Below, one piece after another: positions 1 to 64,000 of a stretch of 64,000 bases of DNA. Numbering within the stretch: position 1 is the stretch's first letter; every line of letters begins with the position of its first letter. The position numbers and the translations under genes were made by a program. Below the pieces are notes generated by a model that searched no databases, was not told the DNA's origin, and saw only the letters and a list, made by a program, of their open reading frames with translations. The stretch is from Variovorax sp. PBL-E5 (lineage in GTDB: Bacteria; Pseudomonadota; Gammaproteobacteria; Burkholderiales; Burkholderiaceae_C): positions 1,116,001 to 1,180,000 of the forward strand of contig NZ_LR594671.1 of assembly GCF_901827185.1 (NCBI RefSeq). The letters run 5' to 3'.

Positions 1-965
1 GGGAATGGCCCGCGGACATCCGCTTCCTGTGCAGCACGCCGATCACCCACGCGACCGGTTGCATGCTGGTGCCGATCCTGAGTCGCGGCGGCACCATCCA
101 TCTGCATGCGGGCTTCGATGCGCGCAAGTTCCTCGCCACGGTGGCGCGCGACCGCATCAACAGCACCTTCCTCGTGCCGACCATGATCTACCTGTTGATC
201 GAGGCGCAGCGCGCGGCGCCGGCCGACACCTCCGCGCTCGAGACGGTCATCTACGGCGGCTCGCCGATCTCGCCCGCACGGCTGGCGGAGGCGATCGCGC
301 TGTTCGGGCCGGTGTTCATGCAGATCTACTCGCAGTCCGAGGCGCCCAACTGCGCGACCGTGCTGCGCAAGAAGGAGCACCAGGGCGGCGTGGCCGGACG
401 CCATGCCTCGTGCGGGCGGCCGCTTCCCGGCATCACGGTGGCGCTGCTCGACGACGACCACCATCCGGTCCAGCGCGGCGACATCGGCGAGATCTGCTTT
501 CGCGGTCCCTCGATCATGCAGGGCTACTGGAACAAGCCGGAAGAGACGGCCGAGACGCTGCGCGGCGGCTGGCTGCACACCGGCGACCTCGCGTTCGAGG
601 ACGGCGAAGGCTTCCTGCACATCGTCGACCGGCGCAAGGAGATGATCGTCTCGGGCGGCTTCAACGTCTATCCGCGCGAGATCGAGGATGTCATCACTGC
701 GCACCCGGCCATCAGCTCGGCCGCCGTCATCGGCGTGCCGGACGGCAAGTGGGGCGAGGCGGTCAAGGCCATGATCGTGCTGCGCGAGGGCGCGACGGTC
801 ACGGCCGGCGAGATCATGCACTGGGTGCGCGAGAAGAAGGGCGCGGTGGCCACGCCCAAGTCGATCGACTTCCTCGATGCGCTGCCGCTCACCGCGCTCG
901 GCAAGCCGGACAAGAAGACCTTGCGCGCCAGGTACTGGGCCGGCCAGCAGCGCCAGGTCAGCTGA
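1..965 (+). CDS. AMP-dependent acyl-CoA synthetase, C-terminal 320 residues (5' end outside window)
   Basis: The reading frame is open from base 3 and ends with TGA at 965. The visible part is the C-terminal portion of an ANL-superfamily adenylating enzyme, which activates a carboxylic acid with ATP and CoA. YSQSEAPN stands in the position of the usual YGxTE motif. GDLAFEDGEGF and the VDRRKEMIVSGGFNVYP stretch form the hinge region, and PLTALGKPDKK near the end carries the conserved catalytic lysine. The acid substrate cannot be read from sequence. The gene lies 4 nt before a Liv-type ABC importer, so it probably activates the acid that this importer brings in (inference). Confidence 0.9.
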   Translation, partial: EWPADIRFLCSTPITHATGCMLVPILSRGGTIHLHAGFDARKFLATVARDRINSTFLVPTMIYLLIEAQRAAPADTSALETVIYGGSPISPARLAEAIALFGPVFMQIYSQSEAPNCATVLRKKEHQGGVAGRHASCGRPLPGITVALLDDDHHPVQRGDIGEICFRGPSIMQGYWNKPEETAETLRGGWLHTGDLAFEDGEGFLHIVDRRKEMIVSGGFNVYPREIEDVITAHPAISSAAVIGVPDGKWGEAVKAMIVLREGATVTAGEIMHWVREKKGAVATPKSIDFLDALPLTALGKPDKKTLRARYWAGQQRQVS

Positions 966-969
966 GCGG

Positions 970-1754
970 ATGCAGGCCATGAACGACGGGCAGAACCTGC
1001 TGGAAGTGCGCGAGCTCAGCCTGCGCTTCGGCGGCGTGCTGGCGTTGGACGCGGTGTCCTTCGGCGTGCGCGAGAAGCAGATCTGCGGCCTGATCGGGCC
1101 GAACGGCGCCGGCAAGAGCTCGCTGTTCAATTGCATCAGCCGCCTTTATGCGCCGTCGGCCGGCGAGATCTACTGGCGCGGCCAGCCGCTGTCGCGCCTG
1201 CCGCGCCACCGCATCGCCGGCCTCGGCATCGGCCGCACCTTCCAGAACCTCGCGCTGTTCCGTGCCATGTCGGTCATGGACAACGTGCGCGTCGGTACGC
1301 ATTGCCGCACACGCGCCGGCGTGCTGGCGAGCGTGCTGCGCAGCCGCGCGATGCGGCGCGAGGAAGCGTTCAGCGCGCACAGGGCCGACGAGCTGCTGCG
1401 CCTCGTCGGCCTCGAGCGCTGGGCCGACCAGCGCGCCGATGCCTTGCCCTTCGGCCTGCAAAAGCGCATCGAACTGGCACGCGCCCTGGCCAGCGCACCG
1501 ACCCTGCTGCTGCTGGACGAACCTGCGGCAGGCCTCAACACCGGCGAACTCGATGCGCTGGCCGAGCTGGTGCGCGATATCCGCCGCCGCCTCGACATCA
1601 CGGTGCTCGTGGTCGAGCACCACATGCGCTTCCTGATGGGCATCTCGGACCAGGTCGTCGCACTCAACTTCGGCCGCAAGATCGCCGAGGGCAGCCCGGC
1701 CCAGGTGCAGAACGATCCCGCGGTGATCGAAGCCTATCTCGGCGCCGCCACGCC

Positions 1755-1758
<4 letters not shown>
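970..1758 (+). CDS. livG: Branched-chain-type ABC transporter ATP-binding protein LivG
   Basis: A cytoplasmic ATPase of a hydrophobic amino-acid/carboxylate uptake (HAAT) importer, 262 residues. Walker A GPNGAGKS is at about residues 43-50. LPFGLQKRIELARAL stands in place of the ABC signature, LLLLDEP is Walker B, and the switch histidine is in VVEHHM. The LivG-type insertion after Walker A (RTFQNLALF) is present. ATG 970 lies 4 nt after the acyl-CoA synthetase stop; ATG 979 is an equally possible start. The stop overlaps livF by ATGA, so the two ATPases are coupled. The acyl-CoA synthetase neighbour suggests an organic or aromatic acid rather than leucine as cargo (inference). Confidence 0.93.
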
Positions 1759-2477
<719 letters not shown>

Positions 2478-2516
2478 GACGAGCGGCATCTCACCACTCA
2501 CCACCAGGAACACCGC

Positions 2517-3389
2517 ATGGAAGGCTTGCTGCACCAGATCATTTCGGGCATCGCGATGGGTGGCGTCTACGGCGCGCTCGGGCTGGCGGCGGTCATCGTC
2601 TACCAGTCGACCCATCACCTCAACTTCGCGCAGGGCGAGATGGCCATGTTCTCGACCTACATCGCCTGGATGCTGATGCAGGCGGGGCTGCCCCTGTGGG
2701 CTGCGCTGGGCCTCACGCTGGTCGCTGCCTTCGCGACCGGCATGCTGATCCAGCGCTTCGTCATCCATCGCGCGCGCTTCGCACCGGCGCTCACCACCGT
2801 GCTGCTCTTCATCGCGCTGCTGGTGATCTTCAACAGCCTCGCCGGCTGGCTCTTTGGCTACAGCGCGCGGATCTTCCCGAGCCCCTTCGGCAGCGGCCGG
2901 GCGTTCGACAGCGCGCTGATATCCGCGCACGAGCTGGGATCGATCGCTGTGACGCTGGTGCTGGTGGCCGCGCTCTACCTCTTCTTCAACTTCACGAAGC
3001 TCGGCCTCGCGATGCAGGCGACCGCGCACAACCCGATGTCGGCGCGGCTGGTGGGCATCCGCGTCGGCTGGATGCTCGCCTTCGGCTGGGGGCTCGCGGC
3101 CGCGATCGGCGCCGTCGCCGGCGTGCTGGTCGCGCCGGTGGTCTACCTCGACCCGAGCATGATGTCCGGCGTGCTGATCTACGGCTTCGCCGCGGCGCTG
3201 CTGGGCGGCCTCGACAGCCCCTGGGGCGCGATCGCGGGCGGCGTGATCGTCGGCGTGCTCGAGAACGTGCTCGGCGCCTATGTCATCGGCACGGAGCTCA
3301 AGCTGTCCGTGGCGCTGATGCTCATCATCGGCGTGCTGCTGTTCAAGCCCTCCGGCCTGTTCGGCAAGCCCGTGGTCACGAGGGTCTGA
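2517..3389 (+). CDS. livH: Branched-chain-type ABC transporter permease LivH
   Basis: An inner-membrane permease of the Liv importer, 290 residues with about eight hydrophobic segments. The opening GIAMGGVYGALGLAAVIVYQ and the NFAQGEMAM segment are typical of LivH, and the EAA-like cytoplasmic loop lies around QATAHNPMSARLVGI. The C-terminal GLFGK is also typical. An AGGA ribosome-binding site precedes ATG 2517 by about 8 nt. The gene sits between livF and livM. Confidence 0.93.
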   Translation: MEGLLHQIISGIAMGGVYGALGLAAVIVYQSTHHLNFAQGEMAMFSTYIAWMLMQAGLPLWAALGLTLVAAFATGMLIQRFVIHRARFAPALTTVLLFIALLVIFNSLAGWLFGYSARIFPSPFGSGRAFDSALISAHELGSIAVTLVLVAALYLFFNFTKLGLAMQATAHNPMSARLVGIRVGWMLAFGWGLAAAIGAVAGVLVAPVVYLDPSMMSGVLIYGFAAALLGGLDSPWGAIAGGVIVGVLENVLGAYVIGTELKLSVALMLIIGVLLFKPSGLFGKPVVTRV

Positions 3390-3391
3390 AC

Positions 3392-4375
3392 ATGACGGAC
3401 ATCACCGTGTCTTCCCCGCTCGTCGCGCGCAAGCCCGGCGCCGCCGCATGGCTGCTGCCGTGCGCGATCGCCGCCGCGGCGCTGGTCCTGCCGCTGGTCG
3501 CGCCCGGCTTCTACCTGTTCCAGGCCACGCTGGCGATGATCTATGCGATCGCGCTGCTCGGCCTGAACATGCTGGTCGGCTACTCGGGCCAGATCTCGCT
3601 CGGGCACGGCGCCTTTTTCGCCGTCGGCGCGTACACCACCGCGATCCTGGTCGATCACTTCGCGGCGCCCGGCTGGGCCGCGATACCGATGGCCGCGGTG
3701 CTGTGCTTCGTCGTCGGCTTCGCCTTCGGCCTGCCCGCGCTGCGGCTCGAGGGCCATTACCTCGCGCTGGCGACCTTCGCGCTGGCGGTGGCGGTGCCGC
3801 AGCTGCTCAAGTGGAAGGCGCTTGAAGACTGGACCGGCGGCGTGCAGGGCATCCTGCTGGCCAAGCCCGAAGTGCCGGCCGGCCTGCCGCTGTCGCCGGA
3901 CCAGTGGCTCTACCTGTGCGTGCTGGCGATCACGCTGCTGGCCTTCGTGGCGGCGCGCAACCTGCTGGGCGGGCGCCTCGGCCGCGCGCTGGTCGCGATC
4001 CGCGAACAGCCGATCGCGGCGGCGGCGATGGGCGTCGACGTGCCCGGCATCAAGACGCTGACCTTCGGCATCAGCGCGCTCTACACCGGCGTCGCCGGCG
4101 CGCTGAGCGCGATGGTCGTGCAGTTCGTGTCGCCGGACAGCTTCAACTTCTTCCTGTCGATCACGCTGATCATCGGCGTCGTCATCGGCGGCCTGGGCAC
4201 GGTGGGGGGCGCGCTCTACGGCGCCGTGTTCATCCAGTTCGTGCCGAACCTGGTGGACCAGGTCTCGAAGTCCGCGACCTGGGCGATCTACGGCGTGCTG
4301 CTGATCGTCGTGGTGTTCCTCATGCCCTCGGGCATCGAAGGCGCGGTGCGCCGGCTCGTGCGCGGCCGGCGCTGA
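3392..4375 (+). CDS. livM: Branched-chain-type ABC transporter permease LivM
   Basis: The partner permease to LivH, 327 residues. MLVGYSGQISLGHGAFFAVGAY is replaced here by a near-identical run around residues 65-85, and IREQPIAAAAMGVDV is the cytoplasmic coupling loop. ATG 3392 lies 2 nt after the livH stop with GAGGG upstream. It closes the order livG-F-H-M. No periplasmic binding protein (livK/J) is found downstream, so the substrate-binding component must be upstream of the window or elsewhere. Confidence 0.93.
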   Translation: MTDITVSSPLVARKPGAAAWLLPCAIAAAALVLPLVAPGFYLFQATLAMIYAIALLGLNMLVGYSGQISLGHGAFFAVGAYTTAILVDHFAAPGWAAIPMAAVLCFVVGFAFGLPALRLEGHYLALATFALAVAVPQLLKWKALEDWTGGVQGILLAKPEVPAGLPLSPDQWLYLCVLAITLLAFVAARNLLGGRLGRALVAIREQPIAAAAMGVDVPGIKTLTFGISALYTGVAGALSAMVVQFVSPDSFNFFLSITLIIGVVIGGLGTVGGALYGAVFIQFVPNLVDQVSKSATWAIYGVLLIVVVFLMPSGIEGAVRRLVRGRR

Positions 4376-4469
4376 ACAGGGCCGCGCGCCGCACAGCCGG
4401 CTCGCGTGACTCGCGTTTTCCCGCTCGCTGGCTATCATGCGCCGGTGCGCAACTGACGGAGACTCTGCG

Positions 4470-5255
4470 ATGGACCAGTTCGAATTGTCGGCCCACCATA
4501 TCAGCGAACTCGAGCACGACATGGGCGCCGCGCCGATGGTCGGCCTGTCCATGGAGATACCGGCGGGCACCACGGTCGAGCCGCACGAGCACGGCCGCGG
4601 CCAGCTGATGTTCTCGAGCTCGGGCGTGATGGTCATCGAGGGCATGGGCGGTTCGTGGGTGGTGCCGCCGCAGCGCGCGGTCTGGGTGCCGCACCACGTG
4701 CGCCACACCTTCCATCCGGCCACCAACCTGAGCCTGCGCAACCTGCTGATCCGCTCCGACGTGGATGTGCCGCTGCCCACCGCCTGCACCTTCGTTCGCG
4801 TCACGCCGCTTTTGCGCGAACTGATCCTGCGCGTGGTCGAGGATCCGTCCACCTTCCGTTCGACCGCGCATCACGAGCGCGCGATCGGCCTGCTGTTCGA
4901 CGAGATCGACGTGTGCCAGGTGGCGCCGTTGTTGCTGCCGCTGCCGCAGGATCCGCGCATCCGCCGCATCTGCATCGCGCTGCGCGAAAACCCGGCCGAT
5001 CCGCGCACCCTCGAAGATTGGGCGGACATCGCCTGCGCCAGTGGCCGCACGCTGACGCGGCTGTTCCTCAAGGAGACCGGCGTGTCCTTCGCGCATTGGC
5101 GGCGGCAGGCGCGGCTGATGGCGGCGATGGTGCGGCTGGGCATGGGCGATTCGGTCACCAGCACCGCGCTGGATGTGGGCTACGAAAGCGCGAGCGCCTT
5201 CATCGAGATGTTCCGCCGCACCATCGGCCAGACACCGGGCCAGTACTTCAACTGA
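4470..5255 (+). CDS. AraC-family transcriptional regulator with N-terminal cupin domain
   Basis: A DNA-binding regulator of 261 residues. The N-terminal half is a cupin-like ligand pocket (EPHEHGRGQLMFSSSG, then GSWVVPPQRAVWVPHHVRH). The C-terminal half, about residues 165-260, holds the two AraC helix-turn-helix motifs: LEDWADIACASGRTLTRLFLKETG, broken here by shorter landmarks, and the typical SASAFIEMFRRTIGQTPGQYF ending. ATG 4470 is preferred to an in-frame ATG at 4437 because GGAG precedes it at normal distance. A TATCAT hexamer lies at 4433-4438. Its likely targets are the GST genes downstream or the liv operon upstream (inference from position only). Confidence 0.88.
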   Translation: MDQFELSAHHISELEHDMGAAPMVGLSMEIPAGTTVEPHEHGRGQLMFSSSGVMVIEGMGGSWVVPPQRAVWVPHHVRHTFHPATNLSLRNLLIRSDVDVPLPTACTFVRVTPLLRELILRVVEDPSTFRSTAHHERAIGLLFDEIDVCQVAPLLLPLPQDPRIRRICIALRENPADPRTLEDWADIACASGRTLTRLFLKETGVSFAHWRRQARLMAAMVRLGMGDSVTSTALDVGYESASAFIEMFRRTIGQTPGQYFN

Positions 5256-5268
5256 GGGCCCCGGGGCG

Positions 5269-5285
5269 TCGCCGCCGAGCGGCGA
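5269..5285 (+). terminator. Small perfect hairpin after the AraC gene, possible terminator
   Basis: TCGCCGC-CGA-GCGGCGA is a perfect 7-bp stem with a 3-nt loop, beginning 14 nt after the regulator's stop. No U-run follows, so an intrinsic terminator is uncertain. The rest of the 138-bp gap contains the GST promoter region but no promoter I can name. Confidence 0.3.
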
Positions 5286-5393
5286 AACGTCCGCTGCGCG
5301 ACACGCGATGGCGCGCAATCATGACAGCGCAGGGGGCTTCGTTCCTAGCATCGAAGCTTCATTCAACGAACCGTTGCCCTGCTGGAGACCGTC

Positions 5394-6428
5394 ATGTCAG
5401 ATCGCTACCGCCTTTACGGCGTCCTCGCCTCGCCGTACGCGGCCAAGTTGCGCGCCTTGCTGCGCTATCGCCACATCCCCTTCGACTGGATGCCGGCCAG
5501 TTTCGACTGGGCGCCCGACTTCCAGCTCGTGCGGCCCGAGCTGGCCGAGGTGAAGCCGCGCATCGTGCCGATCCTCTGGTATCCGCACGACCGCTCCTTC
5601 CACACCGACTCGACCTTCATCGCGCTCGATCTGGAGCAGCTGCATCCGGGCCATCGCTCGGTGGTGCCGGCCGATCCGGGGCTGGCGTTCCTGTCGAACC
5701 TGATCGACGACTTCGGCGACGAGTGGGGCGTGAAGATCGCGTTCCAGTACCGCTGGGGCAACGAGAGCGACCGCAACGCGACCAACCGGCTCGTGATGGG
5801 CGAGCTGCTCGGCGGCGGCGTGGCGCAGGCGACGATCGCGCATGCAGCCGACCAGTTCCGCGACCGCCAGGTGTCGCGCATGCCGCTGGTCGGTGCCACG
5901 CCGCAGAACGCGCCGGTCATCGAGGCCACCTATGCGCGCGTGCTCGATGCGATGAGCCGGCTGCGCGAGACGCAGAGCTATCTCTTCGGCTCGCGCCCGT
6001 CGCTGGGCGACTTCGGTCTGTTCGGCGCGCTCTTCACCTGCCGCAACGATCCGACGCCGGCCGAGATCATGCGGCGCAGTTCGCCCGGCACGCTGGACTG
6101 GATCTACGCGCTCGACGAGGCCTCGGGCGTGCAGGGCGAATGGCTGCCCGATGCCACGGCGCTGCCTGCGGGCGCGATCGACCTGCTGCGCGTCATCGGC
6201 GATGCTTACCTGCCGTTCCTGGTTGCCAATGCAGCGGCGGTCGAACGCGGCGAGCCGACGGTGCGCGTCGAGCTGCTCGGCCGCAGCTACAGCCAGGGCG
6301 CGTTCCGCTACCAGGCCAAGTGCCTGCGCTGGCTGCGCGACGAGTGGCGCGGCCTCGACGGCGCCGCGCGCGAACGCGTCGAACCCGTGCTGCGCGCCAC
6401 CGGCTGCCTCGCCGCGCTGCAACCATGA
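5394..6428 (+). CDS. Glutathione S-transferase family protein, long form
   Basis: A 344-residue protein whose first 80 residues form a thioredoxin-like GST N-domain (YRLYGVLASPYAAKLRALLRY, then a PRIVPILW cis-proline region and a DSTFIALDLE region in place of ES-glutathione binding). The all-alpha C-domain contains the GSRPSLGDFGLFGAL motif (N-capping box). It is about 120 residues longer than ordinary GSTs, with a long C-terminal extension. An RBS (CTGGAGACC) precedes ATG 5394. Its stop overlaps the next GST gene (ATGA). The substrate is unknown; bacterial GSTs of this kind act in detoxification or aromatic catabolism (family knowledge). Confidence 0.85.
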   Translation: MSDRYRLYGVLASPYAAKLRALLRYRHIPFDWMPASFDWAPDFQLVRPELAEVKPRIVPILWYPHDRSFHTDSTFIALDLEQLHPGHRSVVPADPGLAFLSNLIDDFGDEWGVKIAFQYRWGNESDRNATNRLVMGELLGGGVAQATIAHAADQFRDRQVSRMPLVGATPQNAPVIEATYARVLDAMSRLRETQSYLFGSRPSLGDFGLFGALFTCRNDPTPAEIMRRSSPGTLDWIYALDEASGVQGEWLPDATALPAGAIDLLRVIGDAYLPFLVANAAAVERGEPTVRVELLGRSYSQGAFRYQAKCLRWLRDEWRGLDGAARERVEPVLRATGCLAALQP

Positions 6429-7156
6429 CGCTCGCGACCGATGCAGAGGCCACGGCGCCGGACGCCGCGCTCGACCTGCACTACTGGCCCACGCCCAACG
6501 GCTGGAAGATCTCGATCCTGCTGGAGGAACTGGGCGTGCCGTACCGGCTCGTCAAGGTCGACATCCGCCGTGGCGATCAGTTCGAGCCGGCCTACCTGCG
6601 CATCAATCCCAACAACCGCATCCCCGCGCTGGTCGACCATGCACCGGCCGATGGCGGGCCGCCGCTGGCGCTCTTCGAGTCGGGCGCGATCATGATGTAC
6701 CTGGCCGACAAGCACGGCCGCTTCTGGTCCACCGAACTGCGCCGGCGGCACGAGACGAGCCAGTGGCTGATGTGGCAGATGTCGGGCCTCGGGCCGACCG
6801 CGGGCCAGGTGCATCACTTCAACGAATACGCGGCCGAGCCGGTGCCCTACGCGATCGATCGCTTCAACAACGAGATCCACCGGCTGTATGGCGTGCTGGA
6901 GCGCCGGCTGGCCGATCGGCCTTACCTGGCCGGCGACTATTCGATCGCCGACATCGCATGCTGGGTCTGGGTGCGGCTGTGGCGCCATCACCACCTGGAC
7001 ATCGAGACCTTTCCGGCGCTGGCGCAATGGCTGGCCACGATCGCGGCGCGGCCCGCGGTCAACCGCGGCTTCCGCACGGCCAACGAATGGCGCGAAGGCC
7101 GCTCCACCATGACGCCGGAGGCGCGCGCCGTGCTGCTCGGGCAGCGCGCCCGATGA
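6425..7156 (+). CDS. Glutathione S-transferase, YfcG/Nu-like
   Basis: A 243-residue cytosolic GST. The N-domain begins DLHYWPTPNGWKISILLEE. The TPNG element resembles the Thr/Asn that contacts GSH in YfcG/Ure2p-like enzymes, which act as disulfide-bond oxidoreductases. INPNNRIPALVDH is the cis-proline loop and ESGAIMMYLADK the GSH-binding motif. The C-domain contains YSIADIACWVWVRLW. It starts inside the previous stop (ATGA) and ends inside the next start (ATGA), so three genes are translationally coupled. YfcG-like activity is an inference. Confidence 0.88.
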   Translation: MTLATDAEATAPDAALDLHYWPTPNGWKISILLEELGVPYRLVKVDIRRGDQFEPAYLRINPNNRIPALVDHAPADGGPPLALFESGAIMMYLADKHGRFWSTELRRRHETSQWLMWQMSGLGPTAGQVHHFNEYAAEPVPYAIDRFNNEIHRLYGVLERRLADRPYLAGDYSIADIACWVWVRLWRHHHLDIETFPALAQWLATIAARPAVNRGFRTANEWREGRSTMTPEARAVLLGQRAR

Positions 7157-8571
7157 CCGCGCCGCCGACCCTGGAGGTCGACGTTGCCGTCGTCGGCGGC
7201 GGCTCGGCGGGCATGGCCGCCTACCGCGCGGCCGTCGCGGCGGGTGCGCGCACGGTGCTGATCGAAGGCGGCGACTTCGGCACCACCTGCGCCCGCGTGG
7301 GCTGCATGCCGAGCAAGCTGCTGATCGCGGCGGCCGATGCGGCGCATGCGGGCGACACGGCCTCGGACTTCGGCCTGCCGGCGCCTGCGCCACGTGCCGG
7401 CGATGCGCTCGCGGGCGTGATGGACCGCGTGCGGCGCGAGCGCGACCGCTTCGTCGGCTTCGTGCTGCGCGAGGTCGAGGCCTATCCGGCCACCGACAAG
7501 CTTGCCGGTGTCGCGCGCTTCGTCGGCGACCATGTGCTCGTGGTCACGCACGCGAACGGCGATGCGACGCGCGTGCACGCGGGCCGCATCGTGCTCGCCA
7601 CCGGCTCCGTGCCGGTCGTGCCGCGCGAACTCGATGCGGTGCGTGCGCTGTGCCTCACCACCGACAGCCTGTTCGAGCTGCCCCATCTGCCGGCCAGCGC
7701 GGCCATCGTCGGCGCCGGCGTCGTCGCGCTCGAGCTGGGACAGGCCCTGCATCGACTGGGCGTGCGCGTGCGGCTGTTCGGCCGCGGCGGGCGGCTGGGC
7801 GTGCTCACCGATCCCGAAGTGCATCGCCAGGCCTGCGCGGTCTGGGCCGATGCGCTGCCGCTCGAATGCGATGCGCGTGCGGTCTTCCACGCCGATGGCG
7901 GCGAGGTGCGGGTCGACTACGTGACGCGGGACGGCAGCCGGGCGAGCGAGCGCTTCGCCTGCGTCATCGCGGCCGCCGGCCGCGCGCCCAGGCTGCCGGC
8001 CGGCCTCGAGACCACCTCGTGGGGTGCCGCCGTCGCGGCGGGCGCCTGGGGCTTCGACCGCACCACGATGCAGGTCGGCGCCAGCCCGGTCTTCGTTGCC
8101 GGCGATGCGAGCGGCGAGGACAGCCTGCTGCACGAAGCGGTCGACGAGGGACGCATCGCCGGCCGCAACGCCGCGAGCTTTCCGCGCGTGCGCGGTGGCG
8201 AGCGGCGCGCGCGCCTGTCGATCGCATTCACCCATCCGCAGATGGCGATCGTCGGCGGCGGCTGGGCGCTGGCGCAACGCGCGGGCGATGTCGTGGTCGG
8301 CCAGGCCTCCTTCGCCAACCAGGGGCGCAGCCGCGTGATGCTGCGCAACCGCGGGCTGCTGCGCGTCTACGCCGATCGCGCGGGGTTCTTTCTGGGTGCG
8401 GAGATGTTCGGCCCGGATGCCGAGCACCTCGGTCATCTGATGGCGTGGGCGCTGCAGGCGCGCATGCGCATCGACCAGATGCTGTCCATGCCCTTCTACC
8501 ATCCGGTGGTCGAAGAGGGCCTGCGCACCGCGCTGCGCGATGCGCGGCGAAGCGCGCGGACCGAAGCCTGA
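7153..8571 (+). CDS. Dihydrolipoamide dehydrogenase-like FAD/NAD disulfide oxidoreductase
   Basis: A 472-residue class I pyridine-nucleotide-disulfide oxidoreductase. FAD-binding GGGSAG is at 15-20. The redox-active pair lies in GTTCARVGCMPSK, Cys46 and Cys51. A second Rossmann motif (GAGVVALELGQAL) binds NAD(P), and the FAD-contact GDASGED is present. The C-terminal dimer interface has YHPVVEEGL, with the catalytic-base His near residue 450 and a Glu following. It resembles Lpd-type enzymes but has no 2-oxoacid dehydrogenase genes nearby. Coupling to two GST genes suggests reduction of a disulfide or a role in a thiol-dependent pathway (inference). Confidence 0.85.
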   Translation: MTAPPTLEVDVAVVGGGSAGMAAYRAAVAAGARTVLIEGGDFGTTCARVGCMPSKLLIAAADAAHAGDTASDFGLPAPAPRAGDALAGVMDRVRRERDRFVGFVLREVEAYPATDKLAGVARFVGDHVLVVTHANGDATRVHAGRIVLATGSVPVVPRELDAVRALCLTTDSLFELPHLPASAAIVGAGVVALELGQALHRLGVRVRLFGRGGRLGVLTDPEVHRQACAVWADALPLECDARAVFHADGGEVRVDYVTRDGSRASERFACVIAAAGRAPRLPAGLETTSWGAAVAAGAWGFDRTTMQVGASPVFVAGDASGEDSLLHEAVDEGRIAGRNAASFPRVRGGERRARLSIAFTHPQMAIVGGGWALAQRAGDVVVGQASFANQGRSRVMLRNRGLLRVYADRAGFFLGAEMFGPDAEHLGHLMAWALQARMRIDQMLSMPFYHPVVEEGLRTALRDARRSARTEA

Positions 8572-8590
8572 CCGGGCCCGCGCGCGGCGC

Positions 8591-10687
8591 TCACTTGCTG
8601 GCGGTCGGCTTGCCGAAGTCCTTCATCTCCTTGTCGAGCAGGTAGGCCCGGATCTCTTCGATCTCCCGCGGCTTCAGGTCGGTGGAAAACGAAGGCATGC
8701 CGCGCGGCTCCCGGCCGTCCGTGACGGTGACCCGGAAAGCCTCGGCGCTGAGGATCATCGGCGAGCGCCGCAGATCGGGAACGAGCCCGCCGCTTTCGCC
8801 GCCTACGCCGTGGCACTTGGCGCAGTAGATGCCGAAGTCCTTGTTGCCGTTCGCGATGACGGCGGCGCCGGCGTCGGTACCGGTCGGTACGCGGTGGCTC
8901 ACCGCCTGCGGCGCGAGGGGCGGCAGCTTGTCGCTGCCGCCGAGCTTGAAGACCAGCAAGCGGCTGACGTTGCGCACGCCCGTGAAGTTGTCGGCCTCGC
9001 CGCCCACCATCGGCGCGCCGCCGCCCCAGCCGGCGAGCAGAGCCACGTACTGATCGCCATCGATCATGTAGGTGGATGCGCTGGCGATGATGCCGGTCTG
9101 CGCATCGAAGTCCCAGAGCGTCTTGCCGGTGTCGGCCGCGTAGGCGACGAACTTGCCGAAGGCATTGCCCTGGAACACGAGGTTGCCATCGGTGACCAGC
9201 GCGCCGCCGTTCCAGACCGACTCGTGCGGCACCTTCCACACCACCTTGCGCTGGACCGGATCCCACGCGATCAGCGCGCCGCTGGCGAAGCTCTTCGGGA
9301 AGGACGTGCCTTCGTAGAAGGCGCTGCCCGTGTTGAAGTTGCTGGGTCGATGGACGAAGCCCGCGCCTTCGTTCTTGTAGGCACCCGCCATCTCCTGGTA
9401 GGGGATATAGACCAGGCCGGTCTTGTGGCTCAGCGCCATCGGCTGCCAGCTGTGCGCGCCATAGGGGCCGGGCCACATGACGATCGGCTTTTTCTCATAG
9501 CGCACGCCCGGCTCTTCCACCGGGCGGCCCGTCTTCAGGTCGACCTTGCTGGCCCACGTCACCTTGCCGACCTTGTCGGCGGACAGCAGCTCGCCGGTCG
9601 CGCGGTCGAGCACGTAGTAGAAGCCGTTCTTCGGCAGCTGCATCAATACCTTGCGCTGCCTGCCCTTGATCTTCAGGTCGGCCAGAACCATGTTCGCGGT
9701 GGCCGTGTAGTCCCAGCTTTCGCCGGGCGTCGTCTGGTAGTACCAGACCAGCTTGCCGGTGGCAGGCCGGATGGCGAGGATCGACGACAGGAACAGGTTG
9801 TCGCCGCCGCCGGGACTGCGGATCTCGCGGTTCCACGGCGATCCGTTGCCGGTGCCGACATAGAGCAGGTCGAGCTCGGGGTCGTAGTTCATGTTGCCCC
9901 ACGCGTTGCCGCCGCCGCCGCCGTTCTTCCAGTAGTTGTCGCCCTTCCAGGTCTTGGCGGCCATCGCGAGTTCTTCGTGTTCGTACGGCTTGGACGGATC
10001 GCCGGGCACGATGAAGAAGCGCCACAGCTGCTTGCCGCTGTTCACGTCGTAGGCCGTGATGTAGCCACGCGCGCCGAAGTCGGCGCCGCTGTTGCCGATC
10101 ACCACGATGTTCTTCATGACCAGCGGCTGGCCGGTGATCGTGTAGGGCTTGGTCCGGTCGACGGTCTGTACCTCCCATGCGACCTTGCCGGTGGCGCGGT
10201 CGAGCGCGACGAGCCGCCCGTCGATGACGCCCACGAACACCTTGTCGCCCCACAGCGCGACGCCCCGGTTGACCGCATCGCAGCAGATGTCCTTCGACAC
10301 CTGCTTGACCGCGCCGGGGTCGTAGTGCCAGATCTCCTTGCCGGTGCGCGCATCCACGGCCATGACGTGGCCCCAGGGCAGCGAGAAGTACATGACGCCG
10401 TCCGCCACCAGCGGCGTGGCCTCGAGGCCCCGATCGGTCGGCAGATCGAGATGCCATGCCAGGCCGAGCTTGGCGACGTTCTTCGCGTTGATCGTCGCGA
10501 GCGGGCTCGAGAAGGTGCCGGTGTAGGTGCGTCCGGCAGCGAGCCACTCGTCGCCGCCTTGCTTGGGCCGGGCAAGATCTTCGCCGCCGATCGGTGTGAA
10601 GCCGGGCGCGGCCATCGCGTGCTGCGGCGCCGCGGCACCCAAGGCCAGCACGGCGGCCAGTACGAATCCGGGTCTGAATGAAGTCAC
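8591..10687 (-). CDS. PQQ-dependent quinohemoprotein alcohol dehydrogenase (PQQ and haem c)
   Basis: A periplasmic enzyme oxidising alcohols, with electrons passing from PQQ to a C-terminal haem c. The protein is 698 residues. The signal peptide is about residues 1-26 (cleavage near HAMA-A). The eight-bladed propeller repeats (ATGKLVWYYQT and similar) follow. The vicinal disulfide is Cys135-Cys136. The catalytic Asp is about 326 in ESWDYTATAN; the residue two further on is Thr, not the Asp that marks lanthanide-type enzymes, so Ca2+ is expected. The haem motif CAKCH is at 622-626, with a Met ligand in RGMPSF. The GTG start is chosen because AAGGAG sits 7 nt before it. It is downstream of the aldehyde dehydrogenase gene (23-nt gap). 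Confidence 0.92.
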   Translation of the reverse strand: MTSFRPGFVLAAVLALGAAAPQHAMAAPGFTPIGGEDLARPKQGGDEWLAAGRTYTGTFSSPLATINAKNVAKLGLAWHLDLPTDRGLEATPLVADGVMYFSLPWGHVMAVDARTGKEIWHYDPGAVKQVSKDICCDAVNRGVALWGDKVFVGVIDGRLVALDRATGKVAWEVQTVDRTKPYTITGQPLVMKNIVVIGNSGADFGARGYITAYDVNSGKQLWRFFIVPGDPSKPYEHEELAMAAKTWKGDNYWKNGGGGGNAWGNMNYDPELDLLYVGTGNGSPWNREIRSPGGGDNLFLSSILAIRPATGKLVWYYQTTPGESWDYTATANMVLADLKIKGRQRKVLMQLPKNGFYYVLDRATGELLSADKVGKVTWASKVDLKTGRPVEEPGVRYEKKPIVMWPGPYGAHSWQPMALSHKTGLVYIPYQEMAGAYKNEGAGFVHRPSNFNTGSAFYEGTSFPKSFASGALIAWDPVQRKVVWKVPHESVWNGGALVTDGNLVFQGNAFGKFVAYAADTGKTLWDFDAQTGIIASASTYMIDGDQYVALLAGWGGGAPMVGGEADNFTGVRNVSRLLVFKLGGSDKLPPLAPQAVSHRVPTGTDAGAAVIANGNKDFGIYCAKCHGVGGESGGLVPDLRRSPMILSAEAFRVTVTDGREPRGMPSFSTDLKPREIEEIRAYLLDKEMKDFGKPTASK

Positions 10688-10694
10688 GTTGAAT

Positions 10695-10700
10695 CTCCTT
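10695..10700 (-). promoter_or_regulatory. Shine-Dalgarno site fixing the GTG start of the quinohemoprotein gene
   Basis: Read on the minus strand this is AAGGAG, 7 nt before GTG at 10687-10685. It selects that GTG over the in-frame ATG at 10726, which would begin inside the end of the aldehyde dehydrogenase gene and add 13 residues before the signal peptide. Confidence 0.8.
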
Positions 10701-10710
10701 TTTTGATGAA

Positions 10711-12204
10711 CTAGTAGGCAAGGCACACGGACTTGATGCGCGTGAAGGCCTCCACGCCGGCGCGTCCCATTTCCACGCCCATGCCGGACTGCTTGTCGCC
10801 GCCGAAGCTGAAGTTCGGATCGATCACCCCGTGCGTGTTGACGTACACCAGACCGGCTCGAATCCTCGGAATCAATCGCATCACTTCGCCGACATCGCGC
10901 GACCAGATGCTCGAGGCGAGGCCGTAGCTCGTGCCGTTTGCCTTGGCCACCAGGTCATCGAGGTCGTCGAAAGGCGTGGCCACCAGCACGGGCCCGAAGA
11001 TCTCCTCCTGCACCACGCGCATGCCGTGCGCCGCGTCCACCAGGATGGTCGGCGGATAGAAGAAGCCGCGCGCGTCGCCGCCGGTGCTGCCCGCATAGGC
11101 GATGCGCGCGCCCTCGGCCACGCCGCCGTCCACGTACTGCGTGACGCGGTCGAGTTGTTTGCGCGAAACCAGCGGTGTCATGCCCGAATCGGGATTCATG
11201 CCGGGACCGCACTGCATGGCGCGGGCGTGCTGCGCGACGCCGTCGAGCACCTCGTCGAAGATCGAGCGGTGCACGTACAGCCTGGAGCCGGCCGCACAGA
11301 CCTGGCCGGCATTGAAGAAGATCGCGCCGGCCGCGCCCGCTGCGGCGAGTGACACGTCCGCATCCTTCAACACCATGAACGGCGACTTGCCGCCCATCTC
11401 GAGCGTGAAGCGCGTGACGTTCTCCAGTGCCGAACGGCCGACGAGCTTGCCGACTTCCGTGGAGCCGGTGAAGGAGATCTTGTCGATGCCCGGATGCATC
11501 GCCAGCGCCGCACCCGCGGTGTGCCCCAGGCCCGTGACGACATTGAGGACGCCCGGCGGCAAGCCGGCTTCCGCGCAGAGTTCGGCGAAGCGAAGTGCCG
11601 TGAGCGGCGTTTCCTCCGCCGGCTTCAGCACCACCGTGCAGCCGGCCGCGAGGGCCGGTGCGATCTTCATCACGGCCAACAGCAGCGGGAAGTTCCAGGG
11701 CACGATCGCGCCCACCACGCCGAGTGCCTCGCGCACGGTGAAGGCGCGATAGGCCGTGCCCTGCGGAAAGGGGATCGACACGTCCACCGTCTGGCCTTCG
11801 AGCTTGGTGGCCCAGCCCGCCATGTAGCGCATGCATTCGGCCGTGTAGGCGATGTCGAGCGCGCGCGCGTAGGTGATGGACTTTCCCTGGTTCAGTGTTT
11901 CGATCTGCGCCAGCTCCTCGGCGTTGTCCTCGATCAGCTGCGCGAGCCTGAGCAGCACGCGCTCGCGGTCGGCGGGCCGCATGGCGCGCCACGGACCCTC
12001 GAAGGCCCGGCGCGCTGCGGCCACCGCGGCATCGATGTCGGCGGCGCCTCCGGCCGGGACTCGGCACAGGACGTCCCCGGTCGCGGGATCGAACACCGGA
12101 AGCGATGCGCCTTCCCGGCTGTCGACGCCGATGCCGTCGATGTGGAGTTGGTGGGTCCGGGCGAGAAAGGAGCGGACCGATTCGAGTGTCTCGACTTGTG
12201 CCAT
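10711..12204 (-). CDS. NAD(P)-dependent aldehyde dehydrogenase
   Basis: A 497-residue ALDH-superfamily enzyme oxidising an aldehyde to the acid. The oxyanion-hole Asn is in PWNFPLLL (about 171), the nucleotide-binding GSTEVGK is near 247-253, the general base is Glu269 (FTLEMGGKSP) and the nucleophile is Cys303 in NAGQVCAAG. The start is ATG 12204; upstream in-frame codons would extend into a non-homologous leader. It is the first gene of a probable two-gene operon with the quinohemoprotein alcohol dehydrogenase, giving an alcohol to aldehyde to acid route across the membrane (periplasmic step, then cytoplasmic step). Specificity is not readable. Confidence 0.92.
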   Translation of the reverse strand: MAQVETLESVRSFLARTHQLHIDGIGVDSREGASLPVFDPATGDVLCRVPAGGAADIDAAVAAARRAFEGPWRAMRPADRERVLLRLAQLIEDNAEELAQIETLNQGKSITYARALDIAYTAECMRYMAGWATKLEGQTVDVSIPFPQGTAYRAFTVREALGVVGAIVPWNFPLLLAVMKIAPALAAGCTVVLKPAEETPLTALRFAELCAEAGLPPGVLNVVTGLGHTAGAALAMHPGIDKISFTGSTEVGKLVGRSALENVTRFTLEMGGKSPFMVLKDADVSLAAAGAAGAIFFNAGQVCAAGSRLYVHRSIFDEVLDGVAQHARAMQCGPGMNPDSGMTPLVSRKQLDRVTQYVDGGVAEGARIAYAGSTGGDARGFFYPPTILVDAAHGMRVVQEEIFGPVLVATPFDDLDDLVAKANGTSYGLASSIWSRDVGEVMRLIPRIRAGLVYVNTHGVIDPNFSFGGDKQSGMGVEMGRAGVEAFTRIKSVCLAY

Positions 12205-12235
12205 GTGTTGTCTCTTGAGTTGCGAAAGCGAAGGG

Positions 12236-12249
12236 TTGGCCGAGGCCAA
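12236..12249. promoter_or_regulatory. Perfect inverted repeat, possible operator in the ALDH/pqqU divergent region
   Basis: TTGGCC-GA-GGCCAA is a perfect 6+6 palindrome 32 bp upstream of the aldehyde dehydrogenase start. On the minus strand it lies just after a weak TAGAGT hexamer (12254-12259), so it would overlap the transcription start. The rest of 12205-12464 holds no better signal than a TAGACT hexamer at 12442-12447 for pqqU. Confidence 0.25.
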
Positions 12250-12464
12250 GCGGACTCTAGATTCCGCCGCGTCGACGGCCGTACAGGGAGCGGGCCAACC
12301 GATCCAGAGATCGTGACAATCGACGCCCCGAAGCTTCGACCTCCGCCTGCGAGGCGCTGCTGTCGTGCCGAGCCATCCGGTGCTGGCAAGTTTTCGATAT
12401 GGATCGGCGCGAATGCGCCAGCCCGCGCCCGGCTCCATGTCTAGACTGCGGAGCCCACGCCGAC

Positions 12465-14621
12465 ATGAACGACACCCACCACTTCCTCCGACGCGCCGTT
12501 TGCGTGCTGCTCGTGCTTGCACTGCATCCCCTGGCCGCTGTCGCGCAGGCGCTGCCATCCAGCCAGGACGAGGCGCGCCCGGACACCTTGCCCGCGGTCA
12601 CCGTCTCGACGCCGCGCGGCGCGGCGCCGCCTTTCGACGTGCCGGGCTCGGTCGACCGTGTGGAGGGCGAGGACATGCGCGACAGCCGGTTGCAGGTGAA
12701 CCTCTCCGAAAGCCTCGGGGCCGTGCCCGGCCTGTTGATCCAGAACCGGCAGAACTACGCGCAGGACCTGCAGCTGTCGGTGCGCGGCTTCGGCGCCCGC
12801 TCGACCTTCGGCGTGCGCGGTGTGCGGCTCTATGTCGACGGCATTCCGGCCACGCTGCCCGACGGCCAGGGGCAGACCTCCAACATCGACATCGGCTCGA
12901 TCGACCATGTCGAGGTCCTGCGCGGCCCGTTCTCCGCGCTCTACGGCAATTCGTCGGGCGGCGTGCTGCAGGTGTTCACCGGGGACGGCGAGGGCGCGCC
13001 GAGGCTGGGCTTTTCGCTGGCCGCCGGCAGCTACGGCACCACGCGGGCCGCGACGCAGCTCGGCGGTTCGTCCGGCGCGATCGATTACCTGCTCAGCGGC
13101 AGTCACTTCGAAATCGACGGTGCACGCGAGCACAGCGCCGCGCGGCGCGACATCGCCAACGGCAAGCTCGGCATCCGGCTGGACGACGGCAGCCAGCTCA
13201 CGCTGATCCTGAACAGCGTGCACCTGCAGGCGCAGGACCCGTTGGGACTGGCGGCCACGGACTATGCACTGAACCCGCATGCGGCCCCGCTCGCGACGCA
13301 GTACGACACGCGCAAGAGCGTGGACCAGACGCAGCTCGGCCTGCTGTACGAACGCCGCATCGATGCCGACAACGCGCTGCGCCTGATGGTCTACGGCGGC
13401 GAGCGAAAGACGACGCAGTTCCAGGCGATCCCGCCTTCGGCGCAGCTCAATCCGCTCAACGCGGGCGCGGTGATCGGCCTCGATCGCGACTACGCCGGCA
13501 TCGACCTGCGCTGGAGCAGCCACCTGCAGCTGGCCGGCCGGCCTTTCGATCTCGTGGCCGGCCTTGCGTACGACGACCTGCGCGAGCATCGCACCGGCTT
13601 CGAGAACTTCATCGGCCCGGCCGCGTCGCCCCTGCTGCTGGGCGTGCAGGGCCGGCTGCGCCGCGACGAGCGCAACGAAGCGAGCAACCTCGATCCCTAT
13701 GTGCAGGGCACCTGGCAGTTCGCCGATCGCTGGACACTCGAGGCGGGTGTGCGCCGCAGCAGCGTGCGCTTCGACTCGCAGGACCGCTACATCGTCGGTG
13801 CCAATGGCGATGGCAGCGGCCGCGCGCGCTACGGGCAGGCGCTGCCGGTGGCTTCGCTGCGCTATCAGCCGACGCGCGATCTCGCGCTCTACGTTTCTGC
13901 GGGCCGCGGCTTCGAGACGCCGACGCTGAACGAACTTTCCTACCGGCCCGATGGCCTCGGCGGACTCAACTTCGCGCTGCAGCCCGCGGTCAGCGAGAGC
14001 GTCGAAGCCGGCGCCAAGGCGCGCCTCGCGGGCGGCCTTCTGACGGCCGCGGTGTTCCAGACACGCACCCGCGACGAGATCGTGACCGACACCAACGTCG
14101 GCGGCCGCGCCACCTACCAGAATGCCGGCCGCACGCGACGCGATGGCTTCGAGCTCGCCTGGCAGCACGAGACCGCGAACCACTGGCGCACGCAACTGGC
14201 CTACACCTGGCTCGATGCGCGCTACCGCGACGCCTTCTGTTCGCCGTCGCCTTGCGTTGCCGGCAACACGGTGGCCGCCGGGAGCCTCATGCCCGGGATC
14301 GCGCGCAATGCGCTGTTCGCTTCTTTCGGCTGGGCGCCGCCCGAGGGTTGGCGCGCCGGCGCCGAGTTGCGCGCGCTCGGCCGCATCCAGGCCAACGACC
14401 GCAACACCGCTGCCGCGCCGGGCTATGCGGTGGTGGCTTTGTCGGCCGGCTACGTCCGGCACTGGCAGCATTGGGAGTTCAACGCCTTCGCGCGCGTCGA
14501 CAACCTCTTCGATCGGCGCTATGCCGGTTCGGTGATCGTCAACGAAGGCAACGCGCGCTACTTCGAGCCCGCACCGGGACGGAACTGGACGATCGGCATG
14601 GGTGGGGCGTATCGTTTCTGA
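12465..14621 (+). CDS. pqqU: TonB-dependent outer-membrane receptor, PqqU/YncD family (PQQ uptake)
   Basis: A 718-residue outer-membrane beta-barrel receptor with a signal peptide (about 1-28), a TonB-box-like segment LPAVTVSTP near 42-50, a plug domain and a C-terminal aromatic residue (YRF). From memory it is strikingly similar to E. coli YncD, now PqqU, the importer of pyrroloquinoline quinone: shared landmarks include NLSESL, QNRQNYAQDLQLS, DGIPAT.PDGQGQTSNID and VLRGPFSALYGN in the plug, and GRGFETPT.NELSYR, IVNE.N.RY.EP.PGRN near the end. ATG 12465 gives the signal peptide. It is divergent from a PQQ-dependent dehydrogenase operon, which fits the assignment independently. No pqqABCDE genes are in the window. 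Confidence 0.87.
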   Translation: MNDTHHFLRRAVCVLLVLALHPLAAVAQALPSSQDEARPDTLPAVTVSTPRGAAPPFDVPGSVDRVEGEDMRDSRLQVNLSESLGAVPGLLIQNRQNYAQDLQLSVRGFGARSTFGVRGVRLYVDGIPATLPDGQGQTSNIDIGSIDHVEVLRGPFSALYGNSSGGVLQVFTGDGEGAPRLGFSLAAGSYGTTRAATQLGGSSGAIDYLLSGSHFEIDGAREHSAARRDIANGKLGIRLDDGSQLTLILNSVHLQAQDPLGLAATDYALNPHAAPLATQYDTRKSVDQTQLGLLYERRIDADNALRLMVYGGERKTTQFQAIPPSAQLNPLNAGAVIGLDRDYAGIDLRWSSHLQLAGRPFDLVAGLAYDDLREHRTGFENFIGPAASPLLLGVQGRLRRDERNEASNLDPYVQGTWQFADRWTLEAGVRRSSVRFDSQDRYIVGANGDGSGRARYGQALPVASLRYQPTRDLALYVSAGRGFETPTLNELSYRPDGLGGLNFALQPAVSESVEAGAKARLAGGLLTAAVFQTRTRDEIVTDTNVGGRATYQNAGRTRRDGFELAWQHETANHWRTQLAYTWLDARYRDAFCSPSPCVAGNTVAAGSLMPGIARNALFASFGWAPPEGWRAGAELRALGRIQANDRNTAAAPGYAVVALSAGYVRHWQHWEFNAFARVDNLFDRRYAGSVIVNEGNARYFEPAPGRNWTIGMGGAYRF

Positions 14622-15257
14622 ATGAGCTTCAAGGATCGACGCGATGCGGGCCGCGCGCTGGCGCAGGCGCTTGTCGCGTGGCGCGGGCAATCCGGTCTGC
14701 TGGTGCTCGCGCTGCCGCGCGGCGGCGTGCCGGTGGCCTGGGAGGTGGCGCGCTTCCTGCGCGCGCCGCTCGATGTGCTGGTCGTGCGCAAGCTCGGCTA
14801 TCCGGGGCAGGAGGAATATGCGATGGGCGCGATCGCTGGCGGTGGCGTGCGCGTGATGGCCGATCCATCCGGTGGCTGGCCGGTTTCGCGCGATGCGCTG
14901 GAGGCCGTGGTTGCACGCGAGGAGGCCGAGCTGTCACGGCGCGAGCAGCACTACCGCGGCGATCGCCCGCCGCTCGTGCTGGCCGGCCGCGTGCTGCTGC
15001 TGGTCGATGATGGGCTGGCCACTGGCGCCACGATGCGCGCGGCTGTCACCGCAGCCCGCGCGGGCGGGCCGCAGCGCATCGTGGTGGCGGTGCCGGTGGC
15101 TTCGCGCGATGCGGTCCGCAACCTGCAGGCCGTGGCCGACGAGGTCGTGTGCGTCCTCACGCCCGAGGACTTCCACGCGGTCGGCCTCTGGTACGCGGAT
15201 TTCACGCAGACCAGCGACGAGGAAGTCTGCCGCCTGCTGCGAGACGGCAGCGGCTGA
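14622..15257 (+). CDS. Phosphoribosyltransferase-family protein
   Basis: A 211-residue type I phosphoribosyltransferase fold protein. ALPRGGVPVAWEVA begins the domain. VLLLVDDGLATGATMRAA, about residues 123-140, is the PRPP-binding loop with the DDG acidic pair. The C-terminal segment ends near FTQTSDEEVCRLL. Members are often annotated as putative phosphoribosyl transferases without known base; no hood domain identifies a substrate. The start ATG follows the pqqU stop with no gap, so it is probably co-transcribed with it. The stop abuts the metK stop on the other strand (TGATCA). Confidence 0.85.
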   Translation: MSFKDRRDAGRALAQALVAWRGQSGLLVLALPRGGVPVAWEVARFLRAPLDVLVVRKLGYPGQEEYAMGAIAGGGVRVMADPSGGWPVSRDALEAVVAREEAELSRREQHYRGDRPPLVLAGRVLLLVDDGLATGATMRAAVTAARAGGPQRIVVAVPVASRDAVRNLQAVADEVVCVLTPEDFHAVGLWYADFTQTSDEEVCRLLRDGSG

Positions 15258-16439
15258 TCAGAGCCCGGCGGCCGCGCGCAGCTTGGCCGCGTTGGCCGTG
15301 CTTTCCCAGGTGAACTCGGGCTCCTCGCGGCCGAAGTGGCCGTAGGCCGCGGTCTTGCCGTAGATCGGGCGCAGCAGGTCGAGCATCTGGACGATGCCCT
15401 TCGGGCGCAGGTCGAAGTGTTCCTGGATCAGCGCGGCGATCTTCTCGTCGGAGATCACGCCCGTGCCTTCGGTGTAGACCGTGACGTTCATCGGCCGCGC
15501 CACGCCGATCGCGTAGGCGACCTGGATCTGGCACTGGCGCGCGAGGCCGGCGGCGACGATGTTCTTGGCCACGTAGCGCGCGGCATAGGCGGCCGAGCGG
15601 TCGACCTTGCTCGGGTCCTTGCCCGAGAACGCGCCGCCGCCGTGCGGGCAGGCGCCGCCGTAGGTGTCGACGATGATCTTGCGGCCGGTGAGGCCGCAGT
15701 CGCCCTGCGGGCCGCCGGTGACGAAGCGGCCGGTCGGGTTGATCAGGTACTTGGTTTCCTTCAGCCACTCCTTGGGCAGCACCGGCTTGATGATCTCCTC
15801 GATGATGGCCTCGGTGAACGAGGCCTTCATCCTGGTCGGCGTCTCGCTCTGGTCGGGATGGTGCTGCGTGGAAAGCACCACGGTGTCGATGCTGTGCGGC
15901 TTGCCGTCGACGTAGCGCATCGTGACCTGGCTCTTGGCATCGGGCCGCAGGAAAGGCAGCCGGCCGTCCTTGCGCAACTGGGCCTGGCGTTCGACCAGGC
16001 GGTGCGCGTAGTAGATCGGCGCGGGCATCAGCTCGGGGGTTTCGTCGCAGGCGTAGCCGAACATCAGGCCCTGGTCGCCGGCGCCGGTGTTGAGGTGGTC
16101 GTCGCTCGCATGGTCGACGCCCTGTGCGATGTCGTTGGACTGCTTGTCGTAGCAGACCATGACGGCGCAGCCCTTGTAATCGATGCCGTAGTCGGTGTTG
16201 TCGTAGCCGATGCGCTTGATGGTGTCGCGTGCGACCTGGATGTAGTCGACATGGGCGTTGGTGGTGATCTCACCGGCCAGCACCACGAGGCCGGTGTTGG
16301 TCAGCGTCTCGGCGGCGACGCGCGAGCGCGGGTCCTGGGCAAAGATCGCATCGAGAATCGCGTCCGAGATCTGGTCGGCGACCTTGTCGGGGTGGCCTTC
16401 GGAAACGGATTCGGAAGTGAAGAGAAAGTCGTTCGCCAT
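15258..16439 (-). CDS. metK: S-adenosylmethionine synthetase
   Basis: Makes S-adenosylmethionine from ATP and methionine in the cytosol. The 393-residue length is normal. It starts [23 protein letters not shown], shown here only as landmarks: SEGHPDK with the ATP-contact His, [12 protein letters not shown] (the methionine/K+ loop) and [17 protein letters not shown] near 270-285. Its ATG has no strong RBS. The upstream 160 bp (16440-16600), shared with a divergent acyltransferase gene, show no recognisable SAM or SAH riboswitch. Confidence 0.98.
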
Positions 16440-16624
16440 GTCGATGAAACTCCAAACAGTTGAATTGGCGCGTTGCCAACCCGTCGGGAGCCTTGGCGAA
16501 CGCTTTAGCAGTGATGTTTAACGTCGCCCTGCAAGTAGTTCCAATAACTCAGCGACAATTTGCATTCTATTCGAGCCGCGCTGTACCCTGCGCGCGCGTC
16601 ATGGTTTTCACCCCCTCGTTGTCG

Positions 16625-17503
16625 ATGACATCTCTGTTCCGATTGCTCGCCCGTGTGCCGCTGCCCTGGATGCATGCGGTGGGCGGATGGCTGGGATGGC
16701 TGGTCTGGTGGACGGCGCCGGACTACCGGCGCCGTTTCCGGGAGAACGCCGAACGCGCCGGCTTCGCGCCCGCGCAGTACCGCCCGGCCATCGCGGCGGC
16801 CGGCGCGATGGTGGCCGAACTGCCCTGGCTGTGGATGCGGCCGCAGGGCGAGAGCCTGCTGCCGCACATCGTGCGCTGGGAAGGCATCGAGGCCTTCGAG
16901 GCGGCGCTGGCCGCGCGCAAGGGCGTGATCCTGGTCTCGCCGCACATCGGCAGTTGGGAGACTTTCGGCCAGGCGGTGGGCGAGCGCTTCTTCGAGGCCT
17001 ACGGCCCGATCACCGCGCTGTTCCGCCCGGCCCGCAAGAAGTGGATGGCCGAGCTCATGGCCGGTTCGCGCGACCGCCGCGGCCTGCAGACGCTGCCGAC
17101 CAGCGTGGCCGGGGTTCGCGGGCTGATCCGCACGCTGCGGGCCGGCGGCTACACGGGCATCCTGCCGGACCAGGTGCCGCCGCTCGGACAGGGCGTCTGG
17201 GCGCCGTTCCTGGGGCGGCCGGCCTACACCATGACCCTGCTGCTGCGCCTGGCCCGCCAGACCGGCGCGCGCGTGTTCCTCGGTGTGTGCGAGCGCCTGC
17301 CGCGCGGTGCGGGCTACGTCATCCGCTTCGAGCCTTTCGACGGCACGGCGCTGAGCGATCCCAAGGCGACGCCCGAGGCCGGCGCGGCCGCGATGAACGA
17401 AGGCATCGCCGCGCTCATCCGCCGACTGCCGGGCCAGTACGTCTGGGACTACGCGCGCTTCAAGGCGCCGCGTGGCGACATCGCTGAGAGGGCCGAGGCA
17501 TGA
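16625..17503 (+). CDS. Lysophospholipid/lipid A acyltransferase (LpxL/HtrB family), first of a pair
   Basis: An inner-membrane acyltransferase of the LpxL/LpxM family, 292 residues, transferring an acyl chain to a Kdo2-lipid IVA-type acceptor. An N-terminal hydrophobic segment (WMHAVGGWLGWLVWW) is followed by the catalytic HX4E motif in SPHIGSWETFG and by GYTGILPDQVPP. ATG 16625 (MTSLFRLLARVPLP) matches family starts; an in-frame ATG at 16601 would add eight residues and cannot be excluded. It overlaps the next homologue by ATGA. The pair probably adds the two secondary acyl chains (inference). Confidence 0.9.
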   Translation: MTSLFRLLARVPLPWMHAVGGWLGWLVWWTAPDYRRRFRENAERAGFAPAQYRPAIAAAGAMVAELPWLWMRPQGESLLPHIVRWEGIEAFEAALAARKGVILVSPHIGSWETFGQAVGERFFEAYGPITALFRPARKKWMAELMAGSRDRRGLQTLPTSVAGVRGLIRTLRAGGYTGILPDQVPPLGQGVWAPFLGRPAYTMTLLLRLARQTGARVFLGVCERLPRGAGYVIRFEPFDGTALSDPKATPEAGAAAMNEGIAALIRRLPGQYVWDYARFKAPRGDIAERAEA

Positions 17504-18384
17504 GCTTTTCGTCGCGCCTGGGGGTCGGCTTCATGCGCACGCTGGCCCACGTGCCGCTGCCGCTGGTGCGCGGTTTCGGCGCCGTGCTCGGGCGCGTGCT
17601 GCACGGCGTCGCGGTGTCGCGCAGGCGCGTGGTCGACACCAATCTGGCCCTGTGCTTTCCGGACAAGTCGGCCGAGGAGCGCCGCCGCATCGCGCGCGAG
17701 ACCTTCGTCTATGTGGCGCAGTCCTGGCTCGATCGAAGCTGGCTCTGGCATGCGCCGCCAGCGATGGTGGCGAAGCGGCTCAAGGTGCACGGCGCGGCCG
17801 TGGAAATCGACGAGATCGCCAACGGCGACGAGCCGATGATCCTGTTCGCGCCGCATTTCTACGGCCTCGATGCCGCGGCCACGGCGCTGACGATGCACAC
17901 GGCACGGCCGTCGACCACCATCTACACGACGCAGCGCGACCCGACGGTGGACGAGTGGATCCGCGAGGGCCGCAAGCGCTTCGGCAACGTGATCACCCTG
18001 AACCGCGTCGACGGCATCAAGCCGATCGTCGCGGGGCTGCGCAAGGGCGGCCTGCTGTACCTGCTGCCCGACATGGATTTCGGCCGCGAGCAGACGGTGT
18101 TCGTGCCTTTCTTCGGCGTGCTGGCGGCGACGGTGCCGTCGCTCTCGCGCTTCGCGCGGCTGGGCCGCGCGAAGGTCGTGCCGGTGGTGTCGAAACTCAC
18201 GAAGCAGGGCTACGAGATCGAAGTGCTGCCGGCCTGGCAGAACTTCCCCACCGACGACGCGGTGGCGGACACCGCCCTGATGAACGAGCGGCTGGCCGGC
18301 TACATCGACGCGATGCCCTCGCAGTACTACTGGGTGCACCGGCGCTTCAAGACGCGCCCGGAAGGCGAGGCGACGGTTTACTGA
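17500..18384 (+). CDS. Lysophospholipid/lipid A acyltransferase (LpxL/HtrB family), second of a pair
   Basis: A 294-residue paralogue of the preceding gene. The HX4D catalytic motif lies in APHFYGLDAAA, DPTVDEWIREGR is the substrate region, and GLLYLLPDMDFG matches the conserved LLPDxDxG motif. The protein ends in YYWVHRRFKTRP, typical of LpxL/LpxM. It is coupled to the first acyltransferase by ATGA. Its last 7 nt overlap the 3' end of the convergent alpha/beta hydrolase gene. Confidence 0.91.
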   Translation: MSFSSRLGVGFMRTLAHVPLPLVRGFGAVLGRVLHGVAVSRRRVVDTNLALCFPDKSAEERRRIARETFVYVAQSWLDRSWLWHAPPAMVAKRLKVHGAAVEIDEIANGDEPMILFAPHFYGLDAAATALTMHTARPSTTIYTTQRDPTVDEWIREGRKRFGNVITLNRVDGIKPIVAGLRKGGLLYLLPDMDFGREQTVFVPFFGVLAATVPSLSRFARLGRAKVVPVVSKLTKQGYEIEVLPAWQNFPTDDAVADTALMNERLAGYIDAMPSQYYWVHRRFKTRPEGEATVY

Positions 18385-19292
18385 GCGCGTTGCAGGAAGG
18401 CCTCGATCTCCGCGGCAACGAACTGCGGCTGCTCGTGCACCAGCCAGTGCGTGGCGCCCGGCACCTTGCGGAGCTCGAGCTTCGGCACATAGTCCTCCAG
18501 CCCTTCGAGCAAGCCGGGCAGGAGGGCCGCATCGTCGAGCGCCCACAGCACGAAGGTCGGTGCGGCGACGGTCAGGCGCTCGCGCGGCAGCGTCGGAATC
18601 TCGGGCGCAGGGCCGCCGGGCATCGCCGGCTTCATCGGCGTGACGCGGTAGAGGTTGCACGCCCCGGTCAGGCCCGCGTTCCAGACTTCGCGGTACTGGC
18701 TCTTGACCGCTTCGGTCAGCCAGCCGAAACCGTCCGGTCCTGCCTTCATCAGCGTGAAGAAGGGCCACATGCGCTTGAAGTCGTCGGCCGCCAGCAGCGC
18801 TTCCGCGCCGGGCTTGGCGAGGAAGTTCATGTAGGCACTGGCGGCCTGCTGTGCCGGATTGTTCAGCAACTCGCGCGTGAAGATGCCGGGATGCGGCGAG
18901 TTGATGATGACCAGCTTGCCGAGCCTGTCGCCATGCTGGTTGGCATAGCCCCAGCCGAAGGCGCCGCCCCAGTCGTGGGCGACCAGCGCCTCGATGCGGC
19001 CGTTGGCGCTTTCGCTCTCGGCGAGCTGCGCGATGTCCTGCACCATCAGGTGCGGGCGGTAGGCCGAGACCTCGGTGGGCGCGCTCGATTGCTCGAAGCC
19101 GCGCAGGTTCGGCGCGATGCAGCGATAGCCGCCATGTGCGGCCTCGGCAAAGTGCTCGAGCAATTCGTCCCAGATGAACGCGGCCTCGGGAAAGCCGTGC
19201 AGGAACACCATCAGCGGCCGGCCCGGCGCGCCGGTGGCGCGGCAACTGAGGGTGGTGCCGTTCGGCAGCGTGCGGGCAAAGGTCTCGATCAT
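18378..19292 (-). CDS. Alpha/beta hydrolase, epoxide hydrolase/dehalogenase-like
   Basis: A 304-residue alpha/beta-hydrolase. HGFPEAAFIWDELL is the oxyanion HG motif. HDWGGAFGW carries an Asp nucleophile, as in soluble epoxide hydrolases and haloalkane/fluoroacetate dehalogenases, not a Ser. LWALDDAALLPG supplies the acid and PGATHWLVHE the catalytic His. A lid domain lies between. The start ATG overlaps the engB stop (ATGA on the minus strand), so it is translated with engB. Esterase activity is unlikely given the Asp nucleophile; the real substrate is unknown. Confidence 0.88.
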   Translation of the reverse strand: MIETFARTLPNGTTLSCRATGAPGRPLMVFLHGFPEAAFIWDELLEHFAEAAHGGYRCIAPNLRGFEQSSAPTEVSAYRPHLMVQDIAQLAESESANGRIEALVAHDWGGAFGWGYANQHGDRLGKLVIINSPHPGIFTRELLNNPAQQAASAYMNFLAKPGAEALLAADDFKRMWPFFTLMKAGPDGFGWLTEAVKSQYREVWNAGLTGACNLYRVTPMKPAMPGGPAPEIPTLPRERLTVAAPTFVLWALDDAALLPGLLEGLEDYVPKLELRKVPGATHWLVHEQPQFVAAEIEAFLQRAQ

Positions 19293-20002
19293 GGCTCGGT
19301 CTCCTCGTCGTGCGGATGCGCCCAGTGCCACAGCAGCTCGGCGGCTTCGTCGACGCCCTGCAGCTTCAATGCGGAGAACAGTTTGACCTCGCCGCCGCCG
19401 GCCTGCAGTCGCGCAATCGACAGCGCCTTCGCGCCGTCGGAGCGCGTGAGCTTGTCGGCCTTGGTCAGCAGCACGAGGAACTTGAGCCCTTGTTCGACGC
19501 GTGGCCGGATGACGTCGAGCAGGATGTCGTCGAGCTCGGTGAGGCCGTGCCGCGGGTCGCACATCAGGACCACGCCGCGCAGGTTCTCGCGCGTCATCAG
19601 GTAGTTGCCCATCACGCGCTGCCAGCGCAGCTTGGCTTCCTTCGGCACGGCCGCATAGCCGTAGCCCGGCAGGTCGGCGAGCACCGCGTCGTCGAGCTTC
19701 TGCTTGCCGACGCCGAAGAGGTTGATGTGCTGTGTGCGGCCGGGCGTCTTGGACGCGAAGGCCAGACGGGTCTGCTGCGTGAGCGTGTTGATGGCCGTCG
19801 ATTTGCCGGCGTTGGAGCGGCCGACGAAGGCGATCTCGGGCAGCGTGAAGGGTGGCAGATGCTCGAGCTGCGGCGCGCTCGTGAGGAAGTGCGCGGTGTG
19901 CAGCCAGCCGCGCGCGATGCGCACGCGTTCGGCCGTTGCGGCGTCCGTCGCAGGCGCGCTGCGACGGGCATAGGAGGCCGGCTTGCGCGGCGGGGTTGTC
20001 AT
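19289..20002 (-). CDS. engB: Ribosome biogenesis GTP-binding protein EngB (YsxC/YihA)
   Basis: A TRAFAC GTPase needed for large-subunit ribosome assembly, 237 residues. G1 is GRSNAGKS at 61-68, G2 the conserved T in KTPGRTQHIN, G3 DLPGYGYA, and G4 TKADKLTR. The N-terminus, with about 45 residues before the G-domain, is typical of betaproteobacterial EngB. The start ATG 20002 faces the cytochrome c4 gene across a 70-bp divergent spacer. The downstream gene, an alpha/beta hydrolase, overlaps it by ATGA. Confidence 0.96.
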   Translation of the reverse strand: MTTPPRKPASYARRSAPATDAATAERVRIARGWLHTAHFLTSAPQLEHLPPFTLPEIAFVGRSNAGKSTAINTLTQQTRLAFASKTPGRTQHINLFGVGKQKLDDAVLADLPGYGYAAVPKEAKLRWQRVMGNYLMTRENLRGVVLMCDPRHGLTELDDILLDVIRPRVEQGLKFLVLLTKADKLTRSDGAKALSIARLQAGGGEVKLFSALKLQGVDEAAELLWHWAHPHDEETEP

Positions 20003-20031
20003 CGATGGGCTTTCGGAGCGGGGCGCCATTG

Positions 20032-20037
20032 TAGAAT
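20032..20037 (+). promoter_or_regulatory. Candidate -10 hexamer for cytochrome c4
   Basis: TAGAAT matches four or five of six consensus -10 positions and lies 36 bp before the cytochrome c4 start, in the short divergent spacer with engB. The matching -35 region (around 20009-20014) is weak, as is common in this high-GC genome. Confidence 0.4.
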
Positions 20038-20072
20038 CGCGGGGTTTTGCGCCATAAATCCGAGCCCCCGAT

Positions 20073-20726
20073 ATGAAGTTGTTTGCCCATTTTCTGCTTG
20101 CAGCCCTCGTGGGCGTCGCCGCCAACGCCAGCTTCGCGGCCGACGAGCACCCCGCCGCCCCGGCTGCAGCGGCTGCCAAGCCCAAGCCCGATCTGGCCAA
20201 GGGCGAGGCGGCATTCACCGCCAAGGCCTGTGCCTCGTGCCACAACGCCGACGGCAATTCGGCGATCGCCGCCAACCCCAAGCTCGCCGAGCAGCATCCC
20301 GAGTACATCCTCAAGCAGCTGGAGGAATTCAAGTCGGGCAAACGCAAGAACGCCATCATGAGCGGCATGGCGGCCACGCTGACCGACGACGAGATGCGCG
20401 ACATCGCCTGGTTCGTCGCCTCCAAGAAGGAGAAGCTGGGCTTCGCGAAGGAAAAGGACCTGGTCGCGCTGGGCGAGAAGATCTACCGCGGCGGCATTGC
20501 CGACCGTCAGGTCCCGGCCTGTGCCGGCTGCCACAGCCCCAACGGTGCGGGCATTCCGGCGCAGTACCCCCGGCTGGCCGGCCAGCATGCCGAGTACGTC
20601 GCCTCGGAGCTCACGCAATTCCGCGACGGCGTGCGCCTGAACAGCATCCAGATGACCGGCGTCGCGGCCAAGCTCAACGACCGCGAGATCAAGGCAGTGG
20701 CGGACTACATCGCCGGCTTGCGTTGA
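20073..20726 (+). CDS. Dihaem cytochrome c4
   Basis: A periplasmic electron carrier of 217 residues, delivering electrons to terminal oxidases. A signal peptide occupies about residues 1-22 (cleavage at FAA-DEH). Two class I haem c domains follow: CASCH at 53-57 with Met ligand in IMSGMAA, and CAGCH at 150-154 with Met in IQMTGVA. The duplicated layout and length are those of cytochrome c4. The gene ends in a strong intrinsic terminator and lies directly upstream of the system II cytochrome c maturation genes, whose product it needs. Confidence 0.95.
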   Translation: MKLFAHFLLAALVGVAANASFAADEHPAAPAAAAAKPKPDLAKGEAAFTAKACASCHNADGNSAIAANPKLAEQHPEYILKQLEEFKSGKRKNAIMSGMAATLTDDEMRDIAWFVASKKEKLGFAKEKDLVALGEKIYRGGIADRQVPACAGCHSPNGAGIPAQYPRLAGQHAEYVASELTQFRDGVRLNSIQMTGVAAKLNDREIKAVADYIAGLR

Positions 20727-20772
20727 TTCACGGCCTTTCTGCGTGAACTAACCGCCGATAACAACCCCAAAC

Positions 20773-20812
20773 AAGGCGGGCCGATCCTAACGAGGATGGC
20801 CCGCCTTTTCTC
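20773..20812 (+). terminator. Intrinsic terminator after cytochrome c4
   Basis: AAGGCGGGCC (20773-20782) pairs perfectly with GGCCCGCCTT (20798-20807). An inner ATCCT/AGGAT stem is closed by the loop AACG, with one bulged G. A T-rich run (TTTTCTCTTT) follows. It separates the cytochrome c4 transcript from resB, whose start is only 24 nt beyond. Confidence 0.9.
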
Positions 20813-20835
20813 TTTCCCAGGCTTCTTTCTTCCCC

Positions 20836-22971
20836 ATGTCAGTTTCCACCCACGGCCTTCGAGTCCGCAGCGGCCCCCCGGTGGCCCGCGCGGCGGTGGA
20901 GCTGTTCTCGTCGATGCGCTTCGCAATCGCGCTGCTCACGATCATCTGCATCGCATCGATCATCGGCACCGTGCTCAAGCAGCAGGAGCCGATCAACAAC
21001 TACATCAACCAGTTCGGGCCGTTCTGGGCCGAGTTCTTCCGCGTGGCGCGGCTCGACACGGTCTACAGCGCCTGGTGGTTCCTGATGATCCTGGCGTTCC
21101 TCGTGATCAGCACCTCGCTGTGCATCGCGCGCAATACGCCACGCATCTTTGCCGATCTGAAGACCTTCAAGGAAGGCATCCGCGTCCAAAGCCTCAAGGC
21201 CTTCGGCCAGCGGGCCGAGGCCGTGCTCGGCGAGATACCGGATGCAGCCGCCAACCGCATCGGCCAGCTGCTGACGAGCGGCGGCTGGAAGGTCAAGCTG
21301 CAGCATCGTGACGGCGACGGCTGGATGGTGGCCGCGCGCACGGGCGGCGCGCACAAGCTCGGCTACATCGCGGCCCACAGCGCGATCGTGCTGGTGTGCC
21401 TGGGCGGCCTGCTCGACGGCGACCTGGTGGTGCGCGCGCAGACCTGGCTCAACGGCAAGAGCGTGTACAGCGGCGGCGGCATGATCGCCGACGTCGCGCC
21501 GGAACACCGCCTGTCGCCGAGCAACCCGACCTTCCGCGGCAACATCCTGGTGCCCGAAGGCGGCCAGTCGAGCGTCGCGATCCTCAATCAGTCCGACGGC
21601 GTGCTGCTGCAGGAGCTGCCGTTCTCGATCGAGCTCAAGAAATTCATCGTCGACTACTACTCGACCGGCATGCCCAAGCTGTTCGCGAGCGATGTGGTGC
21701 TGCACGATCGCGCGACCGGCGAAGCCAAGCCGGTGCGCATCGAGGTCAACCATCCAGCCAGCTACAAGGGTGTCGAGATCTACCAGTCGAGCTTCGACGA
21801 CGGCGGTTCTCACGTCAAGCTCAAGGCGGTGCCGATGGCGGCCGCGGCCAAGCCCTTCGAGATCGAGGGCACCATCGGCAGCAGTTCTGAAATCACCAAC
21901 GGCACCGACCGGCTCACGCTCGAGTACACGGCGCTGCGCGTGATCAACGTCGAGAACTTCGGCGAAGGCGATAACGGCCCGATGACCAGCGGCGCCGACG
22001 TGCGCAAGGTCGATCTGCGCCACGAGCTCGAAGACCGTCTGGGCGCCGCCAACAAGACCAACAAGCCGAAGACGCTGCGCAACATCGGGCCGAGCATCGG
22101 CTACAAGCTGCGCGATGCGTCGGGCCAGGCACGCGAGTTCCAGAACTACATGGTCCCGGTCGACACCGGCGACGGCCAGCCGGTGTTCCTGCTCGGCGTG
22201 CGCGAGCGTCCCGAGGATGCGTTCCGCTATCTGCGCGTGCCGGCCGACGACCAGGGCTCGATGGACGGCTTCGTGCGCATGCGTGCCGTGCTGGCCGATC
22301 CCGACTTGCGTGCGCGTGCGGTCGATCGCTACGTGGTGCGCGTGACCGATCCGAAGCGCAAGGAGCTGGTCGACCAGCTGCGCAGCTCGGCCGCGCGCGC
22401 GCTGGCGCTGTTCGCGGGCGCCGAGCGCGCCAAGCCGGATGCCGCGACCACCGGCGGCTGGCAGGCGATCGCCGAATTCATGGAGGCCAACGTGCCGCAG
22501 GCCGAGCGCGAGCGCGCCGGTACCGTGCTGGTGCGCATCCTCAACGACGTGCTCTTCGAGGTGCTCAACCTGAGCCGCGAGAAGGCGGGCCTCGCCGATC
22601 TGCCGGCCGACGAGAAGTCGCAGGCCTTCCTCACGCAGGCGGTGCTCGCCATCAGCGACGCACACCTCTACCCGGCACCCGTGGCGATGATGATGACCGA
22701 CTTCAAGCAGGTGCAGGCCAGCGTGTTCCAGGTGGCCCGAGCCCCTGGGAAGAAAGTTGTCTATCTGGGCTGCCTGTTGCTGATCACCGGTATTTTTGCG
22801 ATGCTGTTCGTGCGTGAACGCAGGCTTTGGGTCTGGCTGGCGAAGGACGGTGCCGGCGGCACGGCGGCCACCATGGCCTTCTCGGTCAATCGCAAGACCA
22901 TCGACAGCGATCGCGAATTCGAGCATCTCAAGCACAGGCTGCTCGCCATCAGGAAAGACACAGCGTCATGA
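20836..22971 (+). CDS. resB: Cytochrome c biogenesis protein ResB (system II)
   Basis: A membrane subunit of the system II haem-lyase complex, 711 residues. The N-terminal transmembrane segments (SMRFAIALLTIICIASIIGTV, landmark only in part) precede a WWFLMILAFLVISTSLCIARN-like second segment. A third lies near HKLGYIAAHSAIVLVCLGGLLD. A large periplasmic domain and a last C-terminal helix (VVYLGCLLLITGIFAMLF region) follow. With CcsB it carries haem and attaches it to apocytochrome c. Its stop overlaps ccsB by ATGA. It probably serves cytochrome c4 and the haem c of the quinohemoprotein. Confidence 0.95.
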   Translation: MSVSTHGLRVRSGPPVARAAVELFSSMRFAIALLTIICIASIIGTVLKQQEPINNYINQFGPFWAEFFRVARLDTVYSAWWFLMILAFLVISTSLCIARNTPRIFADLKTFKEGIRVQSLKAFGQRAEAVLGEIPDAAANRIGQLLTSGGWKVKLQHRDGDGWMVAARTGGAHKLGYIAAHSAIVLVCLGGLLDGDLVVRAQTWLNGKSVYSGGGMIADVAPEHRLSPSNPTFRGNILVPEGGQSSVAILNQSDGVLLQELPFSIELKKFIVDYYSTGMPKLFASDVVLHDRATGEAKPVRIEVNHPASYKGVEIYQSSFDDGGSHVKLKAVPMAAAAKPFEIEGTIGSSSEITNGTDRLTLEYTALRVINVENFGEGDNGPMTSGADVRKVDLRHELEDRLGAANKTNKPKTLRNIGPSIGYKLRDASGQAREFQNYMVPVDTGDGQPVFLLGVRERPEDAFRYLRVPADDQGSMDGFVRMRAVLADPDLRARAVDRYVVRVTDPKRKELVDQLRSSAARALALFAGAERAKPDAATTGGWQAIAEFMEANVPQAERERAGTVLVRILNDVLFEVLNLSREKAGLADLPADEKSQAFLTQAVLAISDAHLYPAPVAMMMTDFKQVQASVFQVARAPGKKVVYLGCLLLITGIFAMLFVRERRLWVWLAKDGAGGTAATMAFSVNRKTIDSDREFEHLKHRLLAIRKDTAS

Positions 22972-24284
22972 CGACCACCACACTCACGCTCAACGACAGC
23001 TGGCTCTCGCGCCGCAACACCTTCGACTGGGTGTTCGCTGCGCTGGTGGTGGCCGGCGGCTTCTTCGCCTTCTCGCGCCATGCCGTGACGATGGACTACT
23101 ACGAGAAGCTCATCCTGGTGGCCGCATTGGTCGCCATGGTCTGTCTGGGCTGGTTCTGGCGGCCGCTGCGGGTGCTGGCGATCGTGGTCGCCTGCGCGGC
23201 TCTGCTGGCGATCAGCTCGTACCAGGGCGATCTGGCGCGCGCGGACACGGTGTTCTGGCTCAAGTACTTCCTGTCGAGCCAGTCGGCCATCCTCTGGATG
23301 AGCGTGCTCTTCTTCATGAGCACGCTGTTCTACTGGATCGGCTTCTTCGGCGGCAAGCAAGGCGATGCGATGGACCTCATCGGCTCGCGACTCGCCTGGG
23401 CGGGCGTGACGATGGCGCTGATCGGCTCGATGGTGCGCTGGTACGAAAGCCACCTGCTCGGCCCCGACATCGGCCATATCCCGGTCAGCAACCTCTACGA
23501 GGTGTTCGTTCTCTTCTCCTGGCTGACGGCGGCGTTCTATCTGTACTTCGAATGGCGCTATCGCACGCGCGCGCTCGGCGCCTTCGTGATGCTGGTGGTC
23601 AGTGCCGCGGTCGGTTTCCTGCTCTGGTATACGCTGGTGCGCGACGCGCACGAGATCCAGCCGCTGGTGCCGGCGCTCCAGAGCTGGTGGATGAAGCTGC
23701 ACGTGCCCGCCAACTTCATCGGCTACGGCACCTTCTCGCTAGCGGCGATGGTCGCGTTCGCCTACCTCATCAAGGAGCAGGCGCTGGAGACGCGCTGGTA
23801 CAAGCTCACGCCGATCTGGCTGCTGGGCGTGGCGATGTGCTTCGTGCCGGTCGCATTCCGCCAGCGTGCGCAGGAGGCGGGCGGCAGCTACTGGGTCGGC
23901 TATGCGGCCATCGCGGCGTTGATCGCCGCCGGCATCCTGCTGGGCCGCAAGCGCATCGCGGCGCGGCTGCCGGCCAGCGAGGTGCTCGACGATGTGATGT
24001 ACAAATCCATCACGGTGGGCTTCGCGTTCTTCACCATCGCCACGGTGCTGGGTGCGCTGTGGGCGGCCGACGCGTGGGGCGGCTACTGGAGCTGGGACCC
24101 GAAGGAAACCTGGGCGCTGATCGTCTGGCTCAACTATGCGGCATGGCTGCACATGCGGCTGGTCAAGGGGCTGCGAGGCACCGTGGCGGCGTGGTGGGCG
24201 CTCGGCGGGCTGGCGGTGACCACCTTCGCCTTCCTCGGCGTCAACATGTTCCTGAGCGGGCTGCACAGCTACGGCACGCTCTAG
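22968..24284 (+). CDS. ccsB: Cytochrome c biogenesis protein CcsB/CcsA-type (system II haem handling)
   Basis: The polytopic partner of ResB, 438 residues and about eight transmembrane segments. It contains the WWD haem-handling signature of the family, GGYWSWDPKETWALIVW, near residues 365-381, and conserved histidines flanking it (HMRLVKG). It starts inside the resB stop codon (ATGA). In proteobacterial naming this subunit is called CcsB or CcsA depending on the source. The following 133-bp gap holds a short CGGG-TGG-CCCG hairpin without a U-run. Confidence 0.94.
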   Translation: MTTTTLTLNDSWLSRRNTFDWVFAALVVAGGFFAFSRHAVTMDYYEKLILVAALVAMVCLGWFWRPLRVLAIVVACAALLAISSYQGDLARADTVFWLKYFLSSQSAILWMSVLFFMSTLFYWIGFFGGKQGDAMDLIGSRLAWAGVTMALIGSMVRWYESHLLGPDIGHIPVSNLYEVFVLFSWLTAAFYLYFEWRYRTRALGAFVMLVVSAAVGFLLWYTLVRDAHEIQPLVPALQSWWMKLHVPANFIGYGTFSLAAMVAFAYLIKEQALETRWYKLTPIWLLGVAMCFVPVAFRQRAQEAGGSYWVGYAAIAALIAAGILLGRKRIAARLPASEVLDDVMYKSITVGFAFFTIATVLGALWAADAWGGYWSWDPKETWALIVWLNYAAWLHMRLVKGLRGTVAAWWALGGLAVTTFAFLGVNMFLSGLHSYGTL

Positions 24285-24417
24285 GGCGGTGCGCGGGTGG
24301 CCCGTGGGCTTGGTTCTTCGCGAAGCGTTTGAAACCACCGGAACATCCGCCGTGTAAACGAATCGACATGGCAATGAACTCCTTCGAGTCCACGGCCATC
24401 GAGGCGAAAGGCAATTC

Positions 24418-25416
24418 ATGTTGATTCGGTCCGGTGACGACGGCTTCATTCATCCTCGTTCGAGCGACATCACGCCGCGCAGCATCTACGAGGGGCGCCG
24501 CGACATGCTGAAGCTGCTGGCCACCGGCGCGGCAGGGGCCGCCATGGCGTCCTGGGCTGCGCGCGACGCCGGCGCGCAGACCCCGGTGCCCGGCAAGCTG
24601 GTGCCGCTGCCCGGCGCGAAGTCCGCCGTGGCAGGCGCGCAGACCACGGAAAAACTGACCGAGTACAAGGACGCGACCAGCTACAACAACTACTACGAGT
24701 TCGGCACCGACAAGACCGATCCGGCCAAGAACGCCGGCACGCTGAAGACGCGGCCGTGGACCGTCGAGGTCGAAGGCCTGGTCAAGAAGCCGGGCAAGTA
24801 CGGCATCGACGACCTGATCAAGCTCAGTGCGCAGGAGGAGCGCATCTATCGCCTGCGCTGCGTGGAAGGCTGGTCGATGGTCATTCCCTGGGTCGGCTAC
24901 TCGCTGGCCGAGTTGATCAGGAAGGTCGAGCCCCAGCCCAGCGCGAAGTACGTCGAGTTCGTCACGCTGGCCGATCCCAAGACCATGCCTTTCGTCGGTT
25001 CGCGCGTGCTCGACTGGCCCTACACCGAAGGGTTGCGCATGGACGAGGCGATGCACCCGCTCACCCTGCTGGCCTTCGGCATGTACGGCGAGGTGCTGCC
25101 CAACCAGAACGGCGCGCCGGTGCGCGTCGTTGTGCCCTGGAAGTACGGCTTCAAGAGCGGCAAGTCGATCGTCAAGATCCGTTTCGTCGAGAAGGAGCCC
25201 GGCACCGCATGGAACAAGGCGGCGGCAAACGAATACGGCTTCTATTCGAACGTGAACCCCAACGTCGACCATCCGCGCTGGAGCCAGGCGACCGAGCGGC
25301 GCATCGGCGACGGCGGTGGCCTGTTCGCCAAGCGCAGGAAGACCGAGATGTTCAATGGCTACGAGGCGCAGGTGGGCCAGCTCTATGCCGGCATGGATCT
25401 GAAGAAGTTCTACTGA
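24418..25416 (+). CDS. msrP: Periplasmic protein-methionine-sulfoxide reductase, molybdopterin subunit MsrP (YedY)
   Basis: Repairs oxidised methionines in envelope proteins using a mononuclear molybdenum cofactor, 332 residues. A twin-arginine signal ([11 protein letters not shown] at 27-28, then a hydrophobic stretch) shows export as a folded cofactor-loaded protein. The Mo-ligating Cys is Cys148 in [28 protein letters not shown] is a further family landmark. AAAGG precedes ATG 24418. msrQ follows after 7 nt. Electrons come from the quinone pool via MsrQ. Confidence 0.96.
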
Positions 25417-25423
25417 GCCGCGC

Positions 25424-26071
25424 GTGAACAAACTGCTGATGCACCCGGCCGCGAAGCCGCTGGTCTTCGTGCTGTGCCTGCTGCCTTTCGCGTGGCTGGT
25501 CTATGGCGCCTTCACCGATGGCCTGGGCGCCAATCCGGCGGAACACCTGATCCGCTCGAACGGCGACTGGACGCTGCGCTTCATCTGCATCGTGCTCGCC
25601 ATCACGCCGCTGCGGGTGATGACCCGCTTGAACGCGCTGGCGCGGTTTCGGCGGATGCTGGGCCTGTTCGCCTATTTCTATGTCGTGGTCCATCTGCTGA
25701 GCTACGCCGGGTTCGACATGGACTTCGACGTGGCGGACATTGCCAAGGACATCGGCAAGCGGCCCTTCATCCTGGTGGGCTTCAGCGCCTTTGTGCTGCT
25801 TACGCCGCTCGCGGCGACCTCGTTCAACCGCGCGATCAGGGCGATGGGCGTGAAGCGCTGGCAGGCCTTGCACAAGCTGATCTACGTGATTGCCGGGCTG
25901 GGCTTGCTGCACTTCTTCTGGATGCGCGCAGGCAAGCACAACTTTGCGGAGGTGTTCGTCTATGTCGCGATCATCGCGGTGCTGCTGGGCTGGCGCGTCT
26001 GGTACTTCGCGAGCAAGAGGAGGGCGCTGCCTCAGCGCCCGCTCGCTGCGCGGGCGCGAGTGACCGAATAG
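25424..26071 (+). CDS. msrQ: Haem-binding membrane subunit MsrQ (YedZ)
   Basis: An inner-membrane b-type haem protein of 215 residues that passes electrons from quinol or flavin to MsrP. It has about six transmembrane segments and ferric-reductase-like conserved histidines (YVVVHLLSYAGFD, WQALHKLIYV, LLHFFWMRAG). The start is GTG 25424, 7 nt after msrP. Together they form the envelope methionine repair system. Confidence 0.94.
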   Translation: MNKLLMHPAAKPLVFVLCLLPFAWLVYGAFTDGLGANPAEHLIRSNGDWTLRFICIVLAITPLRVMTRLNALARFRRMLGLFAYFYVVVHLLSYAGFDMDFDVADIAKDIGKRPFILVGFSAFVLLTPLAATSFNRAIRAMGVKRWQALHKLIYVIAGLGLLHFFWMRAGKHNFAEVFVYVAIIAVLLGWRVWYFASKRRALPQRPLAARARVTE

Positions 26072-26086
26072 CGGCTTTGCCGTCGT

Positions 26087-27364
26087 TCAGTCGCCGAATC
26101 GCTCGCTGCGCAGCTGGTCCTCGATGCTTTCGCGACGGCGGATCACGGTGGCACGCTCGCCGCTCACCAGTACTTCGGCCGCGCGTCCGCGGGTGTTGTA
26201 GTTGCTGGCCATCGCCATGCAGTAGGCGCCGGCGGAGAGCACGGCCAGCAGGTCGCCGGCCTGCACGTCGAGTGCGCGGTCGCGGCCCAGCCAGTCGCCG
26301 CTTTCGCAGATCGGGCCGACGACGTCGTAGGTGATGGTGCGGCCTGGGCCTGCAGTCAGCGGCACGATCTGCTGGAAGGCCTGGTACATCGCCGGCCGCG
26401 GAAGATCGTTCATCGCCGCATCGACGATGCAGAAGTTCTTCTCTTCGCCGGGCTTGGTGTAGAGCACCTCGGTGACGCAGACGCCGGCGTTGCCGACCAG
26501 CGAGCGGCCGGGCTCGACGATGAGCCGCCGCCGGCCGAAACCCCGCGCATCGAGCCGCTGCAGCAATTGCCGCCAGAGCGCATCGGCCGCGGGCGGCGTG
26601 TCGCCGTTGTAGTCGATGCCCAGTCCGCCGCCGAAGTCGAGGTGATGCAGCGCGACGCCTGTTTTCTCGATGGCCTCGACGAGGTCGAGCACGCGTTCCA
26701 GCGCCTCCAGGTAAGGCGAGGCTTCGGTGATCTGCGAGCCGATGTGGCAGTCAATGCCGACCACTTGCAGGCCTTTCAGCGACGCGGCATGCTGGTAGAT
26801 CGCCACGGCGCGGTCGTGCGCCACGCCGAACTTGTTGCCCTTGAGGCCGGTCGAGATGTACGGATGCGTCTTCGGGTCGACGTTGGGGTTGATGCGCACG
26901 CTGATCGCGGCGCGGCGGCCTTCTTCGAGCGCCACCGCATTGAGCACGTCGATCTCGGCCTCGCTCTCGACGTTGAAGCATCCGATGCCGGCCGCGAGCG
27001 CCTGGCGCATTTCGCTGCGCGTCTTGCCGACACCGGAGAAGATCACTTTGGCGGGGTCCGCGCCGGCCGCGAGCACGCGCGCCAGTTCGCCGCCGGAGAC
27101 GATGTCGAAGCCGCAGCCGGCCTCGGCGAACACGCGCAGTACGCCCAGTGAGGAGTTCGCCTTGATGGCGTAGCAGACCAGTGCATCGCGGCCTTCGAAT
27201 CCGCGCTGGTAGGCGGCAAGCGCATCCAGCATCCATTGCTTCGAATAGACGAAGAGCGGCGTGCCGTGCTCGCGCGCCAGTGCTGCCAACGAAAGTCCTT
27301 CGACATGGAGCGCGCCGTCCTTGCGCGCGATATGGGGATGGCCTGGCAGCCGTTCTGCGTTCAC
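26087..27364 (-). CDS. lysA: Diaminopimelate decarboxylase
   Basis: Last step of lysine synthesis, meso-diaminopimelate to lysine, PLP-dependent, 425 residues. The fold type III PLP lysine is Lys68 in CYAIKANSS. HIGSQI and GGGLGI are the phosphate and substrate loops, EPGRSLVG the Arg-containing loop, and CESGDWLG the second-subunit Cys. The start codon is GTG (CAC at 27362-27364 on the plus strand) and overlaps the lptM stop, so lysA is translated after lptM. Confidence 0.97.
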   Translation of the reverse strand: MNAERLPGHPHIARKDGALHVEGLSLAALAREHGTPLFVYSKQWMLDALAAYQRGFEGRDALVCYAIKANSSLGVLRVFAEAGCGFDIVSGGELARVLAAGADPAKVIFSGVGKTRSEMRQALAAGIGCFNVESEAEIDVLNAVALEEGRRAAISVRINPNVDPKTHPYISTGLKGNKFGVAHDRAVAIYQHAASLKGLQVVGIDCHIGSQITEASPYLEALERVLDLVEAIEKTGVALHHLDFGGGLGIDYNGDTPPAADALWRQLLQRLDARGFGRRRLIVEPGRSLVGNAGVCVTEVLYTKPGEEKNFCIVDAAMNDLPRPAMYQAFQQIVPLTAGPGRTITYDVVGPICESGDWLGRDRALDVQAGDLLAVLSAGAYCMAMASNYNTRGRAAEVLVSGERATVIRRRESIEDQLRSERFGD

Positions 27365-27621
27365 TTCGTGCCCTCGCTCGTGGCGGGGGCGCTGGCGGCG
27401 CCGGCCGGGGCCTTCACGGGCGCGGGCGTATCGGCCGACTCCGGCTTCGTCTCGCCGGCATCACCGGATCCGGGCTTCAACAGCTCTGGCAGGGTGGCGC
27501 GGTTCTTGGCCGCAGGCGTGGTGGGCAGATAGAGCGGGCCTCTCTGGCCGCAAGCGGTCAAAGCGACCCCTGTGAGCACGAGGGCTGCCGCGCTCACTAG
27601 AATTTGGCGAACATTCAACAT
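27361..27621 (-). CDS. lptM: LPS translocon maturation chaperone lipoprotein LptM (YifL-like)
   Basis: An 86-residue outer-membrane lipoprotein. The lipobox is LTAC with Cys24, directly followed by GQRGPLYLP, the signature of LptM/YifL proteins, which in E. coli help LptD-LptE disulfide maturation (family knowledge). The remaining 55 residues are Ala/Pro/Thr-rich and probably disordered. The start ATG 27621 lies only 12 nt from the divergent cyaY start. It is coupled to lysA (GTGA overlap). Confidence 0.9.
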
Positions 27622-27633
27622 GGCGAAATTGTA

Positions 27634-27966
27634 ATGACCGACCCCGAGTACATGGATCGCGCGGAAGCAGCACTGGCCGCCATCGAGCGCGGGTGCGATC
27701 GCATCAACGATGCGACCGACGCCGATATCGACAATCAGCGCGTGGGCGGCATGATCACGATCACTTTTCCCAACCGCAGCCAGTTGATCGTCAATCTGCA
27801 GAAGCCGCTGCAGGAGATCTGGCTGGCGGCGCGTTCCGGCGGCTATCACTATCGGCACGACGGCCGTGTGTGGGTGGACACCAAGACCGGCGAAGAGTTG
27901 TTCGGCAACCTGTCGCGCGAAGCGACTGCGCAGGCCGGGCAGCCGCTCGCGTTCAGGGCTGACTAA
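27634..27966 (+). CDS. cyaY: Iron-sulfur assembly protein CyaY (frataxin)
   Basis: A bacterial frataxin of 110 residues that binds iron and IscS and modulates Fe-S cluster synthesis. The acidic N-terminal helix ([12 protein letters not shown]) is followed by the beta-sheet core ([17 protein letters not shown], then [15 protein letters not shown] and [11 protein letters not shown]). ATG 27634 fits the family start; an in-frame TTG at 27604 lies inside lptM. The last 4 nt overlap the convergent mrcA gene. Confidence 0.95.
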
Positions 27967-30368
27967 TTGCGGAACAGGTCGAGGATCTTGCTGCGCTCTT
28001 CGGGCGCGGGCGCCGGGCTGATCGGCACGCCGGTGATCGATTCGACCGGCGGTGTCGGCGCCGTGTCGACGCCGAGCGTCGCCACGCCGCGGCCCGGTGC
28101 GTAGTCGTCGTAGTACCACTCGCCGCCGACGTTGACGACGCCGGCGGGCACCGGTATCTCTGCCACCGGAACACCCTTGATCGCGGTCTCCATGTAGGTG
28201 ATCCAGATTGGCAGGCTCAGGCCGCCGCCGGTCTCGCGGTCGCCCAGCTTGCGCGGCGTGTCGTAGCCCATCCATGCGACGGCGGCCATCGTCGGCTGGA
28301 AGCCTGCGAACCACGCGTCGAGGGAATCGTTGGTGGTGCCCGTCTTGCCGTAGATGTCGGTCCGCTTCAGCGTGGCTTGCGCCTTGGCCGCGGTGCCGCC
28401 GCTCGCCACCGATTGCAGCAGGCTGTCCATGATGTAGGCGTTGCGCTGCGGGATCACGCGCAGGGCGTCATTGAGCAGCGGGGGTTGCGGCTCGACCAGG
28501 ACCTTGTCCTTGTGGTCGGTGATGCGCGTCACGAGATAGGGATTGACGCGGTAGCCGCCGTTGGCGAACACCGAATAGGCCGTCGCCATCTGCATCGGCG
28601 TGACGGAGCCGGCGCCGAGCGCCATCGGCAGGTAGGCCGGGTGCTTGTCGCGGTCGAAGCCGAAGTTGGTGATCCAGTCCTGTGCGTAGTGCGTTCCGAT
28701 CGATTGCAGGATGCGGATCGACACCATGTTCTTGGACTTCATCAGCGCGCGGCGCATCGACATCGGCCCGTCGAAGCCGCCGTCGTAGTTCTTCGGCTCC
28801 CAGGGCTGGCCGCCGGTCGTGCCTGCATCGAAGAACAGCGGCGCATCGTTGATGACCGTGCTGGGCGTGAAGCCCTTCTCGAGCGCGGCCGAGTAGATGA
28901 AGGGCTTGAAGCTCGACCCGGGCTGGCGCCAGGCCTGCGTGACGTGGTTGAACTTGTTCTTGCCGAAATCGAAGCCACCCACCATGGCCTTGACGGCGCC
29001 GTCGCGTGGATCGACGGCCACGAATGCGCCTTCGACCTCGGGCAACTGGGTGATCTCCCACGTGTTCTTGGGCGTTTTCGCCACGCGGATCACCGCGCCG
29101 CGACGGATCTTGATGTTGGGCGGTGCCTTGTCCGACAGCCCCGACTGCGCCGGGCGGAGACCCTCGCCGACGATCTGCAGCGTGTCGCCGTTGCTGCGAA
29201 CGGCGGTGATTTCCTTGGCGTTGGCCTTGAGCACCACGGCCGACATCACGTCGCCGTTGTCCGGATGTTCGGCCAGGGCGTCGTCGACCGCTTCGTCGAG
29301 CTCCTTCGGATCATTGGGCAGGTCGACGAATTTCTCGGGGCCGCGATAGATCTGGCGCCGCTCGAAATCCATGATGCCCTTGCGCAAGGCGTTGTAAGCC
29401 GCCGCCTGATCCGTTGCCACGAGCGTGGTGTAGACCTTGAGGCCGCGCGTGTAGGTGCTGTCGCCGTACTGGGCGTACATCAGCTGGCGAACGGTCTCGG
29501 CGACGTACTCGGCGTGCAGGCGCGTCGGGTCCGCTGCGTCGCGAAGGTGGAGTTCTTCCTTCTTGGCTTCGGCTGCCTGCTCGGCCGTGATGAAGCCGGC
29601 TTCCTGCATCCGGTCGATGACGTAGAGCTGTCGTCCTCTCGCGCGCGTCGGGTTGTTGACGGGATTGTTGGCACCGGGCGCCTTCGGCAGGCCCGCGAGC
29701 ATCGCTGCCTGCGCGATCGTGATGTCCTGCAGCGGCTTGCCGAAATACGCTTCGGAGGCCGCTGCGAAACCGTAAGCCCGGTTGCCGAGATAGATCTGGT
29801 TCAGGTAGATCTCGAAGATCTGGTCCTTGGTGAGCAGATGCTCGAGCTTGAAGGTCAGCAAGACCTCGTAGATCTTGCGCGTCAGTGTCTTCTCGGAACT
29901 CAGGTACACGTTGCGCGCGACCTGCATCGTGATGGTCGAGGCCCCCTGGCTCTTCACGCGGTTCAGGTTGGCGAGCCCGGCGCGCAGCATCCCCTTGTAG
30001 TCGACGCCGCCGTGGTCGTAGAAGCGCGCGTCCTCGGCTGCCAGCACCGCATCCTTCATGACCTTCGGGATGGTCGCGATGGGCGTGAGGTTGCGTCGCT
30101 CCTCGCCGAATTCGCCGATCAGGATGCCTTCGGACGAGAAGACGCGCAGCGGCAGCTTGGGGCGGTAGTCGGCGAGTTCGGAGATGTCCGGCAGATTGGG
30201 ATAGGCGACCGCCAGCGCGACGGCGATGACGCAGACCAGCGCTACCGCGCCGGCCGCGGCGAGCCCCAGTCCCCACAATATGACGCGCAGCAACCATGTC
30301 AGCCAGGCGGCGCGCTTTGGAGGGGGAGGTGTCTTGGCTGGCCTGTTGGGGCGAGGGGTTTCTGGCAT
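27963..30368 (-). CDS. mrcA: Penicillin-binding protein 1A (bifunctional peptidoglycan synthase)
   Basis: Polymerises and crosslinks peptidoglycan, 801 residues. One N-terminal membrane anchor lies after a Pro-rich cytoplasmic tail. The GT51 transglycosylase domain (about 60-240) contains the catalytic Glu in [13 protein letters not shown] and the [10 protein letters not shown] motif. An OB-like insert follows. The transpeptidase has SxxK in QPGSSFKPF near residue 490, SxN in the SKNMVSIRI segment and KTG in YGKTGTTND. It is divergent from pilM, the conserved betaproteobacterial and pseudomonad arrangement. Confidence 0.97.
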
Positions 30369-30391
30369 TGAGGCCCTGAGAGTCAGCGGAC

Positions 30392-30397
30392 ATTATA
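30392..30397 (-). promoter_or_regulatory. Consensus -10 hexamer of the mrcA promoter
   Basis: Read on the minus strand this is a perfect TATAAT, preceded by a T-run, 24 bp before the mrcA start. The -35 region around 30415-30420 is GC-rich and weak. The rest of the 240-bp mrcA/pilM spacer holds a perfect TTGACA at 30494-30499, but no -10 at proper distance goes with it. Confidence 0.55.
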
Positions 30398-30608
30398 AAA
30401 ACCCCGCCCCCTTCGCGGCCCGCTCGTAGCATCTAGGCCCCAAGTACGCCAATTTGTGACCTAAGTTGCAGATCGCTACCGTCGCGTCGACTTTTGACAA
30501 CGAATGCACATCCCAGGAGGTTTCACCGCTTGGTCGGCTCGATACCTTACTGATAGCATGCAACCACACGCAAATTTTTCCAATCGTTACAAACGGACGG
30601 GATCGAAC

Positions 30609-31688
30609 TTGGCTGCATTGGGATCGTTGTTTCGCCGGCAGCCCGCGCCATTGCTCGGGCTGGATGTCAGCTCATCCAGCGTCAAGCTGGTCGAGTTGGG
30701 CCGCGATGCGAGCGGCAAGCTGGTACTCGAACGCTGCGCGATCGAGCCCCTGGAACGGGGATGGATCACCGACGGCAATGTGGAAAAGTTCGATGAGGTC
30801 GCCGAGGCGGTCCGGCGCGTGGTTCGCAAGAGCGGCACGCGCACCAAGAATGCGGCGCTGGCCCTTCCGCCTTCGGCGGTCATCACCAAGAAGATCGTTC
30901 TTCCCGGCGGCATGAGCGAGCAGGAACTCGAGATCCAGGTCGAGTCCGAAGCCAATCAATACATCCCCTTCTCGCTCGACGAAGTCAGTCTCGATTTCTG
31001 TGTCATCGGACAAAGCGCCAATTCGACTGGCGATGTCGAGGTGCTGATCGCCGCATCGCGCAAGGAAAAGGTCCAGGATCGCCAGGGGCTGGCCGAGGCC
31101 GCGGGTCTGAAGGCGATGATTCTCGATGTCGAGTCCTATGCATCGCGTCTTGCAACGGCTCGGCTCATCGAGCAACTCCCCGGGCAGGGCCGCGATGCGG
31201 TGGTCGCGCTGTTCGAGGTGGGTGCGTTCACGACGAGCATGCAGGTCCTGCGCAATCAGGAAGTGCTCTATGACCGTGACCAGGCCTTCGGAGGTGCTCA
31301 GCTGACGCAACTGATCGTGCGTCAGTACGGCTTCTCGGCGGAAGAGGCAGAGACCAAGAAGCGCAGCGGTGATCTGCCCGACGATTACGGCTCGGGTGTC
31401 CTGAAGCCCTTCGTTGCGAGCATTGCGCAGGAAATCGCAAGGGCCTTGCAATTCTTCTTCACCAGCACGCCGCACAACCGCGTCGACTACGTGTTACTGG
31501 CGGGCGGATCGGCGGCGCTGCCCGGCCTGACGAGCGCCGTCACGCGGCAGACCTCCTTCGCATGCTCGCTCGTGAATCCGTTCGACGGGATGGAAATCGG
31601 CAGCGGGATCCGGGAGAAGAAGGTTCGACGGGAGGCCCCGTCCTATCTGACATCGTGCGGTCTGGCGATGCGGAGGTTTCTGCAGTGA
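30609..31688 (+). CDS. pilM: Type IV pilus assembly protein PilM
   Basis: An actin-like cytoplasmic protein that binds the PilN N-terminus and couples the inner-membrane pilus platform to ATPases. The actin-fold phosphate loops are LLGLDVSSSSVKLVELG and FEVGAFTTSMQVL. LLAGGSAALPGL is the adenosine motif. The start is uncertain. TTG 30609 gives 359 residues, the usual family length; in-frame ATGs at 30558 and 30504 would add 17 and 35 residues of unconserved leader. The stop overlaps pilN (GTGA). Confidence 0.9.
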   Translation: MAALGSLFRRQPAPLLGLDVSSSSVKLVELGRDASGKLVLERCAIEPLERGWITDGNVEKFDEVAEAVRRVVRKSGTRTKNAALALPPSAVITKKIVLPGGMSEQELEIQVESEANQYIPFSLDEVSLDFCVIGQSANSTGDVEVLIAASRKEKVQDRQGLAEAAGLKAMILDVESYASRLATARLIEQLPGQGRDAVVALFEVGAFTTSMQVLRNQEVLYDRDQAFGGAQLTQLIVRQYGFSAEEAETKKRSGDLPDDYGSGVLKPFVASIAQEIARALQFFFTSTPHNRVDYVLLAGGSAALPGLTSAVTRQTSFACSLVNPFDGMEIGSGIREKKVRREAPSYLTSCGLAMRRFLQ

Positions 31689-32302
31689 TTCTGATCAATC
31701 TGCTCCCGCATCGGGAGGCCGCGCGCAAACGTCGGCGCGAGACCTTCTATGCCATGCTGGGGATGTCCGCGCTATTGGGTGTCCTGATCGCGGGCGGGAC
31801 GTATCTCTGGTTCCAGGCGCAGATTTCGAGTCAGCAGGCGAAGAACAGCTTTCTCCAATCCTCGATCACCAAGCTCGAGGGCGAGATCAAGGAGATCTCG
31901 ACGCTGCAGTCCGAAATCGCGGCATTGCGTGCGCGGCAGCAGGCCGTCGAAGACCTGCAGGGCGATCGCAACATGCCCGTGCATCTGCTCAACGAGCTCG
32001 TTCGCCAGTTGCCCGACGGCGTCTATCTGACCACGATGAAGCAGGACAACCAGACGGTCACGCTCCAGGGCATGGCGCAGTCGAACGAGCGCGTGTCCGA
32101 ACTGCTGCGGAATCTGGGGAACAACAGCCCATGGCTTGTCAAGCCGGAGTTGGTCGAGATCACCTCCGGGACGGTCACCCTGAGTCCGCGTGATCAGCGG
32201 CGGGTCGCCAACTTCACGATGCGCATCGGGCTCAAGCGGCCCACGGATGTTCAGAAGGCAGCCGGCCCGGCGGGCGCGGCATCCAGTGCCGTCAAAGGGT
32301 AA
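31685..32302 (+). CDS. pilN: Type IV pilus assembly protein PilN
   Basis: An inner-membrane bitopic protein of 205 residues. The cytoplasmic N-terminal motif ILINLLPHREAARK binds PilM (family knowledge). A transmembrane segment (MLGMSALLGVLIAGGTYLW) and a periplasmic coiled-coil plus ferredoxin-like domain follow, dimerising with PilO. The start is GTG 31685, overlapping the pilM stop. Confidence 0.93.
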   Translation: MILINLLPHREAARKRRRETFYAMLGMSALLGVLIAGGTYLWFQAQISSQQAKNSFLQSSITKLEGEIKEISTLQSEIAALRARQQAVEDLQGDRNMPVHLLNELVRQLPDGVYLTTMKQDNQTVTLQGMAQSNERVSELLRNLGNNSPWLVKPELVEITSGTVTLSPRDQRRVANFTMRIGLKRPTDVQKAAGPAGAASSAVKG

Positions 32303-32311
32303 GTGCTCATC

Positions 32312-32983
32312 ATGGCGACAAGACGCTCTTCCCAAATCGATCTCGCTGCCGCCATGCGGCGCTTCGGCGATCAGTTCCGCGGCCTGAATCCGAATGACCC
32401 GTCCGTATGGCCGCCTGTGCCTCGCTACGCGCTGTGCGTCGCCGTTGCCGTGCTGGTGCTGGCGGGACTGTGGTTCATCTGGCTCACCAACTCGAACGAC
32501 GAACTCGACGCCGCGCGGGCCAAGGAAGTCGCATTGCGGGCGGACTATCAGAAGAAGGTGGCACAGGCCGCCAATCTCGACCTGCTGAAGAAGCAGCGCG
32601 AGCAGGTGCAGCAGTACGTGACGCTGCTCGAGAAGCAGTTGCCCAGCAAGGCAGAAATGGATGCGCTGCTCTCGGACATCAATCAAGCAGGGCTCGGGCG
32701 CAGCCTGCAATTCGAGTTGTTCCGTCCCGGGCAGATTTCCGTCAAGGACTACTACGCCGAGTTGCCGATCGCCGTGCGGGTGACCGGGCGCTATCACGAC
32801 ATGGGCGCTTTTGCCGCGGATGTCGCCAATCTTTCCCGCATCGTGACGCTGAACAATCTGGCCATCACGCCCCAGAAGGACGGCGCCTTGACCATGGACG
32901 CCACCGCGCGGACCTACCGGTATCTGGATGCCGAAGAGCAGGCCATGCAAAAGCGCGCGACAGCCGGAGCGAAGAAGAAATGA
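32312..32983 (+). CDS. pilO: Type IV pilus assembly protein PilO
   Basis: A 223-residue bitopic partner of PilN, with one N-terminal membrane helix (ALCVAVAVLVLAGLWFIW), a coiled coil and a periplasmic ferredoxin-like domain (YYAELPIAVRVTGRYHDMG, AFAADVANLSRIV). ATG 32312 is preferred to GTG 32303 because AAAGGG is too close to the GTG. The stop overlaps pilP (ATGA). Confidence 0.93.
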   Translation: MATRRSSQIDLAAAMRRFGDQFRGLNPNDPSVWPPVPRYALCVAVAVLVLAGLWFIWLTNSNDELDAARAKEVALRADYQKKVAQAANLDLLKKQREQVQQYVTLLEKQLPSKAEMDALLSDINQAGLGRSLQFELFRPGQISVKDYYAELPIAVRVTGRYHDMGAFAADVANLSRIVTLNNLAITPQKDGALTMDATARTYRYLDAEEQAMQKRATAGAKKK

Positions 32984-33519
32984 GAACGCTCCAATTCCTG
33001 TGCGTCGCTGTCGCCGTGGTCGGCCTGAGCGGCTGTGGCGGATCCGAGCAGGAGGATCTTCAACGCTGGATGGCGGATCAGAGGGCGCAAGTGCGCCCGA
33101 CGGTGCCGCCGATCACCGAGCCGAAGAAATTCACGCCTCAGGCCTATACGGAAGCCGGTGCGATCGATCCCTTCAACATGCAGAAGCTCACACAGGCGTT
33201 GCGGCGCGACTCGAGCCAGCCGAGCACCTCGGGTCTCATCGCCCCCGAGCTGTCACGTCGCAAGGAGGCATTGGAAGCCTTCCCGCTGGACTCGATGGCC
33301 ATGGTCGGCAGCATGAATCGCAACGGCCAACCTGTTGCGCTGATCAGCGTCGACAAGCTGCTGTATCAAGTGCGGGTCGGCAACTACCTGGGACTCAACT
33401 ACGGGCGCATCACCCGTATCAGCGAAACCGAACTCGCCTTGCGTGAAATCGTGCAGGACGCCGCCGGTGAATGGATCGAACGCGTGGCGACGCTGCAGTT
33501 GCAAGAGAGGTCGAAATGA
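32980..33519 (+). CDS. pilP: Type IV pilus biogenesis lipoprotein PilP
   Basis: A 179-residue inner-membrane lipoprotein linking PilN/PilO to the PilQ secretin. The lipobox is LSGC near residue 19. The PilP beta-sandwich is seen in MAMVGSMNRNGQPVALISVD and YQVRVGNYLGLNYGRI. It is coupled to pilO upstream and pilQ downstream, both by ATGA. Confidence 0.94.
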   Translation: MRTLQFLCVAVAVVGLSGCGGSEQEDLQRWMADQRAQVRPTVPPITEPKKFTPQAYTEAGAIDPFNMQKLTQALRRDSSQPSTSGLIAPELSRRKEALEAFPLDSMAMVGSMNRNGQPVALISVDKLLYQVRVGNYLGLNYGRITRISETELALREIVQDAAGEWIERVATLQLQERSK

Positions 33520-35657
33520 ATCAACAAAAATCAAAATTCGCACAGGCATTGCGTGCGCTCGGGATGGCTGCGTTCGCACTCACTGCGGCTGCCATCGTGC
33601 ATGCGCAGAATGCCATCGAATCCGTCACGAGCTCCATGCAGTCCGGCTCGGAAGTCGTCCGGATCGACCTGACGCAACCGCTCGCCGCCGTACCGAACGG
33701 CTTCGCCATTCAAACACCGGCACGCATCGCGCTCGATTTTCCGGGGGTGACCAATGCCATCGGCCGCTCGGCGATCGACATCAACCAGGGCAATCTGCGG
33801 TCCGTCAATGTCGTGCAGGCCGGTGAGCGCACCCGCCTGGTGTTGAATCTGAAGCAGGCCACCGCATACAAGACGGAAATCCAAGGCAAGTCGCTCCTGG
33901 TTTCGCTGGAGCCCGTGGCTGGCGCCGCGCTGGCCAGTTCCACGCCGGCGGCATTTGCCGAGAACCGCAACCGGGATACCTTGCCGCTGCGCGATGTCGA
34001 TTTCCGACTCGGCTCGGAGAACACGGGGCGGGTGATCGTCGATCTGGCCAACAACCAGGTCGGTGTCGATGTCCGTCAGCAGGGCAAGAGCCTGATCGTG
34101 GAGTTCACGAAGTCGACCTTGCCCGAGGGCCTGCGCCGTCGCCTCGACGTCTCGGATTTCGGCACGCCCGTCCAATTGGTGACGACGCAGCAGGCCGGCG
34201 ATCGCGTGCGGATGACGATCGATGCCAAGGGCGATTGGGAACACAGCGCCTATCAGAGCGAAAACCAGTTCGTGGTCGAAGTCCGCCCGCGCAAGGTCGA
34301 CCCGACCAAGCTCACGCAGGGTGTCGGCTACACGGGCGAGAAGCTGTCGCTCAACTTCCAGAACATCGAGATCCGGTCGCTGCTCCAGGTGATCGCGGAC
34401 TTCACGAACTTCAATATCGTGACCTCGGATTCGGTGACCGGCTCGCTCACCTTGCGCCTCAAGGACGTGCCTTGGGACCAGGCGCTCGACATCATCATGC
34501 AGGCCAAGAATCTCGGCATGCGCAAGAACGGCAGCGTCCTGTGGATTGCGCCGAAGGACGAGATCAACGCCAAGGAAAAGCTCGAGTTCGAGGCACAGGC
34601 CGCCATCGCCAATCTGGAGCCGCTGCGGACCCAGTCGTTCCAGCTCAACTACACCAAGGCCGTCACGATTGCCCAGGGCCTGACCGGGTCGGGGACATCC
34701 AGCGGTGGTTCGGGTTCGACGACACGCATCCTGAGTCCCCGCGGCAGCGTGATTGCGGAGGCGCGCACCAATCAGATCTTCGTTTCGGACATTCCCGCAC
34801 GTCTGGCCGATGTCGCCGAACTGATCCGCAAGCTCGACATTCCCGTGCGCCAGGTGCTGATCGAAGCGCGCATCGTCGAGGCATCCGACACCTTCGGCAA
34901 ATCGCTTGGCGTCAGGCTGGGTGGCGGGATCTCGGGCGGCAGCGTGGGCTCGACCAACGGCCATCAGGTGTTCGGCAACCTCGGTGTGATGCCGACCGTC
35001 ACGGCGGGAACCGCGACCACGGCGTCGAGCGCGGTCACGAACTTCACCAACTCCAACTTCGTGAACCTGCCCTCCACGGGCGTGTCGGGGAACGGCAATG
35101 CGCCGGGCACCTTCGCGATTTCGCTGTTCAACTCCAGCTTCTCGCGCATGCTGAATCTCGAAATCTCGGCGCTGGAAGCCGACGGCAAGGGCAAGGTGGT
35201 TTCAAGTCCGCGCGTGGTGACGGCGGACCAGACCAAGGCGTTGATCGAGCAGGGCACCGAATTGCCTTACCAGGTCGCCACCTCGAGCGGCGCGACCTCG
35301 ATCGCCTTCCGCAAGGCCAACCTGAAGCTCGAAGTCACGCCGCAGATCACGCCCGAGGGCAACATCATCCTGACGCTCGACGTCAACAAGGACACGGTGG
35401 GCCAGGCCACGACGGCAGGCTTTGCGATCGATACCAAGCATGTGCAGACCGAGGTGCTGGTCGAGAACGGCGGCACGGTGGTCATCGGTGGTATCTTCGA
35501 ACTTACCGAAACCAACAACGAATCGCGGATACCGGTGCTCGGCGAAGTGCCCTACCTTGGCGCACTGTTCCGTACCCGCGATCGCTCTCTCAACAAGACA
35601 GAAATGCTCGTCTTTATCACCCCGAAGATGATTACCGATCGCAACGCCGCGCACTGA
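33516..35657 (+). CDS. pilQ: Type IV pilus secretin PilQ
   Basis: The outer-membrane channel for the pilus, 713 residues. A signal peptide is near 1-30. Two AMIN domains in the N-terminal third may bind peptidoglycan. The secretin N-domain (LSLNFQNIEIRSLLQVIADF) and the STN/N1 region follow. The secretin core has EARIVEASDTFGKSLGVRLGG, a Ser/Thr/Asn-rich loop and VPYLGALFR near the end. It is the last pil gene of the operon; aroK follows after 19 nt. Confidence 0.97.
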   Translation: MNQQKSKFAQALRALGMAAFALTAAAIVHAQNAIESVTSSMQSGSEVVRIDLTQPLAAVPNGFAIQTPARIALDFPGVTNAIGRSAIDINQGNLRSVNVVQAGERTRLVLNLKQATAYKTEIQGKSLLVSLEPVAGAALASSTPAAFAENRNRDTLPLRDVDFRLGSENTGRVIVDLANNQVGVDVRQQGKSLIVEFTKSTLPEGLRRRLDVSDFGTPVQLVTTQQAGDRVRMTIDAKGDWEHSAYQSENQFVVEVRPRKVDPTKLTQGVGYTGEKLSLNFQNIEIRSLLQVIADFTNFNIVTSDSVTGSLTLRLKDVPWDQALDIIMQAKNLGMRKNGSVLWIAPKDEINAKEKLEFEAQAAIANLEPLRTQSFQLNYTKAVTIAQGLTGSGTSSGGSGSTTRILSPRGSVIAEARTNQIFVSDIPARLADVAELIRKLDIPVRQVLIEARIVEASDTFGKSLGVRLGGGISGGSVGSTNGHQVFGNLGVMPTVTAGTATTASSAVTNFTNSNFVNLPSTGVSGNGNAPGTFAISLFNSSFSRMLNLEISALEADGKGKVVSSPRVVTADQTKALIEQGTELPYQVATSSGATSIAFRKANLKLEVTPQITPEGNIILTLDVNKDTVGQATTAGFAIDTKHVQTEVLVENGGTVVIGGIFELTETNNESRIPVLGEVPYLGALFRTRDRSLNKTEMLVFITPKMITDRNAAH

Positions 35658-35676
35658 CGCGCGGTGTCGTAGCTGT

Positions 35677-36228
35677 GTGGCTGTAGCACTCGTCGGCTTG
35701 CCCGGCGCCGGCAAATCCGCGGTAGGCCGCCGTCTCGGGCAGCGTTTGCGGCTTCCATTTGTCGACAGCGATCACCTGATCGAGGACCGGATCGGCTGCT
35801 CGATCCGGGACTACTTCGAGCGTGAGGGCGAAGCGAGCTTCCGTGAGCTCGAAGCATCGGTGATCGCGGACCTGGCCGCCAACGCCGCTTCGCAAGGCGT
35901 CGTCGCGACCGGTGGCGGCGCCGTGTTGCGGGAGTCCAACCGCACGCTGCTGCGCCGGCATTTCCACGTGGTCTATTTGCGATCTTCGCCCGAAGATCTG
36001 TTTCGGCGCCTGCGCCACGACGTCAAGCGGCCGCTGCTCCAGGTCGCCGACCCGCTGGGTCGCCTGCGGGATCTCTACAGCGCGCGTGATCCGCTGTACC
36101 GCGAAACGGCCCATGAGATCGTCGAGACCGGGCGTCCCTCGGTGGCCATGCTGGTGAACATCATCGTGATGCAGCTCGAGCTGGCGGGCATCGCTTCGCC
36201 CGAGTCCGACGTCGACCCGCCACTCTGA
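35677..36228 (+). CDS. aroK: Shikimate kinase
   Basis: Phosphorylates shikimate in the aromatic amino-acid pathway, 183 residues. The P-loop is [17 protein letters not shown] is the shikimate-binding Asp motif, GEASFRELE the second, and [10 protein letters not shown] the Walker B-like glycine triad. The lid is in [10 protein letters not shown]. The start is GTG 35677, which begins directly before the P-loop strand. pilQ-aroK-aroB is the usual order. Confidence 0.96.
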
Positions 36229-36263
36229 GAGAGAGATGGCGGCATGCGCCTAAACTCGGGGCC

Positions 36264-37364
36264 ATGCGACTGTCCGTCCCTCCTGAAAGCGTCGAGATCC
36301 TGCTCGGCGAGCGCAGCTACCCGATCCTGATCGGCAGCGATCTGTTGAGCGAGCCCCGCCATCTGGCGGCCGTGCCGACGGGCAGCGCGGCCCTGATCGT
36401 GACCAACACCACGGTCGAGCCGTTGTATGCGGCAGCCTTGCGCGAGGCCCTGGCGGCCCGATTTCGCGCTGTCCATGTGCTGAGCTTGCCGGATGGCGAA
36501 GCGTACAAGGATTGGCGCACGCTGAACCTGATCTTCGACGCGTTGCTGGGCCATGGCTGCGACCGCAAGACCGTGCTTTTCGCGCTGGGCGGCGGCGTGG
36601 TCGGCGACATGACGGGCTTTGCCGCTGCGAGTTACATGCGCGGCGTGCCTTTCGTGCAGGTGCCGACTACCTTGCTCGCCCAGGTCGACTCGTCGGTGGG
36701 TGGCAAGACCGCGATCAATCATCCGCTCGGCAAGAACATGATCGGCGCGTTCTATCAGCCGAGGCTCGTTCTCTGTGACCTGTCGACGCTGTCGACCCTG
36801 CCGGCGCGCGAACTCAGCGCGGGACTGGCCGAGGTCATCAAGTACGGACCCATCCACGACCTGGACTTCCTCGACTGGATCGAGGCGAACATCGATGCCC
36901 TGGTGGCGCGGGATCCGGCCGCGCTGGCGCATGCCGTGCGGCGCAGCTGCGAGATCAAGGCCATGGTCGTGGGCCAGGACGAACGGGAGACCGGGCTGCG
37001 CGCGATCCTCAACTTCGGCCACACCTTCGGCCACGCCATCGAATCGGGCCTCGGCTATGGCAAGTGGCTGCATGGCGAGGCCGTGGGCTGCGGCATGGTG
37101 ATGGGCGCGCATCTGTCTCGGCGTCTCGGCGGGATCGACGATGCCTTCGTTCGGCGTCTCACCGCATTGATCGAACGCGCGGGGCTGCCCGTGGTCGGGC
37201 CTGCGCTGGGTGCGGACCGCTATCTCGAACTCATGCGCGTCGACAAGAAGTCGGAAGCCGGCGAGATCCGTTTCGTCGTGATCGACAAGCCGGGGTCGGC
37301 CATCGTGCGCAGCGCACCCGATGCCATGGTGCGCGAGGTGTTGGCGCAATGCTGCGCGGCCTGA
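36264..37364 (+). CDS. aroB: 3-dehydroquinate synthase
   Basis: Converts DAHP to 3-dehydroquinate using NAD+ and a divalent metal, 366 residues. The NAD-binding [13 protein letters not shown] is followed by the substrate motif [16 protein letters not shown]. Metal ligands are E in AEVIKYG, H in [11 protein letters not shown] and H in WLHGEAV. TAAACT (36251-36256) before ATG 36264 could be a -10 for a nearly leaderless transcript, though read-through from aroK (35-nt gap) is as likely. Confidence 0.97.
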
Positions 37365-37422
37365 ATCGAGCGCCGATCGCTGCTTCGATGCCGACGGCAG
37401 GAACCGCGGGCCAGACCGCATC

Positions 37423-38553
37423 ATGAGTCTCGCGCGCCATGCCAGCGACCCGGGCTTCTCGCGTGGACGGCGCCACTTCGAAGCACCGGCGCCCACGCGG
37501 GATGCGTTCCAGCGCGATCGCGATCGCATCGTGCACTCCACCGCGTTCCGGCGCCTGGTCTACAAGACCCAGGTGTTCCTGAATCACGAAGGGGATCTTT
37601 TCCGTACCCGTCTCACCCATTCGCTCGAGGTGGCGCAGCTCGGCCGCTCGATCGCCCGTGCCCTGCAGCTGAACGAGGATCTGGTCGAGGCCATCGCGCT
37701 GGCGCACGATCTTGGGCACACGCCTTTCGGCCATGCAGGCCAGGATGCGCTCGATGGCTGCATGCGGGATCACGGCGGCTTCGAACACAACCTGCAGAGC
37801 CTGCGCGTGGTGGATGAACTCGAGCACCGCTATCCGCAATACGACGGCCTCAACCTGAGCTTCGAGACCCGCGAAGGGATTCTCAAGCATTGTTCACGCG
37901 CCAACGCGGAACGCATCGAGGCGGCCGAGCCGGGCGGGGTGGCGCGGCGTTTTTGCGATCGCACCCAGCCCAGCCTCGAAGCGCAGCTGTGCAATCTCGC
38001 GGACGAGATCGCCTACAACGCGCACGATATCGACGATGGTGTTCGATCAGGCCTGATCGGCATCGAGAGCCTGGGCGAGGTCGGCCTGTTCGATCGCCAT
38101 CGCCGCGAAGCGCTGGCCGATCATCCGCAGCTCCAGGGACGGCGCGTTCTCTACGAGACGATTCGGCGGATGCTGAGCGCGCAGGTCTATGACGTGATCG
38201 ATGCGACGCGTGCGGCGCTCGAGCAGGCCGCGCCCGTGGACGCCGATGCGGTGCGCCGCGCGCCGCCGCTGGTGCTGTTCGGCGAGACGATGCGCGCGCA
38301 ATCCACCGAACTCAAGCGCTTTCTTTTCGACAATCTGTACCGCCATGCTCGCGTGATGCAGACCGCCGATCAGGCCCAGCGCGTCGTGCGCGGGTTGTTC
38401 GCGGCCTATCTCGACGACGCGGCCGAAATGCCGGGCGCCTATGTGCAGCGGACCGATCGGCACCGGGCGGTCGCCGACTACATCGCCGGCATGACCGATC
38501 GCTTCGCGATCCGTGAATACGAGCGCCTGACAGGGCAGCGGTGGATCGAATGA
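37423..38553 (+). CDS. dgt: Deoxyguanosinetriphosphate triphosphohydrolase-like HD protein
   Basis: An HD-domain dNTP triphosphohydrolase, 376 residues. [19 protein letters not shown] gives the first metal His, [14 protein letters not shown] the HD pair, and [16 protein letters not shown] the last Asp. ATG 37423 gives the N-terminus [13 protein letters not shown] expected of the proteobacterial Dgt-like family; the frame is open further upstream but that sequence is inside the 3' end of aroB. It overlaps the MFS gene (ATGA). Confidence 0.93.
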
Positions 38554-39809
38554 GCAGCGCGCCGCGTCCTAGCAGGGCCGGTGTTCCCGCCGCGGCGTTC
38601 GCCGTCGTCATGGCTGGCGTCGCGGCCGCCTTGCACCTGGGCAAGTTGCCGCCTGCGGTGCCTGCGCTGCGGGCGACGCTGGGCATCGGGCTGGTGGAGG
38701 CGGGCTTCCTGCTTTCGCTGGTGCAGTTGGCGGGCATGACCCTCGGCCTGCTGGTCGGACTCGCGGCCGACACGATCGGACTGCGCCGCAGCATGCTGGT
38801 GGGTTTGACAGTGCTCACGGTCGCCAGCGTGCTCGGCGGCGCCGTCGGGGCTGCGGACCCGGGGGCGCACGCGGTCTTTGAGCTGCTTGCCTTGCGCGCG
38901 CTCGAAGGCGTCGGCTTTCTCCTGACCGTCATGCCGGGACCCGGCCTGATCCGCGCGCAGTCGGTGCCGCATACGGAAAAGGCGGCGCTGGGTCTCTGGG
39001 CTGCCTACATGCCGCTCGGCGTGGCGCTGGCACTGTTGTGCGGGCCTGCGCTGATCGCCTGGCTGGGCTGGCCCGGCTGGTGGTGGGTGCTGTCGTTGGT
39101 GTCGGCTGCCGCCGCTGCCTGGGTGGCACTGGCGGTGCCGGCCGACGGCTGCCGTGTGCGGGTTGCCGCCGTATCCCGGGAAGATGGGGTTGCGCGTTTG
39201 CGCGCCACGCTCGGCGCGCGTGGGCCGCGCACGCTCGCTCTCGCGTTCGCCGTCTATTCCTCGCAATGGATCGCGGTGATCGGTTTCCTGCCCGCGATCT
39301 ATGCGGACGCCGACGTCCCGGCCGGCTGGAGCGCGGCGCTGACAGCGCTCGCGGCGGCCCTGAACATCGTCGGCAATGTGACCGGCGGCCGACTTCTGCA
39401 GCGAGGCGTGGCGCCCGAGCGCCTGCTTCGATGGGGCTTCGCCATCATGGCGCTCGGCGGCGTCGCCGCCTTCGCCCAGATCGGCCAGAACGCAACGGCG
39501 AGCCTTCCACCGGTGTTGCGCTACCTCGCGGTCTGCATGTTCTCGCTCGGCGGCGGCGTCGTTCCCGCCACCTTGTTCATGCTGTCGGTCCGGATCGCGC
39601 CAGGGCCTTCGACCGTCTCCGCAACGGTCGGGATGATGCAGCAGGCTTCATCGCTGGGCCAGTTCATCGCGCCGCCGGTCGTTGCCTGGATCGCACATCG
39701 CGTGGGCGGCTGGGAGTGGACCTGGATCGTGACGCTGGCCTGTTCGCTCGCAGGCATCGCACTGGCGACCCGTTTGTCTCCCGCAAGTCCCCACGCCGGC
39801 ACTGCATGA
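38550..39809 (+). CDS. Major facilitator superfamily transporter
   Basis: A 419-residue, roughly 12-helix MFS protein, with a loop 2-3 motif ([16 protein letters not shown]) resembling the GxxxDRxGRR signature. It looks like the CynX/NimT-type subgroup, whose known members move cyanate or 2-nitroimidazole, but the substrate here is unknown. ATG 38550 sits in the dgt stop codon (ATGA); GTG 38541 is an alternative. Its stop overlaps the DUF1415 gene in the same way. Confidence 0.86.
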
Positions 39810-40378
39810 GCACCGGTGCCACAATTTCAGCGATGCAGGCCAGTGCCGACACGCGGCGCTGGCTCGAAGTGGCGGTGATCGGGCTCAATCTCTGCCCCTT
39901 CGCGAAAGCGGTCCACGTCAGGCAGCAGATTCACTACGACGTGTACCTGGCGAGCGATGCAGAGGGGCTGCTCGACGCCTTGCTCGATGCAGCGCAAGAA
40001 CTTGCGGCTTGCGAGCCGTCCGAACGGGATACCACTCTGTTGATTGCACCGAACACCCTGGCCGATTTTCTGGACTTCAACGACTTCGTCGTCCGCGCCG
40101 AACGCGGGCTTGCGCGCGCGGGCTTCGAGGGCCAGCTGCAGCTCGCGAACTTTCATCCGCGCTATCAATTTGCCGGTACTGACATCAATGACGTCACGAA
40201 CGCGACCAATCGTTCACCGTATCCCACGCTGCACCTGTTGCGCGAGGACAGCGTGAGCCGCGCGGTCGACGCCTTTCCCGATGCCGAAGCGATCTTCGGC
40301 CGCAACATCCAGACGCTCGAGGCGCTGGGCGCCGCCGGCTGGGAGGCATTGAACGTCGGTCCGGGCAGCGCGCGATGA
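39806..40378 (+). CDS. DUF1415 family protein
   Basis: A 190-residue cytosolic protein with the DUF1415 pattern: RRWLEVAVIGLNLCPFAKAV near the start, NTLADFLDFNDFV, LANFHPRYQFAGT and NRSPYPTLHLLRE. Two conserved spots, the LNLCPFA Cys and the FHP/NRSPYPTLH region, suggest an enzyme or cofactor site, but no function is established as far as I know. It starts in the MFS stop (ATGA; the ATG at 39833 is an alternative) and ends in the methyltransferase start. Confidence 0.88.
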   Translation: MSTGATISAMQASADTRRWLEVAVIGLNLCPFAKAVHVRQQIHYDVYLASDAEGLLDALLDAAQELAACEPSERDTTLLIAPNTLADFLDFNDFVVRAERGLARAGFEGQLQLANFHPRYQFAGTDINDVTNATNRSPYPTLHLLREDSVSRAVDAFPDAEAIFGRNIQTLEALGAAGWEALNVGPGSAR

Positions 40379-41235
40379 ACAAGACGTCGAAGGCGGCGAA
40401 GGCCGACGCCGAGGTGTCCGATGCCGTGCGGCCGGGCCAGTCGCTCGAACTGCTCAAGGAACTGCACATCCTGACCCGTGAAGGCCGCCTCAACCAGGAT
40501 TCACGCCGCAAACTCAAGCAGGTCTATCACCTGTTCCAGTTCATCGAGAAGCTGCTGGGTGAATTGCCGGCCGATGGCGCGCAGGCCACGCTCGCGGACC
40601 ATGGCGCAGGCAAGTCCTACCTCGGCTTCATCATCTACGACCTCTTTTTTCGAGGGCGGGCCGATGGCCATGTCTATGGCATCGAGACGCGCGCGGACCT
40701 GGTTGAAAAGTCGCGGGCGCTGGCATCGCAGCTGGGATTCGAGCGCATGTCTTTTCTCAATCTCACGGTGGCCGAGTCGGCCGTCGCGGCCGCGTTGCCG
40801 GCGCGCATCGACGTGGTGACCGCGCTGCATGCCTGCGACACCGCCACCGACGACGCGATCGCGTTCGGCCTGCACAAGCAGGCGCGCTTCATGGTGCTGG
40901 TGCCCTGCTGTCAGGCCGAGATTGCGGCCTGTCTGCGCGAGAGCAAGGCCTTGCAGCTGTCGCGCACGCCATTGGCAGAACTCTGGCGCCACCCGCTGCA
41001 CACGCGCGAGATCGGCAGTCAGCTCACCAACGTGCTGCGCTGCCTCTACCTGGAAGCGAACGGCTACCAGGTGACCGTGACGGAACTGGTCGGCTGGGAG
41101 CACAGCATGAAGAACGAACTCATCATCGCGCGCCATACCGGCCAGCGCAAATCCGGCGCGGCCGAGCGGCTGCTTGAATTGCTGGCCCAGTTCGGGCTCG
41201 AATCCCTGTCGACAACGCGCTTTCGCCTGCCCTGA
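40375..41235 (+). CDS. SAM-dependent methyltransferase, METTL25/RRNAD1-like
   Basis: A 286-residue predicted class I methyltransferase. Motif I reads LADHGAGKSYLGFIIYD, where the usual DxGxGxG is DHGAGKS. VYGIETRADLVEKSRAL is motif II, and VVTALHACDTATDDAI and LVPCCQAEI are characteristic of the Methyltransf_32/METTL25 group. The N-terminal 60 residues are charged and helical. The substrate is unknown; RNA is possible by analogy. It ends the coupled run dgt-MFS-DUF1415-MTase, all joined by ATGA. Confidence 0.82.
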   Translation: MNKTSKAAKADAEVSDAVRPGQSLELLKELHILTREGRLNQDSRRKLKQVYHLFQFIEKLLGELPADGAQATLADHGAGKSYLGFIIYDLFFRGRADGHVYGIETRADLVEKSRALASQLGFERMSFLNLTVAESAVAAALPARIDVVTALHACDTATDDAIAFGLHKQARFMVLVPCCQAEIAACLRESKALQLSRTPLAELWRHPLHTREIGSQLTNVLRCLYLEANGYQVTVTELVGWEHSMKNELIIARHTGQRKSGAAERLLELLAQFGLESLSTTRFRLP

Positions 41236-41256
41236 GCAGGAGCGCCGGACTTGCGC

Positions 41257-41958
41257 ATGGCACGCCTGCCCCGCCTGACCCTCGCCGACCAGCCGCATCA
41301 CGTGATCCAGCGCGGGAACAACCGGCAGGCGATCTTCGTGGACAACGCCGACAGGGACATGCTGCTCGGCTTGCTGGGCGAGAACGCCCAGCGCCTGGGC
41401 ATCGCGCTGCACGCGTACGTGTTGATGGACAACCACTTTCATCTGCTCGCCACGCCGTCGACTGCCCAGGCATTGCCGCAGTGGATGCAGGCGATCGGCC
41501 GTCGCTACGTCCGCTACTTCAATCAGCGCCACGGGCGCACCGGCACGCTCTGGGAAGGGCGCTACCGATCGACGCTGATCCAGGCCGACCGCTATCTGCT
41601 CAATTGCATGGCCTACATGGACCAGAATCCGGTGCGCGCCGGCATCGCCGCCGAAGCGGGCGACTATCCATGGTCGAGCCATGCCCACTACGCCGGGCAG
41701 CGTCACGACAAACTGCTGACGCCCCATTCGCTCTATTGGACCCTCGGCAACACCCCGTTCGCGCGCGAGGCCGCGTATGCCGAGTTGGTGCGCGCGGGCG
41801 TCCCGGCTGCCGAACAAGCCGCGCTGACCGAAGCCACCCTGCATGGCTGGGCCGCGGGTGACCCCGAATTTCTGAACTCGCTGCAGAAGGCGACAGAGCG
41901 GCGGGTGCTCAAGGCGCGACCCGGTCGACCCTCTGCGACCCGCAAATCTTCGCCCTGA
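41257..41958 (+). mobile_element. REP-associated tyrosine transposase (RAYT, IS200/Y1 family) gene
   Basis: A 233-residue single-domain Y1 transposase. The HUH motif is in MDNHFHLLATP, near residue 60, and the catalytic Tyr is in CMAYMDQNPVRAG. YFNQRHGRTGTLWEGRYRS is a strong RAYT landmark. The C-terminus is basic (KARPGRPSATRKS), a DNA contact (inference). ATG 41257 is preferred over TTG 41251. No paired accessory TnpB and no IS ends were found, so it is a domesticated or REP-mobilising transposase rather than a full IS. A hairpin and an AT-rich island follow. Confidence 0.88.
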
Positions 41959-41964
41959 GACGCG

Positions 41965-41984
41965 CCAGCCCACATTGGGCGTGG
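41965..41984 (+). repeat. Hairpin directly after the RAYT gene, possible REP-like palindrome
   Basis: CCA-GCCCA-CAT-TGGGC-(G)-TGG forms an 8-bp stem with one bulged G and a 3-nt loop, 6 nt after the RAYT stop. No U-run follows, so it is more like the short REP palindromes that RAYT proteins bind than like a terminator. A single copy was recognised here. Confidence 0.35.
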
Positions 41985-42000
41985 CCATTGCGCTATCAAT

Positions 42001-42068
42001 TTAATATGTCCCTTATTTAATTCCGACAAATCCATTCGGTAATTAATAGTGATCTGACCCTTATTAAA
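42001..42068. repeat. AT-rich island with two imperfect 13-bp direct repeats
   Basis: Positions 42001-42060 have 20 G/C of 60 (33%), far below the surrounding sequence. Two 13-mers, at 42008-42020 and 42056-42068, agree at 11 of 13 positions (core CCCTTATT) and are 48 bp apart. A small CCGA/TCGG stem lies between them. The island connects the RAYT gene to the gltB promoter. Confidence 0.5.
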
Positions 42069-42072
42069 AGAT

Positions 42073-42101
42073 TTGGCATTGTTTGTGCAATGCAATATGC
42101 T
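42073..42101 (+). promoter_or_regulatory. gltB promoter, sigma-70 type (with an overlapping weaker sigma-54-like match)
   Basis: TTGGCA (42073-42078; 5 of 6) and TATGCT (42096-42101; 4 of 6) are separated by exactly 17 bp, the best -35/-10 pair I found in the window. Transcription would begin near 42108. The same DNA, 42074-42089, also matches the sigma-54 pattern TGGCA-N8-TGCA at 9 of 12 positions, so nitrogen control by either route is conceivable. Confidence 0.6.
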
Positions 42102-42132
42102 CCCTTTCCCACGAAACTGAAGGAGGGCGCCC

Positions 42133-46872
<4,740 letters not shown>

Positions 46873-46904
46873 AGGCGGCGAGCACACAAGAACAGGACAG
46901 CACG

Positions 46905-48383
46905 ATGGGAAAGATTACTGGCTTCATGGAGCACGAGCGTGTCGAAGAGGGCTACAAGCCCGTCGCCGAGCGTATCAAGCACTACAAGGAATTCGTTGTC
47001 GGCCTCGACCCCGCTCAGGCCCAGGTGCAGGGCGCACGCTGCATGGATTGCGGCACGCCGTTCTGCAACAGCGGCTGCCCGGTCAACAACATCATTCCGG
47101 ACTTCAACGACCTCGTCTATCGCGACGACTGGCAGAGCGCCTTCACCGTGCTCGATTCGACCAACAACTTCCCGGAGTTCACCGGCCGTATCTGCCCCGC
47201 ACCCTGCGAGGCGGCCTGCGTGCTCAACGTGAACGACGACCCCGTCGGCATCAAGTCGATCGAGCACGCGATCATCGACCGCGCCTGGGACGAAGGCTGG
47301 GTCGCGGCCCGCCCGTCCAAGCACAAGACCGGCAAGAAGGTCGCCGTGGTCGGTTCCGGGCCGGCCGGCATGGCGGCCGCGCAGCAGCTCGCGCGCGTCG
47401 GCCACGATGTCACCCTGTTCGAGAAGAACGATCGCATCGGCGGCCTGCTGCGCTACGGCATTCCCGACTTCAAGATGGAGAAGTCGCACATCGATCGCCG
47501 CGTCGAGCAGATGAAGGCCGAAGGCGTGAGCTTTCGCATCGGCGTGATGGTCGGTGCCGCCAAGGATCCGCTGGGCAAGGGCTCCAAGGTTACCAACTGG
47601 GCCAAGGAAATCGTCACGCCCGAGCAGCTCGAGCGCGAGTTCGATGCGGTGTTGCTCACCGGCGGTGCCGAGCAATCGCGCGATCTGCCCGTGCCCGGCC
47701 GCGACCTCGACGGCATTCACTTCGCGATGGAATTCCTGCCGCAGCAGAACAAGGTCAATGCCGGCGACAAGGTCAAGGGTCAGCTGCGTGCCGACGGCAA
47801 GCATGTGATCGTGATCGGCGGCGGCGATACCGGCTCCGACTGCGTGGGCACCAGCAACCGCCACGGTGCGGCGAGCGTGACCCAGTTCGAGCTGATGCCG
47901 CAGCCGCCGGAAGAAGAGAACCGTCCGCTGACCTGGCCCTACTGGCCCTACAAGTTGCGCACCAGTTCCAGCCACGAGGAAGGATGCGAGCGCGAGTTCG
48001 CGATCTCGACCAAGGAATTCGTCGGCGAGAAGGGCAAGCTGACCGGCCTCAAGACGGTCCGGGTCGAGTGGAAGGACGGCAAGATGGTCGAGGTCGCGGG
48101 CAGCGAGCAACTGCTCAAGGCCGATCTCGTTCTGCTGGCGATGGGCTTCGTGAGCCCGGTCGGCAACGTGCTGGATGCCTTCGGTGTCGCGAAGGACGCG
48201 CGCGGCAATGCGAAGGCCAGTGTCGACTTCATCGGCGGTTACGCGACCAACGTGCCGAAGGTCTTCGCCGCGGGCGATATTCGTCGCGGCCAGTCGCTGG
48301 TGGTCTGGGCCATTCGCGAAGGGCGGCAAGCGGCTCGCTCGGTCGACGAGTTTTTGATGGGTTTTAGCGATTTGCCTCGGTAG
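46905..48383 (+). CDS. gltD: Glutamate synthase (NADPH) small subunit
   Basis: Supplies electrons from NADPH to GltB, 492 residues. N-terminal Cys motifs [14 protein letters not shown] and CPAPCEAAC bind the two 4Fe-4S clusters. The FAD site is [13 protein letters not shown], with [12 protein letters not shown] after it. The NADPH site is [13 protein letters not shown], and [14 protein letters not shown] is the C-terminal FAD contact. It is 32 nt downstream of gltB. Its 3' flank carries one copy of a dispersed 34-nt repeat. Confidence 0.98.
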
Positions 48384-48388
48384 ACCCC

Positions 48389-48422
48389 CGGCCCGGCGAA
48401 GCCGGTTCCGTGGTGTTTCTGG
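48389..48422 (+). repeat. Dispersed intergenic repeat, copy A (3' of gltD)
   Basis: This 34-nt unit matches 61364-61397 at 29 of 34 positions, with no gaps. The shared core is CGGCCCGGC-AAG-CGG-TCCG-GGTGTT-CTGG. It begins 6 nt after the gltD stop and can fold (CCGGC/GCCGG, then GTTCC with GGAAC just beyond), so it may also serve as a transcript end. Confidence 0.7.
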
Positions 48423-48494
48423 AACGGGGGCCTGACACTCTTGGTCAGGGTCGGGCGAGGGCCCGCGCTTCATTTATCATGGCTGGTCACCGCG

Positions 48495-48530
48495 AGCCGG
48501 GATGCCTGAGGGCGCCCCGGCTTTTCTGTT
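48495..48530 (+). terminator. Terminator-like hairpin immediately before mlaF
   Basis: AGCCGGG (48495-48501) pairs perfectly with CCCGGCT (48516-48522). An inner GCC/GGC stem with TGAG loop lies inside, and TTTTCTGTT follows. The mlaF ATG (48534) begins 4 nt after the T-run. It could terminate gltBD transcripts, or attenuate mla if transcription starts at the TATCAT hexamer at 48475-48480. Confidence 0.7.
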
Positions 48531-48533
48531 GCT

Positions 48534-49355
48534 ATGGACCCTTCTGCCACTTCCCTTGTTGAATTTCGCGACATTGCCTTCGGCTACGGCGCGCGAGCGA
48601 TCCTCGACGGTGTTTCGTTCGCCGTGCCGCGCGGCAAGGTGACGGCGCTGATGGGCGCATCGGGTGGCGGCAAGACCACGGTGCTGCGGCTGATCGGCGG
48701 GCAGCTGCGCGCGCAGCGCGGCGAGGTGCTGATGGATGGGCAGGATGTGGGCAAGCTCGGCAACGACGCGCTCTATGCCGCGCGCCGTCGCATGGGCATG
48801 CTGTTTCAGTTCGGCGCCCTCTTCACCGACATGAGCGTGTTCGACAACGTCGCGTTTCCGCTGCGCGAGCACACCCGCCTGCCCGAAGCGCTGATCCGCG
48901 ACATCGTGCTCATGAAGCTCGATGCGGTCGGATTGCGCGGTGCGCGGCAGTTGATGCCGAGCGAGGTGTCCGGCGGCATGGCACGGCGCGTGGCGCTGGC
49001 GCGCGCGATCGCACTCGACCCCGATCTCGTGATGTACGACGAACCCTTCGCCGGGCTCGACCCGATCTCGCTCGGCACCGCGGCGCGCCTGATCCGGCAA
49101 CTCAACGACGCGCTCGGTCTGACCAGCATCGTGGTGTCGCACGACCTCGAAGAGACTTTCCGCATCGCCGACCACGTGATCATCCTGGCCAACGGCCGCA
49201 TCGCCGCAGAGGGCAAGCCGGATGAGGTGCGCCGCAGCACCGATGCGCTGGTGCACCAGTTCGTCAATGCGCTGCCGGACGGGCCGGTGCATTTCCACTA
49301 TCCCGGCGTCAGCGTCGAGGACGATTTCGGGAACGCGCAAGGAGGCCGGACATGA
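48534..49355 (+). CDS. mlaF: Phospholipid ABC transporter ATP-binding protein MlaF
   Basis: The ATPase of the MlaFEDB inner-membrane complex, which keeps outer-membrane lipid asymmetry, 273 residues. Walker A is GASGGGKTT, the signature VSGGMARRVALARAI and Walker B LVMYDEPFAGLDPIS. The switch His is in VVSHDLEE. The C-terminal tail (HFHYPGVSVEDDFG) resembles the MlaF extension that contacts the neighbouring subunit. No clear RBS lies before ATG 48534, which directly follows a terminator-like hairpin. The stop overlaps a tiny ORF by ATGA. Confidence 0.95.
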   Translation: MDPSATSLVEFRDIAFGYGARAILDGVSFAVPRGKVTALMGASGGGKTTVLRLIGGQLRAQRGEVLMDGQDVGKLGNDALYAARRRMGMLFQFGALFTDMSVFDNVAFPLREHTRLPEALIRDIVLMKLDAVGLRGARQLMPSEVSGGMARRVALARAIALDPDLVMYDEPFAGLDPISLGTAARLIRQLNDALGLTSIVVSHDLEETFRIADHVIILANGRIAAEGKPDEVRRSTDALVHQFVNALPDGPVHFHYPGVSVEDDFGNAQGGRT

Positions 49356-49432
49356 GCGCCGCGCCGGACCGCTCCAAGCAAGCTCGCTCCCGCCCGGCGG
49401 GAAGGCGCGAAGCGCCAAGGGTGCACCCATGA
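49352..49432 (+). CDS. Possible 26-residue coupling ORF between mlaF and mlaE
   Basis: ATG 49352 overlaps the mlaF stop and the stop overlaps the mlaE start, both as ATGA, so ribosomes could pass through mlaF, this ORF and mlaE without release. The peptide is basic (starts MSAAPDRSKQARS, ends APRVHP) and resembles nothing I know. The DNA contains two perfect hairpins, TCCCGC-CCG-GCGGGA (49388-49402) and GGCGC-GAA-GCGCC (49404-49416), so it could instead be an inserted palindromic repeat that preserves frame. Confidence 0.3.
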   Translation: MSAAPDRSKQARSRPAGRREAPRVHP

Positions 49433-50211
49433 GCTGGTACCGGCCTTCGGACGTGGGCTTCGCGGTGCGCAGCAAGCTCGCCGATCTGGGCCTGGGCGCG
49501 CGGCTGTTCCTGCGCCTGCTGGTGCAGGGCGCGCGCAGCCTGCGCCGCTTCGGCCTAGTGCGCGACCAGATCCATTTCCTCGGCAACTACTCGCTCGCGA
49601 TCATCGCCGTCTCGGGCCTGTTCGTCGGCTTCGTGCTCGGGCTGCAGGGCTACTACACGCTGCAGCGCTATGGCTCGTCGGAGGCGCTCGGCCTGCTGGT
49701 GGCGCTGAGCCTGGTGCGCGAACTGGGGCCGGTGGTGGCCGCGCTGCTCTTCGCCGGCCGCGCGGGCACCTCGCTGACCGCGGAGATCGGTCTCATGAAA
49801 GCCGGCGAGCAATTGAGCGCGATGGAAATGATGGCGGTCGATCCGGTGCAGCGAATCCTCGCGCCGCGCTTCTGGGCCGGCGTGATCACCATGCCGCTCC
49901 TGGCCGCCGTGTTCAGCGCGGTCGGGGTGTTCGGCGGCTACGTCGTCGGCGTGCTGATGCTGGGCGTGGACCCGGGTGCGTTCTGGGGTCAGATGCAGGG
50001 CGGCGTCGACGTCTGGCGCGATGTGGGCAACGGCGTGGTCAAGAGCATCGTGTTCGGCCTGACCGTGACCTTCGTCGCGCTGCTCGAAGGCTACGACGCG
50101 CAGCCCACGCCCGAAGGCGTGTCGCGCGCGACCACGCGGACCGTGGTGGTCGCGTCGCTGGCAGTGCTGGGCCTCGACTTCCTGCTGACGGCCATGATGT
50201 TCAGCATCTAG
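49429..50211 (+). CDS. mlaE: Phospholipid ABC transporter permease MlaE
   Basis: The inner-membrane permease of the Mla system, 260 residues with about five hydrophobic segments. Family landmarks include GLFVGFVLGLQGYYTLQRYG, LVRELGPVVAALLFAGRAG and the cytoplasmic EIGLMKAGEQLSAMEMMAVDP helix. ATG 49429 follows AAGGG at 7 nt; an earlier in-frame start would lie inside mlaF. mlaD follows after 26 nt. Confidence 0.96.
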   Translation: MSWYRPSDVGFAVRSKLADLGLGARLFLRLLVQGARSLRRFGLVRDQIHFLGNYSLAIIAVSGLFVGFVLGLQGYYTLQRYGSSEALGLLVALSLVRELGPVVAALLFAGRAGTSLTAEIGLMKAGEQLSAMEMMAVDPVQRILAPRFWAGVITMPLLAAVFSAVGVFGGYVVGVLMLGVDPGAFWGQMQGGVDVWRDVGNGVVKSIVFGLTVTFVALLEGYDAQPTPEGVSRATTRTVVVASLAVLGLDFLLTAMMFSI

Positions 50212-50237
50212 TAAAACTGATCAAAAGAGCGCAACAC

Positions 50238-50729
50238 ATGCAACGTTCCAACAAAGACATCTGGGTCGGCCTGTTCGTGCTGATCGGCGCGGCGGCGCTG
50301 CTGTTCCTGGCGCTCCAGTCGGCCAATCTGCTGAGCCTCAATTTCCAAAAGACCTACACCGTGACGGCGCGCTTCGACAACATCGGCGGCCTGAAGCCGC
50401 AGACGGCCGTGAAGAGCGCCGGCGTGGTGGTGGGACGTGTCGATTCGATCACGTTCGACGACAAGAACTTTCAGGCCAGCGTGACGCTGGCGCTGCAAAG
50501 CCGGTACAGTTTTCCGAAGGACAGTTCGCTCAAGATCCTGACCAGCGGCTTGCTCGGCGAGCAGTACATCGGGATCGAGGCGGGTGCCGACGCAAAAAAT
50601 CTTCAGCCGGGCGATACCATCACCGCCACCCAGTCAGCTGTGGTCCTGGAAAATCTGATCAGCCAGTTCCTCTACAGCAAGGCCGCCGAAGGCAGCAGTC
50701 CGCCGCCCGGCAATAGCAACAAGAAATGA
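50238..50729 (+). CDS. mlaD: Phospholipid transport MCE-domain protein MlaD
   Basis: A bitopic inner-membrane protein of 163 residues that forms the periplasmic hexameric ring for lipid passage. The N-terminal helix is DIWVGLFVLIGAAALLFLAL. The MCE domain includes YTVTARFDNIGGLKPQTAVKSAGVVVGRV and LGEQYIGIEAGA. A short Ser/Pro/Gly tail follows. The stop overlaps mlaA (ATGA). Confidence 0.96.
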   Translation: MQRSNKDIWVGLFVLIGAAALLFLALQSANLLSLNFQKTYTVTARFDNIGGLKPQTAVKSAGVVVGRVDSITFDDKNFQASVTLALQSRYSFPKDSSLKILTSGLLGEQYIGIEAGADAKNLQPGDTITATQSAVVLENLISQFLYSKAAEGSSPPPGNSNKK

Positions 50730-51478
50730 CAACACGACCTCTTCCGGCCTTGTGGGCCGCCATCCGCGAGGCAGCGCCCCGCTTCCGGCAGACCGGCGCC
50801 GCCGCCGTGCTGATCCTGGTGACCGGCTGCGCGACCGAGCCCAACGCCAATCCGCACGATCCGTTCGAGCCTTTCAACCGCGGTGTCTGGCGCTTCAACG
50901 ACACGGTCGACAACGCCGTCGTGCGTCCGGTCGCGGTGGCCTACCGCGACGTGCTGCCCTCGCCGGTGCGCACCGGCGTCAACAATTTCTTCGGCAACCT
51001 GAGCGACGTGTGGAGCTTCGCCAACAGCGTGCTGCAACTCAAGCTGGAAAGCAGCGCGCAGAACTTCATGCGCGTGAACGTCAACACCTTCTTCGGCCTG
51101 GGCGGCCTGCTCGACGTTGCCTCCGAAGCCGGCATCGATCGCCACAATGAGGATTTCGGCCAGACGCTGGGACGCTGGGGCGTGCCGAGCGGCCCCTACC
51201 TGGTGCTGCCGGTGCTGGGCCCGTCGACCGTGCGCGACACCGCGGCCTTGCCTGTCGACTGGAAGGGCGATCTTCTGACGCAGATCGACAATGTTCCGGT
51301 GCGCAATTCGCTGTATGTGCTGCGCGGCGTCGACATTCGCTCGAACCTGCTGCGTGCCGGCCAGCTGCTGGACGACGCGGCGCTCGACAAGTATTCGTTC
51401 ACGCGCGATGCGTTCCTGCAGCGCCGCCGCAACGATGTCTATGACGGCAATCCACCGGACGATGACAACGGCAAGTAA
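50726..51478 (+). CDS. mlaA: Outer-membrane phospholipid-binding lipoprotein MlaA (VacJ)
   Basis: A 250-residue lipoprotein that removes mislocalised phospholipids from the outer leaflet. The signal sequence ends in a lipobox near VTGC (Cys about 36), followed by DPFEPFNRGVWRFND, a strong MlaA signature. NNFFGNLSDVWSFAN and DFGQTLGRWGVPSGPYLVLP follow. In E. coli mlaA is elsewhere; here it lies between mlaD and mlaC, so all Mla components are in one operon. Confidence 0.96.
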   Translation: MTTRPLPALWAAIREAAPRFRQTGAAAVLILVTGCATEPNANPHDPFEPFNRGVWRFNDTVDNAVVRPVAVAYRDVLPSPVRTGVNNFFGNLSDVWSFANSVLQLKLESSAQNFMRVNVNTFFGLGGLLDVASEAGIDRHNEDFGQTLGRWGVPSGPYLVLPVLGPSTVRDTAALPVDWKGDLLTQIDNVPVRNSLYVLRGVDIRSNLLRAGQLLDDAALDKYSFTRDAFLQRRRNDVYDGNPPDDDNGK

Positions 51479-51592
51479 GTCGATTGCATCCGGTTGCAGG
51501 CCTTCGCGCCCGCTCTGGAACCCTGCCATCGCGCCGTGTCTCCAACCCGCCACGGCCCCTCGGACCGACATTTGAAACAAGGGATTTATTCG

Positions 51593-52246
51593 ATGAATCA
51601 GATTCTCCAACGCCGTTCGCTCGGACGCTTTGCGCTCGCCAGCCTGCTGCTGCTGGGCGCGGCCGTCTTTTTCGTGCAGCCGGCCCGTGCCGCCGACGAA
51701 GCCCCCGACGCACTCGTGAAGCGTCTTTCCTCCGACGTGCTCGAAACCATCAAGGCCGACAAGTCGATCAAGGCCGGCGACGTCAACAAGATCATGGCGC
51801 TGGTCGACAGCAAGATCATGCCGAACGTGGACTTCCAGCGCATGACCGCATCGGCGGTCGGCCCCGCCTGGCGCCAGGCCACGCCCGAGCAGCAGCAACA
51901 ACTGGAGCAGGAATTCAAGACCCTGCTGGTGCGCACGTATGCCGGTGCGCTCGACCAGGTCAGCGACCAGACGGTGACCGTGCGTCCGTTCCGCGGCTCG
52001 ACCGACGACAAGGAAGTGCTCGTGCGCACCGAGGTCCGGGGCAGCGGCGATCCCGTGCAGCTGGACTACCGGCTCGAGAAGACACCGGGCGAGGCCGGCG
52101 GCTGGAAGATCTTCAACCTCAACGTGCTCGGCGTCTGGCTGGTCGATACCTACCGCACGCAGTTCTCGCAGCAGATCAACAGCAAGGGCATCGACGGCCT
52201 GATCGCTGCGCTGGCGGCGCGCAACAAGAGCAACAGCAAGAGCTGA
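51593..52246 (+). CDS. mlaC: Periplasmic phospholipid-binding protein MlaC
   Basis: A soluble shuttle carrying lipid between MlaA and MlaFEDB, 217 residues. The signal peptide ends near ARA-ADE, residue 32. The MlaC/Ttg2D fold shows DFQRMTASAVGPAWRQATPEQQQQL-type and LVRTYAGALDQVSDQTV landmarks, and VWLVDTYRTQFSQQIN near the end. GGGA before ATG 51593 supports the start. The 114-nt gap from mlaA contains nothing recognised. Confidence 0.95.
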   Translation: MNQILQRRSLGRFALASLLLLGAAVFFVQPARAADEAPDALVKRLSSDVLETIKADKSIKAGDVNKIMALVDSKIMPNVDFQRMTASAVGPAWRQATPEQQQQLEQEFKTLLVRTYAGALDQVSDQTVTVRPFRGSTDDKEVLVRTEVRGSGDPVQLDYRLEKTPGEAGGWKIFNLNVLGVWLVDTYRTQFSQQINSKGIDGLIAALAARNKSNSKS

Positions 52247-52257
52247 GCGAGAACCCG

Positions 52258-52530
52258 ATGCTGGTCCTGCCACCGAAGCTGACACACGACGAAGCGCCTG
52301 CCTGCGTGCACATGCTCCAGCAGGGGCTCGCCGGGCAGGCCGAGACGTCCACGGTGGTGGACGCGAGTGCTTTGACGCAGTTCGATTCGTCGGCGCTTGC
52401 CGTGCTGCTCGAATGCCGCCGCGATGCGCGCGCCCGCGACCGCGGTTTCTCGGTCAAGGGCCTGCCTCCGCGCCTGCGCGAGTTGGCCGCGTTGTATGGC
52501 GTCGCGGGCCTTTTGCCGGCCGCGCCCTAG
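52258..52530 (+). CDS. mlaB: STAS-domain subunit MlaB
   Basis: A 90-residue STAS protein that binds MlaF in the cytosolic part of MlaFEDB and is needed for its stability and activity (family knowledge). STVVDASALTQFDSSALAVLLE carries the conserved Asp-Ser motif. The gene is 11 nt downstream of mlaC and ends the Mla group. Confidence 0.9.
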   Translation: MLVLPPKLTHDEAPACVHMLQQGLAGQAETSTVVDASALTQFDSSALAVLLECRRDARARDRGFSVKGLPPRLRELAALYGVAGLLPAAP

Positions 52531-52565
52531 AGAACGGCGTCGGCCCCTAAAATGGCGGGTTGCCT

Positions 52566-53513
52566 ATGCCCGCGATCTCTTTCCAATCGGTCTCCAAGAC
52601 CTACCCCGCCTCGCGACAGCAGCGTGCCCAGGGACACCCTGGTCTTCGAGCCGTCGACAACGTCACGTTCCAGATCGAGGAGGGCGAGTTCTTCGGCCTG
52701 CTGGGGCCCAACGGCGCGGGCAAGACGACGCTGATCAGCATGCTGGCGGGCCTGTCGCGCCCGAGTTCGGGGTCCATCCAGGTTCATGGCTTCGACGTGC
52801 AGCGCGATTACGCCGAAGCGCGCCGGCAGCTCGGCGTGGTGCCGCAGGAACTCGTCTTCGATCCTTTCTTCAACGTCCGCGAGGCGCTGCGCATCCAGTC
52901 GGGCTATTTCGGCATCAGGAACAACGACGCCTGGATCGACGAATTGCTGCACAGCCTCGGCCTGGCCGACAAGGCCACGGCCAACATGCGCCAGCTCTCC
53001 GGTGGCATGAAGCGCCGCGTGCTGGTCGCGCAGGCGCTGGTGCACAAGCCGCCGGTGATCGTGCTGGACGAACCCACCGCCGGCGTCGATGTCGAATTGC
53101 GGCAGACCCTGTGGCAGTTCATCGCCAAGCTCAACAAAGAGGGCAGCACCGTGCTGTTGACCACCCATTACCTCGAAGAGGCCGAGGCGCTGTGCCATCG
53201 CATCGCGATGCTCAAGCAGGGCCGCGTGATCGCGCTGGACCGCACCAGCGAGCTGCTGCGCTCGGCCGCCAGCAACGTGTTGCGTTTCAAGACCGACGGC
53301 ATGCTGCCCTGGGCGATCGCGCAGCACGCGCGCATCACCGGCCGCATCGTGCAACTGCCGGCCCAGAATGCGCTCGAAGTCGAGCAATTGCTGGCCGCCA
53401 TCCGCGAGGCCGGCCTGGCCGTCGAGGATGTCGAGATGCGCAAGGCCGATCTGGAGGATGTGTTCATCGACCTGATGGCGGGTGAGCAGACGCCGCTGGA
53501 GGTGGCGAGATGA
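52566..53513 (+). CDS. ABC-2 type exporter ATP-binding protein, YadG-like
   Basis: A 315-residue ATPase. Walker A is GPNGAGKTT, the signature LSGGMKRR and Walker B VIVLDEPTAGVD, with switch TTHYLEEAE. The C-terminal 80 residues are typical of YadG/NodI-type exporters. ATG 52566 is chosen; a TTG at 52560 is in frame. A TAAAAT -10-like hexamer at 52548-52553 would give a very short leader. The stop overlaps the permease gene. The substrate is unknown. Confidence 0.9.
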   Translation: MPAISFQSVSKTYPASRQQRAQGHPGLRAVDNVTFQIEEGEFFGLLGPNGAGKTTLISMLAGLSRPSSGSIQVHGFDVQRDYAEARRQLGVVPQELVFDPFFNVREALRIQSGYFGIRNNDAWIDELLHSLGLADKATANMRQLSGGMKRRVLVAQALVHKPPVIVLDEPTAGVDVELRQTLWQFIAKLNKEGSTVLLTTHYLEEAEALCHRIAMLKQGRVIALDRTSELLRSAASNVLRFKTDGMLPWAIAQHARITGRIVQLPAQNALEVEQLLAAIREAGLAVEDVEMRKADLEDVFIDLMAGEQTPLEVAR

Positions 53514-54277
53514 TGATCAGTGCGCTTGGGTGGCGCGCCTTGCTCTACAAGGAAACGCTGCGCTTCTGGAAGGTCGGCTTCCAGACCGTCGGCGCTCCGG
53601 TGCTGACCGCCGTGCTCTACCTGCTGGTCTTCGGCCACGCGCTCGAAGACCACGTCAAGGTCTACGGCACGGTGCGCTACACGGCCTTCCTCGTGCCCGG
53701 GCTCGTGATGATGAGCGTGCTGCAGAACGCGTTCGCCAACAGTTCTTCGTCGATCATCCAGAGCAAGATCATGGGCAGCCTGGTGTTCGTGCTGCTGACG
53801 CCGCTGTCGCACTGGGGCATGTTCCTCGCCTACGTCGGCTCGTCGCTCGTGCGCGGGCTGGCGGTCGGCGTGGGCGTCTTCGTCGTGACGGCTTTCTTCG
53901 CGGTGCCCAGCTTCGTTGCGCCGGTATGGATCCTGGTGTTCGCATTCCTGGGCGCGGCCATGCTGGGCACGCTGGGGCTGATCGCCGGCCTGTGGGCCGA
54001 GAAGTTCGATCAGATGGCGATGTTCCAGAATTTCCTGATCATGCCGATGACCTTCCTGTCGGGCGTGTTCTATTCGATCGGTTCGCTGCCGCCCTTCTGG
54101 CAGACGGTGAGCCACCTGAATCCGTTCTTCTACATGATCGACGGCTTCCGCTACGGCTTCTTCGGCGTCAGCGACGCCTCGCCGTGGCTGAGCCTCGCCA
54201 TCGTCGGCGTCGCCTGGCTGGTTGTCAGCGCGATCGCCGTCCATCTTCTGCGCATCGGGTACAAAATCCGGGGCTGA
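53510..54277 (+). CDS. ABC-2 type exporter permease, YadH-like
   Basis: A 255-residue integral membrane protein with six hydrophobic segments and the ABC-2 signature around LGLIAGLWAEKFDQMAMFQNF and MTFLSGVFYSIGSLPPF. It is the partner of the preceding ATPase (ATGA overlap). It lies between mlaB and ibaG, a common betaproteobacterial placement, but a direct link to lipid transport is unproven. Confidence 0.91.
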   Translation: MMISALGWRALLYKETLRFWKVGFQTVGAPVLTAVLYLLVFGHALEDHVKVYGTVRYTAFLVPGLVMMSVLQNAFANSSSSIIQSKIMGSLVFVLLTPLSHWGMFLAYVGSSLVRGLAVGVGVFVVTAFFAVPSFVAPVWILVFAFLGAAMLGTLGLIAGLWAEKFDQMAMFQNFLIMPMTFLSGVFYSIGSLPPFWQTVSHLNPFFYMIDGFRYGFFGVSDASPWLSLAIVGVAWLVVSAIAVHLLRIGYKIRG

Positions 54278-54281
54278 ACCC

Positions 54282-54524
54282 ATGACCGCCGAAGAACTTC
54301 AATCCATCATCCAGTCCAGCCTGCGCTGCGAGCACATCGCGCTCGAGGGCGACGGCCGCCACTGGTACGCCACCATCGTCTCGCCCGAATTCGAAGGCCA
54401 GCGCGCCATCCAGCGACACCAGCGCGTCTACGCGACCCTCGGTGCCAAAATGCACACCGACGAGGTGCATGCGCTGTCGATGAAGACCTACACACCGGCC
54501 GAATGGGCCAATCAACCCTCCTAG
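54282..54524 (+). CDS. ibaG: BolA-family protein IbaG
   Basis: An 80-residue BolA/YrbA-like protein with the class II KH-like fold. The conserved His is in the [15 protein letters not shown] segment, and [14 protein letters not shown] is the central strand region. With monothiol glutaredoxin, BolA proteins bind or move Fe-S clusters (family knowledge). It starts 4 nt after the YadH-like gene and 19 nt before murA, the same neighbourhood as E. coli ibaG-murA. Confidence 0.92.
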
Positions 54525-54543
54525 TTTTCTCGCTGGATCGTTC

Positions 54544-55830
54544 ATGGACAAACTTCTGATTCGCGGCGGGCGCACGCTCCGCGGCGAGGTGCTCATTTCG
54601 GGCGCCAAGAACGCCGCGCTGCCCGAACTCTGCGCCGCCCTGCTGACCGACCGGCCCGTCACGCTGCACAACGTGCCGCGGCTGCAGGACGTCGCGACCA
54701 TGCTCAAGCTGATCCGCAACATGGGTGTGATCGCCGAGCGTGACGACAACGGCACCGTGCGCATCGACGCCGGCCCGCTGCACGCGCCCGAGGCGCCCTA
54801 CGAGCTCGTGAAGACCATGCGCGCCTCCGTGCTCGCGCTCGGGCCGCTGCTGGCGCGCTTCGGCAAGGCCAAGGTGTCGCTGCCGGGCGGCTGCGCCATC
54901 GGCTCGCGGCCGGTCGATCAGCACATCAAGGGCCTGCAGGCGATGGGTGCCGACATCGCGGTCGAGCACGGCTACATGGTGGCGAGCCTCGCCGGCGGCC
55001 GCAGGCGCCTGCACGGCGCGCGCATCACGACCGACATGGTGACGGTCACCGGCACCGAGAACTTCCTCATGGCCGCCGCGCTGGCCGAAGGCGAGACCCT
55101 GCTCGAGAATGCCGCGCAGGAGCCCGAGATCTCCGACCTGGCCGAGATGCTGATCGCGATGGGCGCGCAGATCGAAGGCCACGGCACCAGCCGCATCCGC
55201 ATCCAGGGCGTGGACCGTCTGCGCAGCTGCACGCACCAGGTGGTGGCCGACCGCATCGAAGCCGGCACCTTCCTTTGCGCCGTGGCCGCGACGGGCGGCG
55301 ACGCGATCCTGAAACATGGCCGCGCCGACCACCTCGACGCGGTGATCGAAAAGCTGCGCGAAGCGGGCGTGCGCGTCACCGCGACGGACGGTGGCATCCA
55401 CGTGCAGAGCGACGGCCGCCTGCGCGCGCAGAGCTTCCGCACCACCGAGTACCCCGGATTTCCGACCGACATGCAGGCGCAGTTCATGGCGCTCAACGTG
55501 ATCGCCGAGGGCACCTCGACCGTGACCGAGACGATCTTCGAGAACCGCTTCATGCACGTGGACGAGATGCTGCGCCTGGGCGCCCGCATCCAGACCGACG
55601 GCAAGGTGGCCGTGATCGAGGGCGTGCCGCAACTCTCGGGCGCAACCGTGATGGCGACCGACCTGCGCGCCTCGGCCAGCCTCGTCATCGCCGGCCTGGT
55701 GGCCGAAGGCGAGACGCTGGTGGACCGCATCTACCACCTCGACCGCGGCTACGACCGCATGGAAAGCAAGCTGCGCGGCCTGGGCGCGGACATCGAGCGC
55801 GTGGCCGGGCCGGCGGAGTTCCAGCCATGA
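54544..55830 (+). CDS. murA: UDP-N-acetylglucosamine 1-carboxyvinyltransferase
   Basis: First committed step of peptidoglycan precursor synthesis (enolpyruvyl transfer from PEP), 428 residues. SGAKNAALP carries the Lys-Asn pair. The loop Cys, target of fosfomycin, is Cys117 in [12 protein letters not shown], and the catalytic Asp lies in [11 protein letters not shown]. The C-terminus is slightly longer than the E. coli protein. The stop overlaps hisG by ATGA. Confidence 0.98.
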
Positions 55831-56459
55831 TCACCCTCGCGCTGTCCAAGGGCCGGATCTTCGAGGAGACGATGCCGCTGCTGGCCGCGGCCGGCATCGA
55901 GGTCAGCGAGGATCCCGAGAAATCGCGCAAGCTGATCCTCGGCACCACGCGGCCCGACGTGCGCGTGGTGCTGGTGCGCGCCTCGGACGTGCCGACCTAC
56001 GTGCAGTACGGCGGCGCCGACCTCGGCGTGGCCGGCCTGGACGTGCTGCTCGAACATGGCAACCAGGGCCTCTACCAGCCGCTCGACCTGCGCATCGCCG
56101 CCTGCCGCCTCAGCGTGGCGGTGCGTGCCGACTATGACTACGCCTCGGCCGTCCGGCAGGGCTCGCGCCTCAAGGTCGCGACCAAGTACGTCGGTCTGGC
56201 GCGCGAGTTCTTTGCCGGCAAGGGCGTGCACGTCGACCTGATCAAGCTCTACGGCAGCATGGAACTCGCGCCGCTGACCGGGCTGGCCGATGCCATCGTC
56301 GACCTGGTGTCGACCGGCAACACGCTCAAGGCGAATCACCTGGTCGAGGTCGAGCGCATCATGGACATCAGCGCGCGGCTGGTGGTCAATCAGGCCGCGC
56401 TCAAGCTCAAGCAAGCCCCGATCCGCCGCATCATCGACGCATTCGCTTCAGCCGTATGA
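55827..56459 (+). CDS. hisG: ATP phosphoribosyltransferase, short form
   Basis: First step of histidine synthesis, 210 residues. This is the short HisG form without the C-terminal regulatory domain, which needs HisZ as partner; no hisZ is in the window. [11 protein letters not shown] is the N-terminal motif, [17 protein letters not shown] follows, and the PRPP loop is in [16 protein letters not shown]. Coupled to murA upstream and hisD downstream by ATGA. Confidence 0.97.
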
Positions 56460-57766
56460 AAGCCACTCCCGCGCGACTGTCGACCGCTTCGGCCGACTTC
56501 GAAACCGAGTTCAAGGCCCGGCTGCACTGGTCCGCCGAAGCGGACGCTGCCATCGAACAGGTGGTGGCGGACATCCTGTCTGACGTCCGGGAGCGCGGCG
56601 ATGCGGCGGTGCTCGATTACACCCGGCGCTTCGACCGGCTCGACGCCGCCGGCATGGACGCGCTCGAACTGCGCGCCGGCGAACTGCGCGCGGCCTTCGA
56701 GGCGTTGCCCACCGTGCAGCGCCAGGCGCTCGAAGCCGCCGCGCAGCGTGTGCGCAGTTACCACGAGGCGCAGAAGAAAGCGAGCGGCGAGAGCTGGAGC
56801 TACCGCGATGCCGACGGCACGCTGCTCGGCCAGAAGGTCACGCCGCTCGACCGCGTCGGCATCTACGTGCCGGGCGGCAAGGCGGCTTATCCGTCGAGCG
56901 TGCTCATGAACGCGATTCCCGCGCACGTGGCCGGCGTCGGCGAGATCATCATGGTGGTGCCCACGCCCGGCGGGGAGAAGAATCCGCTGGTGCTGGCCGC
57001 GGCGCACGTGGCCGGCGTGACGCGCGCCTTCACGATCGGCGGCGCGCAGGCGGTGGCCGCGCTGGCCTACGGCACCGCGACCCTTCCCGCCGTCGACAAG
57101 ATCACCGGCCCCGGCAATGCCTACGTGGCCGCCGCCAAGCGCCGCGTCTTTGGCACCGTGGGCATCGACATGATCGCCGGCCCGAGCGAGATCCTGGTGC
57201 TGGCCGACGGCAGCACGCCGGCCGACTGGGTGGCGATGGACCTCTTCAGCCAGGCCGAGCACGACGAACTCGCGCAGAGCATCCTGCTGTGCCCCGACGC
57301 CGGCTATATCGATCGCGTGCAGCAGGCCATCGACCGGCTGCTGCCGTCGATGCCGCGCGCCGGCATCATCGCGGCCTCGCTCAACGGCCGCGGCGCGCTG
57401 ATCCACACGCGCAGCATGGAAGAGGCCTGCGAGATCAGCAACCGCATCGCGCCGGAGCATCTCGAAGTCAGCAGCCGCGATCCGCATCGATGGGAGCCGC
57501 TGCTCAAACATGCCGGCGCGATCTTCCTCGGCGCCTACACCAGCGAGAGCCTGGGCGACTACTGCGCCGGCCCCAACCACGTGCTGCCGACCAGCGGCAC
57601 GGCGCGCTTCAGCTCGCCGCTGGGCGTCTACGATTTCCAGAAGCGCTCCAGCCTGATCGAAGTGAGCGAAGAGGGCGCCCAGGCGCTGGGGCGCATCGCC
57701 GTCACGCTGGCCGAGGGTGAGGGCCTGCAGGCGCATGCCGAGGCGGCGCGCCTGCGCCTGCGTTGA
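56456..57766 (+). CDS. hisD: Histidinol dehydrogenase
   Basis: A zinc enzyme oxidising histidinol to histidine in two NAD-linked steps, 436 residues. [24 protein letters not shown] (zinc-binding His) and RIAPEHLEV (the catalytic Glu-His pair) are present, and [13 protein letters not shown] is the NAD region. It is complete and of normal length. A 14-nt gap precedes a small secreted-protein gene rather than hisC. Confidence 0.98.
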
Positions 57767-57780
57767 GGGAGCGGACGGCG

Positions 57781-58158
57781 ATGATCTCCTGCGTGAGGAT
57801 CCCGGCCAGATACTTTCTGCGCTGCCTGGGCATCGTGCTGCTGGCAGGGGCCGCCACGTCCCAGGCGATGACCATCCGCGAGATGCGAACGCTCGAAGCC
57901 AAGGAAAAGGACGGCAAGACCTACGCCACCTACTACCTCGTGGGCGTGGTCGAGGGCCTGCGCGAAGCCAGCGACGCCGCGCAGCGCGCCGGCCAGAAGC
58001 CGCTGTTCTGCGTCGACGGCCGCCGGCTCGAACCCTCGATGGCGCGCTCCCTCTACCAGACCGAACTGACCCGCAACGCCGACGACTACGAGGCCGACAT
58101 GCCGGTGCAGCTCGTGGTGTCGGCCGCGCTGCGCAACAGCTATCGTTGCGCCCAATGA
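57781..58158 (+). CDS. Small periplasmic protein, Rap1a/Tai-like, inside the his operon
   Basis: A 125-residue protein with an N-terminal signal peptide (FLRCLGIVLLAGAATSQAM). The mature part has a YYLVGVVEGLREASDAA helix, an FCVDGR segment with a Cys, and a final [15 protein letters not shown] segment with a second Cys, likely disulfide-bonded. This pattern resembles the Rap1a/Tai family of periplasmic proteins, some of which are type VI amidase immunity proteins, but no effector gene is near. ATG 57781 is preferred to an in-frame TTG at 57763. It overlaps hisC by ATGA, so it is translated with the his genes. Confidence 0.72.
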   Translation: MISCVRIPARYFLRCLGIVLLAGAATSQAMTIREMRTLEAKEKDGKTYATYYLVGVVEGLREASDAAQRAGQKPLFCVDGRRLEPSMARSLYQTELTRNADDYEADMPVQLVVSAALRNSYRCAQ

Positions 58159-59255
58159 CCATGACGACTTCCTCCGACACCACCGCCCGCGCCCTCGAGC
58201 GCTTCCGCAGCGACGTGAAATCGATGCACGCCTATGCAGTGCAGGACGCGCGCGGCCTGCTCAAGCTCGACGCGATGGAAAACCCCTTCCGCCTGCCGCC
58301 CGCCTTGCAGGCGGCGCTGGGCCGGCGGCTCGGCGCGCTGGCGCTGAATCGCTATCCGGGCGAGCGCGGCGCCGACCTTCAGCGTGCGCTGGCCGCGCAT
58401 GCCGCCATGCCCGAGGGTTTCGCGCTGATGCTCGGCAACGGTTCGGACGAACTGATCTCGCTGCTCGCGCTGGCCTGCGACCTGCCGGGTGCCGCCATCC
58501 TCGCGCCCGTGCCCGGCTTCGTGATGTACGCGATGAGCGCGCAGTTGCAGGGCCTGCGCTTCGTCGGCGTGCCGCTGACCGCCGACTTCGAGCTCGACGA
58601 GGCCGCCATGCTGGAGGCGATCGCGCGCGAGAAGCCCGCCATCGTCTACCTGGCCTACCCGAACAACCCGACCGCCAACCTGTGGAACGACGCCACGATC
58701 GAGAAGATCGTCGAGGCCCAGGGCACGCAGGGCGGACTGGTCGTCGTCGACGAGGCCTACCAGCCCTTCGCCGGCAAGAGCTACATCGACCGCGTCGCGC
58801 ACCACGGCCACGTGCTGCTGATGCGCACGCTCAGCAAGTTCGGCCTCGCGGGCGTCCGCCTGGGCTACCTGATGGGGCCGGCCGCGCTGGTCGCCGAGGT
58901 CGACAAGGTGCGACCGCCCTACAACATCAGCGTGCTCAACTGCGAATGCGCGCTGTTCGCGCTGGAGCACGCCGAGGTGTTCGCCGAGCAGGCGGCGCAG
59001 ATCCGGGCCGGCCGGGCGCTGATCGCCCGGGCGCTGGACCGCCTGCCGGGCGTGAAGCACTGGCCGAGCGATGCCAACATGGTGCTGATCCGTGTCCCCG
59101 ATGCCACAAAAACCTTCGAGGGCATGAAGGCGCGTGGGGTGCTGGTCAAGAACGTTTCTAAAATGCATTCCCTGCTCGCGAATTGCCTGCGGCTGACCGT
59201 CGGATGCGCCGACGAGAATGCGCAGATGCTCGCAGCGCTCGAAGCATCCCTATGA
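58155..59255 (+). CDS. hisC: Histidinol-phosphate aminotransferase
   Basis: A PLP aminotransferase of the histidine pathway, 366 residues. [12 protein letters not shown] is the N-terminal substrate motif, [10 protein letters not shown] the PLP-phosphate region, VVDEAYQPF the Asp-Tyr pair, and [14 protein letters not shown] carries the Schiff-base Lys near residue 225. ATG 58155 overlaps the preceding small gene; the stop overlaps hisB, both by ATGA. Confidence 0.97.
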
Positions 59256-59881
59256 ACACCCCTACGGCACCCGAAGCAGTCGTCGCGACCGGCGCGCGCA
59301 CGGCCGCCGTCACGCGCAACACCGCCGAGACGAAGATCACCGTCCACGTCGACCTCGACGGCACCGGCCGCTCGAAGCTGTCGACGGGCATCGGCTTCTT
59401 CGACCACATGCTCGACCAGATCGCCCGCCACGGCCTGATCGACCTCGACATCGACTGCCAGGGCGACCTGCACATCGACGGCCACCACACGGTGGAAGAC
59501 GTCGGCATCACGCTGGGCCAGGCGGTCGCGAAGGCCGTCGGCGACAAGAAGGGCATCCGCCGCTACGGCCATGCCTACGTGCCGCTCGACGAGGCGCTGA
59601 GCCGTGTCGTGATCGACTTCTCCGGCCGTCCCGGACTGGTGATGGACGTGCCGTTCACCAGCGGCATGATCGGCAGCTTCGACACCCAGCTCACCTACGA
59701 ATTCTTCCAGGGCTTCGCCAACCACGCCTTCGTCACGCTGCACATCGACAACCTCAAGGGCGTCAATGCGCACCACCAGTGCGAAACCGTGTTCAAGGCC
59801 TTCGCGCGCGCCCTGCGTGCCGCGCTCGAACTCGACCCGCGCTCGGCGGGCGTCATTCCTTCGACCAAGGGTTCGCTCTGA
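59252..59881 (+). CDS. hisB: Imidazoleglycerol-phosphate dehydratase
   Basis: Monofunctional HisB of 209 residues; the phosphatase domain of enteric HisB is absent. Duplicated Mn-binding motifs are [13 protein letters not shown] and [11 protein letters not shown] in the first half and [11 protein letters not shown] and [13 protein letters not shown] in the second. It starts in the hisC stop, and its own stop coincides with the probable CTG start of hisH. Confidence 0.98.
59867..59870 (+). promoter_or_regulatory. Shine-Dalgarno site supporting a CTG start for hisH
   Basis: AAGG ends 7 nt before CTG at 59878-59880. No ATG, GTG or TTG lies in frame between hisB and residue 14 of HisH, so this site and the CTGA overlap with the hisB stop together mark the start. 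Confidence 0.5.
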
Positions 59882-60531
59882 GCAAAAGCAACACAGTCGC
59901 TGTCGTCGACTACGGGATGGGCAACCTGCGTTCGGTGTCGCAGGCGGTCCGGCACGCGGCCGACCAGGTCGGGGTGGAGGTGTTCGTCACTTCCGATCCG
60001 GCGGTGGTGCGGCGCGCCTCGCGCGTCGTGCTGCCGGGCCAGGGCGCGATGCCCGACTGCATGCGCGAGCTGCGCGATTCCGGCCTGCAGGAATCGGTGC
60101 TCGAGGCGGCCGCCGGCAAGCCGCTCTTCGGCGTTTGCGTCGGCATGCAGATGCTGCTCACGCACAGCGACGAGGGGCCGACCGATGGCCTCGGCCTGAT
60201 TCCCGGCGAGGTGCGCAAGTTCGAACTCGCCGGACGCGTGCAGCCCGACGGCAGCCGCTACAAGGTGCCGCAGATGGGCTGGAACCAGGTCCGCCAGGCG
60301 CAGCCGCATCCGGTCTGGGCGGGTGTGCCCGACCTGGCGTATTTCTATTTCGTTCACAGCTTCTATGCGAAGCCGGCCGACGCCCGCCACAGTGTGGGCG
60401 AAGCCGATTACGGTGCGCCGTTCACAGCCGCGATCGCACGCGATAATATTTTCGCGACCCAGTTCCACCCCGAAAAGAGCGCGGACCATGGGTTGCAGCT
60501 TTATCGAAACTTCCTCCACTGGAATCCCTAG
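59878..60531 (+). CDS. hisH: Imidazole glycerol phosphate synthase glutaminase subunit
   Basis: Class I glutaminase feeding ammonia to HisF, 217 residues. [12 protein letters not shown] begins the domain. The nucleophile is Cys87 in FGVCVGMQM, and the catalytic His-Glu pair is in QFHPEKS near the end. The conserved reading frame extends upstream of the first ATG (59914, inside the conserved YGMGN motif), and the only start at the right place is CTG 59878, overlapping the hisB stop. The non-canonical start may lower HisH output or mislead gene callers. Confidence 0.93.
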
Positions 60532-60555
60532 ACCACCCCTTCGGGTCGCCTTGCC

Positions 60556-61299
60556 ATGCTGTTGATTCCCGCCATCGATCTCAAAGACGGCCACTGCGTT
60601 CGCCTGAAACAGGGCGACATGGACCAGTCCACCACCTTCAGCGAAGACCCGGCCGCCATGGCGCGCCGCTGGCTCGAGGCCGGCGCCCGGCGCCTGCATC
60701 TGGTCGACTTGAACGGTGCCTTCGCCGGCAAGCCGCAGAACCATGCGGCGATCAAGGCGATCCTGCGCGAAGTCGGCGACGACATCCCGGTGCAACTGGG
60801 CGGCGGCATTCGCGACCTGGACACCATCGAGCGCTACATCGACGACGGCCTGCGCTACGTCATCATCGGCACCGCCGCGGTCAAGAATCCCGGCTTCCTG
60901 AAGGACGCCTGCAGCGCCTTCGGCGGCCACATCATCGTCGGCCTCGACGCCAAGGACGGCAAGGTCGCCACCGACGGCTGGAGCAAGCTGACCGGGCACG
61001 AAGTGGCCGATCTCGGCAAGAAGTTCGAGGACTATGGCGTCGAGTCGATCATCTACACCGACATCGGCCGCGACGGCATGCTCTCGGGCATCAACATCGA
61101 GGCCACCGTGCGGCTGGCCCAGGCGCTCACGATTCCGGTGATCGCGTCGGGCGGCCTCTCGAACATGGCCGACATCGACAAGCTCTGCGCGGTCGAGTCG
61201 GACGGCATCGAGGGCGTGATCTGCGGGCGTGCGATCTACTCGGGCGATCTCGATTTCGCGGCCGCCCAAGCCCGCGCCGACGAACTCGCCGAACAATAG
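60556..61299 (+). CDS. hisA: ProFAR isomerase (phosphoribosylformimino-AICAR-phosphate isomerase)
   Basis: A TIM-barrel isomerase of the histidine pathway, 247 residues. [16 protein letters not shown] starts the barrel with the catalytic Asp, [14 protein letters not shown] and [10 protein letters not shown] are phosphate-binding loops, and [12 protein letters not shown] carries the second Asp. It ends the visible his operon: the next gene is convergent, and hisF is not found in the remaining 2.7 kb. Confidence 0.98.
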
Positions 61300-61423
61300 G
61301 CTCGCCCCCAGGCTGCGCGCACTTCGTGTCGCTTCGCCAACCCCCTGTCGGGGGCAACACCGGCGGCCCGGCAAAGGCGGCTCCGCGGTGTTCCTGGCTT
61401 GGGCTCCCTGCGCCGCGGCCGTG
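61300..61423. repeat. Intergenic repeat region between hisA and the convergent binding-protein gene, holding repeat copy B
   Basis: The whole 124-bp gap looks like repeat DNA. Its core at 61364-61397 matches 48389-48422 at 29 of 34 positions. A CCCCC-TGTC-GGGGG hairpin lies at 61341-61354. Both copies lie just after a gene's 3' end. Resemblance to repeats common in Comamonadaceae genomes is from memory and not verified. Confidence 0.6.
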
Positions 61424-62362
61424 CTACTCCGCCTTTACGGCCATCGTCTGGATGATGGTTTCTAGCTGCGGGCTCATCGGCAAATCCAGGCTCGTGCCCG
61501 AAGGCAGCTTGCGCAGGAACCAGCGCTTGTACTGGCGCTCGATCTCGCCCTGCTCGGCGAGGTCATGGAAGGTGTCGTTCACCACCTTGGCCAGCTGCGG
61601 ATCGTCCTTGCGGTACATCACGCCATAGGGGTCGTACGAGAGGAAATCTCCGACCACCTGGTAGTCGGAGTTGCCCTGCGCCGCGCTCTTGTCCTGCGCG
61701 ATGAAGCCGTACAGCAGCACGTCGTCGGTCGCGAAGGCATCGGCCTTGCCGGCCTTCACCAGCGCGAACGAATCGGCATGATCGCGCGACACCACGATGT
61801 TCAGGCCCAGCTTGAAGCGCGCCGACAGGTCGCGCATCGTCTTCTCGTTGGTGGTGCCGCTGGTGACGGCCACCGTCTTGCCTGCAAGGTCGGCGTACGA
61901 GCGCACCGGCGAGCCCTTGCGCACCAGCAGCTTGGTGCCCGAGACGAACATCGTCGGCGAGAAGCTCACCCGCTTCTGCCGCTCGAGGTTGCTGGTGGTC
62001 GAGCCGCACTCCAGATCGACCTGCCCCTTGACGACGGCGTCGATGCGCGACTCGGAGGTCACCGGCACCCACTGGATGGCGAGCGTCCTGTGCACCGCGT
62101 CGCCCAGCGCCTCGACCAGCGCCTTGCACAGCTCGATCGAATAGCCGATGGGCTCGTTGCGTGCGGACAGGTAGGAAAAGGGAATCGACGATTCGCGGTA
62201 GCCGATGGCGACCGCGCCGGCTTCGCGCACCTTGGCCAGCGTGCCGGTCAGTGCGGCCGGCGCCGCCGGCGTGGCGTCGGTCTGGGCCAGCGCAGACTGC
62301 GGCAGGCCGAGCAGCCCCGTCAGCAGCACGGTTGCCATCGACAGCTTGCGGATCAGCCTCAT
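61424..62362 (-). CDS. Amino-acid ABC-type substrate-binding protein, GltI-like (glutamate/aspartate)
   Basis: A periplasmic binding protein of 312 residues. The signal peptide is near 1-25 (cleavage at ALA-QTD). It resembles E. coli GltI: GYRESSIPFSY, DLECGSTTSNLERQKRV with a conserved Cys, TVAVTSGTTNEKT and DHADSFALVKAGKADAF. ATG 62362 is chosen; ATG 62380 is also in frame but has no RBS. It lies 10 nt after the dctA stop, so it is probably co-transcribed with dctA. No ABC permease or ATPase genes accompany it. Confidence 0.9.
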   Translation of the reverse strand: MRLIRKLSMATVLLTGLLGLPQSALAQTDATPAAPAALTGTLAKVREAGAVAIGYRESSIPFSYLSARNEPIGYSIELCKALVEALGDAVHRTLAIQWVPVTSESRIDAVVKGQVDLECGSTTSNLERQKRVSFSPTMFVSGTKLLVRKGSPVRSYADLAGKTVAVTSGTTNEKTMRDLSARFKLGLNIVVSRDHADSFALVKAGKADAFATDDVLLYGFIAQDKSAAQGNSDYQVVGDFLSYDPYGVMYRKDDPQLAKVVNDTFHDLAEQGEIERQYKRWFLRKLPSGTSLDLPMSPQLETIIQTMAVKAE

Positions 62363-62372
62363 GGTGCACATC

Positions 62373-63680
62373 TCAAGCATGTACAGGGTGGGCCAGCGTG
62401 GCGGAACTTTCGGCGTCCAGCGTGCGCGCGTTCGCATCGGCATCGCTCTCCGACATCAGTTCGCCCTCCCACTTGGCGACCACCGCCGCGGCGATGGAAT
62501 TGCCCACCGCATTGGTGGCCGAGCGGCCCATGTCGAGAAAGGTGTCGACGCCGAGGATCAGCAACAGACCGGCTTCGGGGATGTTGAACTGGTTCAGCGT
62601 CGCGGCGATCACCACCAGCGAGGCGCGCGGCACGCCGGCCATGCCCTTGGAGGTGAGCATCAGGATCAGCAGCATCGTGATCTGGGTGCCGATCGGCAGA
62701 TGGATGTCGTAGGCCTGGGCAATGAAGAGCACCGCGAAGGTGCAGTACATCATCGAGCCGTCCAGGTTGAAGGAATAGCCCATCGGCATCACGAAGCTGG
62801 AGATCTTGCGCTTGACGCCGAAGCGGTCGAGCGCGTCGAGGATCTTGGGATAGGCCGCCTCCGAACTCGCGGTCGCGAAGGACAGCAGGAAAGCCTCCTT
62901 GATGAGCACCAGCAGCTTGAGCACGCGCGGGCCGAGGAACACGAAGCCCGCGAAGGTCAGAACGCCCCACAGCAGGAACAGGCCGATGTAGAAATCGCCC
63001 ATGAAGACCGCGAACTTGAGCAGGATGCCCAGGCCGTTCACGGCCACGGTGGCGGCCATCGCGGCCATCACGGCCAGCGGCGCCAGCTTCATGACGTAGC
63101 CGGTGATCTTGAGCATCGCGTGCGAGAGTTCGTCGATCGCGTTGATCAGCGTGCGGGCCTTTTCCCCGAGTGCGGCCAGCGCGACGCCGAAGAACATCGA
63201 GAACACGACGATCTGCAGGATCTCGTTGTTGGTCATGGCCTCGGCGAAGGATTTCGGCACCATGTGGGCGACGAAGTCCTTCAGCGTGAACTTCGAGGTC
63301 GCGAGGTTGGCGGAAGCGCCGATGTCCGGCAGCGGCAGGCCCAGGTTGTGGCCCGGCTGCAGCAGGTTGGCCATGATCAGGCCCAGGATCAGCGAGATCA
63401 GCGAGGCCGTCACGAACCAGCCGAGCGACTTGCCGAACACCCGGCCGACGGAAGCGGCATCGCCCATGTGCGCGATGCCGACCACCAGCGTCGAGAACAC
63501 CAACGGCCCGATCAGCATCTTGATGAGCCGCAGGAAGACGTCCGACATGATCGAGATGTAGCCCGCGATCTCGGTCGCCGTCTTCTTGTCCGGGAAGTTG
63601 AGGAAGACCATGTAGCCGAGCACGATGCCGATCACCATCGCGATCAGGATCCATGCCGCTGGCGGCAGTTTCTTTGTCAT
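62373..63680 (-). CDS. dctA: C4-dicarboxylate transporter DctA
   Basis: A cation-coupled DAACS-family symporter for succinate, fumarate, malate and aspartate, 435 residues, eight transmembrane helices plus two re-entrant loops. SFATASSEAAYPKIL is the serine-rich HP1 loop, MGYSFNLDGSMMYCT carries the NxDG cation/substrate site, and GVDTFLDMGRSATNAVGN is the TM8 substrate-binding region. ATG 63680 is preceded by AAAGGGG. A sigma-54 promoter match lies upstream, as expected of DctB/DctD control. Confidence 0.97.
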   Translation of the reverse strand: MTKKLPPAAWILIAMVIGIVLGYMVFLNFPDKKTATEIAGYISIMSDVFLRLIKMLIGPLVFSTLVVGIAHMGDAASVGRVFGKSLGWFVTASLISLILGLIMANLLQPGHNLGLPLPDIGASANLATSKFTLKDFVAHMVPKSFAEAMTNNEILQIVVFSMFFGVALAALGEKARTLINAIDELSHAMLKITGYVMKLAPLAVMAAMAATVAVNGLGILLKFAVFMGDFYIGLFLLWGVLTFAGFVFLGPRVLKLLVLIKEAFLLSFATASSEAAYPKILDALDRFGVKRKISSFVMPMGYSFNLDGSMMYCTFAVLFIAQAYDIHLPIGTQITMLLILMLTSKGMAGVPRASLVVIAATLNQFNIPEAGLLLILGVDTFLDMGRSATNAVGNSIAAAVVAKWEGELMSESDADANARTLDAESSATLAHPVHA

Positions 63681-63770
63681 GAGAGCCCCTTTGTCGAATG
63701 AGTTCTGGAGATGTCGTTCCCTCACCGCCGGCCCGCGCGCGCCGCGGATCCCTGCTGGGGAGTGATTTCA

Positions 63771-63786
63771 TGCCAAATCCGTGCCT
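63771..63786 (-). promoter_or_regulatory. Sigma-54 (RpoN) promoter candidate for dctA
   Basis: Read on the minus strand, AGGCACGGATTTGGCA matches TGGCACG-N4-TTGCA at 10 of 12 informative positions, with the invariant GG and GC in correct spacing. Transcription would begin near 63760, giving an 80-nt leader. dctA is a classic RpoN/DctD-dependent gene in other proteobacteria. Confidence 0.65.
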
Positions 63787-63809
63787 GCCGCAATGGCGAT
63801 CCGGGCTGC

Positions 63810-63838
63810 GGCCATGCCGTGTCGGCCTGGGGCCATGC
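63810..63838. promoter_or_regulatory. Two GGCCATGC direct repeats, candidate activator sites
   Basis: GGCCATGC occurs at 63810-63817 and again at 63831-63838, 21 bp apart, which is two helical turns. They lie 24-67 bp upstream of the dctA sigma-54 element, where an enhancer protein such as DctD could bind, and also just before the mutarotase promoter. Confidence 0.3.
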
Positions 63839-63848
63839 GGCTGAAACC

Positions 63849-63854
63849 TAGAAT
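63849..63854 (+). promoter_or_regulatory. Candidate -10 hexamer for the mutarotase gene
   Basis: TAGAAT lies 6 bp before the ATG at 63861, so the transcript would be leaderless or nearly so. The -35 region is not convincing. Confidence 0.3.
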
Positions 63855-63860
63855 CGGGTC

Positions 63861-64000
63861 ATGTCCGTCCAAGCCCTTGTCTTTCGTGGCCAGCCTGCGC
63901 TGCAAGTCACCCTGCCTGCGGGCGACTGCTGCACGGTGGCCCTGCATGGCGCCCACGTGCTGTCGTGGGTCACGGCCGATGGCGTCGAGCGCATCTACCT
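63861..64000 (+). CDS. D-hexose-6-phosphate mutarotase (YeaD-like), N-terminal 46 residues
   Basis: The frame is open from ATG 63861 to the window end. The visible protein starts MSVQALVFRGQPALQV, and the HGAHVLSWVTADGVERIYL segment is the typical N-terminal strand pair of glucose-6-phosphate 1-epimerase/aldose 1-epimerase-like proteins. It is divergent from dctA. The catalytic His and Glu lie beyond the window. Confidence 0.75.
   Translation, partial: MSVQALVFRGQPALQVTLPAGDCCTVALHGAHVLSWVTADGVERIY

Follow-up and report, generated by a model that had tools for sequence, protein, structure and literature searches.

The closest described counterpart of the receptor considered here is PqqU (YncD) of Escherichia coli, a transporter of pyrroloquinoline quinone (PQQ) with the solved structures PDB 9c4o and 6v81. 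The signature of PqqU, as given by Munder et al. 2025 (PMC12124388), consists of Tyr, Phe or Trp at position 99 together with Arg304 and Arg365, and the same source names further PQQ contacts of the E. coli protein beyond this triple. E. coli itself is without PQQ biosynthesis according to that paper, and 23% of the bacteria with PqqU are stated there to make PQQ as well; in its sections 7, 9, 10 and 11, synteny of pqqU is described with the pqq operon only, in four Burkholderiales genomes. Clusters of a PQQ dehydrogenase and a TonB receptor are already described in other phyla: according to PMC10875860, the xoxF3 clusters of Acidobacteria and Gemmatimonadetes include yncE and a TonB receptor, with a dehydrogenase of another type than the one reported here. 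The ped cluster of Pseudomonas, as presented in PMC12997753, unites a PQQ alcohol dehydrogenase with an NAD(P)-dependent aldehyde dehydrogenase in peripheral alcohol oxidation. Among the abstracts listed for Variovorax together with PQQ, none appeared to deal with PqqU.

We analysed a window of 64,000 nucleotides (C1:1116001-1180000) from the genome of Variovorax sp. PBL-E5, in which pqqU (12465-14621, plus strand), coding for a TonB-dependent outer-membrane PQQ receptor of 718 aa, faces an operon of an aldehyde dehydrogenase (ALDH; 10711-12204, minus strand) and a quinohemoprotein alcohol dehydrogenase (ADH; 8591-10687, minus strand). A first-pass annotation of this DNA had proposed exactly this arrangement, and its coordinates and gene calls are right. 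In contrast to the pqq-operon synteny described in the above sections of PMC12124388, pqqU here adjoins a quinoprotein operon, and the neighbourhood also differs from that in E. coli, in which pqqU is flanked by mcbR and yncE. The start of the receptor resembles a signal peptide; a further in-frame ATG is present at 12399.

Judged by its sequence, its position in a tree and its predicted binding-site residues, the receptor is PqqU, as the first-pass annotation had suggested. The NCBIfam model for PqqU (NF041535) matches 670 of its 676 positions with 930.7 bits, the runner-up model reaching 179.9, and the closest PDB entry is 9c4o, 'Pyrroloquinoline quinone transporter' (E=1.6e-224); among solved structures the nearest are YncD and the PQQ transporter of E. 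coli, with E about 1e-224, and E. coli PqqU is matched over nearly the whole length at 52% identity. These family matches, like those of the ADH, are far beyond chance. The equivalog cut-off of NF041535 lies at 1200 bits and is missed by the receptor; because none of 300 genomes of the order reaches it, it looks like an enterobacterial threshold. Under NCBI's rule the receptor would receive no automatic PqqU name. The most similar receptors among the named loci stem mostly from Variovorax (best 78%), and the receptor occurs in 54 of the 60 other genomes of the genus at 64-80% identity.

Eleven of the 12 PQQ contacts in the structure (PMC12124388) were mapped onto the receptor, which keeps all 11: Q84, F99, Q121, K274, R304, Q308, Q310, R365, N477, Y481 and R536. 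Tyr99 of E. coli PqqU is replaced by Phe, so that the signature triple reads F, R, R, and the less conserved contacts K274 and R536 are retained as well. One contact is printed once as N447 in that source, but residue 447 of E. coli PqqU is Trp, and the Asn stands at 477. The triple is present in 87 of 87 other order-level receptor matches (89 loci, two being repeats); it is absent from the E. coli receptors BtuB, FecA, FhuA, FepA and CirA (5/5) and from four TonB receptors encoded elsewhere in our genome (4/4), the alignments being rough for proteins so distant. A maximum-likelihood tree of 28 receptors, rooted at its midpoint and with long outgroup branches flagged by the tree tool, unites the 19 PqqU rows (17 of the 29 fetched homologues, the window receptor and E. 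coli PqqU) in a single clade with support 99/98, apart from the five E. coli receptors named above, and places our receptor within a clade of five rows containing E. coli PqqU (98/99). A placement among siderophore or vitamin receptors, which the first-pass annotation had named as the counter-case to its assignment, did not occur. One receptor of the same genome, on a very long branch, attaches beside the PqqU clade.

It had also been remarked that no pqq biosynthesis genes lie in the window, which holds: a search of the whole genome found pqqA and pqqC once each, both outside it, at C1:3978633 and C1:3979774. The genes pqqB, C, D and E form one cluster (L015, 6770-9946), all above the NCBI curated cut-offs, and the core peptide of the pqqA product has the canonical E-x-x-x-Y motif. 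The complete pqqABCDE set is thus present, 2.85 Mb from the pqqU locus, and this strain could scavenge PQQ, as suggested, without being forced to, because its genome carries these genes; a quinoprotein without pqq biosynthesis, by which an obligate scavenger would be recognised, is not what it presents. Near the pqq cluster lie an ExaC-type acetaldehyde dehydrogenase gene (above cut-off) and an ExaA-type PQQ ADH gene, and a membrane-bound PQQ dehydrogenase gene is found at C1:3060903; in all, the genome carries two quinoproteins besides the ADH of the window. It is this second locus with the ExaC- and ExaA-type genes that represents the closer analogue of the ped cluster, whose PedE and PedH are not known to have a cytochrome domain. 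Our genome resembles those in PMC12124388 that combine PqqU with PQQ synthesis, its pqqU and pqq cluster being far apart.

The distribution of pqqU and pqqC was tabulated in the genus, with pqqC taken as a proxy for the whole pathway. Among 61 genomes, some of them incomplete, pqqU is present in 55 and pqqC in 33: both genes occur in 27, pqqU only in 28, pqqC only in six, and neither in none (Fisher p=0.027, with kinship ignored). At least one of the two PQQ dehydrogenase families searched is represented in 23 of the 28 genomes with pqqU only; three of the five without one are incomplete. This complementarity supports PQQ import as the function of the receptor in the genus.

The two genes of the operon are separated by 23 bp and both are transcribed away from pqqU. 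The first encodes a StyD-like ALDH of 497 aa (PF00171), which scores 685 bits with the StyD model, below the cut-off of 850, and finds its best PDB match in the phenylacetaldehyde dehydrogenase 4o5h (591.6 bits). The second encodes a qbdA-like quinohemoprotein ADH of 698 aa with a signal-peptide-like start, as read from the sequence: it scores 605.5 bits with TIGR03075, the model of the methanol/ethanol family of PQQ dehydrogenases, above the cut-off of 480.05, its best PDB match is the type II quinohemoprotein ADH 1kv9 (E=5.8e-270, 900.7 bits), and it combines a PQQ propeller (PF01011) with a C-terminal cytochrome c domain (PF13442), which bears out its earlier description as a PQQ-dependent enzyme. 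It further possesses a vicinal Cys pair (CC) at 135, the motif SWDYT at 324 and the haem motif CAKCH at 622. The Thr of SWDYT stands at the position at which lanthanide enzymes have a second Asp; for this reason the sequence suggests a Ca2+ enzyme. With its propeller, cytochrome c, vicinal Cys and Ca-type Asp without the lanthanide Asp, the protein shows the features of ADH-IIB. It is 59% identical, over 93% of the query, to ADH-IIB of Pseudomonas putida HK5 (1kv9), and the two share the cytochrome c domain, the vicinal Cys pair and CXXCH. The HK5 enzyme belongs to the qbdBA operon, with an ALDH gene directly upstream as here; the name 'qbdBA' did not occur in the papers listed, and ADH IIB together with P. 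putida HK5 led to one paper, on phenol hydroxylase regulation.

Among the best 120 of 2575 matches, the closest relatives of the ADH are from Variovorax sp. SRS16 (99%), Xenophilus azovorans (81%) and a JGI entry (78%), followed by Bradyrhizobium (75%) and then by proteins of at most 61%, and the ADH stands somewhat apart. No ortholog was found in the 60 other genomes of the genus (best match 51% identity), nor is there a match at E<=1e-220 in 299 other genomes of the order, with up to three candidates scored per genome. Matches occur in 25 of 72,556 plasmid records, the best of them, on a Stutzerimonas plasmid, at 59%, and with this value no plasmid carrier of the ADH was identified among these records.

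The ADH operon is part of a catabolic island of about 15.7 kb. Leftwards from the operon, all on the plus strand, the island contains genes for a dihydrolipoyl-dehydrogenase-like flavoprotein (7153-8571; NF004939, 561.5 bits, cut-off 435), convergent with the ADH gene; a YfcG-like glutathione S-transferase (GST; 6425-7156; GST Pfam domains, PDB 5hfk YfcG, E=1.5e-76); a second, GST-like protein of 344 aa (5394-6428), with weak GST_N_3 and GST_C_2 domains barely above the Pfam cut-offs and no PDB relative at E<=0.001; an AraC-family regulator (4470-5255; PF12833); and a branched-chain-type ABC transporter (970-4375; PF00005 with PF12399 twice, PF02653 twice) of two ATPases (970-1758, 1755-2477) and two permeases (2517-3389, 3392-4375). 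The 3' part of an acyl-CoA ligase gene (1-965; PF00501, PF13193) reaches the left edge of the window, the gene starting beyond it (L157 19397), and the island goes on there with genes for a periplasmic binding protein and a CoA-transferase.

The right flank of pqqU (14622-16439) is alike in relatives and consists of a phosphoribosyltransferase gene (14622-15257, plus strand) and metK (15258-16439, minus strand): of 80 named pqqU loci, 22 have a MetK that is at least 80% identical, and some of these the phosphoribosyltransferase. On the left side, gene order was called in 13 of the 80 fetched loci. Genes for a TonB receptor, a PepSY protein and a protein of 61-71 aa precede pqqU in nine of these, with a PLD-domain (cardiolipin-synthase-like) gene ahead of this cluster in seven of the nine; the other four called loci (L069, L074, L075 and L084) have a different arrangement. 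A PepSY gene occurs a short way upstream of pqqU in 18 of the 80, and loci without PepSY or metK by pqqU belong to other genera, are arranged differently or sit on short contigs. In our genome the end of the PLD-domain gene is some 3.2 kb to the left of the window. Two of the relatives' loci (L053 and L064) align with it until about this point, and homology to L053, L054 and L064 restarts only inside pqqU, at 12553-12593; between these borders the island occupies the place of the TonB receptor-PepSY-small-protein cluster. A search for remnants of that cluster, covering the window and a further 40 kb leftward, gave no match with E under 0.2. Nor do the ends of the island bear marks of insertion: as repeats they share matches of 10-16 bp only (best E=0.036), and the same leftward 40 kb contain no tRNA gene. 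In X. azovorans (L069) the block from one GST gene to the CoA-transferase gene lies inverted directly before pqqU, with 79% and 77% DNA identity, so that the CoA-transferase gene, not the ADH operon, adjoins pqqU; that contig ends inside this GST gene, and the position of the 81% identical X. azovorans ADH falls outside its view. From the borders of the island and the absence of ADH orthologs we conclude that the pairing of pqqU and the ADH operon is best explained by insertion or replacement, probably insertion rather than loss in the relatives.

The 260 bp between pqqU and the ALDH gene (12205-12464) show no similarity to what precedes pqqU in relatives: local alignments with 11 of them score 17-24, and shuffled sequences have a mean of 20.4 and a maximum of 28. 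A search at 12150-12520 for sigma-70-like sites, the one promoter type sought, found none. A shared promoter of pqqU and ALDH was considered and set aside, this site being absent there and the DNA upstream of pqqU unconserved.

The linkage of receptor and operon had been put forward as support for the family assignment independent of similarity. At this locus it provides none, because the island occupies the place of the usual cluster and the other genomes of the genus sample are without the adjacency. Among the 55 genomes of the genus with pqqU, a TIGR03075 gene lies within 5 kb of it in our genome only (the two share a contig in 16 of the 55), and a GDH-type gene comes as near in one genome only (G335, at 3950 bp; shared contig in 15 of the 55). 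Within 5 kb of pqqU, GDH-type quinoproteins were found in five of the 80 named loci and the ADH type in none, 59 of these loci having 5 kb on both sides. The adjacency is thus not conserved across the genus, and the linkage at our locus is not common to it.

A weaker and more general form of the argument stands across the order, in which the 5-kb tally proposed earlier comes out positive. In 300 genomes, with up to three receptor and four dehydrogenase candidates scored per genome, pqqU-like genes occur in 85, pqqC in 59 and TIGR03075, among the matches listed, in 74; pqqU co-occurs with TIGR03075 and with pqqC more than expected, and 42 of the 85 have neither TIGR03075 (again among the matches listed) nor pqqC. 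Using the 96 strongest TIGR03075 places, pqqU lies within 5 kb of such a PQQ ADH gene in at least 7 of the 42 genomes with both, a lower bound from three families against 0.44 expected (at least 6 of 41 when our genome is left out), and within 10 kb of pqqC in 14 of 30 genomes (0.21 expected; six families, 7 of the 14 in one). These are samples of related genomes, for which Poisson and Fisher values are rough. In one genome (G056) pqqU is divergent from an ALDH-ADH pair of non-orthologous enzymes; in two others it is co-directional with a quinohemoprotein ADH gene, either preceding it (G133) or in the order ADH-ALDH-receptor (G218). The recurrent linkage of pqqU and PQQ ADH at the level of the order is real.

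It could be argued that the receptor imports something else, such as a siderophore, cobalamin or another carboxylated quinone: TonB receptors are described in PMC12124388 as often switching their ligand, with global similarity a poor guide, and the NCBI equivalog cut-off is missed. However, all 11 tested contacts are kept, K274 and R536 included, the receptor shares a clade with E. coli PqqU, and 61 of 61 genomes of the genus have pqqU or pqqC, all of which makes another ligand very improbable. Equally improbable is a PQQ auxotroph dependent on PqqU. Such a strain would agree with a window free of pqq genes and with the 28 of 61 genomes that have pqqU without pqqC, 23 of them with a quinoprotein, but the presence of pqqA and of pqqB, C, D and E above their cut-offs, in one cluster of the strain's own genome, speaks strongly against it.

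To regard the adjacency itself as a mere by-product of the insertion could be wrong, given the order-level excess of PQQ ADH genes near pqqU. Alternatively, the end of the island may have brought a new divergent promoter region, from which a substrate of the island would co-induce pqqU and the ALDH-ADH operon as a module of cofactor supply and use. The DNA 5' of pqqU, which shares nothing with 11 relatives, the absence of the TonB receptor-PepSY-66 aa cluster, the adjacency in the order (at least 7 of 42, or 6 of 41 without our genome, against 0.44) and the comparable pairs in G056, G133 and G218 are all consistent with this. Against it stand the lack of a recognised promoter of the sigma-70 type, the inverted island of X. 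azovorans with its CoA-transferase gene beside pqqU, and the genus, in which none of the 54 other genomes with pqqU has TIGR03075 within 5 kb and G335 has only its GDH-type gene at 3950 bp. We therefore consider such co-induction possible but rather unlikely. A broader conjecture, by which mobile islands take over resident pqqU promoters and make PQQ import inducible by alcohol, such cofactor-capture modules having been assembled repeatedly from non-orthologous parts in Burkholderiales, is doubtful.

What we infer from sequence about transport activity, substrate, electron path and role in the strain would run as follows. PqqU, carried by most of the genus and powered by TonB, would import PQQ across the outer membrane; judged by its Lys where E. 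coli PqqU has K274, it would bind free PQQ without metal and release it on the periplasmic side. With this PQQ and with Ca2+, the quinohemoprotein ADH would become active, oxidising an alcohol and handing the electrons on via the cytochrome c domain that it contains. As a prediction, the oxidation of alcohols in the periplasm with PQQ from outside, envisaged by the first-pass annotation, is mechanistically sound. The cytoplasmic ALDH would then convert the aldehyde to an acid, which the CoA ligase or CoA-transferase of the island could activate. The ADH operon would have arrived next to pqqU on the island of about 15.7 kb, in the place of the usual cluster, and PqqU would recapture PQQ leaked by the strain itself along with PQQ of the community, for the quinoproteins of the strain including the ADH of the island. 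Because the strain carries pqqABCDE, PqqU most likely serves to recover leaked and community PQQ, and not as the only source. This reading as a whole, with a PqqU importer, an island-borne ADH operon and PQQ recapture beside own synthesis, we hold to be highly probable.

Our data place a PqqU whose predicted binding site is intact in a bacterium of the Variovorax type that has PQQ biosynthesis genes as well. The pattern in the genus, in which pqqU, pqqC or both are present in 61 of 61 genomes, makes PQQ sharing testable within one soil genus. The locus also illustrates that a striking divergent gene pair can stem from an island, and that linkage should be checked in relatives before function is inferred from it.

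Among the 85 genomes of the order sample that carry a pqqU-like gene, 42 possess neither pqqC, our proxy for PQQ biosynthesis, nor a dehydrogenase of the methanol/ethanol family TIGR03075, the only quinoprotein family sought in that sample. Thirty genomes of the sample hold both pqqU and pqqC, and in 14 of these the pqqU-like gene lies within 10 kb of pqqC (e.g. loci L181, L192, L193, L195, L197 and L210). This exceeds the four Burkholderiales genomes for which synteny of pqqU with the pqq operon is described in PMC12124388, although the criteria of the two counts differ. The PQQ-contact position K274 (E. coli PqqU numbering) is replaced in some of these pqqC-near receptors: by Glu in L181, by Arg in L192, L195 and L197, and by Leu in L210.

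The Variovorax sp. PBL-E5 genome itself encodes another TonB receptor (852 aa; L016 3730-6288, minus strand, corresponding to G000:C1:3989730-3992288) about 8 kb from pqqE; the PqqU signature (Y/F/W99, R304 and R365) is absent from this receptor. An ExaA-type dehydrogenase situated 4.3 kb from this receptor contains the motif SWDFD, the second Asp of which is a feature of lanthanide enzymes.

In genome G056, an operon of an aldehyde dehydrogenase and an ExaA-type enzyme is likewise divergent from pqqU (L186, G056:C1:2064000-2073000); the layout is identical to that of the window, but the enzymes are non-orthologous. In many Variovorax loci (L053, L054, L064 and others), a TonB receptor, a PepSY_TM protein and a small protein of 66 aa are encoded directly 5' of pqqU. 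The 344-aa GST-like protein of the catabolic island beside pqqU in PBL-E5 (5394-6428, plus strand) gives no more than weak Pfam matches and has no solved-structure relative at E<=0.001; at the Xenophilus azovorans pqqU locus L069 it remains together with the YfcG-like GST (6425-7156, plus strand, in the window).

Relatives of PqqU also occur in the plasmid collection, in which 984 records, some of them chromosome-sized, match the receptor; in only 25 does a single place cover 80% or more of the query. Rahnella megaplasmids with an annotated pqqU, such as NC_015062.1 of Rahnella aceris, are among those 25.
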